Origin: Hymenobacter jeollabukensis
GTDB lineage: Bacteria > Bacteroidota > Bacteroidia > Cytophagales > Hymenobacteraceae
Assembly: GCF_005771675.1 (NCBI RefSeq)
Contig: NZ_VAJM01000001.1
Span: 62,001-126,000, forward strand
Length of the DNA stretch: 64,000 nt
Reading direction: 5' to 3'
Of the stretch, positions 1 to 64,000 are shown piece after piece. How positions within the stretch are numbered: the first letter of the stretch is position 1; each line of letters starts with the position of its first letter. The notes under the pieces are model-generated. The model worked only from the letters and a program-made list of their open reading frames with translations. It was not told the DNA's origin and searched no databases. The translations under genes were made by a program, and so were the position numbers.

Positions 1-2
1 AC

Positions 3-569
3 CTGCTGGCGCAGCAGGCGGCCGAGCGCGACGCCGAAAACATCGTGGGCGTGCGCGAGGTGCACAACCTGCTGCAGGTGGAAACCCACTACCCCGCCCC
101 CGACGCCGCCACCCAGCAGCACATCAAGGCCGCCCTGGCCTGCGACGCGTACGTGGGGCCCTACACCTTCACGGTAAACGTGAGCAACGGCAAGGTGCAG
201 CTCTACGGTACTGTCAACGCCCATTTCGAGCAGGAGCGCGCCGCCGACGTGGCCGCCGGCGTCACGGGCGTGGTCACCCTCGACAACCATGTGCAGGCCG
301 GCCCCGCGGCTGCCTCCGCCGACCCGATCAGCGCCCCGGCCGACGGCCACCCCGAGCCCGACTACGCCCTGGAGCAGCGCCTGCGCAGCCACTACTACTG
401 GTCGGCCCTGCTCCACGACCAGGACGTGGATATCCGGGTGCACGAGGGCCGCGTGACGCTCCTGGGCACCGTCGACACCCACTGGCAGCGGCGCGTGGCC
501 GCCCAGCACGCCCGGGCCTGCGGCGCCCGCGACGTCAACAACCACCTGCGGCTGGCCAGCTGGGGCTAA
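3..569 (+). CDS. BON-domain protein, C-terminal part (cut by window edge)
   Basis: The reading frame is open from base 3 and the true start lies to the left of the window. The visible 188 residues hold about three BON modules, each with the typical GxVxLxGxV core (NGKVQLYGTV near 190-220, EGRVTLLGTV near 445-475) followed by a helix and a D(V)NNHL-type strand. BON modules bind phospholipid or other hydrophobic surfaces; multi-BON proteins are usually linked to envelope or osmotic stress. The last two modules resemble the C-terminus of the 486-residue BON protein at 6108-7568, so the two are paralogues. It is followed after 52 bp by a universal stress protein gene on the same strand. The family is sure; the function is inferred. 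Confidence 0.85.
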   Translation: MLAQQAAERDAENIVGVREVHNLLQVETHYPAPDAATQQHIKAALACDAYVGPYTFTVNVSNGKVQLYGTVNAHFEQERAADVAAGVTGVVTLDNHVQAGPAAASADPISAPADGHPEPDYALEQRLRSHYYWSALLHDQDVDIRVHEGRVTLLGTVDTHWQRRVAAQHARACGARDVNNHLRLASWG

Positions 570-621
570 GCCGGGCCGCCGCTCCACCTCCTGCACCTAT
601 TTCGCCTTATTCCTCTTTGCC

Positions 622-1461
622 ATGACCTCCCCCTCCCTTGTCGTCCTGACGGATTTTTACGCCGTCACCAACCGCGCCCTCTCCTACGCGGCGGGGCTGG
701 CCGTGCCCCTGCAGGCCCACCTGGTGCTGCTGCACGTGCGCCACGACGAGCTGCTCTCGCCCGAGCACCGGGCCGGCGACGCCGCTTCGCCGCAGCGCAC
801 CCGGCAGGCCCTCAGCGCCCTGGCCGACGAGCAGCCGGTGCCCACGCAGGTCGACATCGAGGAGGGCTACCTGCCGGTGGCGGTGGCCGAGGCCGTGCGT
901 CATCACCGGCCCCGCCTGGTGGTGCTGGGCCGCCCCGATGCCGCCACCACGCCCACCGAGGTGGTCGTCGGGGCGGCGCTCGACGTGCTGCGCTACGCGC
1001 CCTGCCCGCTGCTGCTGGTGCCCTATCTGGGCTGGGACACCTTTCCGCCCCGGCGGCTGGCGCTGGCCGTCGATGGGCAGCCGTTTTCGCTTTACGAAGA
1101 CCAGCACCTCGTGCCGGAGCTGCTCGGCGCGCTGGACGCCACGTTCAGCATCGTCCACGTCGTATGCGAGCCGGCCCCGGCGGCCGAGGCGGAACCGAAG
1201 GCTGAAACGACGCAGAAGGTGCTGCGCGAAGTGCAACGCAGCGGCGTGGCCACGCTGGCCGCCGATACCCGCCCTCTGCTGATTTATCACGCCAGCCCGG
1301 TCGATGGCATTCTGCAGGGAGCCGCCGAAGCCAAGGCCGATCTGCTGGTGCTGGTGGCCCGGCCGCATCACTTGCTCAGCGGGTTGTTTCACCACAGCGT
1401 CACGGCCCAGCTCATCGCCCAAAGCCCGATTCCCTTGCTGCTGCTGCCGTCCCTGGAGTAA
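622..1461 (+). CDS. Universal stress protein, tandem Usp domains
   Basis: This 279-residue protein is built of two UspA-like halves, about residues 4-137 and 150-278. Each half starts with a hydrophobic strand and ends with a PLLLVP or PLLLLP strand. The first half has LVVLGRPDAA, close to the nucleotide loop of ATP-binding Usp proteins. In the second half the loop is LVARPHHLLSGLFHHSV, where the usual G-x2-G-x9-G-S pattern is only partly kept. Such proteins are cytoplasmic stress factors, some of which bind ATP. The gene probably forms a unit with the BON gene upstream and the next Usp gene. Two more Usp proteins of the same architecture lie within 5 kb. Confidence 0.9.
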   Translation: MTSPSLVVLTDFYAVTNRALSYAAGLAVPLQAHLVLLHVRHDELLSPEHRAGDAASPQRTRQALSALADEQPVPTQVDIEEGYLPVAVAEAVRHHRPRLVVLGRPDAATTPTEVVVGAALDVLRYAPCPLLLVPYLGWDTFPPRRLALAVDGQPFSLYEDQHLVPELLGALDATFSIVHVVCEPAPAAEAEPKAETTQKVLREVQRSGVATLAADTRPLLIYHASPVDGILQGAAEAKADLLVLVARPHHLLSGLFHHSVTAQLIAQSPIPLLLLPSLE

Positions 1462-1643
1462 GGCGGGGTGACCCGCTTCAACGGGTGATAACTGCTCGTT
1501 GGGAGCGTGGCGCCGACCGCCGCTTATTGCCCGCGAATACGGCCTTGGCCAGGCTGACAGCCGAGTTGCCGGCCTAATCCGCGCAGCGCGCCACCTTGCC
1601 CGCAGCCGCATTTGCCGATTCACCGTCAAGCCTCGCCAGTCCC

Positions 1644-2519
1644 ATGTCAACCTTGCCCACCCAGCCGGCGCCGGTAGCGGCCGAGCAGCCCCTGGCGCTG
1701 CTGGTTCTCACCAGTTTCTTCCCCGAAAGCCGCCGGGCTCTGCGGCTGGCCGTCGAGCTGGCCCAGCCGCTCGGCGCCCGCCTGGTGCTGGTTCACCTCG
1801 ATCAGCTGGCCCTGCTCAACGTGGAAGTGCCCGGCCCGGATTCGCCCGAAGCCGCCCGGCAGCTGCACGAGGCCCTGCAGGAACTGGCCGACCAGCAGCC
1901 CGTGCCCACCGACCTGGCCCTGATCAACGACCAGCTGCCCGAGGCACTGGAGGCGCTGATAAACGAGTACTACCCGGCCCTGTTCGTGCTCGGCCGTCCC
2001 GCCGACGACCGCGCCGATTTCGACGCCGGCGCGGCGGTGCTGGAGGTGCTGCGCGACGCCCGAATACCACTGCTGCTGGTGCCCGAAGTATACCCGGGCC
2101 CAGCCGCGCCGCAGCACCTGGCCATAGCCGCCGACACCGGGCCCTTCGCCCTCGACGCCGGCGCCGCCCCGGCCCGGCAGCTGCTGCGGCAGCTGCTGCG
2201 GCAGCTGCCCCCGGCCCGCGCCACCGTGGTAACCGTGGCGCCCACCCAGGCCGACGAGAGCTGCGCCGAAGCCCTGGAGCACGTGCGCCGGAGCGGACTG
2301 CTGCCAGCGGCCACGCCCAGCCCGCAAGTCGAAGGATTCTACGCCCAGCACCCGACGGAGGGGTTGTTGCAGGCCCTGGCGGCCACCGGCGCCAACTGGC
2401 TGCTGATGCTGGCCCGCCGGCACGGCACCCTGGGCGAGCTGTTTCATAGCAGCGTAACCGATGCCCTGCTGGCGCGCAGCCCCGTGCCCGTGCTGGTGCT
2501 GCCCGCCGCGGAAGCCTGA
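1644..2519 (+). CDS. Universal stress protein, tandem Usp domains
   Basis: A 291-residue paralogue of the preceding gene with the same two-domain layout. LVLTSFFPESRRAL opens domain one, LFVLGRPADD is its nucleotide-type loop, and the second domain ends in LLMLARRHGTLGELFHSSVTDALL and a PVPVLVLP strand. The ATG at 1644 is preferred over one at 1596 because the upstream stretch has no Usp similarity and reads as leader. A glutamine/leucine-rich direct repeat (QLLRQLLRQLP near residues 178-190) sits in the linker between the halves. It ends 28 bp before the convergent mlaD-type gene. Confidence 0.9.
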   Translation: MSTLPTQPAPVAAEQPLALLVLTSFFPESRRALRLAVELAQPLGARLVLVHLDQLALLNVEVPGPDSPEAARQLHEALQELADQQPVPTDLALINDQLPEALEALINEYYPALFVLGRPADDRADFDAGAAVLEVLRDARIPLLLVPEVYPGPAAPQHLAIAADTGPFALDAGAAPARQLLRQLLRQLPPARATVVTVAPTQADESCAEALEHVRRSGLLPAATPSPQVEGFYAQHPTEGLLQALAATGANWLLMLARRHGTLGELFHSSVTDALLARSPVPVLVLPAAEA

Positions 2520-2547
2520 AACGGAGCCAGGGCATCAGGGACGTGGT

Positions 2548-3540
2548 TCACGGCCGGGCGCTCTGGCTGGCCTGGTAAGCGGCCCGGGCCTGCTTTTTCT
2601 GCTGACGCTTGAAGTAGCCGCGCAGCATGAAGTTGTGCTGCAGCGCCTCCATGCTGCGGCTGAAGCCCGCCGTACCCTGCTCCACGTGCTGCATGCTCTG
2701 GCGCATCTGCCGGCTGAAGGTGGTGTCGACCAGCAGGGTGTTCAGCGGGCCGGCGCCCGTCTGCACCTGCCGCTTCAGCCCGGCCATGGTGGCAGCCAAG
2801 GTGTCGGAAGTGCCGGCGAGCTGCCGGGTGGCGTGGCCCAGACGGCCGGCCAGGACGGTATCGGTGAGCAGGTAGCCGGCCAGGCCTTCACCGCGCCGGA
2901 TGCCGCGGGTCATCAGCTGTACGTCGTGGGCGGCTACCTGCAGCTGCCCGGTGGCGGTGGCGGCGTTGCGCAGGGTGCCGCGCACGTTCTGAGCCAGCTG
3001 CTGGTCGTGGAGCAGCTGCCAGAGTGCGTCGCTGCCGTTGAGCTTGCGGGTGATTTCGCGCATGTCCTGGGTCACGCCGACCAGGTTGCGGTTCGACACG
3101 TTCAGGGTGCTGAGCATGTCGTCGATGCCGGGCTGGGTGCGGGTGGGCAGCCGGTCGCCGGCCTGCACCGGCGGGGCCGGCGCGGGCTGGGCGTTCAGGT
3201 TGATGATGGTGTTGCCCACCAGCCCGTCGGTGCCGATGGTGGCCACGGCGTTGCGGCGCACGTAGGGCTGCGCGTCGCGGCTCAAACTCAGCGTCACCCG
3301 GATGGTGGTGTCGTTGATGATCTGAATCTTGCGCACGGTGCCCACCGGAATGCCGCCCAGGCGCACGTTGTTGCCCGTCAGCAGGCCCGACACGTTGCGG
3401 AAGTCAGCCTCGACGAGCAGGCTGCGGCTGAACAGGTTCTGCTGGCGGCCGAGCATGAACAGGGTCACAATCAGGCAGCTCAGGCCCGCCAGCACGAACA
3501 GGCCGAGGCGCGCATGGTTACTGGCAGTGCGTTGGGCCAT
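2548..3540 (-). CDS. MlaD-like MCE-domain protein
   Basis: A 330-residue protein with one N-terminal membrane helix (about residues 12-32) and a single MCE domain (about 38-115; note LTGNNVRLGGIPVGTV and GTDGLVGNTIINL). A long helical C-terminal part (about 130-320) probably extends across the periplasm. MCE proteins form hexameric rings that carry phospholipids between the inner and outer membranes. This is the last gene of a three-gene minus-strand operon, permease then ATPase then MCE protein, with gaps of only 7 and 12 bp, which is the substrate-specific core of an Mla-type transporter. The transport direction and lipid cannot be told from sequence. Confidence 0.9.
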   Translation of the reverse strand: MAQRTASNHARLGLFVLAGLSCLIVTLFMLGRQQNLFSRSLLVEADFRNVSGLLTGNNVRLGGIPVGTVRKIQIINDTTIRVTLSLSRDAQPYVRRNAVATIGTDGLVGNTIINLNAQPAPAPPVQAGDRLPTRTQPGIDDMLSTLNVSNRNLVGVTQDMREITRKLNGSDALWQLLHDQQLAQNVRGTLRNAATATGQLQVAAHDVQLMTRGIRRGEGLAGYLLTDTVLAGRLGHATRQLAGTSDTLAATMAGLKRQVQTGAGPLNTLLVDTTFSRQMRQSMQHVEQGTAGFSRSMEALQHNFMLRGYFKRQQKKQARAAYQASQSARP

Positions 3541-3552
3541 GGTGGTCAGGGG

Positions 3553-4341
3553 TTAGGCGAAGAATTCGTGGATGCGCGGGTCCGGGAGGGCCTGCAGCTG
3601 CGCGTAGGTGCCCTCGGCGTAGCAGCGGCCGTCGACGAGCAGGGCCACGCGGTCGGCGGTGAGGCGCACGCAGCTCATGTCGTGCGAGATGATGAGGGCG
3701 GCGGTGCCGTACTTTTGCTGCACCTCGCGGATGAGGTGGCTGATTTCGCGCGAGGTCACCGGGTCGAGGCCGGTGGTGGGCTCGTCGTAGAGCAGGATGT
3801 CGGGGCGCAGGATGAGGGTGCGGGCCAGGGCCACGCGCTTGCGCATGCCCCCCGACAGCTCGGCGGGCATCATGTCGGCGGTGTGGCCCAGGCCTACGTC
3901 TTCCAGCGCCTGCTGCACCAGCGTATCTTCCTCGGCCCGGCGGTGGGCCAGCCAGTGGCGGCGCAGCGGAAACAGCAGGTTGTCGCGCACGGTCATCGAG
4001 TCGTAGAGGGCGTTGCTCTGGAACAGGAAGCCCACGCGGGCGCGCAGCTGGTCCATGGCCGCGTGGTCGAGCTGGGTCACGTCCTGGCCCAGCACCGTGA
4101 TGCTACCGGCATCGGGCACCAGCAGGCCGATGACGCACTTGATCAGCACCGACTTGCCCGAGCCCGACTTGCCGAGCACCACCACGTTTTCGCCCCGGTG
4201 CAGCGCCAGCGAAAAGTCCTGCAGCACGTGGTTGTCGCCGAAGGACTTCACCACGTGCTCCACCGCCAGCACCGTTTCCGGAGTGGCCATTTCGGCTGGG
4301 GCGGGCGGCGCGGCGGCCAGCGTTTCGGGTTCGGGCAGCAT
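3553..4341 (-). CDS. Mla-type ABC transporter ATP-binding protein
   Basis: 262 residues with a complete ABC ATPase core: Walker A GKSGSGKS (about residues 57-64), signature LSGGM followed by RKRVALARTL, and Walker B ILLYDEPTTGLDP, with the switch histidine in LIISHDM. The LSGGMRKR form is usual for MlaF/Ttg2A-type ATPases. An N-terminal extension of about 20 residues rich in Ala/Pro precedes the domain. It lies between the MlaE-like permease (7 bp upstream) and the MlaD-like protein (12 bp downstream), so the three should assemble into one phospholipid transporter at the inner membrane. Confidence 0.92.
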   Translation of the reverse strand: MLPEPETLAAAPPAPAEMATPETVLAVEHVVKSFGDNHVLQDFSLALHRGENVVVLGKSGSGKSVLIKCVIGLLVPDAGSITVLGQDVTQLDHAAMDQLRARVGFLFQSNALYDSMTVRDNLLFPLRRHWLAHRRAEEDTLVQQALEDVGLGHTADMMPAELSGGMRKRVALARTLILRPDILLYDEPTTGLDPVTSREISHLIREVQQKYGTAALIISHDMSCVRLTADRVALLVDGRCYAEGTYAQLQALPDPRIHEFFA

Positions 4342-4348
4342 GGCGCGG

Positions 4349-5107
4349 CTAGTTGAGGCCCAGCAGGCCGGTGATTTGCACGGCCAGCAGGTCGAGCACG
4401 AAAATGACCAGCGACGACACCACCACGGCCGAGTTGGCGGCCTGGCCCACGCCCTCGGTGCCCTTGTCGGAGTAGTAGCCCTTGTAGCAGCCGATCAGGC
4501 CCACCGCGAAGCCGAAAAAGAAGGTTTTGATAAAGGCCGGCAGCACGTCGCCGAAGGCCAGGCGCGAGAGGACGTTGTTGGTGTACAGCGCCAGCGTGGT
4601 CACCCCGCGCATGTTCAGGCCCACGAAGGAGGCAAACAGGGCAATGGCGTCGGCCAGCAGCGTAAGCACCGGCAGCATGAGGGTGGTGGCCAGCACCCGC
4701 GTCACCACCAGGTACTTAAACGGGTTGGTACCCGACACCTCCATGGCGTCGATCTGCTCCGTCACGCGCATCGAGCCCAGCTCGGCCCCGATGCTGGAGC
4801 CGATTTTGCCGGCGAAAATCAGCGCCGTGATAATCGGCCCCATCTCGCGGATGATGGTCAGCCCCACCATGGCCGGAATCCACGACTCGGCCCCGAACTG
4901 GGCCATGGTCGGCCGGCTCTGCAGGGTCAGCACCATGCCCATGATGAAGCCCGTCACGCCCACCAGCGGCAAGGACTGGTAGCCAATGACGTAGCACTGG
5001 TACAGCCACTCGCCCACCTCGTAGCGCGGGCGAAACCCCTCGCGGAAGAAACGTCCGGCGAAATGGGCCATGCCGCCGGCTTCGGTCAAAATGGGCTGTT
5101 CGAGCAC
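4349..5107 (-). CDS. MlaE-like ABC transporter permease
   Basis: 252 residues with about five membrane helices and the MlaE/permease signature. Typical segments are GFIMGMVLTLQ, the conserved cytoplasmic loop around SIGAELGSMRVTEQIDAMEVSG (about residues 125-147), and the C-terminal helix SLVIFVLDLLAVQI. In MlaE families the ELG-M-V-EQIDA loop couples to the ATPase. It is the first gene of the minus-strand Mla-like operon. The start codon is ATG, 65 bp from the 3' end of the upstream Usp gene, so the operon may be co-transcribed with that gene or have its own promoter in the short gap. Confidence 0.93.
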   Translation of the reverse strand: MLEQPILTEAGGMAHFAGRFFREGFRPRYEVGEWLYQCYVIGYQSLPLVGVTGFIMGMVLTLQSRPTMAQFGAESWIPAMVGLTIIREMGPIITALIFAGKIGSSIGAELGSMRVTEQIDAMEVSGTNPFKYLVVTRVLATTLMLPVLTLLADAIALFASFVGLNMRGVTTLALYTNNVLSRLAFGDVLPAFIKTFFFGFAVGLIGCYKGYYSDKGTEGVGQAANSAVVVSSLVIFVLDLLAVQITGLLGLN

Positions 5108-5171
5108 GATAAGTAAGGGTTAAAACTGGGACAGAAACGAGCTACTAGGTGAAGGACTAGCCTGCTGGTAG

Positions 5172-6056
5172 TCAATACAGCAGCCCATCTACGGCTAGGT
5201 GCGTGGCCGAGGGCGCCGCTACGGCCGCGGCGGGCAGCACCAGCACCGGCACGGGGCTGCGCGGCAGCACTTCGGCCGTGGCGCTGCGGTGAAACAGCTC
5301 GTCGAGGAAGCTGCGCGGCCGGGCCACCAGCACCAGCAGCTCGGCCTGCGTATCGCCGACGGCCTGCACCAGCCCCGCGCCGCACACGGCGTGGCGCAGC
5401 TGATAAGTGGAGCTGCTGATGACCCGCGCCGAAAGCAGCCCGCTGTCGTGGGCGGTGGTCACCACGTCGTGCATGTTCAGGGTGGGGCCGTCGGGCGGCA
5501 CCACGTGCACCACGGTGTACTCGGCCTGCCAGCTTTCCACCAGCGCCGCCACTTTGCAGGAAGCCGGGCTGAGCTGAAACGGCTCCCCATCGATGGCCAG
5601 GGCCACCTGCCGGGGCAGCGCGGGCTCGTGGGCGGCGACAGGCACCAGCAGCAGCGGCAGATGGGTTTCGCGCAGCACCGGCAGGGCGTAATTGTAGAGC
5701 AGCTGGTCGATCAGGTCGGATTCGGGCGCGAGGCCCAGCACCAGCAGCAACGGCGCCTGATGACGGATAACGGTCTGCAGGGTGTCGTGCAGGCCGCCGC
5801 GGTTGGGCTGCACGCGCACCGGGGCGGCCAGCTGGCGTCCCAGCGCGGCCAGGGCCGCCACGGTGTCGCGCTCCTGCCGGTCAAGGTAGTGGGCCGGCAG
5901 CGGCAGCAGGCCGAATTCAGGCTCCACCACCGCCTCGGCTTCCAGGTGCAGCAACACCAGCTCCGCCCCGGCCGATTCGGCCAGCAGGGCCGCCAGGTGC
6001 GCCGCCCGCTCAGCGCTGGGCGACAGATCAGTCAGGACCACAAACGTCGGTTTCAT
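5172..6056 (-). CDS. Universal stress protein, tandem Usp domains
   Basis: A 294-residue third member of the two-domain Usp family seen at 622 and 1644, but on the opposite strand. Domain one begins TFVVLTDLSPSAERAAHLAALL and carries LLLVLGLAPESD. Domain two ends LLVLVARPRSFLDELFHRSATAEVLPRSPVPVLVLP, nearly the same C-terminal pattern as its two paralogues (ARP/R-x2-L-xELFH-S-T/A). About 15 residues after the last strand are unique. It lies between a BON gene (51 bp upstream) and the Mla operon (64 bp downstream), mirroring the BON-Usp-Usp order on the other side of the Mla operon. Confidence 0.9.
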   Translation of the reverse strand: MKPTFVVLTDLSPSAERAAHLAALLAESAGAELVLLHLEAEAVVEPEFGLLPLPAHYLDRQERDTVAALAALGRQLAAPVRVQPNRGGLHDTLQTVIRHQAPLLLVLGLAPESDLIDQLLYNYALPVLRETHLPLLLVPVAAHEPALPRQVALAIDGEPFQLSPASCKVAALVESWQAEYTVVHVVPPDGPTLNMHDVVTTAHDSGLLSARVISSSTYQLRHAVCGAGLVQAVGDTQAELLVLVARPRSFLDELFHRSATAEVLPRSPVPVLVLPAAAVAAPSATHLAVDGLLY

Positions 6057-6107
6057 CGCACAAAACGGAAGAGGTTCGGGGGAAATAACCGCGGGCCCGG
6101 GCGCCGC

Positions 6108-7568
6108 TCATCGCGCGGCGCCGTGGCGCACGTGCAGCTGGTTGGCCACGGCGTGGGCGCCGCCGTCGTAGGCGCAGAGCGTGGCCAGCTGCTGCTCCTG
6201 GCGCGTGTCCACGGTGCCGGTCAGGGTGGCCCGGCCTTTGGCCACGCCCACCCGGATGTCCTGCTGGCTCAGGCCCGGCGTCCAGTCCAGCTGCTGCCGG
6301 ATGGCCTGCTCGATGGCCTCATCGGTGGGCGGCTGGCCGGGCAGCGGCTGGCTGTAGGCCACGTTGCAGGCAAAATATTCGCCGTCCGGGGTGGTGGCCC
6401 AGGCCGGCACCACCAGCCGGTTGTCGACGGCAATGACGCCGCTGATGCCGGCGGCCACCTGCTCGGCGTGCTGCTTTTCAAACTGCGAATCCACCGTGCC
6501 GTAGAGGCTCACCTTGCCGTTGCCAACGACCACCTCCACCGCACCCCGGTGCAGGTAGGCGTCGCGCAGCAGGGCGGCCCGCGTGCGGCGCTGAATCTCG
6601 GCGTCGGCCGTGGGCCGGACGGGCCGCACGCGCAGGTAGTTACTCACCGCCGCCACGCCCACGATGCCCAGCGCGTCCTGCTCGGCGGCGCGACAGGCGC
6701 GCAGGTTGCTCACGGAGCCGCGCAGCGTCACCTGCCCCTGCTCCACCTCGATTTCGGCCGCGTTGGCGCGCACCCGCGGGTCGGTCAGCAGGCTATCCTC
6801 GATGGCCTGGCGGATTTCCGCGTCGGTGCGGGCGCGGTATTTGTCGCCGCGCAGCTCGTGGCCGTGCGCGTCGGGCGCCACCCGCAGCTCAGCGGCGTCG
6901 ACGCTGCTGGCGCCCGCGCGCCAGGCCGCCGTGATGGCGTGGCTGCGCTCGGCCGCGCTGGCCACCGTGCCGCCGAGCACCACGCGGCCCTGCCCATCGG
7001 CCCGCACCTCGATGAGGGCGTGGTTGATGCGCACGTCCCAGCCCAGCAGCTCGTCCAGCTCGGCGCTGATTTCCGCCGCCGACTTGGGCGGGCGCTGGTC
7101 TACGAGGCGGTAGCGCAGGTGGTCGTCGACGGCGCACACGCCCCGCACGCCCTTGGCCACGCGCAGCACCAGCTCCTTTTCCGGCCACGAGGGCACCTCA
7201 CCCAGCAGCATCACCGTGCCCTCGCGGGCGGTGCAGCAGATTTCGTATTCGCTGGTGACGGCGTCCTGCAGCAGGGCTTCTTCCACGTCGCGGCGCAGCG
7301 TGGCGTCGGGCAGGTCGATGGCCCGCACCCCGATTTCGTTGATGACGCCGCGCACCCCGCGCACGGCTTTGGCAATTTCCTCGGCCCGCTCCCGGGCCAG
7401 CAGGTTGTCGACGTAGCCGCAGAGCGTGACGATGCCCTGCCGGGTGCTCACGTCAACCAGGTGCGTGGCCACGCCCTTCTTGCGGGCAAACAGGCGCTCC
7501 ACGGCGGCGGTGATGTCGCGGTCGGCCAGGGCCGACTCCGGTTTCAGCGTGGTTTCCAGCGTTTCCAT
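6108..7568 (-). CDS. Six-module BON-domain protein
   Basis: A 486-residue protein made almost only of about six BON modules. Each has a GxVxLxGxV strand pair, for example QGIVTLCGYV, EGTVMLLGEV, QGQVTLRGSV, NGKVSLYGTV and KGRATLTGTV. Spacers between modules carry a helix beginning near D-A-E-I-x-x-A. No signal peptide or lipobox is visible (the N-terminus is METLETTLKPES), so a cytoplasmic or peripheral membrane place is likely. The last two modules resemble the partial BON protein at the left edge. BON repeats bind phospholipids in known cases, which fits the Mla-like transporter and stress proteins next to it. The exact role is unknown. Confidence 0.88.
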   Translation of the reverse strand: METLETTLKPESALADRDITAAVERLFARKKGVATHLVDVSTRQGIVTLCGYVDNLLARERAEEIAKAVRGVRGVINEIGVRAIDLPDATLRRDVEEALLQDAVTSEYEICCTAREGTVMLLGEVPSWPEKELVLRVAKGVRGVCAVDDHLRYRLVDQRPPKSAAEISAELDELLGWDVRINHALIEVRADGQGRVVLGGTVASAAERSHAITAAWRAGASSVDAAELRVAPDAHGHELRGDKYRARTDAEIRQAIEDSLLTDPRVRANAAEIEVEQGQVTLRGSVSNLRACRAAEQDALGIVGVAAVSNYLRVRPVRPTADAEIQRRTRAALLRDAYLHRGAVEVVVGNGKVSLYGTVDSQFEKQHAEQVAAGISGVIAVDNRLVVPAWATTPDGEYFACNVAYSQPLPGQPPTDEAIEQAIRQQLDWTPGLSQQDIRVGVAKGRATLTGTVDTRQEQQLATLCAYDGGAHAVANQLHVRHGAAR

Positions 7569-7885
7569 AACCGTTCATTCGTCAGCGTACAACCAGCAGG
7601 CGCCGGCCGGGTCGGCCATACCTACGTTATGAAAATGGCGGATTGGCCCCGTAAGCGGCATGACGAAAAGCACCCCCGAAAATGATTTATGTCATGCCCG
7701 GCGGCGGCCGACCGCCTTACCGGCCAGGCAGGCACATGTTCGGCCGCCCCCCCTGCGCCTGGGTAGCTCATTTGGTGATGCCGATGCAGAAGTCCTATTT
7801 TAAAGTGCAATTTCAGCGACCTATCAAACCCCGGACGCCCCTTGCCCGCGGTGCAGCACCGCCGCCCACGCTCTTTCCCGCACCC
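7569..7885. other. Divergent intergenic region (317 bp)
   Basis: This gap separates the minus-strand BON gene from the plus-strand LON-domain gene and must hold both promoters. I see no clear TAnnTTTG box, hairpin or RNA gene. A tRNA-like phrase near 7758 is rejected separately. An upstream in-frame ATG at 7682 would add 68 residues with no domain character to the LON protein. Confidence 0.5.
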
Positions 7886-8518
7886 ATGCGCCTCCTTCCG
7901 CTCTTCCCGCTGAACCTCGTCGTCTTCCCCGGCGAAAAGCTCAACCTGCACATCTTCGAACCGCGCTACCGCCAGCTGGTAACCGACTGCCTCGAAACCG
8001 GCCAGACCTTCGGCATTCCGCCGTTTCTGAACGACCATGTGCAGCTCATCGGCACCGAGATGCGCCTGCTGAAAGTGGAGCGCAGCTACCCCGGCGGCGA
8101 GTCCGACATTCGTACCCAGGCCGTGGGCCGCTTCCGCATCGTCGACATGCTGCGCGAGGCGCCGGGCAAGCTCTACGCCGCCGGCCAGGTGGAAGACTTC
8201 CCCGACGACACGCCCGAGGACGCGGAGCTGAAGCTGCGCATCAGCCGGCAGGTGGAGCAGCTCTACGGCGCGCTGAGCCTGCAGAAGCTCTTTATCGAGC
8301 TGCCGCCCGACTACTGCACCTTCGACGTGGCGCACCACCTGGGCCTTTCCACCGAGCAGGAGTTTGAGCTGCTGCAGCTGCCCACCGAGCCCGAGCGGCA
8401 GCAGTACGTGCTGCGGCACCTGGAGCACATCCTGCCGGTGGTGCTGGAAACCGAGCGGCTTAAGGAGCGCGTGCGCCAGAACGGCCATTTCAAGCACCTC
8501 ACGCCCCCGAATTTTTAA
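7886..8518 (+). CDS. LON peptidase substrate-binding domain protein
   Basis: 210 residues that begin directly with the LON N-terminal fold: MRLLPLFPLNLVVFPGEKL, then LHIFEPRYRQLV, then GRFRIVDM. This domain recognises substrate in Lon proteases. Here the ATPase and protease parts are absent, as is normal for stand-alone LON_substr_bdg proteins, whose role is not settled. The ATG at 7886 is chosen because the family starts at this motif. The C-terminal half (about residues 120-205) is helical and ends shortly before the metallophosphoesterase gene, 74 bp away on the same strand. Confidence 0.88.
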   Translation: MRLLPLFPLNLVVFPGEKLNLHIFEPRYRQLVTDCLETGQTFGIPPFLNDHVQLIGTEMRLLKVERSYPGGESDIRTQAVGRFRIVDMLREAPGKLYAAGQVEDFPDDTPEDAELKLRISRQVEQLYGALSLQKLFIELPPDYCTFDVAHHLGLSTEQEFELLQLPTEPERQQYVLRHLEHILPVVLETERLKERVRQNGHFKHLTPPNF

Positions 8519-8592
8519 GCTTGAAGCGAAAAAAGAACGCCGCCTCGGGCTCCGTAGCCTACCCACCCGCCCCGCTGCCCGTACAGTAGAGC

Positions 8593-9843
8593 GTGACAAC
8601 TTACCTCTTCTGGCCGCTGGCTGCCGCGGCGCTTGTGCTCATCTGCTGGCTGGCCTACCGCTTCGCGCTGGAGCGCCGCCACCGCCGCCGCCCGTTCGTA
8701 TCGGCCGCTGCCCGCCACTGGGCGGGCCTTACGCCGCCCGCCGAGGCACCCCGGCACCGGGTCTGCCTCGTCGGCGACCTGGGCGCGGTGGCTACCGATG
8801 GCCGCGACCCGGTGCTGAACCTGCTGCGCCGCTGGATGCAGGAAGCCGGCGCCGAGGGCACGGTGGTCATGCTCGGCGACAACGTGTACCCCGTGGGCCT
8901 GCCGCCCGTCGGCCACCCGCTGCGCCCCGCCGCCGAGCGCCGCCTCGACGTGCAGCTCAGCCTGCTGCGCGAGTTTGCGGGGCAGGTCGTGTTTCTCAGC
9001 GGCAACCACGACTGGAACAAGGGCCGCCCCGACGGCTACGCCTACCTACAGGCCCAGGAAGCCTACGTGCGCCAGCACCTGCCTAGCGCCCTGTATCTGC
9101 CCGAAAACGGCTGCCCCGGCCCCGTGGCCCTGCCCCTGGCCGAGGGCCTGATGCTGCTGGTGCTGAACACCCAGTGGTGGGTGCAGCGGGGCCCCCGCCC
9201 CCTGGGCCGCGCCCACGGCTGCAGCGCCGATGATGCCCGCCAGCCCTTCGCCCAGCTGCGGGAGCTGCTGCGCCAGTACCCCGGGCAGCAGATGCTGGTA
9301 GCCGGCCACCACCCGCTCTACTCCAATGCCATGCACGGCGGCAAGTTCACCGTTAAGCAGCACGTGTTTCCGCTGACGGCCGCCCACAAGCGCGCTTACC
9401 TGCCCCTGCCCATTCTCGGCTCCCTGTTTCCGGCCTACCGCCGCCTGCTGGGCGCCGCCGAAGACATGGCCCACCCGCGCTACCGGCGCATGCGCCGCCG
9501 CTTGCTACAAGTGCTGCGCGAGTTTCCGGGCACCGTATACGCCGCCGGCCACGACCACAACCTGCAGTATTTCCTGCGCCGCGGCGTGCACTACCTCGTC
9601 AGCGGCTCGGGCAGCAAAACGGCCTACGTGGCGGCGGGCGGCAAAGCCACCTTCGTGCACGAGCGGAAAGGCTTTTTCAGCCTCGATTACTACCCCGACG
9701 GCCAGCTGTGGCTGCAAACCTGGGAGCCCGCCGACCAGCAGGGCACGCCCGCGCCCACCTCGTTCCGCTGGCCCCTCACCCCGGTACCGGCCCCGGCCCC
9801 TACTCCGCCGGCGGCACCAGCACCCGCAGATTCTGCGGGTTAA
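8593..9843 (+). CDS. Membrane-anchored metallophosphoesterase
   Basis: 416 residues starting at a GTG. An N-terminal membrane helix (about residues 5-24) precedes a calcineurin-like phosphoesterase domain. Metal-site motifs are visible in order: VCLVGDLG (GD in place of the usual DxH), MLGDNVYP, FLSGNHDW, VAGHHPLYS and AAGHDHN. The C-terminus ends in a Pro/Ala-rich tail. Substrate is unknown; the family includes nucleotide and phospholipid phosphatases. The last 44 bp overlap the 3' end of the convergent lipid kinase gene, which is unusual. Confidence 0.88.
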   Translation: MTTYLFWPLAAAALVLICWLAYRFALERRHRRRPFVSAAARHWAGLTPPAEAPRHRVCLVGDLGAVATDGRDPVLNLLRRWMQEAGAEGTVVMLGDNVYPVGLPPVGHPLRPAAERRLDVQLSLLREFAGQVVFLSGNHDWNKGRPDGYAYLQAQEAYVRQHLPSALYLPENGCPGPVALPLAEGLMLLVLNTQWWVQRGPRPLGRAHGCSADDARQPFAQLRELLRQYPGQQMLVAGHHPLYSNAMHGGKFTVKQHVFPLTAAHKRAYLPLPILGSLFPAYRRLLGAAEDMAHPRYRRMRRRLLQVLREFPGTVYAAGHDHNLQYFLRRGVHYLVSGSGSKTAYVAAGGKATFVHERKGFFSLDYYPDGQLWLQTWEPADQQGTPAPTSFRWPLTPVPAPAPTPPAAPAPADSAG

Positions 9844-10708
9844 TCGTGGCTTCCACCGGCGTGGATAGCTGCAGCGGCTCCCCGTCGACCTGTACGCGCA
9901 CCGCCGTTTCGCCCGGCACCTCGATGCGCGCCCAGTGGCACTGCAGCCGCCGCGTGTACGCCGACTCGTCGAAGCCTTCGGTGTAGAGCTGGTAGAGGAT
10001 ACCGGGCGCCGCCGTGGCCGGAAACGGCTCGATAAGGCACACCTCGAAGCGGCCGTCATCCATGCGGCTGGCGGGGTTGATGACCACGTTGCTGCCGAAG
10101 GTGCGGGCGTTGGCCACCGTGAGCATAAACGCCTCGCCCTCCCAGGTTTCGGTATCCGTCACCACGCGGTAGCGGGCGGGCTGGTAGCGCATGTACTCCT
10201 GCAGGGCGATACGCACGTAGGCGCCGGGCCCGCGGGTTTCACCTTCGGCAAACCGCTCTACGATCAGCGCGTTGAAACCCAGATCGGCCAGGTGCGCCGT
10301 GAAATGGCCGCTGACCATCAGGGTGTCGACGCGCTGCACCTCGTGCCGCCAGATCAGCTGCAGGGCCTCTTCCACGTTCTGCGGAATGCCCAGGTCTTTC
10401 GACAGGCCGTTGCCCGAGCCCAGCGGCACGATGCCCAACGGCAGCTCGGTGCCGCTCAGGGCCTGGGCCACCAGGTTTACGGTGCCGTCGCCGCCGGCGG
10501 CAAACACGGCGTCCTGGGGGTGCTGGTGCAGGTAGCTGCGCAGCCGGTTGAGGTCGTCCTCGCCGCTGGTTTCGTAGAACTGGGCCGTGCGGCCGCGTTC
10601 CGTGCAAACGGTTTCAATGAGCTGCTGCACGCTGGCTTTGTCGATGTCGCCCGAAATCGGGTTCATCACGAACAGCAGCCGGCGCAGGATGGGAGTGGTA
10701 GTGGGCAT
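9800..10708 (-). CDS. Diacylglycerol/lipid kinase family protein (YegS-like)
   Basis: 302 residues with the DAGK catalytic signature: FVMNPISG at the N-terminus, AAGGDGTVNLVAQAL as the nucleotide loop, and PLGSGNGLSKDLGIP. The C-terminal half is the beta-rich lipid-binding domain, ending in INPQNLRVLVPP. These enzymes phosphorylate diacylglycerol or related lipids with ATP at the inner membrane. The ATG at 10708 is chosen because the kinase motif starts 15 residues later; in-frame sequence further upstream runs into a terminator hairpin. The 3' end overlaps the metallophosphoesterase gene by 44 bp. Confidence 0.9.
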   Translation of the reverse strand: MPTTTPILRRLLFVMNPISGDIDKASVQQLIETVCTERGRTAQFYETSGEDDLNRLRSYLHQHPQDAVFAAGGDGTVNLVAQALSGTELPLGIVPLGSGNGLSKDLGIPQNVEEALQLIWRHEVQRVDTLMVSGHFTAHLADLGFNALIVERFAEGETRGPGAYVRIALQEYMRYQPARYRVVTDTETWEGEAFMLTVANARTFGSNVVINPASRMDDGRFEVCLIEPFPATAAPGILYQLYTEGFDESAYTRRLQCHWARIEVPGETAVRVQVDGEPLQLSTPVEATINPQNLRVLVPPAE

Positions 10709-10775
10709 AAGAGGCGCAAGGGCGGCGGCAATTCCGCCCCGGGAGGAAAATAAGGACAATAACGCACCGGACGCC

Positions 10776-10809
10776 AAAACGGCCGAAGCTCTTTGCTTCG
10801 GCCGTTTTT
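10776..10809. terminator. Bidirectional terminator hairpin
   Basis: A 13-14 bp stem (arm AAAACGGCCGAAG, its complement at 10796-10808) with a 7-nt loop, flanked by A and T runs. It lies between the stop of the minus-strand M48 gene (10852) and the lipid kinase start (10708), so it should end the protease transcript. Confidence 0.85.
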
Positions 10810-10851
10810 GAGCAGGTCGCATACGGAGTTGGCACTTGGCCGGGCCCGCGC

Positions 10852-11664
10852 TTACGGTTTCAGGTTGCTGGGCACCCCGTTGGGAAATTCCTCCTTGATT
10901 TCGCGCTCCAGCACCCCGATGCGGTTGCCCGGGTCGGGGTGGGTACTCAGAAATTCGGGCCCGCCGCTGCGGCCCCCGGCCTGCTGCAGGATCTGCATCA
11001 CCTGAATCATGGCGCGCGGGTCGTAGCCGGCTTCGGCGGTGTACTGCACCGCGTCGCGGTCGGCCTCCAGCTCATCCTCGCGGCCGAAGCGCAGGGTCAC
11101 GACCTTGGCAATGGCGGCGGCAATGGCGGCATTGGCTATCGAGCCACCCGGGCGGTCGGGGTCGTAGGCGGCAATGCCGGCCGCGCCGGCCAGGCCCTGC
11201 GTCAGCTGCGACTTAGCCAGCTGCTCGGCCGAGTGCCGCCCGATGACGTGGCCGATTTCGTGGCCCAGCACACCGGCCAGCTGCCCTTCGGTTTTCAGAT
11301 TCTTGAGCAGGCCGGCGGTGATGAACACCTGCCCGCCCGGCAGCGCAAAGGCGTTGATGGTGTTTTCATCGGCCAGCAGGTGAAAGTCGAACTTGTAGGG
11401 CGACTTGGTGGCGCCCGACGACTGCACCAGCTGCTGCCCGACGCGGTCCACTTCGGCCTGGGCCCGCTGATCGGGGTGCAGGCCGCCGTATTGCTGGGCC
11501 ATTTCGGGGGCGGCCCGCAGGCCCAGCGCTATTTCCTGCTCGGCGGTCATGCTCACGTGCTGCACCTCGCCCGTCACGGGATTGGTCTGCCGGTTGCAGT
11601 AGTAGGTGAGGAACGAAAACCCTGCAACCAGCAGGGCTATGATGTAACGCAGGTTGCCTCTCAT
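10852..11664 (-). CDS. M48-family zinc metalloprotease
   Basis: 270 residues with the M48 zinc motif HEIGH (about residues 135-139) inside LGHEIGHVIGRHSAEQL. The third ligand lies in the downstream E-x3-D motif (EDELEADRDAV), and the substrate-edge strand is NAFALPGGQVFITAGLL. An N-terminal hydrophobic segment (about 7-22) ends near a cysteine (LTYYC), so it is either a lipoprotein or a signal-anchored periplasmic enzyme; the lipobox is not ideal. BepA/LoiP-like members degrade misassembled outer-membrane proteins. It is a single gene with its own terminator. Confidence 0.92.
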   Translation of the reverse strand: MRGNLRYIIALLVAGFSFLTYYCNRQTNPVTGEVQHVSMTAEQEIALGLRAAPEMAQQYGGLHPDQRAQAEVDRVGQQLVQSSGATKSPYKFDFHLLADENTINAFALPGGQVFITAGLLKNLKTEGQLAGVLGHEIGHVIGRHSAEQLAKSQLTQGLAGAAGIAAYDPDRPGGSIANAAIAAAIAKVVTLRFGREDELEADRDAVQYTAEAGYDPRAMIQVMQILQQAGGRSGGPEFLSTHPDPGNRIGVLEREIKEEFPNGVPSNLKP

Positions 11665-11850
11665 GGGATGAAAAAGGTCGGGGTGTGGGGAAGGAAAGCC
11701 GCCTTAGGACCGCGGCAAGGAGTCTAACGCGACCTGCGCGGCAGGGTTGTACGCCCCGAAACAGCCAAATCTGTCGGGCTTGCGTATCAGGCACAAAAGC
11801 CGCCGCCCCTGGGGCTGGCCCGGCTGCTTCTCCACTACTTTCCCCGACTC

Positions 11851-12039
11851 ATGAATCAGAAACGCACCTTCGGCTCTCTGCTTACCCTGCTCGGCATTGC
11901 GGGCATCATCTACGGCGCCATGGGCCTGCTCGGCATGGTGGCCCTGAGCAAAGTCAACTCCTTTGTCCCGCTCGGCGTCGGCCTGATTTTCTTCTTTGCC
12001 GGCATCAGCCTGGTCCGCGCCACCGGCGACCGGGCCTAA
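11851..12039 (+). CDS. Small two-helix membrane protein
   Basis: A 62-residue protein with a short basic N-terminus (MNQKR) and two membrane helices, about residues 8-30 and 38-56, joined by a loop with VALSKVNSFVPLG. The start ATG is 186 bp from the divergent M48 start. It resembles small uncharacterised Bacteroidota membrane proteins; no function can be assigned. A strong hairpin follows 33 bp after the stop. Confidence 0.7.
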   Translation: MNQKRTFGSLLTLLGIAGIIYGAMGLLGMVALSKVNSFVPLGVGLIFFFAGISLVRATGDRA

Positions 12040-12071
12040 CGCTTTTTCAAACACAGTCATCACTCAATAAG

Positions 12072-12113
12072 CACAACGGCCCGCCTCCGAAGCATCGGAA
12101 GCGGGCCGCTTGT
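12072..12113. terminator. Bidirectional terminator hairpin
   Basis: Arms CGGCCCGCCTCCGA (12077-12090) and its near-complement at 12095-12108 enclose a 4-nt loop. Flanking CACAA and TTGTG extend the stem. It sits between the convergent small membrane protein (stop 12039) and the L,D-transpeptidase (stop at 12144). Confidence 0.8.
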
Positions 12114-12143
12114 GTTGGGGCTGAAAACGCCCACAGCGGGTGC

Positions 12144-12917
12144 TTATTGCCCGGTGCTGCTGGCTACGTCCATCGTGCGCATAAAGACCGGCAGCGCCGC
12201 ATTCAGGTTCAGCCAGTCCGAGGCATAATCTGCGCTGCTGGGCCCCTGCACGTAGAGCACCGAGCCGCTTTTGATGGTTTTGATAATGCCGGCCGACTGA
12301 GCGGGCGGCAGTGCCGGACAGCCCTGGCTGCGGCCCAGGCGGCCATTCTGCCGGATGAAATCCTCGCACACGTAGTCGGCCGCGTGCACCACCACGGCGC
12401 GCTCGGCCGCGTGGGAGTTGTAGCGCGCATCCAGCCCCTGCAGCTTCAGCGAGAGGCCGTGCTTGCCCTGATAAGTGTCGCCGGTGAGGTAAAAGCCCAG
12501 GCTGCTCATTTCCGAACCCTCCCGGTTGGAAAACGTCTGCGCCAGGTCGCCGCCCGAGTTTTTGCCGTGGGCCACCAGCGTGTGGTAGAGCAGCCGGGTG
12601 TGACTCAGGTCGATAACCCACAGGCGGTTTTGCCGGCTCGGGCGGCTGAAGTCAATGACCGTCAGCACCGGGCGCCGGGCCAGGCCCCGGCCGCGCAGGT
12701 TGAAATACCCGATCAGGGCGTTGCGCAGTACCTGCACGCTCATGCCCGTCTGGGCCAGCTTGGCGCCGGTATAGGTTCGCGCCAGAAACTGCTCGAACGC
12801 GGCCACGGCCACGGTTTGGGCAGCGGTTGGCACCTGAGTCGGAGCGGCGGCAAGGGCGGGCCGCAGACCCGCGGTGAGCAGTAGCAGCCCGGCCAGGCAA
12901 GAGCGAAAAAGCGTCAT
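12144..12917 (-). CDS. Murein L,D-transpeptidase catalytic domain protein
   Basis: 257 residues with a signal peptide (LAGLLLLTAGLRPALAA) and the catalytic domain of the YkuD_2/L,D-transpeptidase family. The conserved histidine lies in VVVHAADYV and the catalytic cysteine in GRSQGCPALP (S-x-G-C-P). The upstream WVIDLSHTRLLYHTLVAHGK and GFYLTGDTYQGKHGLSLKLQGLD segments are typical of the family. The enzyme should act on peptidoglycan cross-links or on protein attachment in the periplasm. It is transcribed away from the lipoprotein gene at 13031, and the two share a symmetric divergent promoter. Confidence 0.9.
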   Translation of the reverse strand: MTLFRSCLAGLLLLTAGLRPALAAAPTQVPTAAQTVAVAAFEQFLARTYTGAKLAQTGMSVQVLRNALIGYFNLRGRGLARRPVLTVIDFSRPSRQNRLWVIDLSHTRLLYHTLVAHGKNSGGDLAQTFSNREGSEMSSLGFYLTGDTYQGKHGLSLKLQGLDARYNSHAAERAVVVHAADYVCEDFIRQNGRLGRSQGCPALPPAQSAGIIKTIKSGSVLYVQGPSSADYASDWLNLNAALPVFMRTMDVASSTGQ

Positions 12918-12965
12918 AGAGTGGTGGAGCAGAAGGTACTAGCGGGCGGCAACCCGGCGCAAAGA

Positions 12966-12982
12966 CAAAAATAGTAGTTTTG
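12966..12982. promoter_or_regulatory. Back-to-back divergent -7 boxes
   Basis: Minus-strand box TATTTTTG (reading 12973 to 12966) and plus-strand box TAGTTTTG (12975-12982) lie one base apart. Both match the Bacteroidota TAnnTTTG element. Predicted start sites give leaders of about 40 nt for the L,D-transpeptidase (start 12917) and the lipoprotein (start 13031). No good -33 TTG is seen on either side. Confidence 0.6.
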
Positions 12983-13030
12983 TCCAACCGCAGGCCTCCT
13001 AACCGCCCGTCGGCTTTGCTGGTTCCCCCG

Positions 13031-13426
13031 ATGTTACAACGCCCGGCTTTTCTTCTTTCGTGTGCCCTGCTCCTGCTCGGCAGCTGCGGCCACTCCCGGC
13101 TGTCCTTACCGGGCTTCGATGCCGCCGCCTGGCGCCGCGACGTACGCGGCTGCGCCGGCCAGCGCCAGGCCCAGCTTGCGGCCCTGGACCAGCACCGCGA
13201 AGAACTCTACAACGTCCACGTCGACGCCGTGGCCGACCTGCTCGGCCGCCCCGACGAAGAGGAGCTGCAGGAACAGACCCAGCGCGTGTATTACTACTAC
13301 GTGGCGCCCGGCCCGCAGTGCGCCCCCGGCCACCCGGCCGCGGCCACCCGCCGCCTGTCGGTGCGCTTCGGCTCCCTCGGCACCGTGACGGAGGTATTGT
13401 ACACGGCTCCCGCCGGCGTGCAATAA
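13031..13426 (+). CDS. Small lipoprotein, function unknown
   Basis: 131 residues. The ATG at 13031 gives a clean lipoprotein signal (LLSCALLLLGSCG; lipobox LGSC with the modified Cys near residue 19), whereas an earlier in-frame ATG at 12980 would lie inside the -7 promoter box. The mature part has DLLGRPDEEELQEQTQRVYYYYV followed by a Cys and a beta-strand pair (LSVRFGSLGTVTEVLY). This layout, a link-and-compare strand after a helix, recalls small BamE/SmpA-like lipoproteins but I cannot place it in that family. It would sit in the envelope. Confidence 0.7.
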   Translation: MLQRPAFLLSCALLLLGSCGHSRLSLPGFDAAAWRRDVRGCAGQRQAQLAALDQHREELYNVHVDAVADLLGRPDEEELQEQTQRVYYYYVAPGPQCAPGHPAAATRRLSVRFGSLGTVTEVLYTAPAGVQ

Positions 13427-13458
13427 AAAACGGGTGGCCTTCCGAAGAAAGCCACCCG
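13425..13458 (-). terminator. Terminator of the small secreted protein gene
   Basis: Arms CGGGTGGC (13431-13438) and GCCACCCG (13451-13458) are followed, on the minus strand, by a run of six T (13425-13430). It serves the gene at 13486-13890 and may also stop the convergent lipoprotein transcript. Confidence 0.75.
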
Positions 13459-13485
13459 CGGGCGGTAAAAGTCAACGCCCTGGGT

Positions 13486-13890
13486 TTAGCCCAGCCCGTT
13501 GCCGGCCGGCGTAGTCGGCGTAGGCACGGCGTCGCGCTTCAGCTCATCACGCATCAGGCTAATCTGCGACGGGGTGAGGATGCGCTGGCATTCCTGCTCG
13601 TACTGCGCCTCCAGCTCCGTCAACAGCCGTTGTCGTTCGGCGGGGTCCTGTTGGTGCTGCCATTGGATTTCGTCCATCCGAGCCAGCTTCACCTGGTTGA
13701 TGGCGCGCAGGCGAATGTATTGCGCTTCGTTGAGCTTCAGCCGGCTGGCCATCTGGCGGGTCAGTTCTGCCGCCGACGTGACGGGCTGGGGCTGGCCGCC
13801 GGGCATGGCCGCTATCCGGTCTTTCATCTGGGCCGAAGCAGCTGCGCTCATGCCGCACAAAATCAGGGCGAGGGTAAGTGCCTTCGTCAT
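13486..13890 (-). CDS. Small secreted helical protein (LNEAQ family member 1)
   Basis: 134 residues with a signal peptide (about 1-20, ending AAASA) and a nearly all-helical mature part. The core reads TRQMASRLKLNEAQYIRLRAIN, followed by a charged helix and RILTPSQISLM. Two other genes in this window (38602-38967 and 39065-39436) share the same plan: signal peptide, LTRxxAxKxxLxExQ, then a helix and a P-x-Q motif before the end. The L-x-E-x-Q and T-P-S-Q motifs recall the LTxxQ motif of Spy/CpxP-type periplasmic chaperones, which is inference only. An AT-rich upstream region with a palindrome at 14020-14042 precedes it. Confidence 0.75.
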   Translation of the reverse strand: MTKALTLALILCGMSAAASAQMKDRIAAMPGGQPQPVTSAAELTRQMASRLKLNEAQYIRLRAINQVKLARMDEIQWQHQQDPAERQRLLTELEAQYEQECQRILTPSQISLMRDELKRDAVPTPTTPAGNGLG

Positions 13891-14019
13891 GGTGGAAAAG
13901 TTGAAAGTTGATATTGAGACTAAAGCAGTAAAAACTTGGCTTTTATCTGCTTTTCATCCAAATATATATTATTAAAGTTTCAAAACAAGTCATGTTGATA
14001 AACATTCATTCCATGGTAA

Positions 14020-14042
14020 AATGTTCCCATTTCGGGAACATT
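14020..14042. promoter_or_regulatory. Perfect palindrome, possible operator
   Basis: Nine-base arms AATGTTCCC and GGGAACATT around a 5-base centre ATTTC, in an AT-rich stretch about 130 bp upstream of the gene at 13486-13890 and just beyond the terminator at 14067. There is no T run, so a protein-binding site is as likely as an RNA hairpin. A half-like GTTCATTATGGGAAAC follows immediately. Confidence 0.45.
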
Positions 14043-14066
14043 GTTCATTATGGGAAACCAGCCGAC

Positions 14067-14120
14067 GACCAGCAACAAAAAGGCCCCGCAGCGTGCTGCG
14101 AGGCCTTTTTGTTGCTGGTC
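14067..14120 (-). terminator. Long terminator hairpin after DUF4199 gene
   Basis: A near-perfect stem of about 26 bp: outer arm GACCAGCAACAAAAAGGCC at 14067 pairs with its complement ending at 14120, and an inner CGCAGC/GCTGCG stem has a 2-nt loop. It overlaps the very end of the DUF4199 gene region (stop at 14130) and carries internal T runs. Confidence 0.85.
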
Positions 14121-14129
14121 AGAATCCTG

Positions 14130-14603
14130 TTACTCCACGTGTTGTTGCAACGGATTGTGGTCGGGGCTTTTGAAATATTGCATGGCGATGAGCGAGATAA
14201 TCACGCCGGACATCACGCCCTGCAGCAGAATGGCCAGAAAGGCAATGGTAACCGACAGTTCGAAGCCAAACAGGTCGGAGGCGCGCAGCTGCTCCATCAG
14301 ACTCGGGCTGATTACCGTGTAAAGCACGAAGAACAGAGCAAAAGCGACGCTGGCTACGGCCGTGGTGATAATGCCGGTGCCAAAGCCTTGCAGGTAAGGC
14401 ATCCGGTCGTGGCGCACGCGCTTGTAATGCGAAATGGCGGCGCAGGCCCCAATGCCCAGAATCACGATGTTGCCGTAGCTGTACATGATGTTGTCGGCCA
14501 CGCCCAGCAGGCTGGCGACGATGAAGTAGATGGCCATGCCGACGGCCGTAAACAGGCCGTAACGCACGCCGTTGCGCTCGGGGGAAATGTGTTGATCAGC
14601 CAT
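14130..14603 (-). CDS. DUF4199 domain membrane protein
   Basis: 157 residues with four predicted membrane helices (about 16-35, 40-58, 72-97, 118-142). The N-terminus is MADQHISPERNGVRYGL and the third segment is GFGTGIITTAVASVAFALFFVLY. This matches the layout of DUF4199, a Bacteroidota family of four-helix membrane proteins of unknown role. It is transcribed alone, and its terminator begins right after the stop codon. Confidence 0.85.
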   Translation of the reverse strand: MADQHISPERNGVRYGLFTAVGMAIYFIVASLLGVADNIMYSYGNIVILGIGACAAISHYKRVRHDRMPYLQGFGTGIITTAVASVAFALFFVLYTVISPSLMEQLRASDLFGFELSVTIAFLAILLQGVMSGVIISLIAMQYFKSPDHNPLQQHVE

Positions 14604-14918
14604 GAGGCGGGAGGAGTTTTGGGAAGGTGTTGGAGAGAAGAACCGGGTTCCACTGATTTTGGGCGGTGGTAGCGGCCCTGGTACTCAGCGGTTTCTCACT
14701 TAATACTGTGATTCGTGGCCGCCGGTTGCCGGGTTTCGCGCTTTTTCGCCGGTTTATTTGGGCCAACGACCTGACAGTGAACTTTCAGCATCCGGGATTT
14801 TTTCGGGGGGACTTGCTGTTAAAGCCCTGACCCGGGCACCCACAACGGGCATTTTTTGCCTACCTTTGCGCGGTTTTTTCGCGTTGCGGTCCGCCCTTAT
14901 TCCGCTTTTCCTTTCTGC
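14604..14918. other. Divergent intergenic region (315 bp)
   Basis: It holds the promoter of the ABC-F gene (-7 box at 14861) and the unmarked promoter of the DUF4199 gene. I see no RNA gene or repeat here. Confidence 0.5.
14861..14868 (+). promoter_or_regulatory. -7 box TACCTTTG of the ABC-F gene
   Basis: A perfect TAnnTTTG element 50 bp before the ATG at 14919. A matching -33 TTG at the usual distance is not evident. Confidence 0.6.
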
Positions 14919-16544
14919 ATGATCAGCACTACCAATGTCAGCCTGCGCTACGGCAAGCGCGTGTTGTTTGAAGACGTCACCATCAAATTCATGCCCGGCA
15001 ACGTGTACGGCCTCATCGGGGCCAACGGCGCGGGCAAGTCGACCTTCCTGAAGATTCTCTCGGGCGAAATCGAGGCCAATACCGGCTCGGTGGACATGCC
15101 CAAGGGCGCGCGCCTCTCGGTGCTGAAACAGGACCAGTTTGCCCATGACCAGTACCCGGTGCTGCAAACGGTGATTATGGGCCACCAGCGCCTTTGGAAG
15201 GTGATGGAGGAAAAGGACGCCATCTACGCCAAGCCGGACTTCTCGGACGCCGACGGCGAGCGGGCCGCCGTGCTGGAAGGCGAGTTTGCCGACCTCGAAG
15301 GCTGGAACGCCGACTACGAAGCCGCCGAGCTGCTCTCGGGCCTCGGCATTGGCGAGGACAAGCACTACACCCTAATGGGCGACCTGGGCACCTCCGACAA
15401 GGTGCGCGTGCTGCTGGCCCAGGCCCTGTTCGGCAACCCCGACGTACTGCTGCTCGACGAACCCACCAACGGCCTCGACGCCGAGACGGTGCTCTGGCTG
15501 GAGAATTTCCTCGATTCCTTCCAGAACACGGTTATCGTGGTGAGCCACGACCGTCACTTCCTCGACGCGGTGTGTAACTACATGGCCGACCTGGACTTCT
15601 CAAAAATCACCATGTACCCCGGCAACTACTCGTTCTGGTACGAGTCGTCGCAGCTGGCTTTGCGCCAGCGCCAGGAGGTGAACAAGAAGACCGAGGACAA
15701 GCGCAAGGAGCTGGAAGAATTCGTGCGCCGCTTCTCGGCCAACGCCTCGAAATCCAAGCAGGCTACCTCGCGCCAGAAGCTGCTGCAAAAACTTACCCTG
15801 GAGGAGATTAAGCCGTCGTCGCGCAAGTACCCCTACATCGCCTTCAAAGCGGAGCGCGAGGCCGGCAACCAGCTGCTGACGGTGGAAAACCTCTCGGCCG
15901 CGGTCGACGGGGAGGTGATTTTCCGCGACGTGCACTTCACCCTCGACAAGAAGGACAAAGTGGCCATCGTGAGCCGTGACGACCGCGCCGCCTCGCTCCT
16001 GTTCGACATCCTGTTCGAGCAGCGCAAGGCTGACAAGGGCACCTTCAAATGGGGCACCACCATCACGCCCAGCTACTTCCCGAAGGAAAACACCGACTTC
16101 TTCAACACCGACCTGAACCTGGTGGACTGGCTGCGCCAGTACTCGACGGAGAAGGACGAGTCGTTTATCCGCGGCTTCCTGGGCCGCATGCTGTTTTCGG
16201 GCGAGGAGTCGCAGAAAAAGTCGAACGTGCTGAGCGGGGGTGAGAAAGTGCGCTGCATGCTCTCCAAGATGATGATGGAATCCGGCAACGTGCTCGTGCT
16301 CGACGACCCGACCAATCACCTGGACCTGGAAAGCATCACGGCCCTGAACAACTCGCTGCGCGACTTCCCGGGCTCCATGCTCTTCGCCTCGCACGACTTG
16401 CAGTTCATCGATACCATTGCCAACCGCATCATCGAATTGACGCCGGAGGGAATTATTGACAAGCGCATGTCGTATGAGGAATACCTTGCCGACGAGAACA
16501 TTAAGGCCCAGCGCCAGCGCATGTACCAGACGGTTGGCGCCTAA
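14919..16544 (+). CDS. ABC-F family ATPase (ribosome-associated type)
   Basis: 541 residues with two ABC domains and no membrane segment, as in ABC-F translation factors such as YbiT or EttA. Domain one has Walker A GANGAGKST and Walker B VLLLDEPTNGLD, but its signature is LGTSDKVRVLLAQAL instead of LSGGQ-like. Domain two has a clear LSGGEKVRCML signature and VLVLDDPTNHLD, but no Walker A (the place reads VSRDDRAASLLF). The linker (about residues 240-300) is charged and helical. Only one of the two composite ATP sites would then be complete. I believe this degeneracy is common in this Bacteroidota subfamily. The ATG at 14919 follows a good promoter. Confidence 0.9.
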   Translation: MISTTNVSLRYGKRVLFEDVTIKFMPGNVYGLIGANGAGKSTFLKILSGEIEANTGSVDMPKGARLSVLKQDQFAHDQYPVLQTVIMGHQRLWKVMEEKDAIYAKPDFSDADGERAAVLEGEFADLEGWNADYEAAELLSGLGIGEDKHYTLMGDLGTSDKVRVLLAQALFGNPDVLLLDEPTNGLDAETVLWLENFLDSFQNTVIVVSHDRHFLDAVCNYMADLDFSKITMYPGNYSFWYESSQLALRQRQEVNKKTEDKRKELEEFVRRFSANASKSKQATSRQKLLQKLTLEEIKPSSRKYPYIAFKAEREAGNQLLTVENLSAAVDGEVIFRDVHFTLDKKDKVAIVSRDDRAASLLFDILFEQRKADKGTFKWGTTITPSYFPKENTDFFNTDLNLVDWLRQYSTEKDESFIRGFLGRMLFSGEESQKKSNVLSGGEKVRCMLSKMMMESGNVLVLDDPTNHLDLESITALNNSLRDFPGSMLFASHDLQFIDTIANRIIELTPEGIIDKRMSYEEYLADENIKAQRQRMYQTVGA

Positions 16545-16560
16545 CGCTTGACATCGGGAA

Positions 16561-16590
16561 GGCCGCGGATACAACCATCCGCGGCCTTTT
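16561..16590 (+). terminator. Terminator of the ABC-F gene
   Basis: A perfect 10-bp stem (GGCCGCGGAT and its complement) around ACAACC, followed by TTTT, 16 bp after the stop. Confidence 0.85.
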
Positions 16591-16630
16591 CGTTACTTAC
16601 TATTCGAACGACCCTTTGCTCCTCACTGCT

Positions 16631-17551
16631 ATGAAGCGTTTGTTACTGGCCGCTGCCCTTGGCTTCGCCGGACTGTTCGCTACCACCGATGCGCTGGCCC
16701 AGCGCACCGATACCACCTACGTGAAGCCGCAGCTGCCCACCGGCCCGCCCGCCGTGCCGCCGCCCGCGCCCGCTCAGCCCACGCGCCCCGTTTACACGCA
16801 GCCGCAGCAACCCGCGCAGCCCCAGCCCACGCAGCCGGTGCGTCCCAGCGGCGGCATCGACGACGACGGCCGCTCGGCCCAGCCACTGCCCGGCAGCCGC
16901 CCGGCCCAGCCTGCGGCGCCTGCCACACCCCAGCGACCCGGCGGGGGCATCGATGACGACGGCCGGCCGGCGCAGACGCTGCCGCAAAACGGCACGGTGC
17001 CCGGCGCCACGCTGCAATCGGAGTACCAGCCGGGCAAGCTGTTTTTGTACGGCAGCCTGCTGCGCTTCGGCCTGAGCAGCAACTTCTTCAGCGGCGTGGA
17101 CTTCTCGGCCGGCTTCGCGCCCGCCCTGGGCTACCGCATTACCGACAAGCTGTCGGTGGCGGCAGGGCCGGTGTTCGTGTACCACAGCGTCGATTTCGGG
17201 CCCGACGCCACCAGCCTGGGCCTGCCCGCCGGCGGGTACAAGTTCAAGGATGTAGGTGTACGCGGCTTGGCGCAGTTCACGGTGTACAAGAACATCTTCC
17301 TGCAGGCCGAGTACGAATCAACCCGCTCGCAGGACTGCGTGGTGAACGAGTTGGTGCCCCGCCGCCAGTACGAGTCCTTCCGAACCCAGGGCAACACCCA
17401 GGCCCTGCTGGTGGGCGTGGGCTACCGCCAGCGCCTCGGCGACCGGTTTGCCGTGGACGGCGCCTTGCTCTACAACACGAACTCGGATTTGAATTACTAC
17501 GGCATTCTGATTCAGCGCCTGAGCCTGGTGTATAACCTGGGCGGCAAGTAG
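16631..17551 (+). CDS. Outer-membrane beta-barrel protein with Pro-rich N-terminal region
   Basis: 306 residues. The ATG at 16631 starts a signal peptide (LLLAAALGFAGLFATTDALA). Residues about 22-135 are Pro/Gln-rich and contain a two-fold repeat built on GGIDDDGR-xAQ-LP (about residues 76-88 and 108-119). From about 140 on, alternating strands such as LFLYGSLLRFGLSSNF and FTVYKNIFLQAEYE, with a final aromatic strand IQRLSLVYNLGGK, indicate a small outer-membrane barrel. The acidic DDDG loops could bind calcium, which is a guess. It lies between two terminators and is a single gene. Confidence 0.8.
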   Translation: MKRLLLAAALGFAGLFATTDALAQRTDTTYVKPQLPTGPPAVPPPAPAQPTRPVYTQPQQPAQPQPTQPVRPSGGIDDDGRSAQPLPGSRPAQPAAPATPQRPGGGIDDDGRPAQTLPQNGTVPGATLQSEYQPGKLFLYGSLLRFGLSSNFFSGVDFSAGFAPALGYRITDKLSVAAGPVFVYHSVDFGPDATSLGLPAGGYKFKDVGVRGLAQFTVYKNIFLQAEYESTRSQDCVVNELVPRRQYESFRTQGNTQALLVGVGYRQRLGDRFAVDGALLYNTNSDLNYYGILIQRLSLVYNLGGK

Positions 17552-17567
17552 CAATTCCGGACGCCTC

Positions 17568-17617
17568 AAACACGCAACGGGCGGCCTCCCCAGTGGGAAG
17601 CCGCCCGTTGCGTGTTT
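17568..17617. terminator. Bidirectional terminator hairpin
   Basis: An 18-bp perfect stem (17568-17585 with 17600-17617) with a 14-nt loop and A/T ends, between the convergent barrel gene and the small membrane protein at 17638. Confidence 0.9.
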
Positions 17618-17637
17618 TTCAGACTAAGGTGCGGTAC

Positions 17638-17799
17638 CTACACCGCGCTGCCGCGTATCAGGCGCAGCACCACGGCGATGATGGCAATGACCAGCAGAAC
17701 GTGAATCAGGTTGCCCATGCCGAAGCTGTTGAAGCCCAGGAAGCCGAGCAGCCAGATGATGACCAGGATGACGGCGATGATGTACAGTAGGTTGCCCAT
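17638..17799 (-). CDS. Lmo0937-like small membrane protein
   Basis: 53 residues, MGNLLYIIAVILVIIWLLGF followed by a short loop and a second helix MGNLIHVLLVIAIIAVVLRLI. This is the layout of the lmo0937 family of two-helix proteins found in many bacteria, often stress-induced. The ATG at 17799 is chosen because the family starts there. No partner gene is adjacent. Confidence 0.8.
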   Translation of the reverse strand: MGNLLYIIAVILVIIWLLGFLGFNSFGMGNLIHVLLVIAIIAVVLRLIRGSAV

Positions 17800-17911
17800 G
17801 ACGTTGGGGAAGGTTTTAAGGTGAAAGGTTGGTTGAGAGAGGTGGTGAACGGGTGTTCGGCGCCCCGGTAGCATCCTAGTCAGGAAGGCCATTGGCGGGG
17901 CGTTCTGCGGG

Positions 17912-17933
17912 TTTGTACGCGGGGTTGTACAAA
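17912..17933. promoter_or_regulatory. Inverted repeat TTTGTAC / GTACAAA
   Basis: Seven-base perfect arms with an 8-base spacer, about 113 bp upstream of the small membrane protein start. It could be an operator; nothing else supports this. Confidence 0.3.
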
Positions 17934-18068
17934 AGGATATCCGCGGGTAAAAAATATTTCGGCACATAGTTGCCCGGCTATGCTAGCAACTTGGTTATCT
18001 GTGCCCAAACAATTCTGAAATTTTTCGGTTAGGCGGGGTTGTGCTTTTCCGGGGCAGGGTGCGGCGGC

Positions 18069-18099
18069 TTGGGCATAGCCGGGGTTTGGGTTAGCTTTG
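18069..18099 (+). promoter_or_regulatory. Promoter of the dehydrogenase gene
   Basis: -33 TTG at 18069-18071 and -7 TAGCTTTG at 18092-18099, spaced 20 bp, a good Bacteroidota promoter. The ATG is at 18158. Confidence 0.65.
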
Positions 18100-18157
18100 T
18101 CGCCGCCCGGAGCCGCCGGGCGCCGTTTGTTTGCCCAATTCCCTCCCCTTCCCACAC

Positions 18158-19048
18158 ATGCTGAACGTCGCCGTCATTGGCTCGGGCACCATGGGCAATG
18201 GCATTGCCCACGTGTTTGCCCAGCACGGTTTCCCCGTCACCCTCATCGACCTCAACCAGACCGCCCTCGACAAGGCCTGGACCACCATCGGCAAGAACCT
18301 GGACCGGCAGGTGGCCAAGGGCGGCCTGAGCGAAGACGACAAAAACGCCACCCTGAACCGCCTGCAGCGCAGCACCTCCCTGGCCGACGGCGTGCGCAAC
18401 GCCGACCTGGTGGTGGAAGCCGCCACCGAAAACGTCAGCATCAAGCTGGACCTGTTCCGCCAGCTCGACGAGCTGACCAAGGACAGCTGCATTCTGGCCA
18501 CCAACACCAGCTCCATCAGCATCACCCGCATTGCCGCCGCCACCAAGCGCCCCGACAAAATCATCGGCATGCACTTCATGAACCCGGTGCCGGTGATGAA
18601 GCTGGTGGAAGTTATCCGCGGCTACGCCACTTCCGACGAAGTGACCAAGCAGGTGATGGACCTGTCGCGGCAGCTGGAGAAGGTGCCCACGGAGGTCAAT
18701 GACTACCCCGGCTTCGTGGCCAACCGCATCCTGATGCCGATGATCAACGAGGCCATCATTACGCTGCACGAGGGCGTGGCCGGCGTGGAGGAAATCGACA
18801 CGGTGATGAAGCTGGGCATGGCCCACCCCATGGGTCCGCTGCAGCTGGCCGACTTCATTGGCCTGGACGTGTGCCTGGCCATCTTGAACGTGCTCTACGA
18901 CGGGCTGGGCAACCAGAAGTACGCCGCCTGCCCGCTGCTGGTGAACATGGTGACGGCCGGCCGCCTGGGCGCCAAGTCCGGGGAAGGCTTCTACAGCTGG
19001 ACGCCGGGCTCCAAGGAGCTGGTGGTGGCCCCGCGCTTCCGCAAGTAG
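18158..19048 (+). CDS. 3-hydroxybutyryl-CoA dehydrogenase family
   Basis: 296 residues, close to the usual 280-290. The NAD-binding motif is VIGSGTMGNGIA (about residues 6-17), and the N-terminal Rossmann domain continues to VEAATEN. The catalytic His lies in IIGMHFMNPVPVMKLVEV, and the C-terminal dimer domain begins with YPGFVANRILMPMINEA. The enzyme oxidises (S)-3-hydroxyacyl-CoA, or reduces acetoacetyl-CoA, in beta-oxidation or butanoate metabolism. It stands alone behind a good promoter. I am sure of the family and less so of chain-length preference. Confidence 0.93.
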   Translation: MLNVAVIGSGTMGNGIAHVFAQHGFPVTLIDLNQTALDKAWTTIGKNLDRQVAKGGLSEDDKNATLNRLQRSTSLADGVRNADLVVEAATENVSIKLDLFRQLDELTKDSCILATNTSSISITRIAAATKRPDKIIGMHFMNPVPVMKLVEVIRGYATSDEVTKQVMDLSRQLEKVPTEVNDYPGFVANRILMPMINEAIITLHEGVAGVEEIDTVMKLGMAHPMGPLQLADFIGLDVCLAILNVLYDGLGNQKYAACPLLVNMVTAGRLGAKSGEGFYSWTPGSKELVVAPRFRK

Positions 19049-19088
19049 TCTGATTCGCTGCCCCTTACCGCCATTCTGGCGGGTCTGT

Positions 19089-19121
19089 CAGGCCCCGATG
19101 CCCGCGTGGTGTCGGGGCCTG
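19089..19121 (+). terminator. Possible terminator after the dehydrogenase gene
   Basis: A 10-bp stem, CAGGCCCCGA with TCGGGGCCTG, around a 13-nt loop, 40 bp after the stop. The T tail is poor. Confidence 0.5.
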
Positions 19122-19238
19122 GTATTTGTATGGCTAATGGCAGAGTGTGCCGGCCGGAAAGGGCTTTGGCGAAGCCGCTGCAACCTTCCCGGCTGAATTA
19201 CGCTTAACCATCATTCCACACCTTATTTCCCTCCCTTC

Positions 19239-19784
19239 ATGGAATTAGCAACCTTCGGGGCCGGCTGCTTCTGGTGCGTCGAAGCCGTGTTTCAGAATCT
19301 GAAAGGCGTCGAGAAAGTCGAATCGGGCTACACCGGCGGCCGCATTGCCAACCCCACTTACAAGGAAGTCTGCTCGGGCCTGACCGGCCACAACGAGGTC
19401 ATCCAACTCACCTTCGATCCGCAGGTCATCAGCTTCGAGGAGCTGCTCGAAATCTTCTGGAAAACCCACGACCCAACGACCCTGAACCGCCAGGGCAACG
19501 ATGTGGGCACCCAGTACCGCTCGGGCATCTACTACCACAACGACGAGCAGAAGCGCCTGGCCGAGGGCTACAAGCAGAAGCTCAACGAAGCCCACGCCTT
19601 CGACCAGCCGGTGGTGACGGAAATCCTGCCCGCCGGCCCGTTCTACAAGGCTGAGGCCTACCACCAGAACTACTACAACCTGAACAGCTCGCAGCCCTAC
19701 TGCCAGTTCGTGGCCAAGCCTAAGGTAGACAAGGTGAAAGCGCTGTTCGGGGAGAAGCTGAAGCCGCAGGTATCGGCTGACTAG
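19239..19784 (+). CDS. msrA: Peptide methionine-S-sulfoxide reductase
   Basis: 181 residues starting with the MsrA active-site motif GCFWCVEAVF (catalytic Cys about residue 10). The family signatures SGYTGG, NPTYKEVCSGLTGHNEV, THDPTT-x3-QGNDVGTQYRS and YHQNYYN follow. It reduces methionine (S)-sulfoxide in proteins with thioredoxin. No signal peptide is present, so it is cytoplasmic. There is no MsrB domain in this protein. A clear terminator follows the gene. Confidence 0.95.
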   Translation: MELATFGAGCFWCVEAVFQNLKGVEKVESGYTGGRIANPTYKEVCSGLTGHNEVIQLTFDPQVISFEELLEIFWKTHDPTTLNRQGNDVGTQYRSGIYYHNDEQKRLAEGYKQKLNEAHAFDQPVVTEILPAGPFYKAEAYHQNYYNLNSSQPYCQFVAKPKVDKVKALFGEKLKPQVSAD

Positions 19785-19861
19785 CCCAGCCATCCGGCAA
19801 CGACCAACAATAACTGAAGCCTGACGGCCGACCTGGCCTGACCTTTCCCAGGTCCTTCTAC

Positions 19862-19892
19862 AAATGCCGCTCCAGTGGAGTGGCATTTTTTT
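19862..19892 (+). terminator. Terminator of msrA
   Basis: A 12-bp stem (AAATGCCGCTCC with GGAGTGGCATTT, one wobble pair) with a 3-nt loop and a run of seven T. Confidence 0.9.
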
Positions 19893-20441
19893 GGGGACAA
19901 CCGCTCTGCTTCTATCGGCTCCGCAAGCATGATTTACGGAACAGGCAGCTGCTGATATGCCGCGTTTGCACCTGATGTCAGTTCGGCTGGGGATGGAGAA
20001 TTTGCTCGGGTGAGCACGCGAACCGGCGTATCCATGCGGGAATCTGAGCGCTTTACCCAGCCGATGCGGGCGTGTCTCAAACTCCGGCAAATCGGCCGAT
20101 GCGAGAACATCGCGCCTACGCGACGCACGGCCCGTTTTTTTTGCAAACAGGCAATGTCCTACCGGAGGTTACCCGCGAAAAGGGGGCACGCGTCGAGTGA
20201 ACAAACATCGTTGCAGGTGCCTTGGCGGCCACAAGCTGCGGATCTGCACAAAGCGCTGCTTTGTTGTGAGGCTTGGGCTCAACGCCTAGCTCAGAAGTTT
20301 ACACGAGAGCGGCAGCAGGCCTGAGCGGCGGGTGGGTTGATGCCCCCCACACCATCAGCGCCAGCCACGGCCCTTCGCTTTGCTACGGATTTACTTCAGA
20401 ATTGCCTGGTAGTCTTGCACCGATACCCTTTCGTGCATGCT
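19893..20441. other. Intergenic region (549 bp) before the TonB receptor
   Basis: No convincing gene is seen here; short open frames have poor composition. I looked for a cobalamin riboswitch because a TonB receptor follows, and found none of its conserved boxes. No hairpin or promoter is recognised. Confidence 0.4.
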
Positions 20442-22682
20442 ATGCTGTTTCGCCCACCTCTCGTCCGACACTTCCTCACGGGTCCAGCTGCGCGGGGCTG
20501 GTTTACCGGGGCCGGCCTGCTGCTGACCGCCGGCGCGGTTCATGCCCAGACCGCCGCCGTGCGCGTCAGCGTGCGCGACAGCCTGACCCGCGAACCGCTG
20601 GTGGGGGCCAGTGTGGGCATTCCGGGTAGCAGCACCGGCGGCCAGACCGACGCCAGCGGCACCGTTACGCTCACGCCGCCTCCCCCGCCCGGCAGCGTGC
20701 TCACCGTGATGGCCCTGGGCTACCGGACGCAGCAGCTGCGGCTGTCGGGCGCGGGCACGGTGGCTGTACTGCTGGCACCGGCAGCCGAGCAGATTGCGGA
20801 AGTGGTGGTGACGGCCACGCGCACCAATTCGCGGCTGGAGGATGCTCCTACGCGGGTGGAAGTGCTGGGCGAAGAGGAAATGCGCGAGGAAAACGGCATC
20901 AAGCCCGGCAATATCGCCTCCCTGCTCGGCGACATTGCCGGCACCCAGATTCAGCCCACCTCACCGACCACCGGCAACGCCGACCTGCGCATTCAGGGCC
21001 TGCAGGGCCGCTACTCGCAGATTCTGCGCGACGGGCTGCCGCTGCTGGGCGGCTACGCCGGCGGCTTCGGCATCCTGCAGATTCCTCCGCTCGATTTGCG
21101 CCAGATTGAGCTGATCAAGGGCTCGTCGAGCACCCTGTACGGGGGCGGGGCCATTGCCGGGCTGGTCAACCTGGTCAGCAAGTCGCCCACGCGGGGCACG
21201 CCGCAGTACGCCGTGACGCTCAACCAGAGCACCCTGCGCGAAAGCAACGTGAACGGCTTTGCGGCGGCCCGCAACCGGCGCCTGGGCTACACCCTCTACG
21301 GCGGCTTTACCCGGCAGCAGGCTGTGGACGTGGACGGCGACGGGTTCGTGGACGTGCCGCGCCTGCGCAACCTGACGGTGCACCCGCGCCTGTTCTGGTA
21401 CCCCGGCGCCCACAGCCAGCTGGTCGTGGGCTACACCGGCACCGAGGAAAGCCGCCGCGGCGGCGACGCGCAGCGGCTCCAGCGTGGTGCGGCCGCCGGC
21501 CTCGACCACCAGTACTTCGTCACCAACCTGCTGCAGCGCCACTCCTTCGACGCCATTTACACGCAGGACAGCCTGGCCGGCGGCAGCCTCACGGTGAAGG
21601 GCACGGCCAGCACCTTCAGCCGGCGGGTACGCACCAACACGGTGGCCTTCGACGCGCGGCAGCTTTCGTACTTCGGCGAGGCCAACTACCTGCGCCGGCT
21701 GGGCGCGCACCACACGCTGGTGAGCGGCCTGAGCCTGAGCGGGGAGCAGCTGCGGCCCGATGCGGCCAGCTTCACGCCTTTGCTCGGCCGCTACAGCTAC
21801 GCCACGCTGGGCGCTTTTGCGCAGGACGACTGGCAGGTACTCACGCCCCTCAGCCTGCAGGCGGGCCTGCGCCTCGACCACCACAACCGCTACGGCAACT
21901 TCCTGCTGCCCCGTCTGGCCTTGCTCTACAAGGCCAAGCCGGCGCTGACCTTCCGGCTCAACGGCGGGGCCGGCTACCGCGCCCCGGTGCCCTACGTGAA
22001 CGAGCTCGACGAGCGGGACTACCCCCGCGTGCTGCCGCTCACCGACCAGAAAGCGGAGCGGTCCGTGGGCGTAAACGGCGACGTGAACTGGTCGCACGGC
22101 TTTGCCTCCGGCCTGCACCTGACGCTCAACCAGGGCTTCTTTTACACCCGCCTCAACCACCCCTCCACGCTGGAGCCGGATGCCACGAATCCGCTGACGC
22201 TACTGCGCTGGCGCAGCCAGGCCCGGCCCGTGGTGAGCCAGGGTCTGGAAACCTACCTACGCCTGGAAGCCGACGAAACCGAGCTGTACCTGGGCTACGT
22301 GCTCACCGACGCCCGCCGCCATTACGACGCGGTGAACCCGCACGTAGAGCTGGCCGCCCGCCACAAGCTGGCCACCGTGCTGGTACGCGAGTTTTCGGAG
22401 CACTGGGGGGCGGGCATTGAGGCCAGCTACACCGGGCGCCAGTACCTCGACACCGGCGAAACCACGCCGGGCTACCCGCTGGTGGCGGCCCTGGTACGCT
22501 ACCGCACCGGCCCCTGGACGGTGGTGCTCAACGGGGAAAACCTGCTGGATTACCGCCAAACCCGCCGCGAAGCTGTGGTGCTCCCGCCCCTGGACAACCC
22601 GCTGTTCAGGCCCCTGTGGGCGCCGGTGGAGGGCCGCGTCGTCAACCTGTCGGTGAACTGGCGGTTTCAGGCCAAGCGGTGA
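20442..22682 (+). CDS. TonB-dependent outer-membrane receptor
   Basis: 746 residues. The ATG at 20442 gives a basic N-terminus and a signal peptide ending in AGAVHAQ. A carboxypeptidase-like regulatory domain follows (about 28-110: VRVSVRDSLTREPLVGASV, then GYRTQQLRL). The plug domain (about 115-230) has IAEVVVTATRTNSRLEDAP and RIQGLQGRYSQILRDGLPLLGG and ends with IELIKGSSSTLYGGGAIAGLVNLVS. The beta-barrel then runs to the C-terminal strand VNLSVNWRFQAKR. It imports an iron complex, vitamin or other ligand with TonB energy; the ligand is unknown. It resembles the FecA/BtuB-like class rather than SusC (no SusD gene follows). Confidence 0.92.
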   Translation: MLFRPPLVRHFLTGPAARGWFTGAGLLLTAGAVHAQTAAVRVSVRDSLTREPLVGASVGIPGSSTGGQTDASGTVTLTPPPPPGSVLTVMALGYRTQQLRLSGAGTVAVLLAPAAEQIAEVVVTATRTNSRLEDAPTRVEVLGEEEMREENGIKPGNIASLLGDIAGTQIQPTSPTTGNADLRIQGLQGRYSQILRDGLPLLGGYAGGFGILQIPPLDLRQIELIKGSSSTLYGGGAIAGLVNLVSKSPTRGTPQYAVTLNQSTLRESNVNGFAAARNRRLGYTLYGGFTRQQAVDVDGDGFVDVPRLRNLTVHPRLFWYPGAHSQLVVGYTGTEESRRGGDAQRLQRGAAAGLDHQYFVTNLLQRHSFDAIYTQDSLAGGSLTVKGTASTFSRRVRTNTVAFDARQLSYFGEANYLRRLGAHHTLVSGLSLSGEQLRPDAASFTPLLGRYSYATLGAFAQDDWQVLTPLSLQAGLRLDHHNRYGNFLLPRLALLYKAKPALTFRLNGGAGYRAPVPYVNELDERDYPRVLPLTDQKAERSVGVNGDVNWSHGFASGLHLTLNQGFFYTRLNHPSTLEPDATNPLTLLRWRSQARPVVSQGLETYLRLEADETELYLGYVLTDARRHYDAVNPHVELAARHKLATVLVREFSEHWGAGIEASYTGRQYLDTGETTPGYPLVAALVRYRTGPWTVVLNGENLLDYRQTRREAVVLPPLDNPLFRPLWAPVEGRVVNLSVNWRFQAKR

Positions 22683-22747
22683 GACGCTGCCCCGCGCAGT
22701 TTGACCCCGCCGTGCCGCGGCGGCTGGTCGACGGTTTAGTGAAGTGT

Positions 22748-22771
22748 CTTCAGTGATTCAAGCACAGTTTG
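22748..22771 (+). promoter_or_regulatory. CTTCAG half-site with -7-like box
   Basis: CTTCAGTGATT at 22748 is followed at the same offset as in the sister sites by ACAGTTTG (22764-22771). The upstream half of the 11-bp direct repeat is not recognisable here. The PAP2 start codon (22776) would be almost leaderless. Confidence 0.35.
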
Positions 22772-22775
22772 CCAG

Positions 22776-23468
22776 ATGCTTTCGACGCGAATTCTGACCT
22801 TTTTGCGGCTTCTGCTGCGCCGGCAGCGGCGGTTGCTGCTCCTGCTGCTGATCGGGCTGGTGCTGCCGTGGAGCGTGTTTTTGAAAGCCGCTACCGAAAT
22901 CCGCGAGGGCGAAGGATTTCCCGGCGACCAGTACCTGCTGCGCCTGGCGCACGCCCACGCCACGCCCGCGCTGGATCGGGTGTTTCTGCTGCTCACCCGC
23001 CTGGGCGGCCCACCAGTGATGCTGCTGGTGAGTGCCACGATGACGGGGCTGCTGGTGCAGCAGCGCCAACGCCGGCACGCCTGGTTTTTTGGCGTGGCCG
23101 TGGGCGGCGCGGCCGCGCTCAACGTTGCGGCCAAAGTACTACTGGGGCGCGCCCGCCCGGCCCTGTGGGTGTCGCTGGCGCCCGAAACGACGCCCAGCTT
23201 CCCCAGCGGCCACGCCATGGGCTCGGCCGCCGTCATGCTCGCAATAGGCCTGCTGCTGGCGCATTCTCGCTGGCGCTGGCTGCTGTGGACGCTTGGTCCT
23301 CTCTTCGCGCTGGGTGTGGGCTGTTCGCGCATTTACCTGGGCGTGCATTACCCTTCCGACGTGGTGGCCGGCTGGATTGCGGCCGTGGGCTGGGTGACGG
23401 GCGTGTACCTGCTCTTCTCGCCCGCCTTGCACCGGCTGGAGCAGCTGTGGGCGGCTACCCGGGCCTGA
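22776..23468 (+). CDS. PAP2 phosphatase, integral membrane
   Basis: 230 residues with an N-terminal Arg/Leu-rich stretch and about six membrane helices. It has the complete three-part PAP2 signature: KVLLGRARP, PSFPSGHAMG and SRIYLGVHYPSDVVAGW. The His in PSGH and the His in VHYPSD are catalytic in the family. Membrane PAP2 proteins dephosphorylate undecaprenyl pyrophosphate, phosphatidic acid, PGP or lipid A. It is the first of three PAP2-type genes within 5.5 kb that surround a two-component system. Confidence 0.92.
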   Translation: MLSTRILTFLRLLLRRQRRLLLLLLIGLVLPWSVFLKAATEIREGEGFPGDQYLLRLAHAHATPALDRVFLLLTRLGGPPVMLLVSATMTGLLVQQRQRRHAWFFGVAVGGAAALNVAAKVLLGRARPALWVSLAPETTPSFPSGHAMGSAAVMLAIGLLLAHSRWRWLLWTLGPLFALGVGCSRIYLGVHYPSDVVAGWIAAVGWVTGVYLLFSPALHRLEQLWAATRA

Positions 23469-23487
23469 GCCCGAGGCGGCGGCGCTG

Positions 23488-23504
23488 CTACCGAATATCT
23501 TCAG
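23488..23504 (+). promoter_or_regulatory. 11-bp direct repeat, response-regulator box candidate
   Basis: CTACCG at 23488 and CTTCAG at 23499, start to start 11 bp. AATCG follows the second half, and a weak -7-like GAGCTTG begins 16 bp after the second half starts. It lies 47 bp before the start of the 73-residue protein gene. Confidence 0.45.
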
Positions 23505-23550
23505 AATCGACGCCGAGCTTGCCGGCCAATCAGCCCCGTTCTGCCCCGCT

Positions 23551-23772
23551 ATGGCTTTTACGCCTCCTTTTTTCCGGCACACGCCGCACATGACGGGCGC
23601 CAAGGCCCCCGCGCCCGAACCGGAGCGCTACCCGTTTCACGACAACGACGCCTGCCCCGTGGGACAGGAAGTCAAGCGCAGCGGGGAGTGGCAATACTAC
23701 GAGCCGCGCACCGTCGAGGAAACCCGCGTGCGCTGCCCGCAGTGCGCGGCGCTGAGCCGACGGGAGGCCTGA
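23551..23772 (+). CDS. Small conserved-looking protein with CxxC
   Basis: 73 residues, no signal peptide. It has YPFHDNDACPVGQEVKRSG, then WQYYEPRTVEETRVRCPQC near the end. Two cysteines in RCPQC and one in ACPVG could bind metal. The start is supported by an 11-bp repeat box 47 bp upstream of the kind found before its neighbours. The coding-like composition and fit between two PAP2 genes argue for a real gene. Function unknown. Confidence 0.6.
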   Translation: MAFTPPFFRHTPHMTGAKAPAPEPERYPFHDNDACPVGQEVKRSGEWQYYEPRTVEETRVRCPQCAALSRREA

Positions 23773-23815
23773 GCGCGGAAGCCGCGTCGCCGCGGCCCGG
23801 CTCGTGCTGCCGCTC

Positions 23816-23832
23816 CCACAGAATTCCTCCAG
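23816..23832 (+). promoter_or_regulatory. 11-bp direct repeat, response-regulator box candidate
   Basis: CCACAGAAT at 23816 and CTCCAGAAT at 23827, exactly 11 bp apart, with TACACC at the offset where sister sites have a -7-like box (23843). It is 81 bp before the PAP2 start at 23913. Confidence 0.55.
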
Positions 23833-23912
23833 AATCGTCCCGTACACCCCGCTCACCCGGCGGCCGCCCCCCGGCCTCGACGGCAGTTTGGTGACCATTA
23901 TTGATGATAACG

Positions 23913-24725
23913 ATGTTGCGTTCTTTTCGCTTTGCACTGGCGGTTGCCGGCGGCCTGAGTGCCGGCACGTCGGCCCTGGGGCAGATAGTGCCGCCCGTGG
24001 CGGTGCCCGATACGACTCACAAATTTGAAAACCCCGGCGGTGTGCCGGCAGCTGTGAAGAAGCCCTGGTACCGCGGCAAGCTGGTGAAGGCGGTGGTTGT
24101 GCCGGCCGCGCTGATCGGCTACGGCGCTTACACGTTCAACGGGGGCGGCTTCTACACCAACCAGCAGGCCAACCGCGACATTCACCGGCTGTTTCCCACT
24201 TACCGCACCCATGTCGACAACATCTTGATTTTTGCGCCCTACGCCGAGCTGGGGCTGGTGGCGCTGGCCGGGGTGGAGTCGCGCAACGACCGGCTGAACA
24301 CGCTGCTGGTCGTCGGCAAGTCGGAGCTGATCATGCTGGCGTCGGTATTCGCCGTCAAGAACCTCACGCGCGAAACCCGTCCCGACGGCTCCGACAACCT
24401 CTCGTTTCCCTCGGGCCACACGGCGCAGGCGTTTCTGGCGGCCAGCATCGTGCACACCGAGTTTCGCGACAAAAGCCAGTGGTACGGCATCGGGGCCTAC
24501 ACCATTGCCACCGGCGTGGGCGCGCTGCGCATGATCAATACCAAGCACTGGCAGTCGGACGTGGTGGCCGGGGCGGGCTTCGGCATTCTGTCGGCCCACT
24601 TGGCCTACCTCTCGCACCGCAACCGGTGGGGGCGCAAGCCGCGCCTGTTGGACGGCACCACGTTTACGCCCACGGTGTACCCCGGCGGCGCCGGCCTGGG
24701 CCTGACCTGGCGCCCGACCCACTAA
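23913..24725 (+). CDS. PAP2 superfamily phosphatase, exported
   Basis: 270 residues with a signal peptide (LAVAGGLSAGTSALGQ). The PAP2 signature is complete: KNLTRETRP, SFPSGHTAQAF and LRMINTKHWQSDVVAG. Unlike the enzyme at 22776 it has few strong membrane helices, so it may be a periplasmic or outer-membrane-associated acid phosphatase-like member. The ATG at 23913 starts the signal peptide. It shares the cluster and the upstream repeat box with the other PAP2 genes. Confidence 0.9.
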   Translation: MLRSFRFALAVAGGLSAGTSALGQIVPPVAVPDTTHKFENPGGVPAAVKKPWYRGKLVKAVVVPAALIGYGAYTFNGGGFYTNQQANRDIHRLFPTYRTHVDNILIFAPYAELGLVALAGVESRNDRLNTLLVVGKSELIMLASVFAVKNLTRETRPDGSDNLSFPSGHTAQAFLAASIVHTEFRDKSQWYGIGAYTIATGVGALRMINTKHWQSDVVAGAGFGILSAHLAYLSHRNRWGRKPRLLDGTTFTPTVYPGGAGLGLTWRPTH

Positions 24726-24731
24726 CCGCGC

Positions 24732-25010
24732 CTACGGCCCAAACAGCCCGGCCAGTACCCGATGCAGGCGGGCCGACCAGGCCGGCGCGGCCCCGTCCGG
24801 CGCCAGCGGGTGCGCCAGGTCGGCTTCCAGTTGGGCTAGCTGCCGGCGGCTGAACTCAATTTCCGGGACCAGGGCCGGGCGGCTTTCCCCGATGATGGTC
24901 AGCACTTCGGGCAGGTCAGTCAGCAGCTCGCGCAGCTCGGCGCGGGAAAGCGGGGCTTTGAGCAAGGTGCGGTGCGTCATGCGCAGCCGCTCGTAGTGCG
25001 AAACGGGCAT
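24732..25010 (-). CDS. Hypothetical protein, 92 residues
   Basis: The ATG at 25010 gives MPVSHYERLRMTHRTLL and a mostly helical soluble protein (SRAELRELLTDLPEVLTIIGES, then EIEFSRRQLAQLEADL). It is convergent with the PAP2 gene (6 bp apart) and divergent from the response regulator gene. I do not recognise the family. Its codon composition looks like its neighbours. Confidence 0.55.
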   Translation of the reverse strand: MPVSHYERLRMTHRTLLKAPLSRAELRELLTDLPEVLTIIGESRPALVPEIEFSRRQLAQLEADLAHPLAPDGAAPAWSARLHRVLAGLFGP

Positions 25011-25175
25011 GGAACAACGAGGAAACAGGGTGGTATGGGTGTTACAACGCCGCGCCGTCAGCCAAAGCAGCGCAGGAAACCAGCCTGACACCGCCTTTTC
25101 GGCCAAACGGGAGACGCGGAGAAATGCCAACTTGCCCCACGATTCTGAGTAAACTCTGAAGCCGGGCCGGCGGGG

Positions 25176-25192
25176 CTACAGGAAGTCTTCAG
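25176..25192 (+). promoter_or_regulatory. 11-bp direct repeat, response-regulator box candidate
   Basis: CTACAG at 25176 and CTTCAG at 25187, 11 bp apart, followed by ATTCG and TTTG at 25206-25209. It lies 61 bp before the response regulator start, which suggests autoregulation. A related CTCTGAAG is found in inverted sense just upstream near 25155. Confidence 0.55.
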
Positions 25193-25252
25193 ATTCGAAG
25201 CCGTGTTTGTCCCGTTGCTCCGCTGATTCCTGCCGCTTTCGTAGTTACTCCC

Positions 25253-25933
25253 GTGAAAGTCCTGATTGTCGAAGACGAAACGCCGCTGCGCCTGAGCCTG
25301 CTCGACTACCTGCGGCACGACGGCTACGTGTGCGAAACGGCCGCGAACTACCAGCAGGCGCACGAAAAGATCAAGCTCTACCAATACGACTGCGTGCTGG
25401 TGGACCTGACCTTGCCCGACGGCAACGGCCTGGACTTGGTGCGCACGCTCAAAGCTGATAACTCCCCCGCCGGGGTGCTCATCCTCTCCGCCCGCGACGG
25501 GCTCGACGACAAGATTCAGGGCCTGGAGCTGGGCGCCGACGACTACCTGGCCAAGCCCTTTCACCTGGCCGAACTCAACGCCCGCCTGCGCGCCATCTTG
25601 CGGCGGCGGCAGTTTCAGGGGCAGCGCCACCTCGCCTTCCGCGACCTGATGGTGTGGCCCGAGCAGGCGCTGGTGCTGGTGCAGGAGCAGCCCGTCACGC
25701 TCACCCGCAAGGAATACGACCTGCTGCTGTTCTTCCTGACCAACCCCAACCGCGTACTCACCAAGGAAGCCATTGCCGAGCACATCTGGGGCGATGCGGC
25801 CGACATGGCCGACTCCTTCGACTTCATCTACACCCACCTGAAGAACCTGCGCAAGAAGCTGCAGGACGCCGGCGCCGATAACTACATTCGCACCATCTAC
25901 GGCCTGGGCTACAAGCTGATGGCGGAAGAATAA
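25253..25933 (+). CDS. OmpR/PhoB-family response regulator
   Basis: 226 residues starting with GTG. The receiver domain (about 1-115) has the acidic pair in VEDE, the phospho-acceptor Asp in CVLVDLTLPDGNGL, the Thr/Ser switch in LILSARDG and the Lys in YLAKPFHLAEL. The C-terminal winged helix (about 125-225) shows VTLTRKEYDLLLFFL, then NPNRVLTKEAIAEHIWG and the recognition helix VYTHLKNLRKKL-like IYTHLKNLRKKL, ending in IRTIYGLGYKL. PhoB-type regulators bind direct repeats with 11-bp spacing, matching the boxes in this cluster. The partner kinase is 112 bp downstream. Confidence 0.95.
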   Translation: MKVLIVEDETPLRLSLLDYLRHDGYVCETAANYQQAHEKIKLYQYDCVLVDLTLPDGNGLDLVRTLKADNSPAGVLILSARDGLDDKIQGLELGADDYLAKPFHLAELNARLRAILRRRQFQGQRHLAFRDLMVWPEQALVLVQEQPVTLTRKEYDLLLFFLTNPNRVLTKEAIAEHIWGDAADMADSFDFIYTHLKNLRKKLQDAGADNYIRTIYGLGYKLMAEE

Positions 25934-25939
25934 GCCGCG

Positions 25940-25967
25940 TTTTTCGTTATTCGTTATTGGTTTTTCG
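25940..25967. repeat. Heptad array, left arm (locus A)
   Basis: Four tandem 7-mers: TTTTTCG, TTATTCG, TTATTGG, TTTTTCG. Its inverted partner is at 26009-26043. Both lie in the gap between the response regulator and kinase genes. Confidence 0.7.
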
Positions 25968-26008
25968 TGGGCTACGGGCCACCGCGCTGACAGGCAGCGG
26001 AGCAGGGA

Positions 26009-26043
26009 CGATTAACGATAAACCCGCCACGACAAACGACCCG
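26009..26043. repeat. Heptad array, right inverted arm (locus A)
   Basis: Five 7-mers: CGATTAA, CGATAAA, CCCGCCA, CGACAAA, CGACCCG. Read on the minus strand they match the TTTNTCG pattern of the left arm. The array ends 1 bp before the GTG start of the kinase gene. Confidence 0.65.
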
Positions 26044-26044
26044 C

Positions 26045-27292
26045 GTGAAGCTGCTTACCACCACCAACCGTTATTACCTGGCCCTGGTCACGGTGCTCTT
26101 TGCCGTGGGCACCGGCGCGCTCTACATCGGCATTCAACACGCCCTGATCGAGGAAGTCGACGAGCAACTCGAGCTGCACCACGGCTTTCTGCGGCAGCGC
26201 ATCCGCGAAACCGGCGCGCTGCCGCCCGTCACCAGCCCCAGCGAGCTGACCATCAGCCGCCACCCGCGCCCGGCCGGGCTGAGCGACACGCTGATTTACG
26301 ACCCGACGGAGCGTAGCCAGGTGCCCTTCCGGGAGCTGTCGTTTTCGGTGCAGGTGCGCGGGCAACGCTACTGGCTCACGCTGCGCAAGTCGCTCATCGA
26401 AACCAGCGAGGTGCTTGGGGTGGTGCTGGGCGTGATGTTCACGGTGATGGGGCTGCTGTTCGGGAGCCTGGTGCTGCTGAACCGCTGGTTGTCGCGCTGG
26501 CTGTGGGCGCCGTTTCACCGCACGCTGGCCTCCCTGCGCCGCTACCGCCTGCAGCAGCCCCAGGCCCTGGAGCTGCCCGCCACGCCTATCGACGAGTTCA
26601 GCGAGCTGAACCAGGCCCTGGCCCAGCTCACCCAGCGCGTCACGGCCGATTACCGGGCCCTGAAGGAATTCACCGAAAACGCGGCCCACGAAACCCAGAC
26701 GCCGCTGGCCATCATGCAGGCCCAGCTGGAGCAGCTCATGCAGCTGCCCGACCTGCCCGCGGCCGCCGCCTCGCCCGTGCGCGAGCTGTACCGCGCCACG
26801 CTGCGTCTCTCGCGGCTGCACCAGGCCCTCACGCTGCTCAGCAAGATTGAAAACCGCCAGTTTACTGATGCCCAGCCCGTGCGCCTCGACGCGCTGGTGC
26901 GCGACAAGCTCGGGCAGCTGCAGGACTTTCTCGACGCCCAGCGCATCGAGCCCGTGCTGCAGGTGGCGGCCCCGCTCTCGGTGACCATGCACCCGCTGCT
27001 GGCCGATTCGCTGGTGAGCAACCTGCTGCAGAACGCGGTGAAGCACAACCTACCCGGCGGCCAGCTGCACGTGCAGATCGACGCGCGTACGCTGGAAATC
27101 CGCAATACCGGCCGTCCGCTGGCCGGGGAGCCGATGCAACTGCTCGGCCGCTTCCGCAAGCACAACGCCGCCTCCGACTCGCCGGGCCTGGGCCTGAGCA
27201 TTGCCCAGCAGATCTGCGCCCACTACGGCGGGCAGCTGACGTACACGTTCAACCCGGTCGGAGCCTGGCACACCCTGCGCGTGGGGTTCTGA
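26045..27292 (+). CDS. Sensor histidine kinase
   Basis: 415 residues with a GTG start. One membrane helix (about 12-32), a sensor domain of about 95 residues outside the membrane and a second helix (about 125-150) precede the cytoplasmic part. The dimerisation/phospho-acceptor domain has EFTENAAHETQTPLAIMQ, where the His is the phosphorylation site. The ATPase domain has the N box SNLLQNAVKHN and the G2 region SPGLGLSIAQQI. It should phosphorylate the regulator at 25253. The sensed signal is unknown; the neighbouring PAP2 enzymes suggest an envelope-lipid cue. Confidence 0.94.
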   Translation: MKLLTTTNRYYLALVTVLFAVGTGALYIGIQHALIEEVDEQLELHHGFLRQRIRETGALPPVTSPSELTISRHPRPAGLSDTLIYDPTERSQVPFRELSFSVQVRGQRYWLTLRKSLIETSEVLGVVLGVMFTVMGLLFGSLVLLNRWLSRWLWAPFHRTLASLRRYRLQQPQALELPATPIDEFSELNQALAQLTQRVTADYRALKEFTENAAHETQTPLAIMQAQLEQLMQLPDLPAAAASPVRELYRATLRLSRLHQALTLLSKIENRQFTDAQPVRLDALVRDKLGQLQDFLDAQRIEPVLQVAAPLSVTMHPLLADSLVSNLLQNAVKHNLPGGQLHVQIDARTLEIRNTGRPLAGEPMQLLGRFRKHNAASDSPGLGLSIAQQICAHYGGQLTYTFNPVGAWHTLRVGF

Positions 27293-27316
27293 GGGCACCG
27301 CCGGCAAGTGGCTGCG

Positions 27317-27333
27317 CTTCAGATGTTCTTCAG
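27317..27333 (+). promoter_or_regulatory. 11-bp direct repeat, response-regulator box candidate
   Basis: CTTCAGATGTT followed directly by CTTCAGAG, the cleanest of the boxes: two identical CTTCAGA words exactly 11 bp apart. A TAAACTG stretch follows at 27344. It is 79 bp before the PAP2-type start. Confidence 0.65.
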
Positions 27334-27411
27334 AGTTGCCGGCTAAACTGCGGGCCTTTGGGTGCCGGCGGAAACCACGCGGCCCCGCTCATTGCCCCCA
27401 CTGCTGGCCGC

Positions 27412-28260
27412 ATGCCGACCCCAATAACCTCGTTGCTGACCCGCTGGGGCAGCGTATTGCTCCTGCTGTGGGCGCTGCGGCCGTCCGGCCTGGCCGCCCA
27501 AACGCGGCCCGATTCGCTGACCATCCCAGCACCCCGCCATGTCGTCGTACAGCTGCCTGTCGCCGATACCCTGCGGCCGTCGGCTGGTCCGCCCGTCCGG
27601 CACTTGCTGGCCCGGCCCGCGTTTCGCCGCGCGGTGGTGCCGGCCGCGCTGCTCACGCTGGCCGTGCTCGGCACCGAAAAGGTGGATGTATTCGAAACCG
27701 ACGAAGAGCTGCGCGCGGAAGTCCACGAGCACCTGCGCATCCGCACCAACCTGGACGACCAGCTGCGGCACGTACCCGCCTATGCCAGCCTGGGCCTCAG
27801 CCTGGCGGGCGTACGGGGCCGGCACAACACGCTGAATCAGGCCCTGCTGTTCGGCCTGAGCTACACCATCAACAACGCCCTGACCAGCCGCCTCAAGCAC
27901 CTGACCCGCGTGGAGCGCCCCCTGGGCAACAGCTTCGACTCGTTCCCGAGCCAGCACACCAGCGCCGCGTTTTCGGCGGCTACGCTGCTGCACAAGGAGT
28001 ACGGTGGGCGCAGCCTCTGGTACAGCGTGGGCGGCTACACCGCCGCCACGGCCACCGGCGGCCTGCGCATTGCCAAGGACAACCACTGGCTGTCCGACGT
28101 AATGGCCGGCGCGGCGGTGGGCATCGTGTCCACCGAGCTGGCCTATTGGGCGTATCCCTGGCTGCACCGGCAGCTGCTGAAAGGCCTCGGCGACCGGGCC
28201 GTGGTCGTGCCGAGCTACCTGAACGGCGCCGCCGGGGCTACCGTGGTAGTAGTGCTGTAG
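27412..28260 (+). CDS. PAP2-type phosphatase, exported, PSQH variant
   Basis: 282 residues. The ATG at 27412 starts a signal peptide (LLLLWALRPSGLAAQ). It is related to the PAP2 protein at 23913: both have a Val-Val-Pro-Ala hydrophobic segment near residues 60-85 and a similar signature order. Here the motifs read KHLTRVERP, SFPSQHTSAAF and LRIAKDNHWLSDVMAG. The Gly of the classic PSGH is Gln; both catalytic His and the Arg are kept, so activity is possible. Its upstream box is the best copy of the putative regulator repeat. Confidence 0.88.
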   Translation: MPTPITSLLTRWGSVLLLLWALRPSGLAAQTRPDSLTIPAPRHVVVQLPVADTLRPSAGPPVRHLLARPAFRRAVVPAALLTLAVLGTEKVDVFETDEELRAEVHEHLRIRTNLDDQLRHVPAYASLGLSLAGVRGRHNTLNQALLFGLSYTINNALTSRLKHLTRVERPLGNSFDSFPSQHTSAAFSAATLLHKEYGGRSLWYSVGGYTAATATGGLRIAKDNHWLSDVMAGAAVGIVSTELAYWAYPWLHRQLLKGLGDRAVVVPSYLNGAAGATVVVVL

Positions 28261-28293
28261 CGCGTTGCTAGCTCACTCTCGACAGGCGTTGCT

Positions 28294-29325
28294 ATGGAAT
28301 TAATCGTCGTGTTTGTGGCGGCCGTGCTGGCGTTCGGGCTGAGCACCGTCAGCGGGGGTGGCGCGGGCCTGCTGCTGCTGCCGGTACTGGCGCGGGTACT
28401 GCCCACCGCGGCGGTGCCGGCGGCTCTCACGGTGGGCACGGCCACCAGCACCGTCTCGAAGCTGGCCCTGTTCCGGCACCACGTCAACTGGGCCGTCACG
28501 CGGCGCTTCGTTCCGGGCGCGGTGCCGGGCGTGCTGCTGGGGGCCTACCTGCTGAAATACCTCAACCCGCTGTACCTGGAGGTGTTCATCGGCCTGTTTC
28601 TGCTCTCGAACCTAACCATGCTGCGCCGCTCGGCCCCGGCGACGGTGGTGGAGCCCGCGCCCGTCGGCTGGCTGAAGCTGAGCAGCATCGGGTTGCTGGC
28701 GGGCTTTCTGTCGGGCCTGACCGGCGCCGTGGGGCTGGTGTTCAACAAGTTTTACTTCCAGTACGGGCTAAGCCGCGACCAGGTCATTGCCACCCGCGCG
28801 GCCAACGAACTGCTGCTGCACCTCATTAAGCTGGCGCTGTACCTCTCGCTGGGCCTGCTCACCGGCCCCGCGTGGCAGGCCGGGGCCGTGGTGGCGGTGG
28901 CCGCCGTGCTGGCCACGGCGGCCACCAAGCGCATCGTGCATTACCTGCCCGAAGCCTCGTTCCGGCGCCTCGGCTACGCGGCCATGGTGCTCAGCGGGGG
29001 CTTCATGCTCACCGCGGCCGCCACCGAGCTGCGCACCACCGACAACCTGCGCGCCAGCACCGCCCTGCTCGGCGACGAGCTGGAGGTGACCGGCTGGTGG
29101 CGCAGCCGCAGCCTCACGCTGGAGCTGGAAATCGACGAGAGCCCCGCCATCGAGCAGCCCGTGGCGCTGGCGCAGCTGCCCCCATCGGTACAAGCCGCGA
29201 TGCACCGCCTGCAGCAGGGACGGCCCATTATCAAGATCGAGGAAGTGTGGCAGCTCAACCACCATTACTACGAGCTGTACCTGAACGACCGGGGCCGCGT
29301 CGTGTCGTTGGACGTGGTGCCGTGA
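28294..29325 (+). CDS. TauE/SafE family permease with PepSY-like C-terminal extension
   Basis: 343 residues. The first 245 or so form the TauE/SafE permease with about eight helices (STVSGGGAGLLLLPVLARV; FLSGLTGAVGLVFNKFYFQYGL). Members move sulfite, sulfoacetate or other small anions. The last about 85 residues leave the membrane and resemble a PepSY-like unit: QLPPSVQAAMHRLQQGRPIIKIEEVW, then HYYELYLNDRGRVVSLDVVP. This strand-helix-strand pattern is shared with the secreted PepSY-like protein encoded next (29393). It lies 33 bp after the PAP2 gene and is probably co-transcribed with it. Confidence 0.85.
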   Translation: MELIVVFVAAVLAFGLSTVSGGGAGLLLLPVLARVLPTAAVPAALTVGTATSTVSKLALFRHHVNWAVTRRFVPGAVPGVLLGAYLLKYLNPLYLEVFIGLFLLSNLTMLRRSAPATVVEPAPVGWLKLSSIGLLAGFLSGLTGAVGLVFNKFYFQYGLSRDQVIATRAANELLLHLIKLALYLSLGLLTGPAWQAGAVVAVAAVLATAATKRIVHYLPEASFRRLGYAAMVLSGGFMLTAAATELRTTDNLRASTALLGDELEVTGWWRSRSLTLELEIDESPAIEQPVALAQLPPSVQAAMHRLQQGRPIIKIEEVWQLNHHYYELYLNDRGRVVSLDVVP

Positions 29326-29330
29326 GCCGC

Positions 29331-29347
29331 CGCCAGAAAAACCACAG
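29331..29347 (+). promoter_or_regulatory. 11-bp direct repeat, response-regulator box candidate
   Basis: CGCCAGAAAAA at 29331 followed by CCACAGAAAGC at 29342, 11 bp apart, with TAGGATTA beginning at 29358 at the same offset as in the sister sites. It is 62 bp before the PepSY-like gene start. Confidence 0.5.
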
Positions 29348-29392
29348 AAAGCGCGCGTAGGATTACGGCGTCAACCATTCATTCCCGCTCCC

Positions 29393-29857
29393 ATGAAAAC
29401 GTACCTGTTGCTGGCCCTGGCCACGGGCCTGGCCGGCGCCGCCAAGGCGCAAGAAATTACCGCCAAGCAAGTGCCCCCGGCGGCGGTGGCGAGCCTTAAG
29501 AAAGCGTACCCCGCCGCCAAGTCAATCAAATGGGAGAAAGAGGACGGCAACTACGAAGCCGAATTCCAGCAGGGCGCCGACCGGCTGTCGGTGGTGATAA
29601 CGCCGGCGGGCCAGCTGCTGGAAACCGAGACGGAAATCCGGACGGCGCAGCTGCCGGCCGCCGTGCGCAGCAAATTGGTTCGGGCCTACGCGGGCTACCA
29701 GGTGACGGAAGCCGCCCGAATCGTGACGGCCGCTACCGGCGCCACCACTTACGAAGCCGAGCTACGCCGGCCCGGCAAGAAAATGGACGTGATTTTCGAT
29801 GCCAACGGCGCGGTGGTCAGAACGGAAGCCGGCGGCGCAAAAAACGGGGAGAAGTAG
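29393..29857 (+). CDS. Secreted PepSY-like (DUF2874) protein
   Basis: 154 residues with a signal peptide (LLLALATGLAGAAKAQ). Two PepSY-like units follow. The first is PPAAVASLKKAYPAAKSIKWEKEDGNYEAEF; the second begins LPAAVRSKLVRAY and ends TTYEAELRRPGKKMDVIFDANGAVV. Such periplasmic proteins are often encoded beside two-component systems in Bacteroidota; their role is not settled, but binding or inhibition in the periplasm is assumed for PepSY. Its repeat box ties it to the regulator at 25253. Confidence 0.85.
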   Translation: MKTYLLLALATGLAGAAKAQEITAKQVPPAAVASLKKAYPAAKSIKWEKEDGNYEAEFQQGADRLSVVITPAGQLLETETEIRTAQLPAAVRSKLVRAYAGYQVTEAARIVTAATGATTYEAELRRPGKKMDVIFDANGAVVRTEAGGAKNGEK

Positions 29858-30276
29858 CTGTGGCTGGGTTGCCCGAGGGCCTGTTCAGGGCCGACAAGCA
29901 CTAACCGGGCAACCCAACGCCCGCCCGTTACTTACGGTGCTCAGCATACACCCCGAGTTTACGGACTCGCCTGCTTAAGCACTAACCCTGTCCCACGGCT
30001 GCTACTTTCCGTTTGAAAGATACGGTAGGCCATCGATCAGTTGGGTGTGGATTTAGAACCGCACGGGAGATGATCCACCTGGCGGGCAAACGTTCTGGTG
30101 GCGTTTGCTGACCTTACGATGTTGGCTTTCAGTTGGCCCAGCATCTAACCAGGTTTTTCCAAACAGCCCCCCGGCCGAACGGCCGAGGTGGAAGCAGACG
30201 ACGAGCCGCTTTTCAACGCAAAAGCCCCGCCGATTGGCAGGGCTTTGCTTCATGATATTCAGGCCGGATTCGCTGA
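29858..30276. other. Intergenic region (419 bp)
   Basis: Between the convergent PepSY-like and dapD genes. Apart from the dapD terminator at 30220-30247 I see no coding, RNA or repeat signal. Confidence 0.45.
30220..30247 (-). terminator. Terminator of dapD
   Basis: On the minus strand AAAGCCCTGCC pairs with GGCGGGGCTTT (one wobble) around a 4-nt loop, followed by TTTTGCG. It lies about 30 bp after the dapD stop. Confidence 0.8.
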
Positions 30277-31101
30277 TTACACCGCCACGTTATGCTCGCG
30301 CAGGGCTTCGTTGAGCGAGGTTTTAAGGTCCGTCGAGGGCTTGCGCTGGCCGATGATGAGGGCGCAGGGCACGTGAAACTCGCCGGCCGGGAATTGCTTG
30401 GGCAAAGAGCCGGGAATGACCACCGAGCGGGGCGGCACGTAGCCGCGGTACTCCTGGCCCTCGGGCGTGCTCACGTCGATGATACGGGTGCTGCCGGTGA
30501 TGGTGACGCCTGCCCCGATAACGGCCTCCTTGCCGATGTGGCAGCCTTCGACCAGGATGCAGCGCGAGCCGATGAAGGCGCCGTCTTCCACGATGACCGG
30601 GGAGGCCTGCACCGGCTCGAGCACGCCGCCCAGGCCCACGCCGCCCGAGAGGTGCACATGCTTGCCCACCTGCGCGCAGGAACCCACGGTGGCCCAGGTG
30701 TCCACCATCGTGCCCTCGCCCACGTAGGCACCAATGTTCACGTACGAGGGCATCATGATGACGCCGGGCGCGAGGTAGGCGCCGTAGCGGGCTACGGCCG
30801 GGGGCACCACGCGCACCTGCTGCCGGGCGTAGTCGGTCTTGAGCTGCATCTTGTCGTGAAACTCGAAGATGCCCACTTCCTCGGTTTTCATCTGCTGCAG
30901 CGGGAAGTAGAGGATGACGGCTTTTTTCACCCAGTCGTTGACCTGCCAGCCGCCGTCTTCGCTGGCGCTGGGCTCGGCCACGCGCAGCAGGCCGCGGTCG
31001 AGGTGGTCGATGACGAGGCGGATGGCGTCCTGGGTGGCGGCGTCCTGCAGCTTGCTGCGGTCGGCCCAGGCGGCTTCGATGAGAGGCTGAATGTCGGTCA
31101 T
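30277..31101 (-). CDS. dapD: Tetrahydrodipicolinate N-succinyltransferase
   Basis: 274 residues, the usual DapD length. The N-terminal helical part (LIEAAWADRSKLQD, then VIDHLDRGLLRVAEP) is followed by a left-handed beta-helix: VPPAVARYGAYLAPGVIMMPSYVNIGAYVGEG, DTWATVGSCAQVGKHVHLSGGVGLGGVLEP and VIVEDGAFIGSRCILVEG. It makes N-succinyl-2-amino-6-ketopimelate from tetrahydrodipicolinate and succinyl-CoA in lysine/diaminopimelate synthesis. It is divergent from the glycosyltransferase gene with a shared promoter zone. Confidence 0.96.
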   Translation of the reverse strand: MTDIQPLIEAAWADRSKLQDAATQDAIRLVIDHLDRGLLRVAEPSASEDGGWQVNDWVKKAVILYFPLQQMKTEEVGIFEFHDKMQLKTDYARQQVRVVPPAVARYGAYLAPGVIMMPSYVNIGAYVGEGTMVDTWATVGSCAQVGKHVHLSGGVGLGGVLEPVQASPVIVEDGAFIGSRCILVEGCHIGKEAVIGAGVTITGSTRIIDVSTPEGQEYRGYVPPRSVVIPGSLPKQFPAGEFHVPCALIIGQRKPSTDLKTSLNEALREHNVAV

Positions 31102-31152
31102 AAAGTCAGATGTCGAAAACGGTTGTACGGGCGGCGGTGGCCGTCAGAGGCG

Positions 31153-31169
31153 CGAAAGTAGTAGGTTTG
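31153..31169. promoter_or_regulatory. Back-to-back divergent -7 boxes
   Basis: Minus-strand TACTTTCG (31160 to 31153) and plus-strand TAGGTTTG (31162-31169) are one base apart, the same design as at 12966-12982. The minus box serves dapD (start 31101) and the plus box the glycosyltransferase. Confidence 0.6.
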
Positions 31170-31174
31170 GCCTT

Positions 31175-32386
31175 GTGCTGCCACCCTCCCGCCCTACGCC
31201 ATTCATCCTGCTGGCTTCCGTGCTGAAGCCCACGGACGATACGCGCATGTACGAGAAGTTCGGCCGCACCCTGGCCGCGGCGGGCTACCTGCCCATCATA
31301 GCGGGCCGCGGGGCAGGCCCCACACCAATCGTTACGGCCGAGGGCATCATACAGGTGGAGCTATTCCACGGCCACCGCCTGGGCTTTTCCCGTCTGCTGG
31401 CCCAGTGGGAGTACTGGCGGCTTTTGCGAAAGATGAAGCCCGAGCTGGTCATCGTGCACGCCCCCGAGCTGCTGCCCCTCACGCTGCTCTGGCACCGCCG
31501 CACCGGGCGCCCCTTCCTGTACGACGTGCGCGAAAACTACGCCCTGAACATTCGCACCCAGCAGGTGTACCAGGGCGGCATCAAACGTCTGCTGGCCCGC
31601 GCCGTGACCTGGGTGGAAGCACGCGCCGCCCGCCGCGCCGCCGCCGTGCTGCTGGCCGAGCGCAGCTACGCCGACGAGCTGCCCTGGCTGCCCGCGGGCC
31701 GTACTGTGGTACTGGAAAACAAGTACGCCCCGCCTTCCGCCGAACAACCTCACTCCTATTCCCGCGCCCCGCTCAACCTGTCAACTACCGCCGAGCCCCT
31801 GCGGCTGCTTTATTCCGGCACCATCTCGGCCCTGAACGGGGTGTTCGACGCCATCGAACTGGCCCGGCAACTGCGCGCCGTCTGGCCGGGGCTCACCCTG
31901 ACTGTCATCGGCTACTGCCAGCAGCCGGCCGAGCTGGCGCAGCTACGGCAGCTGGCTGCGGAGCACAGCGCCTGGCTCCGGCTGATCGGCGGGGCCGAGC
32001 CGGTACCGCACGCCGCTATCGTAGCCGAAATCGGGTGGCACCACCTGGGGCTGCTGCCGTACCGGGAGCATCCGAGCTCCTGGCGCTGCCTGCCCACCAA
32101 GCTCTACGAGTACTTGGCCAGCGGTCTGCCGGTGCTCATCCCGCCGAACCCGCTCTGGGCGGCCGAGGTGCAGCGCCACGAGGCCGGGCTGGTCGTTGAT
32201 TTCCGTCAGCCGCAGCTGGACGCGCCGGCCCTGGCCCGACAGCTGAGCGGGCGGCGTTTCTACCCGCAGGGCCCGGTGGCGGCGGCCCGCTGGGATTCGG
32301 AGGCGCCCCGGTTGCTGGCCGCCGTGCGGGCCGCCGTGCGGGCCGCCCTACCGGCCGAAACCGCCCGCCCCGGCCCGCCGTTGTAG
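31175..32386 (+). CDS. Glycosyltransferase, GT4-like
   Basis: 403 residues if started at the GTG at 31175. The N-terminal fold begins with FILLASVLKPTDDTRMYEKFGRTLA, and the C-terminal domain has LLYSGTISALNGVFDAIELARQL, then GLLPYREHPSSWRCLPTKLYEYLASGLPVL. The E-x7-E-like donor site is represented by LPTKLYEYLASG. It probably transfers a sugar in surface polysaccharide or glycolipid synthesis. The start is not sure: the next GTG (31220) would remove the first strand, while 31175 lies right at the predicted transcription start, so the message would be leaderless. Confidence 0.85.
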   Translation: MLPPSRPTPFILLASVLKPTDDTRMYEKFGRTLAAAGYLPIIAGRGAGPTPIVTAEGIIQVELFHGHRLGFSRLLAQWEYWRLLRKMKPELVIVHAPELLPLTLLWHRRTGRPFLYDVRENYALNIRTQQVYQGGIKRLLARAVTWVEARAARRAAAVLLAERSYADELPWLPAGRTVVLENKYAPPSAEQPHSYSRAPLNLSTTAEPLRLLYSGTISALNGVFDAIELARQLRAVWPGLTLTVIGYCQQPAELAQLRQLAAEHSAWLRLIGGAEPVPHAAIVAEIGWHHLGLLPYREHPSSWRCLPTKLYEYLASGLPVLIPPNPLWAAEVQRHEAGLVVDFRQPQLDAPALARQLSGRRFYPQGPVAAARWDSEAPRLLAAVRAAVRAALPAETARPGPPL

Positions 32387-32488
32387 CCTCGGAAGTCCGG
32401 CCGGCGCGTCCCCGCGCGCCGGCCCCGGCACTTATCGGCCTTTGGATTGCCCCGTGGCCGGCCGCCGTTTAAGTTAGGCCAACGGGTT

Positions 32489-32496
32489 TATCTTTG
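32489..32496 (+). promoter_or_regulatory. -7 box TATCTTTG of fabH
   Basis: A perfect TAnnTTTG element 54 bp before the fabH ATG. GTTTAAG about 20 bp upstream could be the -33 region. Confidence 0.6.
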
Positions 32497-32549
32497 GCCC
32501 CTTTTTCCCCGCAATTCACCGCTCCGCCTCTTCCCCACACCCCATCATC

Positions 32550-33560
32550 ATGTCCCAATTGTATACCGCCGAAATTGCCGGCATGGGCCACTACGTTCCC
32601 TCCCGCGTGGTCACCAACGCCGACCTCGAAGGCATCATGGAAACCACCGACGCGTGGATTCAGGAGCGCACCGGCATCCAGCAGCGCCGCTGGTTCAACG
32701 AAGGCGAAGACACCACCGCCAACATGGGCGCCCGCGCCGCCCGCATGGCCCTGGAGCAGGCCGGCCTCACCCCCGACGACGTGCAGCTCATCGTCTTCGC
32801 CACGCTCTCGCCCGACTACCTCTTCCCCGGCTCGGGCGTGCTGCTGCAGCGCGAGCTGGGCATCAAGGCGCCCATTCCGGCTTTCGACGTGCGCAACCAG
32901 TGCTCGGGCTTCATCTACGCCCTCTCGCTGGCCGACCAGTTCATCAAGACTGGCATGTACGAAACGGCCTTGGTCGTGGGCTCCGAAATTCACTCCTCGG
33001 GCCTCGACAAGAGCACCCGCGGCCGGGCCGTGTCGGTGATTTTCGGGGATGGCGCCGGGGCGGCCGTGCTGCGCCGCAGCACCCGCGAGGGCCACGGCAT
33101 CCTCAGCACCCACCTGCACGCCCAGGGCGAGTACGCCGAGGAGCTGATTACCAAGGAGCCGGGCTCCAACCGCGAAAACCGGGTGCAGGTCGTGCTCGAC
33201 GATCCGGAATCGATGTATCCCTACATGAACGGGCAGCAGGTGTTCAAGCACGCCGTCACGCGCTTCCCGGAGGTCATCAACGAAGCCCTGCAGGCCAACG
33301 GCTACCAGGCCAGCGACATCGACCTGCTGGTGCCGCACCAGGCCAACCTGCGCATCACCCAGTACGTGGGCCAGAAAATGGGCCTGAGCCCCGACAAGGT
33401 GTTCAGCAACATCCAGAAGTACGGCAACACCACCGCCGCCTCGGTGCCGCTGGCCCTGAGCGAAGCCGTGCAGGAAGGCCGCGTGAAATCCGGCGACCTG
33501 GTGTGCCTGGCCGCCTTTGGCTCGGGCTTCACCTGGGCCTCGGCGCTGATCAAGTGGTAG
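32550..33560 (+). CDS. fabH: 3-oxoacyl-ACP synthase III
   Basis: 336 residues with the catalytic triad of FabH: Cys about residue 118 in DVRNQCSGFIYAL, His in LLVPHQANLRI and Asn in KYGNTTAASVPLAL. The C-terminus ends AAFGSGFTWASALIKW, as usual. It condenses acetyl-CoA, or branched primers in many Bacteroidota, with malonyl-ACP to start fatty-acid synthesis. It is monocistronic, with promoter at 32489 and terminator at 33625. Genomes of this group often have several FabH paralogues, so the primer preference is open. Confidence 0.94.
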   Translation: MSQLYTAEIAGMGHYVPSRVVTNADLEGIMETTDAWIQERTGIQQRRWFNEGEDTTANMGARAARMALEQAGLTPDDVQLIVFATLSPDYLFPGSGVLLQRELGIKAPIPAFDVRNQCSGFIYALSLADQFIKTGMYETALVVGSEIHSSGLDKSTRGRAVSVIFGDGAGAAVLRRSTREGHGILSTHLHAQGEYAEELITKEPGSNRENRVQVVLDDPESMYPYMNGQQVFKHAVTRFPEVINEALQANGYQASDIDLLVPHQANLRITQYVGQKMGLSPDKVFSNIQKYGNTTAASVPLALSEAVQEGRVKSGDLVCLAAFGSGFTWASALIKW

Positions 33561-33569
33561 GCGCTGCGC

Positions 33570-33604
33570 GAATTCTGAATTATGGATGCTGAATGTTGAA
33601 TTAC
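33570..33604. repeat. Heptad array, left arm (locus B)
   Basis: Five tandem 7-mers: GAATTCT, GAATTAT, GGATGCT, GAATGTT, GAATTAC. It is AT-rich against the GC-rich background and begins 10 bp after the fabH stop. The inverted partner is at 33687-33721. Confidence 0.75.
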
Positions 33605-33624
33605 TTGTTCTGCACGTTTTGCGG

Positions 33625-33660
33625 GTGAGGCCGGCGCGGTGCGTCGGCCTCACTTTTTTT
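33625..33660 (+). terminator. Terminator of fabH
   Basis: A 13-bp stem, GTGAGGCCGGCGC with its near-complement to 33653, a 3-nt loop and a run of T. It lies inside the loop of the inverted heptad pair of locus B. Confidence 0.9.
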
Positions 33661-33686
33661 TGGGACCTTTGCCCTGAATCCTGGAG

Positions 33687-33721
33687 CCAATTCAGCATTC
33701 ATAATTCCTAATTCAGCATTC
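33687..33721. repeat. Heptad array, right inverted arm (locus B)
   Basis: Five 7-mers on the plus strand: CCAATTC, AGCATTC, ATAATTC, CTAATTC, AGCATTC. On the minus strand they read GAATNNN like the left arm. The array ends 2 bp before the TTG start codon of the DtxR-type gene. Confidence 0.75.
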
Positions 33722-33723
33722 CC

Positions 33724-34383
33724 TTGCCCAGCCACACCGAGGAAAACTACCTGAAGGCCATTTACAAGCTTTCCGAAGCGGAGCCCGGCGCCGAAGTCAG
33801 CACCAACAGCATTGCCGAGGCGCTGCAGACCCGGCCCGCCTCGGTGACGGACATGCTGCGCCGCCTGGGTGAAAAGGGCCTGCTGAGCTACCAGCGCTAC
33901 CGCGGCGTGCTGCTCACCGCGGAAGGCCGGCGGGTAGCCCTGCTCACCATCCGCAAGCACCGCCTCTGGGAAGTGTTCCTGGTGCAGAAGCTGGGCTTTG
34001 CCTGGGACGAGGTGCACGAGGTGGCCGAGGAAATGGAGCACATCAGCTCCCCGGTGCTGGTGCGCCGCCTCGACGAGTTCCTGGGCTTTCCCGAAGTCGA
34101 CCCGCACGGTGACCCGATTCCGCGCGAGGACGGGGCCATGCTGCGCCCGCAGCACCGGCTGCTGTCGGAGCTGAAACCGGGGCAGCAGGGGCTGCTGGTG
34201 GCCGTCAAGAACACCTCCCAGCCTTTCCTGCAGTACCTCAACAAAGTAGGCATCGTGCTGGGCTGCGACATTAAAGTACTAGATAAGATTTTATTCGACA
34301 ACTCACTAGAAATAAGCATCAACAGCGCCCCCAAAACCCAAATATCCGCCGAAGTTAGCCGCAATCTGTTCGTCACTTCCTAA
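33724..34383 (+). CDS. DtxR/MntR-family metal-dependent repressor
   Basis: 219 residues from a TTG start; the family always begins at PSHTEENYLKAIYKL. The winged helix (about 1-65) contains STNSIAEALQTRPASVTDMLRRL. The dimerisation/metal domain has HRLWEVFLVQKLGFAWDEVHEVAEEMEH, with His and Glu ligands, then HGDPIPREDG. A C-terminal FeoA/SH3-like part (about 140-215) follows. It senses Fe(II) or Mn(II) and represses uptake genes; no target is next to it. Its start abuts the heptad array of locus B, so the 5' leader or promoter is repeat DNA. Confidence 0.92.
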   Translation: MPSHTEENYLKAIYKLSEAEPGAEVSTNSIAEALQTRPASVTDMLRRLGEKGLLSYQRYRGVLLTAEGRRVALLTIRKHRLWEVFLVQKLGFAWDEVHEVAEEMEHISSPVLVRRLDEFLGFPEVDPHGDPIPREDGAMLRPQHRLLSELKPGQQGLLVAVKNTSQPFLQYLNKVGIVLGCDIKVLDKILFDNSLEISINSAPKTQISAEVSRNLFVTS

Positions 34384-34390
34384 AGGGCGA

Positions 34391-34414
34391 GGTGGTGAAC
34401 TGGTGAAGTAGTGA
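34391..34414. repeat. Octad array, left arm (locus C)
   Basis: Three tandem 8-mers: GGTGGTGA, ACTGGTGA, AGTAGTGA, starting 7 bp after the DtxR-type stop. The inverted partner is at 34466-34489. Confidence 0.7.
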
Positions 34415-34465
34415 GTGTCGTTCCGCTTGCCCCAGCTGCGCGGTTCTGCACTCCCGAACAGCAAC

Positions 34466-34489
34466 TCACCATTTCACCATCTCACCACC
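34466..34489. repeat. Octad array, right inverted arm (locus C)
   Basis: Three 8-mers: TCACCATT, TCACCATC, TCACCACC. The minus strand reads GGTGGTGA, GATGGTGA, AATGGTGA, matching the left arm. It ends 7 bp before the mnmE ATG. Confidence 0.75.
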
Positions 34490-34496
34490 TCTCCAC

Positions 34497-35879
34497 ATGC
34501 TGCCCCTCGCCCTGTCCGATACCATCGTTGCCCTTTCTACCCCGCCCGGCGCCGGGGCCATTGCCGTCGTGCGCCTCTCGGGGCCGGCCGCTATCAGCCT
34601 GACCAACGAGGTATTCCGCGGCAAGGATTTGACCACGCAGCCCGGTCACACCCTGCACTACGGCACCATCCGCGACGGGGAAAATATCCTCGATGAGGTG
34701 GTGGTCAGCCTGTTTCGCGGGCCGCACTCCTACACCCGCGAGGACGTGGTGGAAATCAGCACCCACGGCTCCGACTACATCGTGCGGGAGCTGCTGGCGC
34801 TGCTGGTGCGGCGCGGGGCGCGGCTGGCCGAGCCGGGCGAGTTTACCAAGCGGGCCTTCCTGCACGGCGCCTTCGATCTGGCCCAGGCCGAGGCCGTGGC
34901 CGATTTGATTGCCGCCGACTCGGCCCTGCAGCACCGCGTGGCCCTGAACCAGATGCGCGGCGGCTTCTCGCGCGAGCTGGCCGATTTGCGTCAGCGCCTC
35001 ATCGACTTCGCCGCCCTGTTGGAGCTGGAGCTGGATTTCGGGGAGGAAGACGTGGAGTTTGCCGACCGCACCGGCCTGCTGCGCCTGCTGACGGAGGTCA
35101 AAACCCTGGTGCAGCGGCTGCTGCGCTCCTTCGAGCTGGGCAACGTCATCAAGAACGGCGTCACCACCGTCATTGCCGGCCGGCCCAACGCGGGCAAAAG
35201 CACCCTGCTCAACGCCCTGCTCAACGAGGAGCGCGCCATCGTCTCGGCCATTCCGGGCACCACCCGCGACTTTATCGAGGACGAAGTCAGCCTCGAAGGC
35301 ATCAAGTTCCGCTTCGTCGATACGGCCGGGCTGCGCAATACCACCGACGTGGTCGAGGCCATGGGCGTGGAGCGCACCCGGCAGCGCGTGCAGCAGGCCG
35401 CCGTGGTGGTCTACCTCTTCGACCTGGCCACGGCCACGCCCGCCGAAGTTGCGGCCGATGTGGCGGATCTGCCCCTGCCGGCCGGCGCGGCCCTGCTGCT
35501 CGTCGGCAACAAGCTGGACGAAGCCCCCGCCGCGGCCGTGGCGGAGCTGCAGGCCGCTTACCCCGACATGCTGCTGCTCTCGGCTGCCAGCCACGCGGGC
35601 CTGGAGGAGCTGCGCCAGCACCTGCTGGCCACCGTGCGCCGGGAAGGCCTCGACGCCGGCGCGGCCACCATCGTGACCAACCTGCGCCACGCCCGCAGCC
35701 TGGAAGTGGCCGCCGAAGCCCTGTCGGCCGTGCAGCACGGCCTGCAGCACGGCCTGGGCACTGAGCTGGTAGCTTCCGATCTGCGCCGTGCCCTTCGCGC
35801 CCTCGGCGAAATTACCGGCGACATCAGTTCCGACGATTTGCTGGGCAGCATCTTCACCCGCTTCTGCATCGGCAAGTAG
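34497..35879 (+). CDS. mnmE: tRNA modification GTPase MnmE
   Basis: 460 residues. The N-terminal formyl-THF-binding domain starts DTIVALSTPPGAGAIAVVRLSG. A helical domain has EPGEFTKRAFLHGAFDLAQAEAVADLI. The inserted G domain has G1 GRPNAGKST (about residue 228), G3 in FVDTAGLR and G4 NKLD. The C-terminus has the catalytic FTRFCIGK, so the essential Cys is present. With MnmG it modifies U34 of certain tRNAs (cmnm5U). The start ATG lies next to the octad array of locus C. Confidence 0.96.
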   Translation: MLPLALSDTIVALSTPPGAGAIAVVRLSGPAAISLTNEVFRGKDLTTQPGHTLHYGTIRDGENILDEVVVSLFRGPHSYTREDVVEISTHGSDYIVRELLALLVRRGARLAEPGEFTKRAFLHGAFDLAQAEAVADLIAADSALQHRVALNQMRGGFSRELADLRQRLIDFAALLELELDFGEEDVEFADRTGLLRLLTEVKTLVQRLLRSFELGNVIKNGVTTVIAGRPNAGKSTLLNALLNEERAIVSAIPGTTRDFIEDEVSLEGIKFRFVDTAGLRNTTDVVEAMGVERTRQRVQQAAVVVYLFDLATATPAEVAADVADLPLPAGAALLLVGNKLDEAPAAAVAELQAAYPDMLLLSAASHAGLEELRQHLLATVRREGLDAGAATIVTNLRHARSLEVAAEALSAVQHGLQHGLGTELVASDLRRALRALGEITGDISSDDLLGSIFTRFCIGK

Positions 35880-35914
35880 CCGGCGAAGCGGCCGGGACTA
35901 GCCGCCGGCTGCTG

Positions 35915-36811
35915 TTACCGATGTTGCTCGTAAGTGTTGGGCTTCACCGCGTGCCGGAGCGTGGCCAATTCGCTTTCCGTCAGCGGCGGGGCCTGCCCCG
36001 CTTCCAGGGCCGCTTGCAGCTGTTCGGCGGTGCGGATGCCGAGTACCGCCGACGTCACGGCCGGGTGGGCCAGCGTGAACTGCACGGCCGTTTCCGCTGC
36101 CGGACGCGGCGGCTGAGCGGCCGTCTGCACGGCTTCGGCGGCGCGGGTTACTTCCTCGGCCGAGTAGTTCAGGTAGGGCTTGGCGGGCTTGCCCAGCAGC
36201 AGGCCCTGGGCGTAGCTGCCCCGCGCCAGCACGCCGATGTGGTGCTCGTGTAGCAAATCCAGGCAGCTTTCCTCGGGCCGGCGGTCCAGCAGGCTATACT
36301 GCATCATCACGCTGGCCAGGTTGGCGCGCTGCACGTACGCGCGGATGACGTTGGGCCGAATGGAGGAAATGCCGTACGCCCGGATTTTGCCCTGCTCCCG
36401 CAGCAGCTCAAACGCTTCGATGGTCTCGTCGATTGGATCCTCAATAGTGCCGCCGTGCAGCTGGTAGAGGTCGATGTAGTCGGTCTGCAGGCGGCGCAGG
36501 CTGCCTTCCACGGCCCGCAGGATGTAGTCCTTCGTGGGGTTCCAGTCCCAGCCGCTGCCGTCGGGGCGCCACTGATTGCCGACTTTGGTGGCCAGCACCA
36601 CTTCGGCGCGCCGCTCTCTGAACGCTTTGCCGACGCTGGCTTCGTTGTCGCCTTTTTGGTATAAATCGGCGGTGTCGAACAGGTTGATGCCCGCGTCGAG
36701 GGCCTGGTGCAGCAGGCGGGCGTTGGCCGCGTGGTCGTCGCCGAGCGACATGCAGCCGAAGCTGACGGCGCTGACGCGCAAATCGGAGGTGCCGAGGGGA
36801 TGGAGCTTCAT
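35915..36811 (-). CDS. Aldo/keto reductase
   Basis: 298 residues from the ATG at 36811 (MKLHPLGTSDLRVSAVSFGCMSLG). The AKR tetrad is visible: Asp and Tyr in NLFDTADLYQKGDNEASVGKAF, Lys in VVLATKVGNQW and His in YIDLYQLHG. The NADPH-binding C-terminal part has SAVLGIRTAEQLQAALEA. It reduces aldehydes or ketones with NAD(P)H; the substrate is unknown. It converges with mnmE and has no operon partner. Confidence 0.92.
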   Translation of the reverse strand: MKLHPLGTSDLRVSAVSFGCMSLGDDHAANARLLHQALDAGINLFDTADLYQKGDNEASVGKAFRERRAEVVLATKVGNQWRPDGSGWDWNPTKDYILRAVEGSLRRLQTDYIDLYQLHGGTIEDPIDETIEAFELLREQGKIRAYGISSIRPNVIRAYVQRANLASVMMQYSLLDRRPEESCLDLLHEHHIGVLARGSYAQGLLLGKPAKPYLNYSAEEVTRAAEAVQTAAQPPRPAAETAVQFTLAHPAVTSAVLGIRTAEQLQAALEAGQAPPLTESELATLRHAVKPNTYEQHR

Positions 36812-37141
36812 GCGCAGCAGGATAGTACCCCTGAATAAGCCGCTACGCCGCGAAAAGTTGCCGCCGACCCGTTTCGGCCAGTGGCCAACTCGGTTGCGAA
36901 ACCGGCTGGCGGCCCCGTCGAAAAGTGCACGGACCACCAAATTCGCCACCTTAATTTTCTTTAACCTCAGTCAGAAGCCGCTAGTGGTTTTAATTGGCAG
37001 TCAAGGCCAAACAACCGCTCAGCTTCATTTGTACTACACCTGGCCCGTGGCAAACTCGCCGCCGGGTTGCAGGGCAAAGTGCTAATGCCGTACTTCGCCC
37101 CCGCACGCCACCCACTCTCCCTGTCCACTAATCAGTTTGTA
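36812..37141. other. Divergent intergenic region (330 bp)
   Basis: Upstream of both the reductase and citrate synthase genes. An AT-richer part (36935-37030) probably contains the promoters; a TACACCTG stretch near 37035 resembles a weak -7 box. No RNA gene or repeat is seen. Confidence 0.45.
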
Positions 37142-38434
<1,293 letters not shown>

Positions 38435-38456
38435 TCAGCCACTTCCCCGTACCGCA

Positions 38457-38493
38457 TAAAAAAACGCCAGCCCCAGAAAGGCTGGCGTTTTTG
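38457..38493 (+). terminator. Terminator of citrate synthase
   Basis: A 13-bp stem (AAAAACGCCAGCC with its complement) around a 7-nt loop, with A and T runs on both sides, so it may act in both directions. Confidence 0.9.
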
Positions 38494-38540
38494 CGTGTGG
38501 GCGGGCTGCTGCAACAGCCCACCCGGCTAAGCAAAGAACT

Positions 38541-38586
38541 GAGTGAGTGTGTGAGTGAAACGTGGTGAGTGAAAGCGAGTGAGTGG
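38541..38586. repeat. Octad-like GAGTG array (locus D)
   Basis: 8-mers GAGTGAGT, GTGTGAGT, GAAACGTG, GTGAGTGA, AAGCGAGT, GAGTGG. It is degenerate and without an obvious inverted mate, between the citrate synthase terminator and the 3' end of the small secreted protein gene. Confidence 0.5.
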
Positions 38587-38601
38587 TTGCCGGCAAGGGG
38601 C

Positions 38602-38967
38602 TTAGCGCTCCGATGAAGAGCCCAGGGCGGTCATGTTGGTGCGCGTCTGGCGGTAGGCGGTCATCTGGCGGGGCCAGAGGATGGCGGCCATTTCCCAGTC
38701 GAAGCGGTCCTGCAGCTCGGCCAGCTGCTGGTCGAGGGTGGCCGGATTGTCGGCCAGACGCGTTTTCAGGTCCTGCGTGGTCGTGAGGAACTGCAGGTTG
38801 AGGCGACGCACCTTCACGAATTGGGCTTCGTTGAGCGGTACTTTCTGGGCAATCTGCTGGGTGAGCGTGGTGGCCCGGTCGTTGAGCGTGGGCTCCTGGC
38901 CGGCCGTAGCCCCCTGGGCTAGTACCAGGCACAGGCCCAGCGAGGGAAGAAAAAACAGTTTGTTCAT
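38602..38967 (-). CDS. Small secreted helical protein (LNEAQ family member 2)
   Basis: 121 residues with a signal peptide (SLGLCLVLAQGATAG). The mature part has RATTLTQQIAQKVPLNEAQFVKVRRLNLQFL, then DLKTRLADNPATLDQQLAELQDRF and ends PRQMTAYRQTRTNMTALGSSSER. It is clearly paralogous to the next gene (39065-39436) and more distantly to the one at 13486. The family is helical and periplasmic; it may be Spy/CpxP-like in fold, which is not proven. Confidence 0.75.
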   Translation of the reverse strand: MNKLFFLPSLGLCLVLAQGATAGQEPTLNDRATTLTQQIAQKVPLNEAQFVKVRRLNLQFLTTTQDLKTRLADNPATLDQQLAELQDRFDWEMAAILWPRQMTAYRQTRTNMTALGSSSER

Positions 38968-39064
38968 GAGCGGTGGATTGTGTTGTGGCTTGGCAATGCG
39001 GCAATCAACCCGGCCCAAGCTACGTCCCCGCCGTGTGAGCTCGGCAGGGACGTTGTCAGGTGCA

Positions 39065-39436
39065 TTAGCGGCCGCTGGGGAGCCCCAGGGCGGTCATGCT
39101 GGCCTGGCTTTGCTTGTAGGCCGTGAGTTGGGTCGGGCGCAGCATCAGGGCCAGTTCCATGTGGTAGCTGGTTTGGGATTCGGCCATCCGGATGTCCCGG
39201 ATTTCGGGGTCGGCGGCGAAACGGTCCTTCAGATCTTCCATGGTGCTGAGCATGCGCAGGTTCAGCTGCTTTAGCTTCAGGTACTGGCCTTCGTCGAGCT
39301 GCATTTTGCTGGCCATGGCCCGCGTCAGCACGGTGGCGCGTTGGTTGAGCGGGTTGTCACCCTCGGGGTCCGTAGCTGCGTTGGCAGCGGTCAGGAACCC
39401 AAAGGCCAGGCCAGCCAGCAGGAGGAGCTTTTTCAT
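39065..39436 (-). CDS. Small secreted helical protein (LNEAQ family member 3)
   Basis: 123 residues with a signal peptide (LLLLAGLAFGFLTAANAA). The core is RATVLTRAMASKMQLDEGQYLKLKQLNLRML, then EDLKDRFAADPEIRDIRMAES and PTQLTAYKQSQASMTALGLPSGR. It shares the MTALG ending and spacing with the gene 97 bp downstream, so the pair is a tandem duplication, likely co-transcribed. Function unknown. Confidence 0.75.
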   Translation of the reverse strand: MKKLLLLAGLAFGFLTAANAATDPEGDNPLNQRATVLTRAMASKMQLDEGQYLKLKQLNLRMLSTMEDLKDRFAADPEIRDIRMAESQTSYHMELALMLRPTQLTAYKQSQASMTALGLPSGR

Positions 39437-39756
39437 GGGACGGGAGTGTGGAGATTGGACAATGGTGAAAACGGGTTTAAGTGAAGTGACAAAGAGCGAA
39501 ACCCAGTATCCAGGCCAAAACGGCGGCCCGGTAACTGCATTGGGTTCGACCAAATGTGTGGGGATAAAAATGAAATAGCAAAAAGAAATTTTGTAACTAT
39601 TCTATCCACAAGCTTTTATCAAAACAACAATTAACCCTCATTTTCAACACATTAAACCAAGCACAGAAAAGCCCAGATATAGCACAAAAAAAAGTCAAAC
39701 GGCCGGTTTTGCGGGGCAAAACCGGCCGTTTGACTGGCTGGAAAAAGCGGAAACGG
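39437..39756. other. AT-rich intergenic region (320 bp)
   Basis: 39540-39700 is AT-rich and carries poly-A tracts; it likely contains the promoter of the small secreted protein pair, and ends in the PorE-like gene terminator. No gene is seen. Confidence 0.45.
39685..39734 (-). terminator. Strong terminator of the PorE-like gene
   Basis: A perfect 19-bp stem (39694-39712 with 39716-39734) and a GGG loop, followed on the minus strand by a run of eight T (39686-39693). Confidence 0.92.
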
Positions 39757-41697
39757 CTACAGGATGCGCAGCTCGATGCGGCGGTTCTGCTGGCGGTGCT
39801 CGTCCGAATCGTTCGGGGCCAGCGGCTTCGATTCGCCGTAGCCACGGAAGCGCAGGCGCTCGGCCTTCACTTTGTGCTCCACCAGGTAGGTATACACCGA
39901 TTTGGCCCGGTTCTTCGACAAAACCATGTTGTCGTCGTCGGTGCCCACGTCGTCGGTATGGCCCGAAATTTCCACCTGCACGTCCGGGTACTGACTCATG
40001 AACTTGATGAGGCGGTTCAGTTCGGTGCGGGAGTTGGGCTTAAGGGCGTACTCCTTGGAATCGAAGAAGAGGTTGTTGAGCACGATGGCGCGGCCGGCGC
40101 GCACGGGCTCCAGGTAAATGTCGAGGGTAAGCGGGTCGAAGCTGCGCTTGTCGGAGTAGTCGAAGTTCAGGCTGCGCATCAGGTACTTATCGGCCACGGC
40201 GTACATGCCGTACTGGTGGCCTTCGTTGAGCACCACGGTGTAGTCGCCGCTTTCCGGGTCGCTCATCACGGCCTGCACCATTTCGTCGGTTTTCAGGTCG
40301 TAGAGCTGCACGTCGGCCTGCAGGGGCTTCTTGGTCACGGCGTCGAATACGCGGCCCTGGGTGTAGGTGCTTTGCTCACTGGAGCGCACGGCGGCGGGCA
40401 CCTCGAAGCCGAACAGCTCCACCGGCCGGTCGCGCTCGGCCACGGCGGCCTCGGCGGGCCGGGTGCGGGCGCAGAAGCCGCGGCGGTTATCGGAGCTGAT
40501 GAACAGCGAGGCTTCGTTTTCGAAGGTATTGAGCGGGTAGCCCAGGTTTTCGGGGTTGCCGAACTTGCCCGCGCTGATATTGGCCTTGTACACGTCGAGG
40601 CCGCCCATGCCTACCATCCCATCGGAAACATAGTAGAGCGTGCTGCCGCTGGCGTGGATGAACGGGGCCATGTCCTTGCCCGCGGTATTCACCGGCGCCC
40701 CCAGGTTGCGCGCCACCGCCCACGTACCGTCTTCCTGCAGGGTCGTCACGTAGATGTCTTCCAGCCCCACGCCGCCGCGGCGGTCGGAGGTGAAGTAGAG
40801 CGTGCGCCCGTCGGCCGAAAGCGTGGGCTGCGAGTCCCAGGCCACGGAGTTGACGTTGCGGCCCAGGTTGCGCGGCTTGCTCCACGAGTTGCCGGTGCGC
40901 CGCGAAATGTATAAGTCGCAGTTACCCACGGCGCCGGGCCGGTCGCAGGAGGCGAAGACCAGCGTTTTGCCGTCCCCGGAAATCGAGCCGGCGCCTTCGT
41001 TGAACTGCGAGTTGATGGCCGAGGAAATCAGCTGCGGGTCACCAAACGAGCCGTCCTTCTCAATGCGGCTGATGACAATATCCTCGTCCGACTCCCCGGT
41101 TTTGCGGGCGGTGTAGACGAGGAAACGGTTGTCGGCCGTAACGGCCGGGAAATACTGGAAGCGGAAGGTGTTGAGCGGGGCGCCCAGTCGTTCGGGGGCC
41201 TTGCCCACCGGGTTCTGCAGGGCTTTCAGGGCAAATTCGCAGTTGGCCACCTGCTGCTGCGCCTTCGGGATGTAGCGCTGGCCCTTGGGCGCCACCTTCA
41301 GGTACTTCTGGTAGGCATCCAGCGCCGGCTGGTACTCGCCGAAGCTCATGGCCAGCTCGCCCAGGGTGAAGTAGTCGTTCATGCGGCCGGGGTCAAAGGC
41401 CGTCTTCTCAACGCCTTCCCGGTATGCTTCGAAGGCCGAGCGGGTGTCGCCCATGGCCTTGTAGAGCTGGCCTTTTAGCAGAAACGGCTCCCCCATCGAG
41501 GGAAATTTCTGGTTGAGCGTGCTCAGCGTTTCAATGGCTTTGTTGAACTCGCGGTCCTTGACTTGCTGCTGCGCTTTTTCCCACAGGCTTTTGGCTTTGG
41601 AATTGGTGATGGGCACTTTGACTTGCGCAAGGGCCGGCTGCAAAGGCAGCAGACCGCCGGCAGCCACAACCAGCAGGGGCAGCAACACGCGACGCAT
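39757..41697 (-). CDS. PorE-like OmpA-family protein (TPR, PD40, CRD, OmpA)
   Basis: 646 residues. The ATG at 41697 begins a signal peptide (LLPLLVVAAGGLLPLQPALAQ). Domains in order: TPR helices (about 25-150), a WD40-like PD40 beta-propeller (about 175-430; FASCDRPGAVGNCDLYISRR, YFTSDRRGGVGLEDIYV, YYVSDGMVGMGGLDVYKA), a carboxypeptidase-regulatory-like strand domain (about 455-530) and a C-terminal OmpA domain (VEISGHTDDVGTDDDN, then LSKNRAKSVYTYL). This order is that of PorE, a peptidoglycan-binding part of the type IX secretion system. It follows queE by 10 bp. PorE identity is likely but other OmpA/PD40 paralogues exist. Confidence 0.85.
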   Translation of the reverse strand: MRRVLLPLLVVAAGGLLPLQPALAQVKVPITNSKAKSLWEKAQQQVKDREFNKAIETLSTLNQKFPSMGEPFLLKGQLYKAMGDTRSAFEAYREGVEKTAFDPGRMNDYFTLGELAMSFGEYQPALDAYQKYLKVAPKGQRYIPKAQQQVANCEFALKALQNPVGKAPERLGAPLNTFRFQYFPAVTADNRFLVYTARKTGESDEDIVISRIEKDGSFGDPQLISSAINSQFNEGAGSISGDGKTLVFASCDRPGAVGNCDLYISRRTGNSWSKPRNLGRNVNSVAWDSQPTLSADGRTLYFTSDRRGGVGLEDIYVTTLQEDGTWAVARNLGAPVNTAGKDMAPFIHASGSTLYYVSDGMVGMGGLDVYKANISAGKFGNPENLGYPLNTFENEASLFISSDNRRGFCARTRPAEAAVAERDRPVELFGFEVPAAVRSSEQSTYTQGRVFDAVTKKPLQADVQLYDLKTDEMVQAVMSDPESGDYTVVLNEGHQYGMYAVADKYLMRSLNFDYSDKRSFDPLTLDIYLEPVRAGRAIVLNNLFFDSKEYALKPNSRTELNRLIKFMSQYPDVQVEISGHTDDVGTDDDNMVLSKNRAKSVYTYLVEHKVKAERLRFRGYGESKPLAPNDSDEHRQQNRRIELRIL

Positions 41698-41707
41698 AAA
41701 CGGGGCG

Positions 41708-42328
41708 CTAGGGAATGTCGAGGTATTTGTGCGTCTGCAAGGACACCTGCCACTGCGGGTGCTGCTTGACGTAATCGATGATGAGCGGCGTGACCTGGGC
41801 GGCCTTGCCCCACTCGGGCTGCAGGAACAGGCGGCAGTCGGGCCCGACTTGCGCGGCGTGCTCCTCGGCCCAGGCAAAGTCGCTCTTGTTGAACACAACG
41901 ACTTTCAGCTCGTGGGCATTGCGAAGCACTTCGGGCAGCGGGGCCTTGAATTTCTTGGGCGAGAGGCAAATCCAGTCCCACTCGCCCGAGAGCGGGTGAG
42001 CCCCGGAGGTTTCCATCCAGGTTTGCAGGCCGGCCTCGTGCAGGGCGCGGGTGAGCGGGCCCAGGTCGTGCATCAGCGGCTCGCCGCCGGTGATGACCAC
42101 GTTGCGGCCGGAATGCGCCGAGGCTTCAGCGACTAGGCTTTCGATGCTCAGACGCGGGTGCAGGTCGGCATCCCAGGATTCTTTCACGTCGCACCAGTGG
42201 CAGCCCACGTCGCAGCCGCCGAGGCGGATGAAGTAGGCGGCCCGACCGGCGTTGGCTCCTTCGCCCTGAATCGTGTAAAACTGCTCCATCACGGGCAGGG
42301 CCGCGGGAGTGGTCGACGCATCAGACAA
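41708..42328 (-). CDS. queE: 7-carboxy-7-deazaguanine synthase
   Basis: About 206 residues. The radical-SAM cluster motif is GGCDVGCHWCDVKESW (C-x3-C-x2-C), preceded by MEQFYTIQGEGANAGRAAYFIRL. NVVITGGEPLMHDL and METSGAHPL are typical of QueE. It forms the 7-deazaguanine ring in queuosine synthesis. The start is uncertain: ATG at 42289 cuts close to the first motif, so a TTG at 42328 is chosen. Upstream lies a folded RNA-like element (42379-42449). It is followed directly by the PorE-like gene. Confidence 0.88.
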   Translation of the reverse strand: MSDASTTPAALPVMEQFYTIQGEGANAGRAAYFIRLGGCDVGCHWCDVKESWDADLHPRLSIESLVAEASAHSGRNVVITGGEPLMHDLGPLTRALHEAGLQTWMETSGAHPLSGEWDWICLSPKKFKAPLPEVLRNAHELKVVVFNKSDFAWAEEHAAQVGPDCRLFLQPEWGKAAQVTPLIIDYVKQHPQWQVSLQTHKYLDIP

Positions 42329-42378
42329 GGCAAGGGTGGGCAGAGGGTAAAGCAAAGCGAAACAGTAGGGCAGAAAAC

Positions 42379-42449
42379 AAGGTCGGGCCGCTTGGTAAAC
42401 GAAGCTCCCCCCGGTTGGGGTTCCTCCGGCCACCCAGCGGCCCGACCTT
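42379..42449 (-). ncRNA. Structured element in the folD-queE gap, candidate RNA
   Basis: Perfect 14-bp outer arms (42379-42392 and 42436-42449, AAGGTCGGGCCGCT type) enclose 43 nt that can form an inner CCCC-AACC-GGGG hairpin. It lies between the folD stop and the queE start on the minus strand. It could be the folD terminator, but the loop is long and the T run short; a leader regulating queE is the other option. It does not match preQ1 motifs I know. Confidence 0.45.
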
Positions 42450-42503
42450 AAAAATACAATTCCCCGGTGAATTTGGCAATTTCAGCGGGACATTTGCCCG
42501 CCG

Positions 42504-43415
42504 CTAGCGCGGATACACCTCGCCCTTGGCGGCCCGCAGCGTGTTTAGCAGCAGCATGGCAATGGTCATCGGCCCCACCCCGCCCGGCACCGGGGTGATG
42601 TAGGAGCACAGCGGGGCCACGCCGGCAAAGTCCACGTCGCCGCGCAGGGCCCAGCCCGACTTTTTCGAGGCATCCTCCACCCGCGTGGTGCCCACGTCAA
42701 TAACCACCGCGCCGGGCTTCACCATGTCGGCCGTCACAAAGCCGGGCCGGCCCAGGGCGGCTACCAGAATGTCAGCGGTGCGGGTGATGCTGCCCAGGTC
42801 CTGGGTGCGCGAGTGACATAAAGTAACGGTGCAGTTACCTGGCTCCAAGTTCTTAGCCAGCAATATACTAACCGGCGTACCCACAATGTTGGAACGCCCG
42901 ATTACCACGCAGTGCTTGCCGTCGGTAGGCAGCTCGTAGCGGCGCAGCAGCTCCACGATGCCCGAGGGCGTGGCGGGCAGCAGCGCGGGCAGCCCGGCCA
43001 CCATACGCCCGATGTTCATGGGGTGGAAGCCATCCACGTCCTTCTCAGGCCGGATGGCCTCGATGACCTTGTTCGGGTCGATGTGCTTGGGCAGGGGCAG
43101 TTGCACGATAAAGCCGTCGATTTCCGGGTCGTTGTTCAGCGCGTCGACCTGGCGCAGCAGCTCGGCCTCGGTGATGTCGTCCTCGAAGCGCAGCAGCGTG
43201 GAGCCGAAGCCCACGGCCTCGCAGGCCAGCACCTTATTGCGCACGTAGGTTTCGGAGCCGCCGTCGTGGCCCACCAGGATGGCGGCCAAATGGGGCTGCT
43301 TCTGGCCGGCGGCTTTGCGGGCGGCTACTTCGGCGGCAATTTCCTGCTTGATGTTCTCGGCGGTCTGCTTGCCGTCGATGAGGCGGTAGGTCGTGGCGTC
43401 GGGAGCAGTGGTCAT
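42504..43415 (-). CDS. folD: Bifunctional methylenetetrahydrofolate dehydrogenase/cyclohydrolase
   Basis: 303 residues. Catalytic Tyr/Lys lie in [18 protein letters not shown], the second motif is [14 protein letters not shown], the Rossmann site is [14 protein letters not shown] and the end has [16 protein letters not shown]. It interconverts 5,10-methylene-THF and 10-formyl-THF in one-carbon metabolism. The N-terminus is extended by about 8 residues (MTTAPDAT) against many homologues. It may be read together with queE and the PorE-like gene. Confidence 0.96.
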
Positions 43416-43461
43416 ATGTGAGAGAAGGGTTGGTGTTCGGAATTAGCGGCCGGCCGGCCGG

Positions 43462-43938
43462 TCAGCTGTTACGCCCGACTGGCTCCAGTACGATGGCGTT
43501 ATCGGGCTGCACGCCGTAGATCTGGCGGTTTTGGTGGATAACAAACCAGCTGCAGTCCCAGTCCCGGTGGGGCGAGAGTTCGTTCAGGATGTGCAAGGCT
43601 TGCCCATCGGCAAACCGGATGGTCAGGTCCCGCCAGGCCGACAGCTCCACGGCAGCAACCGTCAGGCCTTCCAGCGCCTTCAGCCCTGGGGCCAGGAAAG
43701 CATCGGAGTCGTCGTGCCAGCTAAGCAGCACTTGGTCTTCGCGCACGATTCGCCAGGCGCAATACACCATCAGGGAAAACGCTCCTTGATTCGCATCCGT
43801 GGGCAGCGGCTCACCGAACTCCAGCGTGAAGATGGAGCCGGTGCCATTGCCGGCGCGGCTGCGCCATGGCCGGGTACCAACCAGCTGCGTCACGAAAGCG
43901 CGCAGGTCCTCGGTGCTCAGAAAGGTTTGTTGCGTCAT
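43462..43938 (-). CDS. Hypothetical protein, 158 residues
   Basis: Soluble protein beginning MTQQTFLSTEDLRAFVTQLVG. It is mainly beta with aromatic pairs (LMVYCAWRIVREDQVLLSWHDDSD; LTIRFADGQALHILNEL; WDCSWFVIHQNRQIYGVQPD). The pattern, a domain with a late WFVIH strand, recalls small immunity or regulatory proteins, but I cannot name a family. It lies 30 bp downstream of another small gene (44145-43969) and 46 bp upstream of folD. Confidence 0.65.
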   Translation of the reverse strand: MTQQTFLSTEDLRAFVTQLVGTRPWRSRAGNGTGSIFTLEFGEPLPTDANQGAFSLMVYCAWRIVREDQVLLSWHDDSDAFLAPGLKALEGLTVAAVELSAWRDLTIRFADGQALHILNELSPHRDWDCSWFVIHQNRQIYGVQPDNAIVLEPVGRNS

Positions 43939-43968
43939 TGGCACTTCGCGGCGACGGCCGGCTTGGGG

Positions 43969-44145
43969 TTACTTCTCGCTGGCAGCCGTTTCGGTGTTGC
44001 GGGCAATGGCTTCGCGGCCGGCTTTCAGGATGGCCTGCTCCATCACCGGCCAATCGTCGCGCCAGCGGAAGCGCAGCTCCTGGCCGCGGCGGATTTTTTC
44101 GAGTTGGGCTTCGCTCGTGCAGTTCTTGGTCAGCGCGTCGTTCAT
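43969..44145 (-). CDS. Hypothetical small protein, 58 residues
   Basis: ATG at 44145. MNDALTKNCTSEAQLEKIRRGQELRFRWRDDWPVM is followed by a helix (EQAILKAGREAIARNTE). It has no signal peptide. It follows the lepA terminator and precedes the 158-residue gene in the same direction. Composition is gene-like, but the family is unknown. Confidence 0.5.
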   Translation of the reverse strand: MNDALTKNCTSEAQLEKIRRGQELRFRWRDDWPVMEQAILKAGREAIARNTETAASEK

Positions 44146-44203
44146 GGGGTTGGGGTTAGTCACACAGCGCTTTTGCAAGAATTGCATGAAGTGAAAGGAA
44201 ACA

Positions 44204-44234
44204 AAAAACGCGGCCCGATCGGAACCGCGTTTTT
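44204..44234. terminator. Terminator of lepA
   Basis: AAAAACGCGG and CCGCGTTTTT arms around an 11-nt loop, just after the lepA stop, with T runs on the minus strand. Confidence 0.85.
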
Positions 44235-44237
44235 GCA

Positions 44238-46025
44238 TTAATCAATTTTAAGGACGGCCAGAAAGGCCTCTTGCGGAATCTCAACGGACCCGACCTGGCG
44301 CATCCGCTTTTTGCCTTCCTTCTGCTTTTCGAGCAGCTTGCGCTTACGGCTGATGTCGCCGCCGTAGCACTTGGCAATTACGTTTTTGCGCAGGGCTTTC
44401 ACCGTTTCGCGGGCCACGATTTTCTGCCCGATAGCGGCCTGAATGGCAATTTCGAACATCTGGCGCGGCAGCAGCTCCTTGAGCTTTTCGCAGAGGCGCT
44501 TGCCCCAGTCGTAGCTCTTGGAGCGGTGCACGATGGCCGACAGGGCATCCACCTTCTCGCCGTTGAGCATCACGTCCAGCTTCACCATGTCCGACTGCCG
44601 GAAGCCGATCAGCTCGTAGTCCAAGGAAGCGTAGCCGCGCGAAATGGTCTTGAGCTTGTCGAAGAAGTCGAACACAATTTCGGACAAGGGCAGCTCAAAC
44701 GACAGCTCCACCCGCTCCGAGGTCAGGTACGACTGCCCCTTGATCAGGCCGCGCTTCTCCATGCAGAGCGTGATGATCGGGCCGACGAATTCGGCGGCCG
44801 TGATGATTTGGGCCTTGATGAAGGGCTCCTCGATGTGCTTGATCAGGTTCGGCTCGGGCATTTCGCTCGGGGCCGATACCATTTTCAGCTCGTCGCGGTT
44901 CGAGATGACCTTGAACTGCACCGAGGGCACGGTGGTAATCACGGTCATGTTGAACTCGCGCTCCAGGCGCTCCTGCACAATTTCCATGTGCAGCATGCCC
45001 AGGAAGCCGCAGCGGAAGCCGAAGCCCAGCGCGGCCGAGGTTTCCGGCTCCCACACCAGTGAGGCGTCATTGAGCTGCAGCTTTTCCATGCAGGAGCGCA
45101 GCTCTTCGTATTCGGTGGTATCGACGGGGTAAATGCCGGCGAATACCATCGGCTTCACGTCCTCGAAGCCCACGATGGCCTCGGTGGTGGGCCGCGCCAC
45201 GTGGGTGATGGTGTCGCCCACCTTCACTTCGCGGGCTTCCTTGATGCCCGAAATCAGGTAGCCCACGTTGCCGGCCGACATTTCGCCGCGGGCCTCCTGG
45301 TTGAGTTTGAGCACCCCGATTTCGTCGGCGCCGTACTCCTTGCCGGTGGCCAGGAAGCGCAGCTTGTCGCCCTTGCGCATGGTGCCGTTCTTGATGCGGA
45401 ACAGCACTTCGATGCCGCGGTAGGAGTTGAAGACAGAGTCGAAAATCAGGGCCTGCAGGGGGGCTTCCGGGTCGCCGGAGGGCGCGGGGACGCGCTCCAC
45501 GATGGCGTTCAGGATTTCCTCGATGCCGATGCCGGCCTTGCCGGAGGCATGGATAATATCCTCGTGCTTGCAGCCGATCAAATCCACTATTTCGTCCGAG
45601 ACTTCCTCGGGCATGGCGTGGGGCAGGTCGATTTTGTTGAGCACCGGGATGATTTCCAGGTCGGCCCCAATGGCCAGGTACAGGTTGGAAATCGTCTGCG
45701 CTTCGATGCCCTGCGAGGAATCGACGATCAGCAGAGCGCCTTCGCAGGCGGCAATGGAGCGCGACACTTCGTAGCTGAAGTCGACGTGGCCGGGGGTATC
45801 AATGAGGTTGAGCGTGTACATTTCCCCCTTGTAGGGGAACTGCATCTGGATGGCGTGGCTCTTGATGGTGATGCCCCGCTCGCGCTCCAGATCCATGTTA
45901 TCGAGCAATTGGGCCTGCATATCGCGCTTGGCTACGGTGCTGGTAAATTCCAGCAGGCGGTCGGCCAGCGTGCTTTTGCCGTGGTCGATGTGGGCGATGA
46001 TGCAGAAGTTGCGGATGTTCTTCAC
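44238..46025 (-). CDS. lepA: Elongation factor 4 (LepA)
   Basis: 595 residues, the normal length. The GTPase domain begins [24 protein letters not shown], with [15 protein letters not shown] (switch I), [12 protein letters not shown] (G3) and [11 protein letters not shown] (G4). The EF4-specific C-terminal domain follows, with [58 protein letters not shown] at the end. It is a ribosomal GTPase that acts on stalled or initiating ribosomes. A TACCTTCG -7 box lies upstream. Confidence 0.97.
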
Positions 46026-46054
46026 TCAGCGGTAATAAAGGCGTGTTGCAACCG

Positions 46055-46062
46055 CGAAGGTA
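46055..46062 (-). promoter_or_regulatory. -7-like box TACCTTCG of lepA
   Basis: One mismatch to TAnnTTTG, 30 bp before the lepA start. The TTCG variant recurs at 31153 and 63027 in this window. Confidence 0.45.
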
Positions 46063-46154
46063 GCGTTTTCGGGCCGCAAAAACTACCGGCGGCCCCGGCG
46101 CTGCCTTGGTGGTACGAGGGCAACCCGCTTATTTTAGCGCTAGTTCCCCCCGCC

Positions 46155-47006
46155 ATGTCCGTTACCGATACGTCCCTGCAGTCTTCTTCCACCGATATCG
46201 GCCAGAAGACGCTGATTGCCGGCTTCAACGCCACCCTGCTCTTCATATTGGCCTACCTCACGGCCGATACCGCGTACCGGCTGGCCACCGTGCTCATGGC
46301 CCGGCAGCTGCACATTCCGGGCGTGTGGGAATTGAGTCGGGTGAAGTTTCTGATTGCCGATTCGAGCTGGTGGCGGCAGGCGGTGGTGGCTGTTTACAGC
46401 GTGGGGCCGCTGGTGTGCCTGGTGTTAGGCGTCGTGGCGGCGCTGTGGTTCTGGCAGCGGGCCCGGCTGCGGCGCGGCCTGCTGAAGCAGTACCTGCTGT
46501 GGCTGGTGCTGCACTGCCTCAACCTTTTTTTCGGGGCCATGGTGGCCGATACGATTACGCAGTCGGGCTTCTGGTACGTGCCGAGCTGGGTATTTCTGGC
46601 CGGTAATGCCGTCAACGTGGCCGTGGCCGTGCTCAGCGGGCTGGCTCTGCTGGCGCTGGGCTACCTAACGGCCCCGCTGTTTCTGCAGAGCCACGACTCG
46701 CGCACCCTCATGCGCTACGGCCAGCGCCGCCGCCTGCTGGGGGCCACGCTGTTTGCGCCCTGGCTGCTGGGCTCAGCGCTGATCGGCTTGGCCAAGTACC
46801 CCGACATGAGCACCAGCGAGTGGCTGCACCTGGCCACGCTGGTTGTGGCCCTGGTGCCGCTGGCCGTGGGCAGCAGCAACGAGCTGTTCGAGTTTACGGT
46901 GGATATGCCGCAGAAAACGCGGGTAGCCAGCGGCTTGCTGGTGCTGGTGGTGCTGGTGCTGGTGCTGGTCCGGGTGGTGCTGGGCCACGGCCTGCACTTT
47001 GGCTAG
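46155..47006 (+). CDS. Multispanning membrane protein, unknown
   Basis: 283 residues with about seven membrane helices (for example ATLLFILAYLTADTAYRL, VYSVGPLVCLVLGVVAALWFW, LLVLVVLVLVLVRVVLGHGL). The ATG at 46155 is the first in a sensible frame; a much longer frame upstream is antisense to lepA. No conserved motif is recognised. It is divergent from lepA with a 129-bp gap. Confidence 0.7.
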   Translation: MSVTDTSLQSSSTDIGQKTLIAGFNATLLFILAYLTADTAYRLATVLMARQLHIPGVWELSRVKFLIADSSWWRQAVVAVYSVGPLVCLVLGVVAALWFWQRARLRRGLLKQYLLWLVLHCLNLFFGAMVADTITQSGFWYVPSWVFLAGNAVNVAVAVLSGLALLALGYLTAPLFLQSHDSRTLMRYGQRRRLLGATLFAPWLLGSALIGLAKYPDMSTSEWLHLATLVVALVPLAVGSSNELFEFTVDMPQKTRVASGLLVLVVLVLVLVRVVLGHGLHFG

Positions 47007-47126
47007 GGGCGGCTACTGCGGCCGAGACTTCTGCTGCATTTCGCCCCATGTGCCGCCCGCAGCTCGACCTTAACGGCCGGCTGCCGGACCGCGTACTGCC
47101 CGACTGCACCAACAACCACAGGAGCT

Positions 47127-47480
47127 ATGTCCGTAAAACTCAATCCCGACGCCGTCCGCTACGCCCGGCAGCTGATCAAGGACGGCAAATTCAAGAACGA
47201 CTCCGGCCACTGGCGGGAGCACAACCCCGACACTGCGGCCGAAAACAAGTACCTCGCCAAGCACGAAATCGAGGAGTACGCCCGGTGGCACCTGGGCCTC
47301 GATACCAGCCTGGGCGAGGATACCAAGGGCCGCTACAAATTCCCCTTCGGCGACTTCAAGGCCGTACACCGCGACGGGCTGCTGGCCGCCAAGGAGCGCG
47401 CCGCCCAGCAGGGCTACCACGACATCGAGAAGGCTGCCGACGAGCTGGAACAGGCCTTGGAAAAACGGGCCGCCAAGTAG
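47127..47480 (+). CDS. Hypothetical protein, 117 residues
   Basis: Soluble charged protein: MSVKLNPDAVRYARQLIKDGKFKND, EENKYLAKHEIEEYARWHLGLD-like middle (AENKYLAKHEIEEYARWHLG) and KYKFPFGDFKAVHRDGLLAAKERAAQQ-like end. It is probably a small alpha-helical cytoplasmic protein found in related bacteria. No function can be given. A good terminator follows 8 bp after the stop. Confidence 0.7.
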   Translation: MSVKLNPDAVRYARQLIKDGKFKNDSGHWREHNPDTAAENKYLAKHEIEEYARWHLGLDTSLGEDTKGRYKFPFGDFKAVHRDGLLAAKERAAQQGYHDIEKAADELEQALEKRAAK

Positions 47481-47487
47481 CTTGCTC

Positions 47488-47521
47488 CGCCCGTCGGCCC
47501 CTGGGTCGACGGGCGTTTTTT
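47488..47521 (+). terminator. Terminator hairpin
   Basis: A 9-bp stem (CGCCCGTCG with CGACGGGCG), 10-nt loop and a T run of six. Confidence 0.88.
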
Positions 47522-47733
47522 CTTCGTTCCGGCGGATGGACCGGTCTCGGCGAAGTACGGAGGCATGAACCCGAGCGCATAAGCGTCTTTCTCGCCCCGT
47601 GACGCACCGACCGGCCTATTTGCCCGTCTGCTGCGCATCCGTTTGCAGCCGGATGCCGTAGTTTGCGCCGCGCACACTCGTGCCTCCCTCGGCCCCACCT
47701 GCCGCTTATCCTCCTTCCTTATCCCGCTCCGGC

Positions 47734-48585
47734 ATGTTTCGACGGCTTCTGGCCAGCTTCCCCTTCGCGCTGCTCCCGCTCCTGGCTCCGGCCCAAGCCC
47801 CACCCCTCACCGGCCAGGTGCTCAACGCCCAAACCGGCCTGCCTGTGCCCTTTGCCACCCTCGGCGTGCCCCGCCGCGGCCTGGGCACCGTGGCCGACGA
47901 GCAGGGCCGCTACGTGCTGCGCCTGCCGTCATTGGCCGATACGCTCATCGTGACCAGCGTAGGCTTTTCGCGCGAGGTGGTGCTGCCCGCCGCCCTGGCC
48001 GCCGGGCAACGCGAGTTTAAGCTCCGGCCCGAGCAAACCACCCTGCAAACCGTGCAGATTGCCCACCGCCCCGTGCGCCCCGCCACCCTGGGCCGCACCC
48101 AGGAAAAGGGCGACGTGCGCTGGATGGCCGGTTCTTCGGGCAAGGAAACCGTCGACGACGAGTGGGGCTGGGAGCTGGGCGCCGTGCTCACGCCCGAGCG
48201 GCCGGCCCTGCTGGAAGAATTCCACCTCTTCCTCTTCGACAACACCTACGACCACCTGCGCTTCCGCCTCAACCTTTACGCGCTGGAAAACGGCCGCCCG
48301 GGCAAGCCGCTGCTCAGCCAGGACGTGCAGCTGAAGGTGGTGCGCTGGCAAAAAGGCTGGGTGACGCTCGACCTGCGCCCCTACAACATTGCGCTGGCCG
48401 CCCAGCCCGTAGTGGCCACTATTCAGTGGCTGCAGAGCGAGACCAGCAAGCCCGAAAACAAGTATTTCAGCATCCCGGTGAAGCGCGAGGCCAAGCAGAC
48501 GATGGTGGAGCGCGAAAACAGCCAGGCCCTCTGGACCATTCATCCGCTGCAGCCCAGCCTGTACTTCTCGCTGCTGACGGAGTAG
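47734..48585 (+). CDS. Carboxypeptidase-regulatory-like domain protein (copy 1)
   Basis: 283 residues. ATG at 47734 and signal peptide (LLASFPFALLPLLAPAQA). CarboxypepD_reg-like domain about 22-105: LTGQVLNAQTGLPVPFATLGVPRRGLGTVADEQGRYVL, then DTLIVTSVGFSREVVLPA. The C-terminal part (about 125-283) is a second beta domain (FHLFLFDNTYDHLRFRLNLYALE; KGWVTLDLRPYNIALAAQPVVATIQWLQ). Copy 2 at 49582 has the same two-part plan. Such proteins are exported and sit at the outer membrane or surface. Function unknown. Confidence 0.8.
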   Translation: MFRRLLASFPFALLPLLAPAQAPPLTGQVLNAQTGLPVPFATLGVPRRGLGTVADEQGRYVLRLPSLADTLIVTSVGFSREVVLPAALAAGQREFKLRPEQTTLQTVQIAHRPVRPATLGRTQEKGDVRWMAGSSGKETVDDEWGWELGAVLTPERPALLEEFHLFLFDNTYDHLRFRLNLYALENGRPGKPLLSQDVQLKVVRWQKGWVTLDLRPYNIALAAQPVVATIQWLQSETSKPENKYFSIPVKREAKQTMVERENSQALWTIHPLQPSLYFSLLTE

Positions 48586-48594
48586 CTTACCGCC

Positions 48595-48625
48595 CCGGTC
48601 AGCCGGCCCAAAGCCGGCCGACCGG
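48595..48625. repeat. Inverted repeat after CarboxypepD_reg copy 1
   Basis: CCGGTC-AGCCGGC and GCCGGCC-GACCGG arms around a 5-nt loop, 10 bp after the stop. No T run, so termination is doubtful. Confidence 0.4.
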
Positions 48626-48708
48626 TCGCCGCCAGCATAGTGCCGGTGCGCCTCGCCCCTTAATACCCGTCGGCCCTACCCCCCCGCGCTTCATCACCCC
48701 AACCGCCC

Positions 48709-49479
48709 ATGCGCCCTGCCGACACCCGCCACCGCGGCCCTCACCCCGCCGATACTGAGCTATTCGCGCCCCAGTGGGTACCGGTGCTGCGCCGGGCTGT
48801 GGCGGAAATGTCCTGGCTGCTGACGCGCGGCTATCCGCCCGGCGGCACCCTCAAGCTGGTGGGCGACCGGTACGCCCTCACCGAGCGGCAGCGCTGGGCC
48901 GTGGGCCGCGCCGCCTGCCCCGATGAGCAGTACCACCTCCGCACCGCCAAGCAGCTGCCCGCCGCCGACCTCGGCGGCCGCCCTGTGTCGATTGACGGCT
49001 TCAACCTGCTCATCACGCTGGAAACGGCCCTGAGCGGCGGCGTCGTGCTGCGCGGCCGCGACTCGGCCCTGCGCGACCTGTCGAGCATTCACGGCACCTA
49101 CCGGGCCGTGCAGGAAACCGACCGCGCCATCCGCCTGGCCGCCGCGCTGCGGCACCTCAATCCTGGCCCCGTCCGCTGGCTGCTCGATCAGCCGGTATCC
49201 AACAGCGGCCGCCTCGCCGCCCGCCTGCGCGACCTGGGCCCGGAGCTGGGCCTGCCCTGGACGGCCGAAGTGGTGATGAACCCTGACCATGTGCTGGCCG
49301 CCGCCACCGACATCGTTGTGACTTCCGACTCAGTGGTGCTCGACCGCGCCGGCAGCTGGCTCAACCTGGCCGCCCTGGCCCTGGAGGCCGCGCCGCCGCG
49401 CTGGCTGCTGGACCTGGGGACCGAGTGGCCGGGCCATGAAGCCGGGCGGGTGCCCGAACCGCGCATTATTCTGGGCTAA
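48709..49479 (+). CDS. DUF434 domain protein
   Basis: 256 residues that follow the DUF434 layout. The N-terminal region carries FAPQWVPVLRRAVAEMSWLLTRGYPPGGTLKLVGDRYALTERQRWAVGRA, with VSIDGFNLLITLETALSGGVVLRGRDSALRDLSSIHGTYR after it. The C-terminal half has PVRWLLDQPVSNSGRLAARL and ATDIVVTSDSVVLDRAG. DUF434 (COG2454) is conserved and thought to be a nucleotide- or RNA-related protein, but its function is not known. It lies between two CarboxypepD_reg paralogues. Confidence 0.85.
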   Translation: MRPADTRHRGPHPADTELFAPQWVPVLRRAVAEMSWLLTRGYPPGGTLKLVGDRYALTERQRWAVGRAACPDEQYHLRTAKQLPAADLGGRPVSIDGFNLLITLETALSGGVVLRGRDSALRDLSSIHGTYRAVQETDRAIRLAAALRHLNPGPVRWLLDQPVSNSGRLAARLRDLGPELGLPWTAEVVMNPDHVLAAATDIVVTSDSVVLDRAGSWLNLAALALEAAPPRWLLDLGTEWPGHEAGRVPEPRIILG

Positions 49480-49581
49480 CACTCAGCGGCTTCGGGCCAG
49501 CCGGCGGGTGTTGGCAAGGCCCGCTGCAACCGCCAGCCGCGGCGTGGCCTCCTGCCAGCATACCATTCTGCTCGTGCGCTA

Positions 49582-50448
49582 ATGCTGTTTGCCCCTGTAT
49601 CCGCCCCTTTGGCCTTGCTGTTTTTTTCGTCCTGCCCGCCGCAGCAGCCGCGGGCGCAGGTGCTCGACGCGGCCACGGGCCAGCCCGTGCCCTACGCCTC
49701 GGTCGGCGTCCAGCTCAAGCCCCTGGGCACCGTGGCCGATGCCGCCGGCTACTTCGCCCCCCAGGCCCTGGCCGGCGCCCAGCCTGCCGATACGGTGGTG
49801 GTGAGCTGCGTGGGCTACGCGCCGCGCAAGCTGCTGGCCAGCACCCTGACCGAGGGCCAGCCGGTGCGCCTGCTCCCCCAAACCAATACCCTTTCGGCGG
49901 TGACGGTGCGGCCCGGGGCCTGGCAGCGGCGGCGCGTCGGGCACGAGGGCTCGTTCAGCTTCACCCAGTACAACTTCCACCTCAACGGCGACGCCGACCC
50001 CGCCCGTAAGCTGGGCCGCGAAGTCGGCACCATCTTGGCCCTGCGCCCCGGCAGCGAGCTGGAAGACGTGCACTTCTTCGTCGGCAATAACTCCTTCCGC
50101 GGCGTGCGGCTGCGCCTGAACGTGCGCGCCCTCGACGCCGACGACCAGCCCGCCGCCTCGCTGCTCACCCAGGACATTCACTACCAGCTGCCCGACGGCG
50201 CCAAAGGCTGGCAGCACCTTGACCTGCGCCCCTACCACGTGCAGACGGGGCAGCACGAGCACGTGGCCGTGACCCTGGAGTGGCTCGACGGCACCCCCGA
50301 CCCCAGCCGCGACTGGCAGGTGCTGCTGATGCCCGCCCCGCTGAACCCGCTGCACCGCATGGTCTACCGCGACAAATCAGCCGACCAGTGGCGCAGCCTG
50401 CGCGCCAGTCTGAGTTTGTACGTGACGGCGGTGAGCCCGCGCGGCTAA
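49582..50448 (+). CDS. Carboxypeptidase-regulatory-like domain protein (copy 2)
   Basis: 288 residues. A short hydrophobic N-terminus (LALLFFSSCPPQQPRA) looks like a lipoprotein signal with Cys about residue 18 in LFFSSC. The CarboxypepD_reg domain has AQVLDAATGQPVPYASVGVQLKPLGTVADAAGYFA, then DTVVVSCVGYAPRKLLA. The C-terminal beta domain has VHFFVGNNSFRGVRLRLNVRALD and GWQHLDLRPYHVQTGQHEHVAVTLEWLDG. It is a paralogue of 47734 separated by the DUF434 gene. Confidence 0.8.
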   Translation: MLFAPVSAPLALLFFSSCPPQQPRAQVLDAATGQPVPYASVGVQLKPLGTVADAAGYFAPQALAGAQPADTVVVSCVGYAPRKLLASTLTEGQPVRLLPQTNTLSAVTVRPGAWQRRRVGHEGSFSFTQYNFHLNGDADPARKLGREVGTILALRPGSELEDVHFFVGNNSFRGVRLRLNVRALDADDQPAASLLTQDIHYQLPDGAKGWQHLDLRPYHVQTGQHEHVAVTLEWLDGTPDPSRDWQVLLMPAPLNPLHRMVYRDKSADQWRSLRASLSLYVTAVSPRG

Positions 50449-50550
50449 ATACGCCCGCCTCCTTCCCGATTCTTCCACACAGCCGCCCCCTACCCGGGCG
50501 GCTGCCTTTTTGCCCAGCCCGGGCCTGGCTTTTCCGCGTATCTTTAGCCT

Positions 50551-51153
50551 ATGCGTAATTCCTTTGATTCTGGTGGCATCCTGTTGGGCGGCTCCTACCT
50601 GGAGCGCATGACCGATGACGAGTTTTTCGACTTCTGTCAGCAGCACCCCGAGCTGCGCATTGAGCGCACGGCCAACCACGAAATTCTGCTTATGTCGCCC
50701 ACCGGCAGCCGCTCCGGCAAACGAAACGCCCGCCTCATCTTCCAACTCGGCAAATGGTGCGAGCAACACCCGGCGCTGGGTGAATATTTCGACTCCAATA
50801 CCGGCTTCCGGCTGCCCGACAGCTCCATTCTCTCGCCGGATGCCTCCTGGGTATCCGCCGCCAAATGGAACGCCCTCACGCCGGAGCAGCAGGACAAGTT
50901 TGCGCCCCTGTGCCCGGAGTTAGTAGTAGAGCTGAAATCCAATACCGATTCGCTCAAGGCCCTGCAAGCCAAAATGCACGACTGGCTGCGCAACGGCGCC
51001 CAGCTGGCGTGGCTGCTCGACCCCGAGACCGAAACGGCCTACCTCTACCGCCCCGGCCAGCCCGAGCCCGAAACCGTGCAAGGCTTCGATAACGAGCTGT
51101 CCGGCGAAACGGTGCTGCGGGGCTTTCGGCTGCGGCTCTCTGAGCTGCGGTGA
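50551..51153 (+). CDS. Uma2-family (DUF820) nuclease
   Basis: 200 residues of the Uma2 fold: MTDDEFFDFCQQHPELRIERTANHEILLMSPTGSRS at the N-terminus, then ILSPDASWVSAAKW and PELVVELKSNTDSLKALQAKMHDWLRNGAQLAWLLDPE. The D in SPDA and ELK form a PD-(D/E)XK-like site. Uma2 proteins are abundant, transposon-linked or stand-alone nuclease-like proteins of unclear role. A TATCTTTA box ends 4 bp before the ATG, so the message may be leaderless. Confidence 0.88.
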   Translation: MRNSFDSGGILLGGSYLERMTDDEFFDFCQQHPELRIERTANHEILLMSPTGSRSGKRNARLIFQLGKWCEQHPALGEYFDSNTGFRLPDSSILSPDASWVSAAKWNALTPEQQDKFAPLCPELVVELKSNTDSLKALQAKMHDWLRNGAQLAWLLDPETETAYLYRPGQPEPETVQGFDNELSGETVLRGFRLRLSELR

Positions 51154-51163
51154 TAATCAGTGG

Positions 51164-51709
51164 TTAATCCTCGTCTTCAAACTTTTGAATCCTAAGGTTT
51201 CCAACTCGCCAATCATCGGTATCCCACCAAAGTACATCGTCCAATTGCTTAATGAATTGCAGTGATGCTGGGAATCGTTGATACGGCTCACCGTTCGGTC
51301 TAAACCAACGCGTAACAATACAGATCGGAGAATCTGGATAGTAGCGTTTCTTTTTGTCATTCATTTGAATATCCCAAAAAGATACAAAGGCTCGTTCCGC
51401 ATCTTCTAGGTGTTGCCTGACGCATTCGTGCGGGTATATCAAGCAGCCAATCCATATCTGGAGGCTGTCCTTACGTATGAGCTTCACTTTATGATGTGAA
51501 TGCTTGACTCGCTCACAAAATTGCTTTTCCGTTATTCCGCAGTATTGTAACTCGTCTTCCCTCCCTCGTTTTCCGTCCTCCCTGCCAGTCAGCAGATACA
51601 AGCCATTGCCTTTTTCGACTCGCTTCAACTCTTCAAGCGAGTAAGGTCCTTCCCACTCGATGATTATGGTCGTCGTTGGCTTCCTATCCATAGCGGTGTT
51701 GTCAGGCAA
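51164..51709 (-). CDS. GIY-YIG-like nuclease domain protein
   Basis: 181 residues; markedly more AT-rich than its neighbours, so probably acquired. Residues about 33-75 show GNGLYLLTGRE, then ELQYCGITEKQFCERVKHSHH, the GIY-YIG core (GLY and YCG with the following Arg). The C-terminal part has SPICIVTRWFRPNGEPYQRFPASLQFIKQ. GIY-YIG domains cut DNA; the family includes homing and restriction nucleases as well as inactive forms. A second ATG at 51691 could be the start. It is convergent with the Uma2 gene, 10 bp away. Confidence 0.6.
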   Translation of the reverse strand: MPDNTAMDRKPTTTIIIEWEGPYSLEELKRVEKGNGLYLLTGREDGKRGREDELQYCGITEKQFCERVKHSHHKVKLIRKDSLQIWIGCLIYPHECVRQHLEDAERAFVSFWDIQMNDKKKRYYPDSPICIVTRWFRPNGEPYQRFPASLQFIKQLDDVLWWDTDDWRVGNLRIQKFEDED

Positions 51710-51820
51710 TTATAGTCGCAACAATATAGCAATTCCTAACACCCGTTAGCCCCGCGCGTCACCCCCACCGGGGCTTTTTCGTACTTTAGCCGCCCATTTC
51801 CCACTCGTCCGGATTCTGCC

Positions 51821-54800
51821 ATGCACCCAGCTCCCGTAGCTCCCTATAAACCCCAGAACCACGTCCGCATCGTCACCGCGGCGGCCTTGTTCGACGGTCA
51901 CGACGCGGCCATCAACATCATGCGCCGCATCATCCAGAGCAGCGGCGCGGAGGTCATTCACCTCGGCCACAACCGCTCGGTGCAGGAAATCGTGGACTGC
52001 GCCATCCAGGAAGACGCCCAGGCCATTGCCATTACCTCCTACCAGGGCGGCCACAACGAGTTCTTCAAGTACATGCACGACCTGCTGCACGAGCGCGGCG
52101 CGGGTCACATCAAAATCTTCGGCGGCGGCGGCGGCGTCATCCTGCCCTCCGAAATCGAGGAGCTGCAGGGCTACGGCATCACCCGCATCTACTCCCCCGA
52201 CGATGGCCGCGCCATGGGCCTGCAGGGCATGATCAACGATTTGCTCGAACGCGCCGACTTCCCCACCGGCCAGAACCTGAACGGCGAAGCCGGCCACGTC
52301 AAGGAAAAGGACGCCCGCTCGCTGGGTCGCCTCATCTCCGCCGCCGAAAACTTCCCCGCCGAGTTCGAGCGCGTGAAAGGCCAGCTGATTTCCGATTTCC
52401 AGAAGGCCGAGTTCGGCAGCGACCAGCGCATCAACGCGGCTTCGTCGTCGCCCAGGAAAGCCCCGATTCTGGGCATCACCGGCACCGGCGGCGCGGGCAA
52501 GTCGAGCCTGGTGGACGAGCTGGTGCGCCGCTTCCTGCTCGACTTCCCCGACAAGACCATTGCCATCATTTCGGTCGACCCCTCCAAGCGCAAGACGGGC
52601 GGCGCCCTGCTCGGGGACCGGATCCGGATGAACGCCATCAACAACCCGCGGGTGTACATGCGCAGCCTGGCCACCCGCCAGAGCAACCTCGCCCTGAGCC
52701 GCTACGTGCAGGACGCGGTGGACGTGGTGCGCGCCGCCGACTTCGACCTGATCATCCTCGAAACCTCCGGCATCGGGCAGTCGGACACCGAAATCATCGA
52801 GCACTCCGACGCCAGCCTGTACGTGATGACGCCCGAGTACGGCGCGGCCACCCAGCTGGAGAAAATCGACATGCTCGACTTCGCCGACGTCATTGCCCTC
52901 AACAAATTCGACAAGCGCGGTGCCCTCGACGCGCTGCGCGACGTACGCAAGCAGTACCAGCGCAACCACCAGCTCTGGGAAACCAAGCTCGACGAGCTGC
53001 CCGTGTTCGGCACCATCGCCTCGCAGTTCAACGACCCGGGCATGAACCGCCTGTACCGGGCCGTGCTCAGCACCATCGAACGCAAAACCGGTACCCCGTT
53101 TCATTCCCACCTCGAAACTTCGGAAGACGCCAGCGAGAAGGTCTACATCATTCCGCCCCACCGCACGCGCTACCTCTCCGAAATCACCGAAACCATCCGC
53201 CAATATGACCAGTGGGTCGATAAACAAGCCGAAACCGCTCAGCAGCTCTACGGAATCCAGCAAAGCCTTGACGCCGTCCGGAGCCTTGGCGCCGCCCACG
53301 GAACCGGGGGGAGCAGCCGCGACGGATTCCAGCCCGATCAGCTCGCAGCCGGCCTGGCGCAAGCCTTCCAGGAAATCAAGCTCCGGCTGGACGGGCAGAA
53401 CTGGAAACTCCTGGAAACCTGGCCGCAAAAGGTAGCCGCCTACAAAGCCCCGGAGTTCGTGTTCAAGGTGCGCGACAAGGAAATCCGCATCCAGACGCAC
53501 TCCGAAACCCTCTCCCACCTGCAGATTCCGAAGGTGGCCACCCCGCGCTACTCGGCCTGGGGTGATTTGCTGCGCTGGCAGCTGCAGGAAAACGTGCCCG
53601 GCGAGTTTCCCTACACCGCCGGCGTGTTCCCCTTCAAGCGCGAGGGCGAAGACCCCACCCGCATGTTCGCGGGCGAAGGCGGCCCCGAGCGCACCAACCG
53701 CCGCTTCCACTACGTGTCGGCCGGGCTGCCCGCCAAGCGCCTGAGCACGGCGTTTGACTCGGTCACGCTCTACGGCGAAGACCCCGACCACCGCCCCGAC
53801 ATCTACGGCAAAATCGGCAACGCCGGGGTGAGCATCTGCTGCCTCGACGACGCCAAGAAGCTCTACTCCGGCTTCAACCTCGCCGACCCGGTCACGTCGG
53901 TGTCGATGACCATCAACGGCCCCGCCGCCACCCTGGCCGCCTTCTTCATGAACGCGGCCATCGACCAGCAGTGCGAGCTGTACATCCGGGAGCAGGGCCT
54001 CGAAGCCGAAATCGACCAGAAAATCGACGCCATCTACCAGGAGCGCGGCCAGGAGCGCCCGCGCTACCAGGGCGCCCTGCCCGCCGGCAACGACGGCCTG
54101 GGCCTGCGGCTGCTCGGCGTGACCGGCGACCAGGTGCTGCCCGCCGAGGTGTACCAGCCCATCAAGGCGCGCACGCTCAGCCAGGTGCGCGGCACCGTGC
54201 AGGCCGACATCCTGAAGGAAGACCAGGCCCAGAACACCTGCATCTTCAGCACCGAGTTTGCCCTGCGCCTCATGGGCGACGTGCAGGAGTACTTCATCAA
54301 GGAGAAGGTCCGCAACTTCTACTCCGTCTCCATCTCGGGCTACCACATTGCCGAGGCCGGCGCCAACCCCATCACCCAGCTGGCCTTGACTCTTTCGAAC
54401 GGCTTCACCTTCGTGGAGTATTACGTGAGCCGGGGCATGGACGTGAACGACTTCGCGCCCAACCTCTCCTTCTTCTTCTCCAACGGCATGGACCCCGAGT
54501 ACGCCGTGATGGGCCGCGTGGCGCGCCGCATCTGGGCCAAGGCCATGAAGCTGAAGTACGGCGCCAACGCCCGCTCGCAGATGTTGAAGTACCACATCCA
54601 GACCTCCGGCCGCAGCCTGCACGCCCAGGAAATCGACTTCAACGACATCCGCACCACGCTGCAGGCGCTGTACGCCATCTACGACAACTGCAACTCGCTG
54701 CATACCAACGCCTACGACGAGGCCATTACCACGCCCACCGAGGAATCGGTGCGCCGGGCCATGGCCATTCAGCTCATCATCAACCGGGAGCTGGGCCAGG

Positions 54801-55288
54801 CCAAAAACGAAAACCCCATCCAGGGCTCCTTCATCATCGAGGAAATGACCGACCTGGTGGAAGAAGCGGTGATGCTGGAGTTTGACCGCATCACCGAGCG
54901 CGGCGGCGTGCTGGGCGCCATGGAAACCATGTACCAGCGCGGCAAAATCCAGGAGGAAAGCCTGTACTACGAGATGCAGAAGCACACCGGCGAGCTGCCC
55001 ATCATCGGGGTGAATACCTTCCTCTCCTCCAAAGGCTCGCCCACGGTGCAGCCCGCCGAGGTTATCCGCGCCACCGAGGACGAAAAGCAGTACCAAATCA
55101 CCATGCTGCAGGCCCTGCACGCCCGCAACCGCGACCGGTCCGAAGACGCCCTGAAGCGCCTGCAGCAGGTGGCCGTGCAAAACGGCAACCTCTTCGAGGA
55201 GCTGATGGAAACGGTGAAGTCCTGCTCCCTCGGCCAGATTACCAACGCCCTGTTCGAAGTAGGCGGCCAGTACCGGCGGAATATGTAA
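51821..55288 (+). CDS. icmF: Fused acyl-CoA mutase (IcmF-type)
   Basis: 1155 residues, in the order of IcmF. The N-terminal B12-binding domain has [19 protein letters not shown] (DxH of the cobalamin ligand) and [15 protein letters not shown] MeaI-type GTPase follows, with P-loop GTGGAGKSS about residues 221-229 and [16 protein letters not shown] linker (about 460-560) leads to the mutase TIM barrel (about 580-1155; [31 protein letters not shown]). It rearranges isobutyryl-CoA to butyryl-CoA, or related acyl-CoAs, with adenosylcobalamin; the GTPase is its chaperone. Substrate cannot be told here. It is bracketed by AT-rich nuclease genes. Confidence 0.92.
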
Positions 55289-55315
55289 GCCGCTGCGGCT
55301 GCTTGGGCTGACCGG

Positions 55316-55354
55316 AAACGGGTGCTACCTTGTGCGAGGTAGTACCCGTTTTTT
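55316..55354 (+). terminator. Terminator of icmF
   Basis: A 15-bp near-perfect stem (AAACGGGTGCTACCT with AGGTAGTACCCGTTT, one mispair) with a 6-nt loop and a T run. A hairpin with a similar arm is at 57761-57810. Confidence 0.88.
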
Positions 55355-55370
55355 GTTGACACCTTTAATT

Positions 55371-56267
55371 ATGGATTGGAAGAAGTACGAAGAAGAGGTT
55401 TTTGACGCATTGTCTGCTCATTACATAAATGATACAATAATAAAGAACCACAAAATCAAAGGAAGATACTCGAATAGGTCTAGGCAAATAGATATTTATA
55501 TTGAACAAAAAATTAATGGATCAAATTATATTACAATTGTCGATTCAAAGAATTACAACAAGAAAATAGATGTAAAGACTGTAGAATCATTTATCAGCAT
55601 GATAGATGATGTCGGCGCAGACTATGGAATAATGATTTCTGAGCTAGGCTTTACCAAAAGCGCTTTTAACAGAGCCTTTAATAATCCCAAAGGCATTGAG
55701 CTAGATATATACAACTTCGACGAAATTACTAACCTTTTACAAGGAGAAGGAGCCGTTCCTTATTCTGGAAGTAATGGAGCCCTTATTCTTGCTCCATTCA
55801 GCTGGATTGTAGATGCAACGCGTCGGCCAGGCGCTCTTTGCTTTTTATACAGGCGAGGCATGACTTTAGAGGATGCTATAAGCAGCCGTGAATTTGCCTA
55901 TATAAATTTCTGGTTGACAACAGACGAACCAAAAACTATTGAAGAACTATATGTACAGCAATCAGAGTACATAGCCAACTCAGCAACTATTGAATCAAAT
56001 GAACTTATTGCTTCAGAAAATGCAGTTGGATTTGAATCAAAGATCAGAATTACCAAGGCAAAAGAATATTCCACATTAGAAATGGCTGGATATATAGATT
56101 TTGAAGGGTTCATCTTCTTTTGCATTTTGCACACTGACAAAAAATACAAAAGAAGAAACCTTAGAAAGCTTCATTTATTACTCAGGAATACCCTTCCAGT
56201 GTGGATTCGAGAAACAGAGCAGAGCGAAGAAGCGGGTTCTGAGTCGGAAAGCTTGCCAGAAGCATAA
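55371..56267 (+). CDS. Mrr-like PD-(D/E)XK nuclease, AT-rich
   Basis: 298 residues from ATG at 55371. The gene is strongly AT-rich and uses codons unlike its neighbours, so horizontal transfer is likely. The N-terminal domain (about 1-125) resembles the Mrr/restriction-endonuclease fold: RQIDIYIEQKINGSNYITIVDSKNYNKKIDVKTVESFISMID, with D and D-x-K as the site, then GIMISELGFTKSAF. The C-terminal half is unrecognised and may be a sensing or target domain. Solitary Mrr-like nucleases often belong to defence islands. It directly precedes the SUKH array. Confidence 0.65.
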   Translation: MDWKKYEEEVFDALSAHYINDTIIKNHKIKGRYSNRSRQIDIYIEQKINGSNYITIVDSKNYNKKIDVKTVESFISMIDDVGADYGIMISELGFTKSAFNRAFNNPKGIELDIYNFDEITNLLQGEGAVPYSGSNGALILAPFSWIVDATRRPGALCFLYRRGMTLEDAISSREFAYINFWLTTDEPKTIEELYVQQSEYIANSATIESNELIASENAVGFESKIRITKAKEYSTLEMAGYIDFEGFIFFCILHTDKKYKRRNLRKLHLLLRNTLPVWIRETEQSEEAGSESESLPEA

Positions 56268-56330
56268 GCCTCCCCTAGCCGCCGCAGCGGTCAGCCGGTA
56301 CCGCGCCGCTTGGAGTCGTCCGGGCGGCGC
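56260..56330 (+). repeat. REP-like palindromic repeat, copy 1
   Basis: Core CAGCCGGTACCGCGCCGCT at 56292-56310, flanked by GCCGC and GGGCGGCGC, which can pair. It overlaps the end of the Mrr-like gene. Confidence 0.75.
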
Positions 56331-56358
56331 GGGGCGTTTCGGGGCAGCCTGGGCCAAC

Positions 56359-57045
56359 CTAAAGCGCGGAGGGGATATAATTCCGGAGTTTGACTTGCTG
56401 GTAAATGGTCACAAACTTGTTGTAATCAAACTCAGGAACCCAGGCGCTTAAGTCACGGCGGAATTTATCCGTAAAGGTCAAGTTGCTCTGAAAACCAGGA
56501 TTACGCTCATCAGGGGGTAATAATTGAAGTAAGGCTAGTTGCCAGTACTTGTAGCCCAGCGTATAGCTCAGCAACGTGAGGTAACCTTTCAAGTCTACGT
56601 ACAACGGGTAAGGCTCCCCACCCTCACCAAGCTCGAAAAAGTAGAGGCCCGGATCGAGTTGGGCATCATGGTAAAAGCCTACGCAGGCTTCGGGCGTAAA
56701 GAAGTCCACCACTTTGAAGGCGCGCCGGCGCCTGGGCTCTTCGGGCCAGCCAAAGTAGATGTGCTCTTTCCAGTTACGCAGCGTGGTGCGCAGGGGCAGC
56801 AACTGAATACAGCCTTCACACGGCGGCAATTCAGGACAGTCAGAACGACTATGCCATTTCAGAGTATAACCATCATTCTGGCGGGCGCAAAGCCGGAATT
56901 GTTCTGGTATCCATTCCGGATGCGGAAGCCGCAATAGACTTTTCTCACTGGCACTGCCCGCTACCTCGTGCTCTGTAATCTTAAATAAAGTATCACTACG
57001 CCGCGTGCAGCTAATCATCAGACTCACGTAGTCACGGTCGGTCAT
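56359..57045 (-). CDS. SUKH-like (SMI1/KNR4) protein 1
   Basis: 228 residues. It has the SUKH pattern: HPEWIPEQFRLCARQNDGYTLKW near the N-terminus, CIQLLPLRTTLRNWKEHIYFG, then AFKVVDFFTPEACVGFYHD and the array motif YPLYVDLKGYLTLLSYTLGYKYWQLALLQLL. The same last motif occurs in the genes at 60004, 61438 and 62300. SUKH proteins often serve as immunity proteins against polymorphic toxins. No toxin gene is adjacent. It is less GC-rich than the core genes. Confidence 0.7.
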   Translation of the reverse strand: MTDRDYVSLMISCTRRSDTLFKITEHEVAGSASEKSLLRLPHPEWIPEQFRLCARQNDGYTLKWHSRSDCPELPPCEGCIQLLPLRTTLRNWKEHIYFGWPEEPRRRRAFKVVDFFTPEACVGFYHDAQLDPGLYFFELGEGGEPYPLYVDLKGYLTLLSYTLGYKYWQLALLQLLPPDERNPGFQSNLTFTDKFRRDLSAWVPEFDYNKFVTIYQQVKLRNYIPSAL

Positions 57046-57167
57046 TTCTTATTGAACGTTGAGTAGCAGTGTCGCAAGAGTACTACAACTAGTGCGGGTT
57101 CAATTTAAGGGATATGTCCCTCAGGCCCGCGTGTAGCACCGTGTCACCGCGTGACCAGCCTTAACGC

Positions 57168-57241
57168 AGAAGCCCTAAGCCTCCCTTCGCCGCCCCAGCG
57201 GCCAGCCGGTACCGCGCCGCTCGGCGTCGGCCGGGCGGCGC
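57168..57241 (+). repeat. REP-like palindromic repeat, copy 2
   Basis: Core CAGCCGGTACCGCGCCGCT at 57203-57221, with longer shared flanks (AGAAGC to GGGCGGCGC) with copy 1. Confidence 0.8.
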
Positions 57242-57273
57242 AGTCATCAAAAGCATTGCTTTACCCCACACAT

Positions 57274-57636
57274 ATGCCTCTGCTGCCTGCTGATTCAACC
57301 TTTGTAGAAGAGGACTACAAGGACTTACTAAATAGATATTCGGGCTTCGGCATTGGGCTGTTTTCGCAAATCGATGACCAGTTACCTAGTGTATTCAACC
57401 GCCTAAGATTCTTTCGTTCGGTGACGTATCAAACAGCAGATATATACGCTACTTACGAAACTTCTGAAAAAGCATTTGCTATTCAGCTTGACCCTGACAT
57501 TGAGGTTATCTGCCTGTGAAATGATGACATACAAACCGAAATCGGTAACTGGTTTGAAGACCCAGTCGCAGAAGCACTAAAGTGTATAACTACTCATCTA
57601 CTAGGCTCAACTGAAGCAACCCCCAGAGTAGTGTAA
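57274..57636 (+). pseudogene. AT-rich gene interrupted by in-frame TGA
   Basis: The frame from ATG 57274 gives 81 residues (MPLLPADSTFVEEDYKDLLN to IQLDPDIEVICL) up to TGA at 57517-57519. The same frame continues past it for 38 codons with protein-like sequence (NDDIQTEIGNWFEDPVAEAL) to TAA at 57634. One change, TGG to TGA, would explain the break. The small acidic protein with an aromatic core (FRSVTYQTADIYATYETSEKAF) is compatible with an immunity protein, family unknown. The AT-rich composition is unlike most neighbours. Confidence 0.55.
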
Positions 57637-57651
57637 TTGCTGCTGAGGCCC

Positions 57652-57716
57652 CATAAGAAGCCCCAGCCGCCCCAGCGGCCAGCCGGTACCGCGCCGCTCG
57701 GGAGTCGGCCGGGCCC
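57652..57716 (+). repeat. REP-like palindromic repeat, copy 3
   Basis: Core CAGCCGGTACCGCGCCGCT at 57680-57698; the right flank ends GGGCCC instead of GGGCGGCGC. Confidence 0.75.
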
Positions 57717-57760
57717 AGGCCGACGCGGCAGTGGAACGAGTAGGCAGGAGCCGCCTGGGC

Positions 57761-57810
57761 TGAATGCAAACGGGTGCCACCTCTCACAAGGCGGCACCCG
57801 TTTGCATTCA
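57761..57810. terminator. Hairpin with 18-bp perfect stem
   Basis: Arms at 57761-57778 and 57793-57810 around a 14-nt loop, between the broken AT-rich gene and the convergent beta-barrel gene. Confidence 0.7.
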
Positions 57811-57874
57811 GGAAGAGTTGAGCGGTTCAGTAGCTTCCCGCAGAGGTCCGCAGCTCAGCACGTCCCCGCAGGCA

Positions 57875-58624
57875 TTAGCTCTTGGGGCCGAACAAATAAG
57901 CTACCGAGAATTGGAAAGCATGATTTCGGTAGGTAGGTGGGGTTCTGGTGGTGACACCGGGCGCGTACTTGGCTCCCAGGTCGCGCAGGCCCTGGCTGTA
58001 GCCGGCCTGCACCTGGAACCCGCCCGCGAAACCGTACCCTATCCCTCCTTGCAGGCCCGCATCCAGCCCCTTCGAGACGTAGGGGCCGTCGGGCGTGTTG
58101 TCGTAGGTGTCGCCGGCTTCCACATCGCCCTTGCCAGACCGGCCGCTGGAGGCCCCGCTCCCGTACCGGCCGCTTTGGGAAGACGTGTACTTGCCCCCCA
58201 GTAGCAAACCCACGTACGGGCCGGCAAACACCTGGAAGCCCTGGCCCCCCTCCCCCGTGCTGTAGAGCAGGTTGAGGGGCACGGTCAGGTAGTTGAAGCG
58301 GAAGCTGTACTCGCCGTGATAGGTGTAATTGTAGGGCGCGTCGTAGGCATCTTCCTCAAAGGCGAAGCCCTTCTGCGAGTAAAGCAGCGCCGGCTGTACG
58401 GCCCAGTGGGTACCCAGGCCGATCTGAGCCGCCACGCCTACTTCCGCGCCGCTGCGCGAGGAGTTGGTGACCTTCAGGTAATTGTCGCCGGGGTATTCGA
58501 AACCGCCAAAAGATTGATTGAAGCCCACCCGGGGTCCAATGCGGAAGGAAGTCTGGGCTTGGCTGGTAGCCGCAGCCAGCAACAACATGCCGGTAAAGAG
58601 AGAGGAGGTAACGTGTTTTTTCAT
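57875..58624 (-). CDS. Porin-family outer-membrane beta-barrel
   Basis: 249 residues. The ATG at 58624 starts a signal peptide (LFTGMLLLAAATSQAQ). The mature protein reads TSFRIGPRVGFNQSFGGFEYPGD, then many amphipathic strands (SFRFNYLTVPLNLLYST, FQVFAGPYVGLLLGGKY, GFAGGFQVQAGYSQGLRDLG) and ends FQFSVAYLFG. This matches the outer-membrane beta-barrel PorT/OMP_b-brl_2 type. A Gly/Ser-rich loop (about residues 150-172) is variable. Function unknown. Confidence 0.85.
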   Translation of the reverse strand: MKKHVTSSLFTGMLLLAAATSQAQTSFRIGPRVGFNQSFGGFEYPGDNYLKVTNSSRSGAEVGVAAQIGLGTHWAVQPALLYSQKGFAFEEDAYDAPYNYTYHGEYSFRFNYLTVPLNLLYSTGEGGQGFQVFAGPYVGLLLGGKYTSSQSGRYGSGASSGRSGKGDVEAGDTYDNTPDGPYVSKGLDAGLQGGIGYGFAGGFQVQAGYSQGLRDLGAKYAPGVTTRTPPTYRNHAFQFSVAYLFGPKS

Positions 58625-58754
58625 AGGGTGCTTCGACAAAATCAGCACGAACTTAGTCAACAATTGCTCCCGATGGACTAGCATCCAGCAGATCGAATCG
58701 GCTACCCCGCCGGCGCGCGTCGAGACGCGTGCCCGCTTACCGGCCCAAACGCAA

Positions 58755-58793
58755 AACCGGCCCGCCCCTCCCTTCCGAGGCGCGGGCCGGTTC
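58755..58793 (-). terminator. Terminator of the helical hypothetical gene
   Basis: AACCGGCCCGC-type arms around about 14 nt, with TTTTGCG after it on the minus strand, about 20 bp after the stop of the gene at 58810. Confidence 0.7.
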
Positions 58794-58809
58794 CATTTCC
58801 ACCCTGCGG

Positions 58810-59499
58810 CTATTGCTTCGGCTGCACCCCGCCGCCCTTGCTGCCCCCGCCCCCGCTCGACACCAGCTTGCGGGCCTGCTGGTAGCCGTCGAACAAGGCC
58901 CGGTTCAGCAGCTTGAAGGCTTTCATGTCCTCGTCGAGCTGCCGCACTTCCACCAGCAGGGCGGTGAGCAGGTCTTCCAGGGCGGCACCGGCCAGCACCC
59001 GCTCGTTGATGGTCTGGCGCGTGGCCGGCTGGGCGGTTTTGTAGGTTTTCAGCGCGTCGTGCAGGGGCTTGAGCGCGGCGGCCGTCAGGCCCTGCTTGGC
59101 CAGCTCCGGCACCACATCGGGGCGGGCGGCGCTGTTCAGAATCGACTCCGCCACCCCGATGAAGGCCAGGGGCCGCAGCTTGCGCAGCTGCTTGCTGGTG
59201 AGCGTAGCCAGGGCCAGCAGGTCGTTGTCGCCGAGGCGGGTGGCTACGCTACGCAGCGGCCCGAGCAGCGCAGGCAGCAGGTCCAGCAGCGTTTGGCGGG
59301 CCGCTTTGGCGTCGCCGGTGAGCGTGGCGGTGCGCCGTGCCGTGCCGCCCCGCGCCTTTTCGATCAGCGCGTACTGCGCCACCACGTCGGCGGCGTTTTT
59401 GGCGGCTACTTCGCTGACCGCAATGTCGGCCTGATGGTCGTTCAGATACGCCACCAATTGCCCGCACATCATTAATTGGTCTTCCTGTACTTGTTTCAC
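58810..59499 (-). CDS. Helical hypothetical protein, 229 residues
   Basis: No signal peptide; an all-helical soluble protein (MKQVQEDQLMMCGQLVAYLND, then ATLTGDAKAARQTLLDLLPALL, RKLRPLAFIGVAESILNSA, RQLDEDMKAFKLLNRALFDGYQQARKLV) with a Gly-rich tail (SSGGGGSKGGG). Its composition matches the core genome. The family is not recognised. Its start lies at the edge of the minisatellite region 59500-60003. Confidence 0.7.
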   Translation of the reverse strand: MKQVQEDQLMMCGQLVAYLNDHQADIAVSEVAAKNAADVVAQYALIEKARGGTARRTATLTGDAKAARQTLLDLLPALLGPLRSVATRLGDNDLLALATLTSKQLRKLRPLAFIGVAESILNSAARPDVVPELAKQGLTAAALKPLHDALKTYKTAQPATRQTINERVLAGAALEDLLTALLVEVRQLDEDMKAFKLLNRALFDGYQQARKLVSSGGGGSKGGGVQPKQ

Positions 59500-59639
59500 C
59501 TATCGATGATGAGTTAGCCGGCGAAACCGCTCCGCCACGCGTGGTAAGCCCCTGCCTACCACGCCCAAAGTATCCGGCCAGCCCAACAATAGCAACCCCG
59601 TAAAAACACCCGTTTTTACCTTCCCGATACCCATCCTCG

Positions 59640-59933
59640 GCTTGGCAAAACCCTGACTCCGGGAAGCAAAACACCTTCTCCCCGCGGCGAAACACTACCT
59701 CCGGGCAGCAGCCCCCCCCCTCCGCATCCCGCAACACCCCCTCCGGGAACGAAAACACCCCTTCCGCCCGACAAAACACCTCCTCCGGGAACGAAAACAC
59801 CCCCTCCGCGTCACGCAACACCCCCTCCCCCTTCCAAAACCCTTCTTCCCAACGACCAAACACCCTCTCCCCACCAAAAACACCCACCGCCGAAGGCCGC
59901 AACCCATCGTCCGCCACCGAAAATACCTCCTCC
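59640..59933. repeat. 21-bp minisatellite, about 14 units
   Basis: Fourteen consecutive 21-bp units without length change. Plus-strand units end in CTCC-like words and share the core AAACACCCCCTCC. On the minus strand each unit is seven codons, for example VFSFPEE, VFCRAEG, VFSFPEG, VLRDAEG. All three minus frames are open over much of it, so coding status is unclear. Confidence 0.85.
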
Positions 59934-59988
59934 GGCCAGCCACACCCGGCGCCAGGAATTGATTGATGGCGGTGACGTAGTCGTGCAT
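59695..59988 (-). CDS. Possible short gene running into the minisatellite
   Basis: From ATG at 59988 the frame begins MHDYVTAINQFLAPG, which looks like a real N-terminus similar in style to the gene at 58810. It then runs through the 21-bp repeats as GCFRSRR-type heptads and stops at 59695 (97 residues). It may be a gene whose 3' part was replaced by the repeat array, or chance. Confidence 0.25.
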   Translation of the reverse strand: MHDYVTAINQFLAPGVAGRRRYFRWRTMGCGLRRWVFLVGRGCLVVGKKGFGRGRGCCVTRRGCFRSRRRCFVGRKGCFRSRRGCCGMRRGGAAARR

Positions 59989-60003
59989 CGGGGAAGCAAG
60001 GAG

Positions 60004-60699
60004 TCAGGAGGATATCTGGCGGCGCAGGCGCACCTGGTCGTAGAGCTGCACGAAGGCGTCGAGGGAGAAGGGTGGGAACAGGGCCGTCATGTCGCGCACG
60101 AAGTCCTGCGCGTTCGGGTCCTGCGGGCCGGCGAAGGGCTGGGCGGGCCGGTGGGTGAAGTGCGCGTTCAGCTCCACCAGCAGCGTGGGCCAGTAGGTGT
60201 AGCCCAGCGCGAGGGTCAGCAGTTGCAGGTAGCCGTCGAAGTCCACGCCCAGCGGCTGGGGCATGGTGCCTTCGCCGAAGGCGTGGTAGTACAGCTCCCG
60301 CTCCTGGGCCGCGTCGTGGTAGAGGCCCACGGCCGCCTCCTCCGCGTTCAGGTCTACCACCTTGAAGCAGCGCAGCCGCTGCTGGCCCGGCCGCAGCGTC
60401 TTCTCGAAGTACACCACCCCTTCCCACGAGCCGTAGATGTCCTGCAGCCGCTCCAGCGCGATGCGCCCCGTGCACTCCGGGTGCGCCTCCAGCTGCTCAT
60501 CCGTGGCCCGCCAGGGTAGAAGTGTGCCGTTGTAAATCTTGCAGCACTCCGTGATGGACGCCGGTATCCACTCCGGGTGGTCCAGCGCGGCCAGCTCCTT
60601 CTTGGTCGGCTTCTGGTAGGTTTCGGGCGGCTCAGACTCGAAATAATCGCCACAGGCAACACAGATTTCGCGCAGGGTCAGAAAATAGTTCAGGGCCAT
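60004..60699 (-). CDS. SUKH-like (SMI1/KNR4) protein 2
   Basis: 231 residues from ATG at 60699. Two cysteines near the N-terminus (VACGDYF and ECCK). SUKH features: LDHPEWIPASITECCKIYNGTLLPW, RIALERLQDIYGSWEGVVYFE, then CFKVVDLNAEEAAVGLYHD and QPLGVDFDGYLQLLTLALGYTYWPTLLVEL. It is the closest relative in this window of the protein at 56359. It lies beside the minisatellite. Immunity function is inferred from the family. Confidence 0.72.
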   Translation of the reverse strand: MALNYFLTLREICVACGDYFESEPPETYQKPTKKELAALDHPEWIPASITECCKIYNGTLLPWRATDEQLEAHPECTGRIALERLQDIYGSWEGVVYFEKTLRPGQQRLRCFKVVDLNAEEAAVGLYHDAAQERELYYHAFGEGTMPQPLGVDFDGYLQLLTLALGYTYWPTLLVELNAHFTHRPAQPFAGPQDPNAQDFVRDMTALFPPFSLDAFVQLYDQVRLRRQISS

Positions 60700-60802
60700 G
60701 ACGGCAAGGGAATGAGGGAATAACCGATTAGCCCAAAGTACGCAGCTGCGTTTCTGCTGGCGGTAGTAGGCGGCGCGGCCCACGCGCCCACGGCCTAACG
60801 GC

Positions 60803-61294
60803 TCAGGTAGACGACGGCAGCTCGGGCCAGGTAATGACGAGCCGGTCCGGGCCCCAGGTGTGGTCGTCCTCGTTGAGCTGCAAACCGGGCGTTGACTCAA
60901 ACAGGGCGTGGCTGAGGCCTGCCACGAAGGTCTTGCCCGCCAGGGCAAACCAGTTGCCGAGCTTGTACACGCTGCCGTGCATGTCCACGCAGACATCCCA
61001 CCACTCAGCCGTAACGCCAATCGGGTAAAGCGTGCGGCCCAACTCTTCCGAGTACGCCTCTAGTTTGTCATCGTCGGCGTGCGTAGGCTCGAACGTAATG
61101 CCTTTGTAATCGGGGTACCCCACGCGTAGGCCGCCCAGCTCCCGTAGCAGCGCCAGCACCTCGGGCGGGTAGCTCAGGCTGGCGGGCAGCTTTACGGGCG
61201 GGTCAGCCACGCGGCCGGGGTACCAGCCGGCCTGCTCCAGCAGGCGGCGCATTGGCGGCGGGAAGTCGTAGGGCGGAACCAGGGGATGCGTCAT
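60803..61294 (-). CDS. SUKH-3-family immunity-like protein
   Basis: 163 residues from ATG at 61294. The start region LLEQAGWYPGRVAD is typical of SUKH-3 (GW-x-P-x-R). The rest, LREFGGLRV-like LLRELGGLRVGYPD, then AYSEELGRTLYPIGV and VYKLGNWFALAGKTFVAGLSHALFEST, also fits. SUKH-3 members are immunity proteins in polymorphic toxin systems. It belongs to a different SUKH branch from its neighbours. A duplicated spacer lies upstream of it. Confidence 0.75.
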   Translation of the reverse strand: MTHPLVPPYDFPPPMRRLLEQAGWYPGRVADPPVKLPASLSYPPEVLALLRELGGLRVGYPDYKGITFEPTHADDDKLEAYSEELGRTLYPIGVTAEWWDVCVDMHGSVYKLGNWFALAGKTFVAGLSHALFESTPGLQLNEDDHTWGPDRLVITWPELPSST

Positions 61295-61320
61295 CAGCGA
61301 AGGGGCTACGTTGGTGGATG

Positions 61321-61410
61321 AAAGATGCGCAACCCGGCGCGAACGAAGCCGCGCCCGTTGCAGGCCGCCACCCCACCCGACACGCCCGGAGGCCCCGGCG
61401 GCGGGCAACC
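61321..61410. repeat. Duplicated spacer, copy 1
   Basis: Starts AAAGATGCGCAACCCGGC and later has CCCCACCCGACACGCCC. The same two blocks, diverged, occur at 62175-62280. Each lies directly upstream of an array gene. Confidence 0.55.
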
Positions 61411-61437
61411 GTGGCCACCAACTGCCCGCGCAGCGGC

Positions 61438-62173
61438 TCAGGCCTCTCCTGGAAGCGTCCGTTCGGTATCGAAGTAGGCCTGCTTGGTGTGGATGACGTC
61501 CCAATCTGCATCGGGGAAGAGGGCGGGCAGCAGCCGGGCCAGCCGGTAGGCGTGGCGGCGAGTGGGCAGGGGCAGGGCTTGAAACTCCGCCAGCGGCAGG
61601 TACAGCAGCTGCCAGCCGTAGGCCCCGCGCCAGTCCAGCGCCGCCTGCACGTACGCGCTGATGCCGAGGGTCAGCGGCCGCACGTCGGGGCGGTCGAAGA
61701 CGGCTAGGCCCAGCAGCTCCCGCTTGGCGCGGTCGTAGCGCAGCAACGTGCGCAGGCCCGTGTCCTCGGCCCCGCCCGTCTCGAAAAACGAGGCGTGGGC
61801 AAACTCCGCCGACGGGTTCAGCTCCTCCAGCCGGTAGGCCGAGTCGCCCAGGCTCTTGCTCAAACTCAGCAGGCTGATGCAGCCCATCAGCTCGGGCCCG
61901 CCGTCGGGCAGGGCCGCGTCCGGGCCCGTGGTCCAGCACACGTCCGTGGATTGCGTGGCCAGAAACAGCTTGTACACCTCGAACCCGGCGTCGAAGCCTA
62001 TACGGTCAATGAATGCCTCTTGGTACTCTTTAACATACTCGTCTTTTTTACACGATAGGTCATGTGCTGCCGTAGCAAGCGCACCTGGGGTTGTGGGCGA
62101 GGCTCTGAGTCAGGGTCTGGAACTGCTCGGGGTAGGAAGCGCGCAGAGAAAAGACGTAGCTGTATTGGGGCAT
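61438..62173 (-). pseudogene. Frameshifted SUKH-like gene
   Basis: From ATG at 62173 the frame reads MPQYSYVFSLRASYPEQFQTL to CACYGST and meets TGA at about 62060. A second frame then carries clear coding sequence (KDEYVKEYQEAFIDRIGFD, then EVYKLFLATQSTDVCW) to the stop at 61438, but has no start codon before GTG 61977. A one-base change near 62060 would join them to about 244 residues. The second part has ELMGCISLLSLSKSLGDSAY and LGISAYVQAALDWRGAYGWQLLYL, the array motif. Alternatively GTG 61977 starts a 179-residue protein. Confidence 0.55.
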
Positions 62174-62174
62174 T

Positions 62175-62280
62175 AAAGATGCGCAAACCGGCACAAACGC
62201 AGTAGGCCCCGCGCCACCGAAAGCCAGCCAGCCGCCCGGTTTCCCAGCCCCGCCCCACCCGCCACTGCCAGATGCCCCGG
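62175..62280. repeat. Duplicated spacer, copy 2
   Basis: Starts AAAGATGCGCAAACCGGC and later has CCCCACCCGCCACTGCC; partner of 61321-61410. Confidence 0.55.
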
Positions 62281-62299
62281 CTACCGGCTGCCGCTGACC

Positions 62300-63001
62300 T
62301 TACTGGGGCTTTTGGGGCTGGGCCGAGAGCTTGACCAGGTCGTAGTGGGCCACGAAGGCGTCCAGGTCCCAGTCGGGAATCTGCTGGGCCAGCAGCGGCA
62401 GTTTCCATGCAATGGTATTGCTGGCCAGCGAGTCGGGCTGCAGGCGGAAGGGGCGGGCCTGCCCAGCGGGGCTGGCCAGCTCGAGCAGCAGCAGCTGCCA
62501 GTTCAGAAAGCCCCAGGTGAACTGCAGCAGCGAGATGTAGCCCTGCAGGTCCAGGTCCAGCGGCTCCAGGTCCCGGTCACTCTCATCGTAGTAGTACAGC
62601 TGCGGGCTGCGCCGCTCGTCGTGGAGCAGGCCCACGCAGGCGTCGGGCTTGAACATGTCCACCGGCCGGAAGTGATGGAGCTCAGGCGCGTCTTCGGGCA
62701 GCACCAGAAACTCGTCCGGGTCCAGCGGGCCGTAGATCCGCTCCACCGGCAGCAGGTTGATGCTGCCCTCCAGCCGCACGCCTCCGCGCGCCTGCCAGTC
62801 GGCCCGTAGCCCGTTTACATAGCGGCCGTACAACAGCACCACTTCCGGGATGCCCTCGGCCTGAAAGGCGGCCAGCTGCTTCTTCTTTAAGACGCCGTAT
62901 GGCTGAGACCACGGCATCTCCATGTGCCTATCCAACTCATCATACACCGTAAACAAAACCCGGCGCATGTGCCATTCAACAAATGGGGGAGCGAATATCA
63001 T
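62300..63001 (-). CDS. SUKH-like (SMI1/KNR4) protein 3
   Basis: 233 residues from ATG at 63001 (a second ATG at 62968 is possible). SUKH features: SINLLPVERIYG, then FRPVDMFKPDACVGLLHD, YYYDESDRDLEPLDLDLQGYISLLQFTWGFLNWQLLLLELA. The C-terminal end has DWDLDAFVAHYDLVKLS, like FSLDAFVQLYDQVRLR in the gene at 60004. It is the first gene of the minus-strand array and has its own -7 box at 63027. Confidence 0.72.
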   Translation of the reverse strand: MIFAPPFVEWHMRRVLFTVYDELDRHMEMPWSQPYGVLKKKQLAAFQAEGIPEVVLLYGRYVNGLRADWQARGGVRLEGSINLLPVERIYGPLDPDEFLVLPEDAPELHHFRPVDMFKPDACVGLLHDERRSPQLYYYDESDRDLEPLDLDLQGYISLLQFTWGFLNWQLLLLELASPAGQARPFRLQPDSLASNTIAWKLPLLAQQIPDWDLDAFVAHYDLVKLSAQPQKPQ

Positions 63002-63026
63002 ACTAGCAGCAAGAAAGGAAGAACCG

Positions 63027-63034
63027 CGAAAGTA
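63027..63034 (-). promoter_or_regulatory. -7-like box TACTTTCG
   Basis: The same variant as before dapD, 26 bp upstream of the SUKH-like gene start. Confidence 0.45.
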
Positions 63035-63080
63035 AGGTTTGGGCGTACCTCAGGGTACTGCTACGGGAGGTGCGCATCCG

Positions 63081-63121
63081 GCCTTGCCTGCCGCTGCCAG
63101 CGGCAAGTCGGTACCGCGCAT
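63081..63121 (+). repeat. REP-like repeat, diverged copy 4
   Basis: CCGCTGCCAGCGGCAAG followed by TCGGTACCGCGC; shares GGTACCGCGC and the AGCGGC block with copies 1-3. Confidence 0.45.
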
Positions 63122-63185
63122 CCCGTATCCAGCCAAGGTAGCTATCCACCCGACACTACAGGACACCCCGGCCGCCGGCCGCCGC

Positions 63186-63192
63186 TACTTTG
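63186..63192 (+). promoter_or_regulatory. -7-like box TACTTTG
   Basis: A TAnTTTG variant 66 bp before the start of the enolase-superfamily gene. Confidence 0.35.
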
Positions 63193-63257
63193 CCGCCGCC
63201 ATTCACCACGCGGCCGCCCGCCTACCAGCGGCTCCGCTTCCACCCTACCTCCCCTGC

Positions 63258-64000
63258 ATGAACCGCATCCAGAGCTACGGCGTGTATACCGCCAAGGCCC
63301 AGCTGGCCCAGCCCATTGCCGACGCCACCCACACCCTGACGGAAATATCCTTCCTGGTGCTGCGTATCACCACCGAAACCGGCGTGGTGGGCGAGTCTTA
63401 TCTGCTCAGCTTCCAGTACAGCCCCCGCGCCATTGCCGGGGCCCTGCAGGACGTGGGCGAGCTGGTGCGCGGGGCCGAGGTATCGGAGACGGTGGCGGTG
63501 TTCGAGCGGCTCAACCACGCCAACGAGTACTTCGGCCAGGAAGGCATCAACCGCTGGGCCCAGGCCGCCTACAACATGGCCATGTGGGACGCCTGGGGCA
63601 AAATTCTGGGCCAGCCCATCTGGCGAATCCTCGGCACCTCCCGCACCGAAGTGCCCATCTACGGCAGCGGCGGCTGGATTTCCTACTCCGTGGAGGAGCT
63701 CATTGCCGAAGTCAGCGGCTACAAGGCCCGGGGCTTCCGGGCCGTCAAGATCAAAGTCGGCAAGCCCGACTGGCGCGAGGACCTGGAGCGGCTGCGGCTG
63801 GTGCGCGAGGCCGTGGGCAATGACATCGGCATCATGATGGACGCCAACCAGGGCATGACCGTGCCCAACGCCCTGGCCCTGGCCCGCGCCGCCCGCGAGC
63901 TGCACATCCAGTGGTTCGAGGAGCCCATCCCGCACGACGACTTCCAGGGCTACGCGCTCTTGCGCAACCAGGCCGGCATCTCGCTGGCCATGGGCGAGCG
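63258..64000 (+). CDS. Enolase-superfamily (mandelate racemase/muconate lactonizing) protein, partial
   Basis: 247 residues are visible; the gene runs off the right edge. The N-terminal capping domain has TEISFLVLRITTETGVVGESYLLS. In the barrel, FRAVKIKVGKPDWREDLERL gives the K-x-K base motif, GIMMDANQGMT the first metal Asp and IQWFEEPIPHDD the Glu. These are the metal and catalytic sites of the mandelate racemase branch. Reactions include dehydration or racemisation of acid sugars; the substrate cannot be told. It is divergent from the SUKH array and marks the return to core DNA. Confidence 0.88.
   Translation, partial: MNRIQSYGVYTAKAQLAQPIADATHTLTEISFLVLRITTETGVVGESYLLSFQYSPRAIAGALQDVGELVRGAEVSETVAVFERLNHANEYFGQEGINRWAQAAYNMAMWDAWGKILGQPIWRILGTSRTEVPIYGSGGWISYSVEELIAEVSGYKARGFRAVKIKVGKPDWREDLERLRLVREAVGNDIGIMMDANQGMTVPNALALARAARELHIQWFEEPIPHDDFQGYALLRNQAGISLAMGE

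Follow-up and report, generated by a model that had tools for sequence, protein, structure and literature searches.

An 11-bp-phased direct repeat precedes envelope and two-component genes in a Hymenobacter cluster and probably marks an autoregulated regulon

Introduction

The housekeeping promoters of Bacteroidota follow a consensus of a -7 element, TAnnTTTG, and a -33 element, TTTG. In the pho box, repeats in 11-bp phase replace the -35/-33 contact. The PmrA box, as given in PMC3973317, is built of head-to-tail half-sites with a 5-bp separation, CTTAAG-N5-XTTAAT. ColR of Pseudomonas putida belongs to the OmpR type and controls membrane genes, DgkA and PagL among them; PMC2689224 states its motif as ACGNNTTTTTNAC, and PMC8050853 names ATT-N8-AAT as common to the PorX sites in the porT promoter. 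Among the matches listed by one open library, titles and abstract openings contained no account of the box or regulon described here, and PMC10197871 and PMC10434189 contained nothing decisive. Two-component targets are sparsely mapped in this phylum.

We analysed a stretch of 64,000 nucleotides from Hymenobacter jeollabukensis (the window), in which the original prediction had placed CTTCAG boxes before most genes of a PAP2/two-component cluster. The boxes are real, and they are more coherent than that prediction could tell.

Results

The regulator encoded at 25253 joins a receiver domain (92 bits, cut-off 30.2) to a Trans_reg_C winged-helix domain (74.9 bits, cut-off 26.2). Its nearest solved sequences are BasR/PmrA, narrowly ahead of M. 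tuberculosis PhoP, and it scores 175.3 bits with the NCBIfam PmrA model, which has a cut-off of 330. In the whole genome, only the 26045 kinase and its copy in a paralogous cluster on contig C7 lie above the PorY cut-off. The third PAP2 protein gives a weak LpxE match (27 bits vs 177), the 73-aa product has no match in Pfam or NCBIfam, and none of the ten window proteins compared, all from boxed genes, has a T9SS match in Pfam.

Table 1. Boxes and genes of the cluster, with positions in the window.
Feature	Position	Strand	Half-sites	Score (bits)	Remarks
Box and -7	20383..20418	+		25.6	before TonB receptor gene; best of window; overlooked in original prediction
TonB-dependent receptor gene	20433..22682	+			Pfam
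CTTCAG string	22748..22753	+			originally proposed half-site; not supported as box
PAP2 phosphatase gene (PAPa)	22776..23468	+			Pfam
Box and -7	23488..23523	+	CTACCG-N5-CTTCAG (23488/23499)	23.3	before 73-aa gene
73-aa gene	23551..23772	+			homologs in L033, L036, L100, L103
Box and -7	23816..23851	+	CCACAG-N5-CTCCAG (23816/23827)	25.3	before second PAP2 gene
PAP2 phosphatase gene (PAPb)	23913..24725	+			Pfam
92-aa gene behind divergent box	24732..25010	-			homologs in 2 other genomes among 60
Divergent box and -7	25126..25161	-		21.5	divergent from regulator; overlooked in original prediction
Putative autoregulatory box and -7 of regulator operon	25176..25211	+	CTACAG-N5-CTTCAG (25176/25187)	22.3	start codon 77 bp on
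OmpR/PhoB-family response regulator, 226 aa	25253..25933	+			presumed box binder; Response_reg and Trans_reg_C above cut-off
Sensor histidine kinase, 415 aa	26045..27292	+		414.7	NCBIfam PorY family, cut-off 350
Repeat and -7	27317..27352	+	CTTCAG-N5-CTTCAG (27317/27328)	23.2	before third PAP2 gene; sole perfect pair of five
PAP2 phosphatase gene (PAPc)	27412..28260	+			Pfam
TauE/SafE-type transporter gene	28294..29325	+			Pfam
Weak box	29331..29366	+	CGCCAG-N5-CCACAG (29331/29342)	10.3	rank 12; before PepSY-like gene
PepSY-like gene	29393..29857	+			PF11396

The element consists of CTNCAGAWTTNCTNCAGAATC, followed at a fixed position by TAgnTTTG, and all five of the originally listed 11-bp pairs are present where they had been placed. 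The reality of the boxes was decided by a cross-species matrix, since the loose consensus alone does not go beyond chance in this GC-rich window and was rejected as proof: loose C..CAG pairs are not enriched there at lag 11 (n=10, vs 25-37 at lags 9, 12, 15 and 18), and CTTCAG-N5-CTTCAG with up to three mismatches has 61 matches against 44.9 +/- 7.35 expected, a number equalled in 2 of 100 shuffles. The bare CTTCAG repeat likewise says little, because its genome-wide count with one mismatch (15 forward and 10 reverse) hardly exceeds that of the reversed-pattern control (10 and 5). Around the other perfect CTTCAG repeat, C24:243130, the 10-kb locus L062 holds no matrix match above 16.

The matrix comprises 21 columns and was derived from sites upstream of the response regulator gene in 27 Hymenobacter relatives; it includes no window site. 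The six top-scoring of all window positions (20383+, 23816+, 23488+, 27317+, 25176+ and 25161-) reach 25.6 to 21.5 bits and rank seven 17.9 bits; the AT-rich position 39607- (17.9 bits) was treated as a chance match. These six are four of the five predicted pairs together with two previously overlooked boxes, so that the list now stands at six strong boxes and the weak one at 29331, without the 22748 half-site. Simulated DNA (2.04 Mb) yielded no match of at least 18 bits, and 0.41 Mb of real DNA yielded 73 of at least 20 bits, training sites counted in. Left-out matrices recovered the regulator's own site in 27/27 loci, and the held-out loci L080-L095 carry a box of at least 19.5 bits upstream of the regulator in 16/16 cases. 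The phase is equally distinct: C..CAGA pairs in 28 relatives occur 29 times at lag 11, whereas any other lag between 7 and 19 has 0-3 of them.

The -7 element was assessed on 29 deduplicated sites of relatives that do not belong to response regulator genes; these had been picked by the 21 box columns only, so the -7 columns were held out. Of these sites, 90% have A at column 28 and 100% have T at column 32, and the pattern TAnnTTTG is found in columns 27-34. The near-constant distance between the second half-site and the -7 element thus holds in the window and extends to the sites of relatives. A -33 TTTG is not conserved in the same 29 sites in columns -4 to 20, where the repeats sit, and the promoters therefore look dependent on help.

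Several boxes recur at the same genes elsewhere. In 27 of 28 Hymenobacter loci a box lies 58-82 bp upstream of the regulator gene. Upstream boxes accompany nine PAPb-type and 15 PAPc-type genes in 70 sources, and a paralogous 73-aa gene on C7 (L100) has a 24.9-bit box 53 bp upstream of its start. The TauE gene begins 33 bp past the third PAP2 gene and so also lies behind the 27317 box. At the place of the 25161- box, L061 and several relatives have a box that faces an OEP (TolC-like) gene; the homologs of the 92-aa gene in two other genomes have no box above 14 bits. The 29331 box is weak yet plausible: its score has a chance of about 0.006 in a 60-position gate, and its distance of 62 bp to the start codon compares with 61-82 bp for most PepSY boxes in relatives. 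At 22748 the CTTCAG string is present, but the box that was thought to serve the first PAP2 gene is rejected because of its negative scores (-12.3 in the 22737 register, -8.7 in the 22748 register) and its closeness to the ATG at 22776, only 39 bp after the start of a box in the 22737 register. The 20383 box probably also serves this gene and is the more probable source of its transcription.

Within the H. jeollabukensis genome itself, the top 12 matches all fall into two clusters, that of the window and the C7 one, in a lossy scan that scored 150 of 933 candidates and from whose list 27317 is absent. The C7 cluster has seven such boxes and an RND pump, and its regulator is 92% identical to the 25253 product, with the same recognition helix DSFDFIYTHLKNLRKK; the two regulators therefore probably share targets. 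Of 150 family genomes, 87 have a close regulator, as tallied with one protein query, and all but one of these (86) carry a box; among the 63 others a box is present in 12, and five of the 63 have no regulator at 1e-70. Six of 68 standard-helix regulators have no box of at least 19 bits (L030, L109, L114, L119 and the second regulator in L046/L117, which is one gene entered twice). A check set beforehand, whether the matrix finds matches elsewhere at the rate seen for these promoters, thus came out negative in the window, in simulated DNA and in the own-genome scan, and the sites are kept in relatives that have the cluster.

The half-sites change with the recognition helix. Where residue 195 is Gln instead of His, they begin with T instead of C, a covariation that comprises few events and mainly one evolutionary event. 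The covarying residues, 190 and 195, align with Asn188 and His193 of PmrA, which contact bases. Regulators with a DTFENVYAH helix have the box in 0/9 cases and those with a DNYNF helix in 0/5; the repeats ATTTAGAATAC and AATCTGTAGA, seen by eye near these regulators, were dropped when a lag test showed too little conservation.

Discussion

The 11-bp-step signal very probably marks promoters by which the sensor-regulator pair of this soil-type bacterium switches on itself and neighbouring envelope genes. We are confident, if not certain, that the repeats are operator-promoters of one autoregulated two-component regulon with class II-like activation of envelope genes. The OmpR/PhoB-type regulator at 25253 presumably receives its phosphate from the 26045 kinase and would then bind two CTNCAGA half-sites head-to-tail, 11 bp apart. 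Bound in this way, the regulator would recruit RNA polymerase in a class II-like manner, since the half-sites appear to take the place of the -33 element, immediately before a -7 of the Bacteroidota type (TAnnTTTG). It would raise its own operon and those of the TonB receptor with PAP2, the 73-aa gene, the second PAP2 gene, the third with TauE and the divergent transcript, with the PepSY-like gene as a probable target and a presumable role in envelope remodelling. Judged from sequence, the regulator is most likely a PmrA/PhoB-like activator that regulates its own synthesis and turns on PAP2, PepSY-like, efflux and TonB genes.

The original prediction that the 25253 regulator activates the whole cluster and itself is borne out as far as 11-bp repeats in the -33 place at its own operon and the cluster, with matrix specificity and conservation, can bear it out, but it does not extend to sole control by this gene, because the C7 regulator shares the recognition helix and could use the boxes. 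That they are read mainly by the C7 regulator, or by both, with the 25253 copy redundant or specialised, is a serious possibility in view of the near-identical protein and the seven boxes of its cluster, although we lean against it: the window copy retains its own kinase and autoregulatory box, and most relatives examined have boxes with a single close regulator copy. A reader of another kind, for instance an alternative sigma factor or a different regulator of the OmpR type, might be sought among the many response regulators of the genome (62-72 candidates at first look), the more so as the close-regulator tally came from one query. We consider this very improbable, as box presence tracks the 25253-type regulator across the 150 genomes, most loci have a box upstream of the regulator gene itself, and the half-site shifts with the helix of this regulator type.

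It is the geometry that suggests activation by the regulator. The same protein at the same sites might instead block polymerase in the -33/-7 region, and a box that abuts the -7 element is also a place suited to repressors. Such repression seems unlikely given that TTTG is not conserved at -33 (columns 0-20 and the four preceding) and that PmrA and PhoB act as activators at sites with repeats of this kind (PMC3973317). Mere chance similarity in GC-rich DNA could draw on the lag-11 counts of the loose consensus in the window and on the one-mismatch repeat, hardly above its reversed control. Against the cross-species matrix, the phase control, the simulated null, the left-out test and the loci of unrelated genera its probability is negligible: chance is refuted for the six strong boxes, and it still accounts best for the half-site at 22748.

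For an unlabelled cluster of envelope genes we can thereby predict a regulon, complete with its regulator, its operator and the layout of its promoters. Paralogs with an altered helix and an altered half-site furthermore open the way to direct tests of how OmpR-family regulators recognise bases. A broader proposal is about as likely as not, namely that throughout the Hymenobacteraceae an envelope-remodelling regulon of PmrAB-like character (PAP2, PepSY-like, OEP/RND, TonB, sugar-nucleotide epimerase) is under the control of PorY-like kinases and the OmpR-type regulators next to them, that paralogous regulators re-coded their own operators via residues 190/195 (Asp/His, CTNCAGA; Asp/Gln, TTNCAGA; Glu/Gln, TTCCCA then TTCCAGA), and that the PorY name misleads for these kinases. 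If true, this would provide a natural series for the DNA recognition code of the family. The automatic 'PorY family' label calls for caution in any case, as it can assign a secretion role to kinases beside an OmpR-type regulator and PAP2/PepSY genes.

Among the described systems, PorX/PorY of Porphyromonas gingivalis is linked to this locus by the kinase, which exceeds the NCBIfam PorY cut-off, but the regulator adjoining it is OmpR-type, the box differs from ATT-N8-AAT, and no boxed window gene is a T9SS gene by Pfam. ColR is likewise an OmpR-type regulator with membrane-gene targets; its motif ACGNNTTTTTNAC does not resemble our box. With PhoB the 25253 regulator shares the OmpR/PhoB domain architecture and 11-bp-phased repeats in place of the -35/-33 contact, whereas its PhoB score is 164 bits (cut-off 296), and half-site and targets differ. 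PmrA/BasR has the same arrangement of head-to-tail half-sites 5 bp apart, and its His193 corresponds to a helix His here; unlike there, the half-site is CTNCAGA instead of CTTAAG, the -7 is that of Bacteroidota, and the targets are PAP2, PepSY-like, OEP/RND and TonB genes. The kind of switch is thus already known, and the example is new, with a DNA-reading helix and a DNA signal that vary together across related species.

Conservation of the box and its distribution in the genome

We found that the 11-bp-phased box, in which two CTNCAGA half-sites stand head-to-tail, marks a real and well-conserved regulon of a known kind. The five repeat pairs of the original prediction lie exactly where it had placed them. 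In the window alone, loose C..CAG pairs showed no excess over chance (10 at lag 11 versus 25-37 at codon-phased lags), and relatives were therefore used instead. The regulator query returned 31 loci, 28 from named Hymenobacter and three distant (31-38%). A repeat pair lies 58-82 bp 5' of the regulator start in 27 of the 28 Hymenobacter loci, L030 being the sole locus without one, and C..CAGA pairs in these relatives number 29 at lag 11, against 0-3 for any other lag between 7 and 19.

A 21-column matrix, built from the 27 regulator-upstream sites of relatives (effective number 14) and free of window sequence, was scanned over both strands of the window (Table); the seventh-ranked position, 39607-, reached 17.9 bits. 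Four of the five predicted pairs are among the top six, while 20383+ and 25161- had been overlooked. The half-site at 22748, assigned to the first PAP2 gene, fared badly, scoring -12.3 in one register and -8.7 in the other. The box predicted at 29331, before the PepSY-like gene, scores only 10.3 bits, yet such a score has a chance of ~0.006 in a 60-position gate, and the 62 bp between box and PepSY start agree with most PepSY boxes of relatives (61-82 bp; L056/L063 and L061 have 217 and 286), which makes it a weak but plausible box.

Genes and boxes of the window cluster, and the stretches compared
Feature	Position	Strand	Matrix score in bits (rank in window)	Remark
Own genome	window = G000:C1:62001-126000			6.18 Mb, 27 contigs
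C7 cluster	L061 and L100 = G000:C7:92000-124999			paralogous regulator system
Box	20383	+	25.6 (best)	5' of TonB gene
TonB receptor gene	20433-22682	+		first gene of cluster
PAP2 gene (PAPa)	22776	+		after TonB receptor gene
Box	23488	+	23.3 (third)	
73-aa gene	23551	+		
Box	23816	+	25.3 (second)	
PAP2 gene (PAPb)	23913	+		
Small 92-aa gene	25010-24732	-		
Box	25161	-	21.5 (sixth)	back to back with regulator's own box
Box	25176	+	22.3 (fifth)	regulator's own box
OmpR/PhoB-family regulator gene	25253	+		
Sensor kinase gene	26045-27292	+		
Box	27317	+	23.2 (fourth)	
PAP2 gene (PAPc)	27412	+		
TauE/SafE gene	28294	+		
PepSY-like gene	29393	+		

Random DNA is not hit as often as these promoters: 2.04 Mb of third-order Markov copies of 29 sources gave no match of at least 18 bits and two of at least 16, and the real 0.41 Mb gave 73 of at least 20 bits, training sites included. 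When every similar site was excluded from the matrix, no position within 220 bp outscored the regulator's site in any of the 27 loci; that site reached at least 16 bits in 24/27 and ranked third or better within its locus in 27/27. Across 150 family genomes (regulator present at E up to 1e-81; box as a model match at E up to 0.05), the box occurs in 86 of the 87 with the regulator and in 12 of the 63 others, namely 7/28 with a distant homolog only and 5/35 without any at 1e-70. Genera g3 and g4, which lie outside the training loci, gave 33/33 and 8/8, and a box of at least 19.5 bits precedes the regulator in all 16 standard-helix loci sampled from g3, g4 and g6 (L080-L095).

The own genome was scanned with a sequence-only model derived from 41 sites in relatives, a lossy procedure in which 150 of 933 candidates were scored and the 27317 box was not among the output. 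With an E limit of 10 it yielded 16 places. Two clusters, C1:82388-87208 in the window and C7:98120-116417, contain the 12 best of these (E up to 0.47), and the other four have E 0.63-5.6. Judged by protein identity (regulator 92%, kinase 81%, PAP2 genes 82%, 92% and 52%, 73-aa gene 76%), the C7 cluster is a paralog of the whole window system. Its seven boxes, each of at least 21 bits, precede, within putative operon limits, regulator-kinase, a divergent OEP-HlyD pair, PepSY-OEP-HlyD-AcrB (an RND pump), PAP2-PepSY-TonB-like, a YncE-like propeller with PAP2, a PAP2 gene and the 73-aa gene. The window cluster is without this OEP-HlyD-AcrB pump and the divergent pair. Since the recognition helix is identical in the C7 regulator, the window boxes could be under either regulator or both.

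Promoter anatomy and target genes

In 29 deduplicated non-regulator sites of relatives, picked solely by their 21 box columns, a -7 element follows, 27 bases past the box start and 16 past that of the second half (T62 A90 G69 n T76 T100 T83 G76 percent), which bears out the predicted constant distance; we take it to be the Bacteroidota -7 consensus TAnnTTTG. Neither the box columns nor the four columns before them show a conserved TTTG, so that the repeats occupy the place of a -33 element. PepSY-like genes in L179 (3231-3198 minus) and L189 (2257-2290) are each preceded by four CAG half-sites, phased at exactly 11 bp; such extended operators could load two dimers.

A set of 70 sources, made up of the window, 28 named loci, two stretches of C7 and 39 of other genomes, yielded 151 boxes of at least 19.5 bits; several species are present in it twice. 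By in-frame comparison, they precede the regulator in 60 cases, with the C7 regulator as the 61st, PepSY-like genes in 21, PAPc-type PAP2 in 15, PAPb-type PAP2 in 9 and TonB in 3 (two being one gene present twice). Another 40 precede genes matching none of the window proteins; the largest group comprises 20 genes related to one another, most of which diverge from the regulator (its tested member, from L061, is a TolC-like OEP), and the next 8 lipoproteins (its tested member, from L038, is also an OEP). In an extra sample of 20 regions, with the box on another contig than the listed regulators or at least 9 kb away, 11 have a PepSY-like gene behind the box, and the other nine PAP2 (1), an epimerase (2), OMP/TonB-like (2), GH5 (1) and DUF347-like genes (3, one tested). 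The boxed PepSY-like proteins were recognized in 4/4 cases by Pfam and in 12/12 by BLAST to the window gene. DUF347 membrane proteins recur behind the box in Hymenobacter genomes (L045:1477-2247, L172, L183, L187) and are probable regulon members. The cell envelope is the shared theme of the boxed genes, and we infer that the regulon serves to remodel lipids or lipid A in response to metal or cationic stress.

Most likely, the kinase activates the adjoining regulator, which would bind the two CTNCAGA halves head-to-tail and activate six window promoters, its own among them. TauE and the first PAP2 gene, behind gaps of 33 and 93 bp, are probably transcribed from the boxed promoters upstream. 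Where the window has the 92-aa gene, an OEP gene stands in L061 and several relatives. Homologs of the 92-aa gene (39-43% identity) occur in only two other genomes of the 60, at different locations and with no box. The divergent box 25161 may therefore be a remnant or a promoter put to new use.

Recognition helix and half-site

A domain test places the regulator in the OmpR/PhoB family; among solved structures, PmrA/BasR chains match it best (1.4e-37), with M. tuberculosis PhoP close behind (3e-36). In the excerpted text of PMC3973317, the PmrA box is CTTAAG-N5-XTTAAT, head-to-tail, and a docking model has base contacts by Lys153, Thr187, Asn188, His193 and His195, with His193 and His195 as likely determinants. 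Asn188 and His193 align to residues 190 and 195 of our regulator (own numbering).

Among 111 regulator rows, training loci and repeat fetches included, a box of at least 19 bits occurs in 62/68 with helix class DxxDFxY[TSN]H and in 6/8 of DSFDFIYSQ type, whose half-sites are T-initial; none was found for DNYEFIYSQ (0/18), DTFENVYAH (0/9) and DNYNF types (0/5) or singletons (0/3). Half-sites were read from unique sites anchored on core CAGA and -7 only and retained at 62% of core or more (residues 190/195: Asp/His 59/62, Asp/Gln 7/8, Glu/Gln 18/18), leaving out Glu/His (0/9 at the core cut-off), Asn/His (2/4) and Asn/Gln (0/1). The second half begins with T for 24/25 Gln versus 4/59 His regulators and the first half for 24/25 versus 5/59. 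The p-values of this contrast should not be taken at face value, since a single clade (100/98) unites the 26 rows with Asp/Gln or Glu/Gln, which thus point to essentially one His-to-Gln event; one Asn/Gln row is placed outside it. In Glu/Gln sites the first half is also altered, to TTCCCA. Genome G041 has both a His-type gene with a CAGA box (L152) and a Gln-type gene with the TTCC type (L098).

The DNYEFIYSQ helices (L096-L098, L120-L130) go with a distinct conserved repeat, TTCCCA-N5-TTCCAGA, at the same place, ~50 bp before the regulator start. Upstream of regulators with other helices, ATTTAGAATAC ATTT(G/A)GAA and AATCTGTAGA (L143, L149, L150 and L137, L159) are repeats seen by eye, without statistical support.

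Comparison with known systems

Among the papers listed by a literature search in one open library, none describes the box or regulon, which is apparently new within that library. In the own genome, only the window kinase (414.7 bits) and its C7 copy (L061 ~12929-14176) pass the NCBIfam cut-off of 350 for PorY of type IX secretion. However, the regulator beside each kinase is of OmpR type, and ATT-N8-AAT, the motif common to the PorX sites of the porT promoter (PMC8050853), differs from the CTNCAGA box; the automatic PorY name may be misleading. An identity of the regulator with PmrA is ruled out by its 175.3 bits versus a cut-off of 330 and by the different half-site. In its mode of working, the window regulator would resemble PmrA and PhoB.
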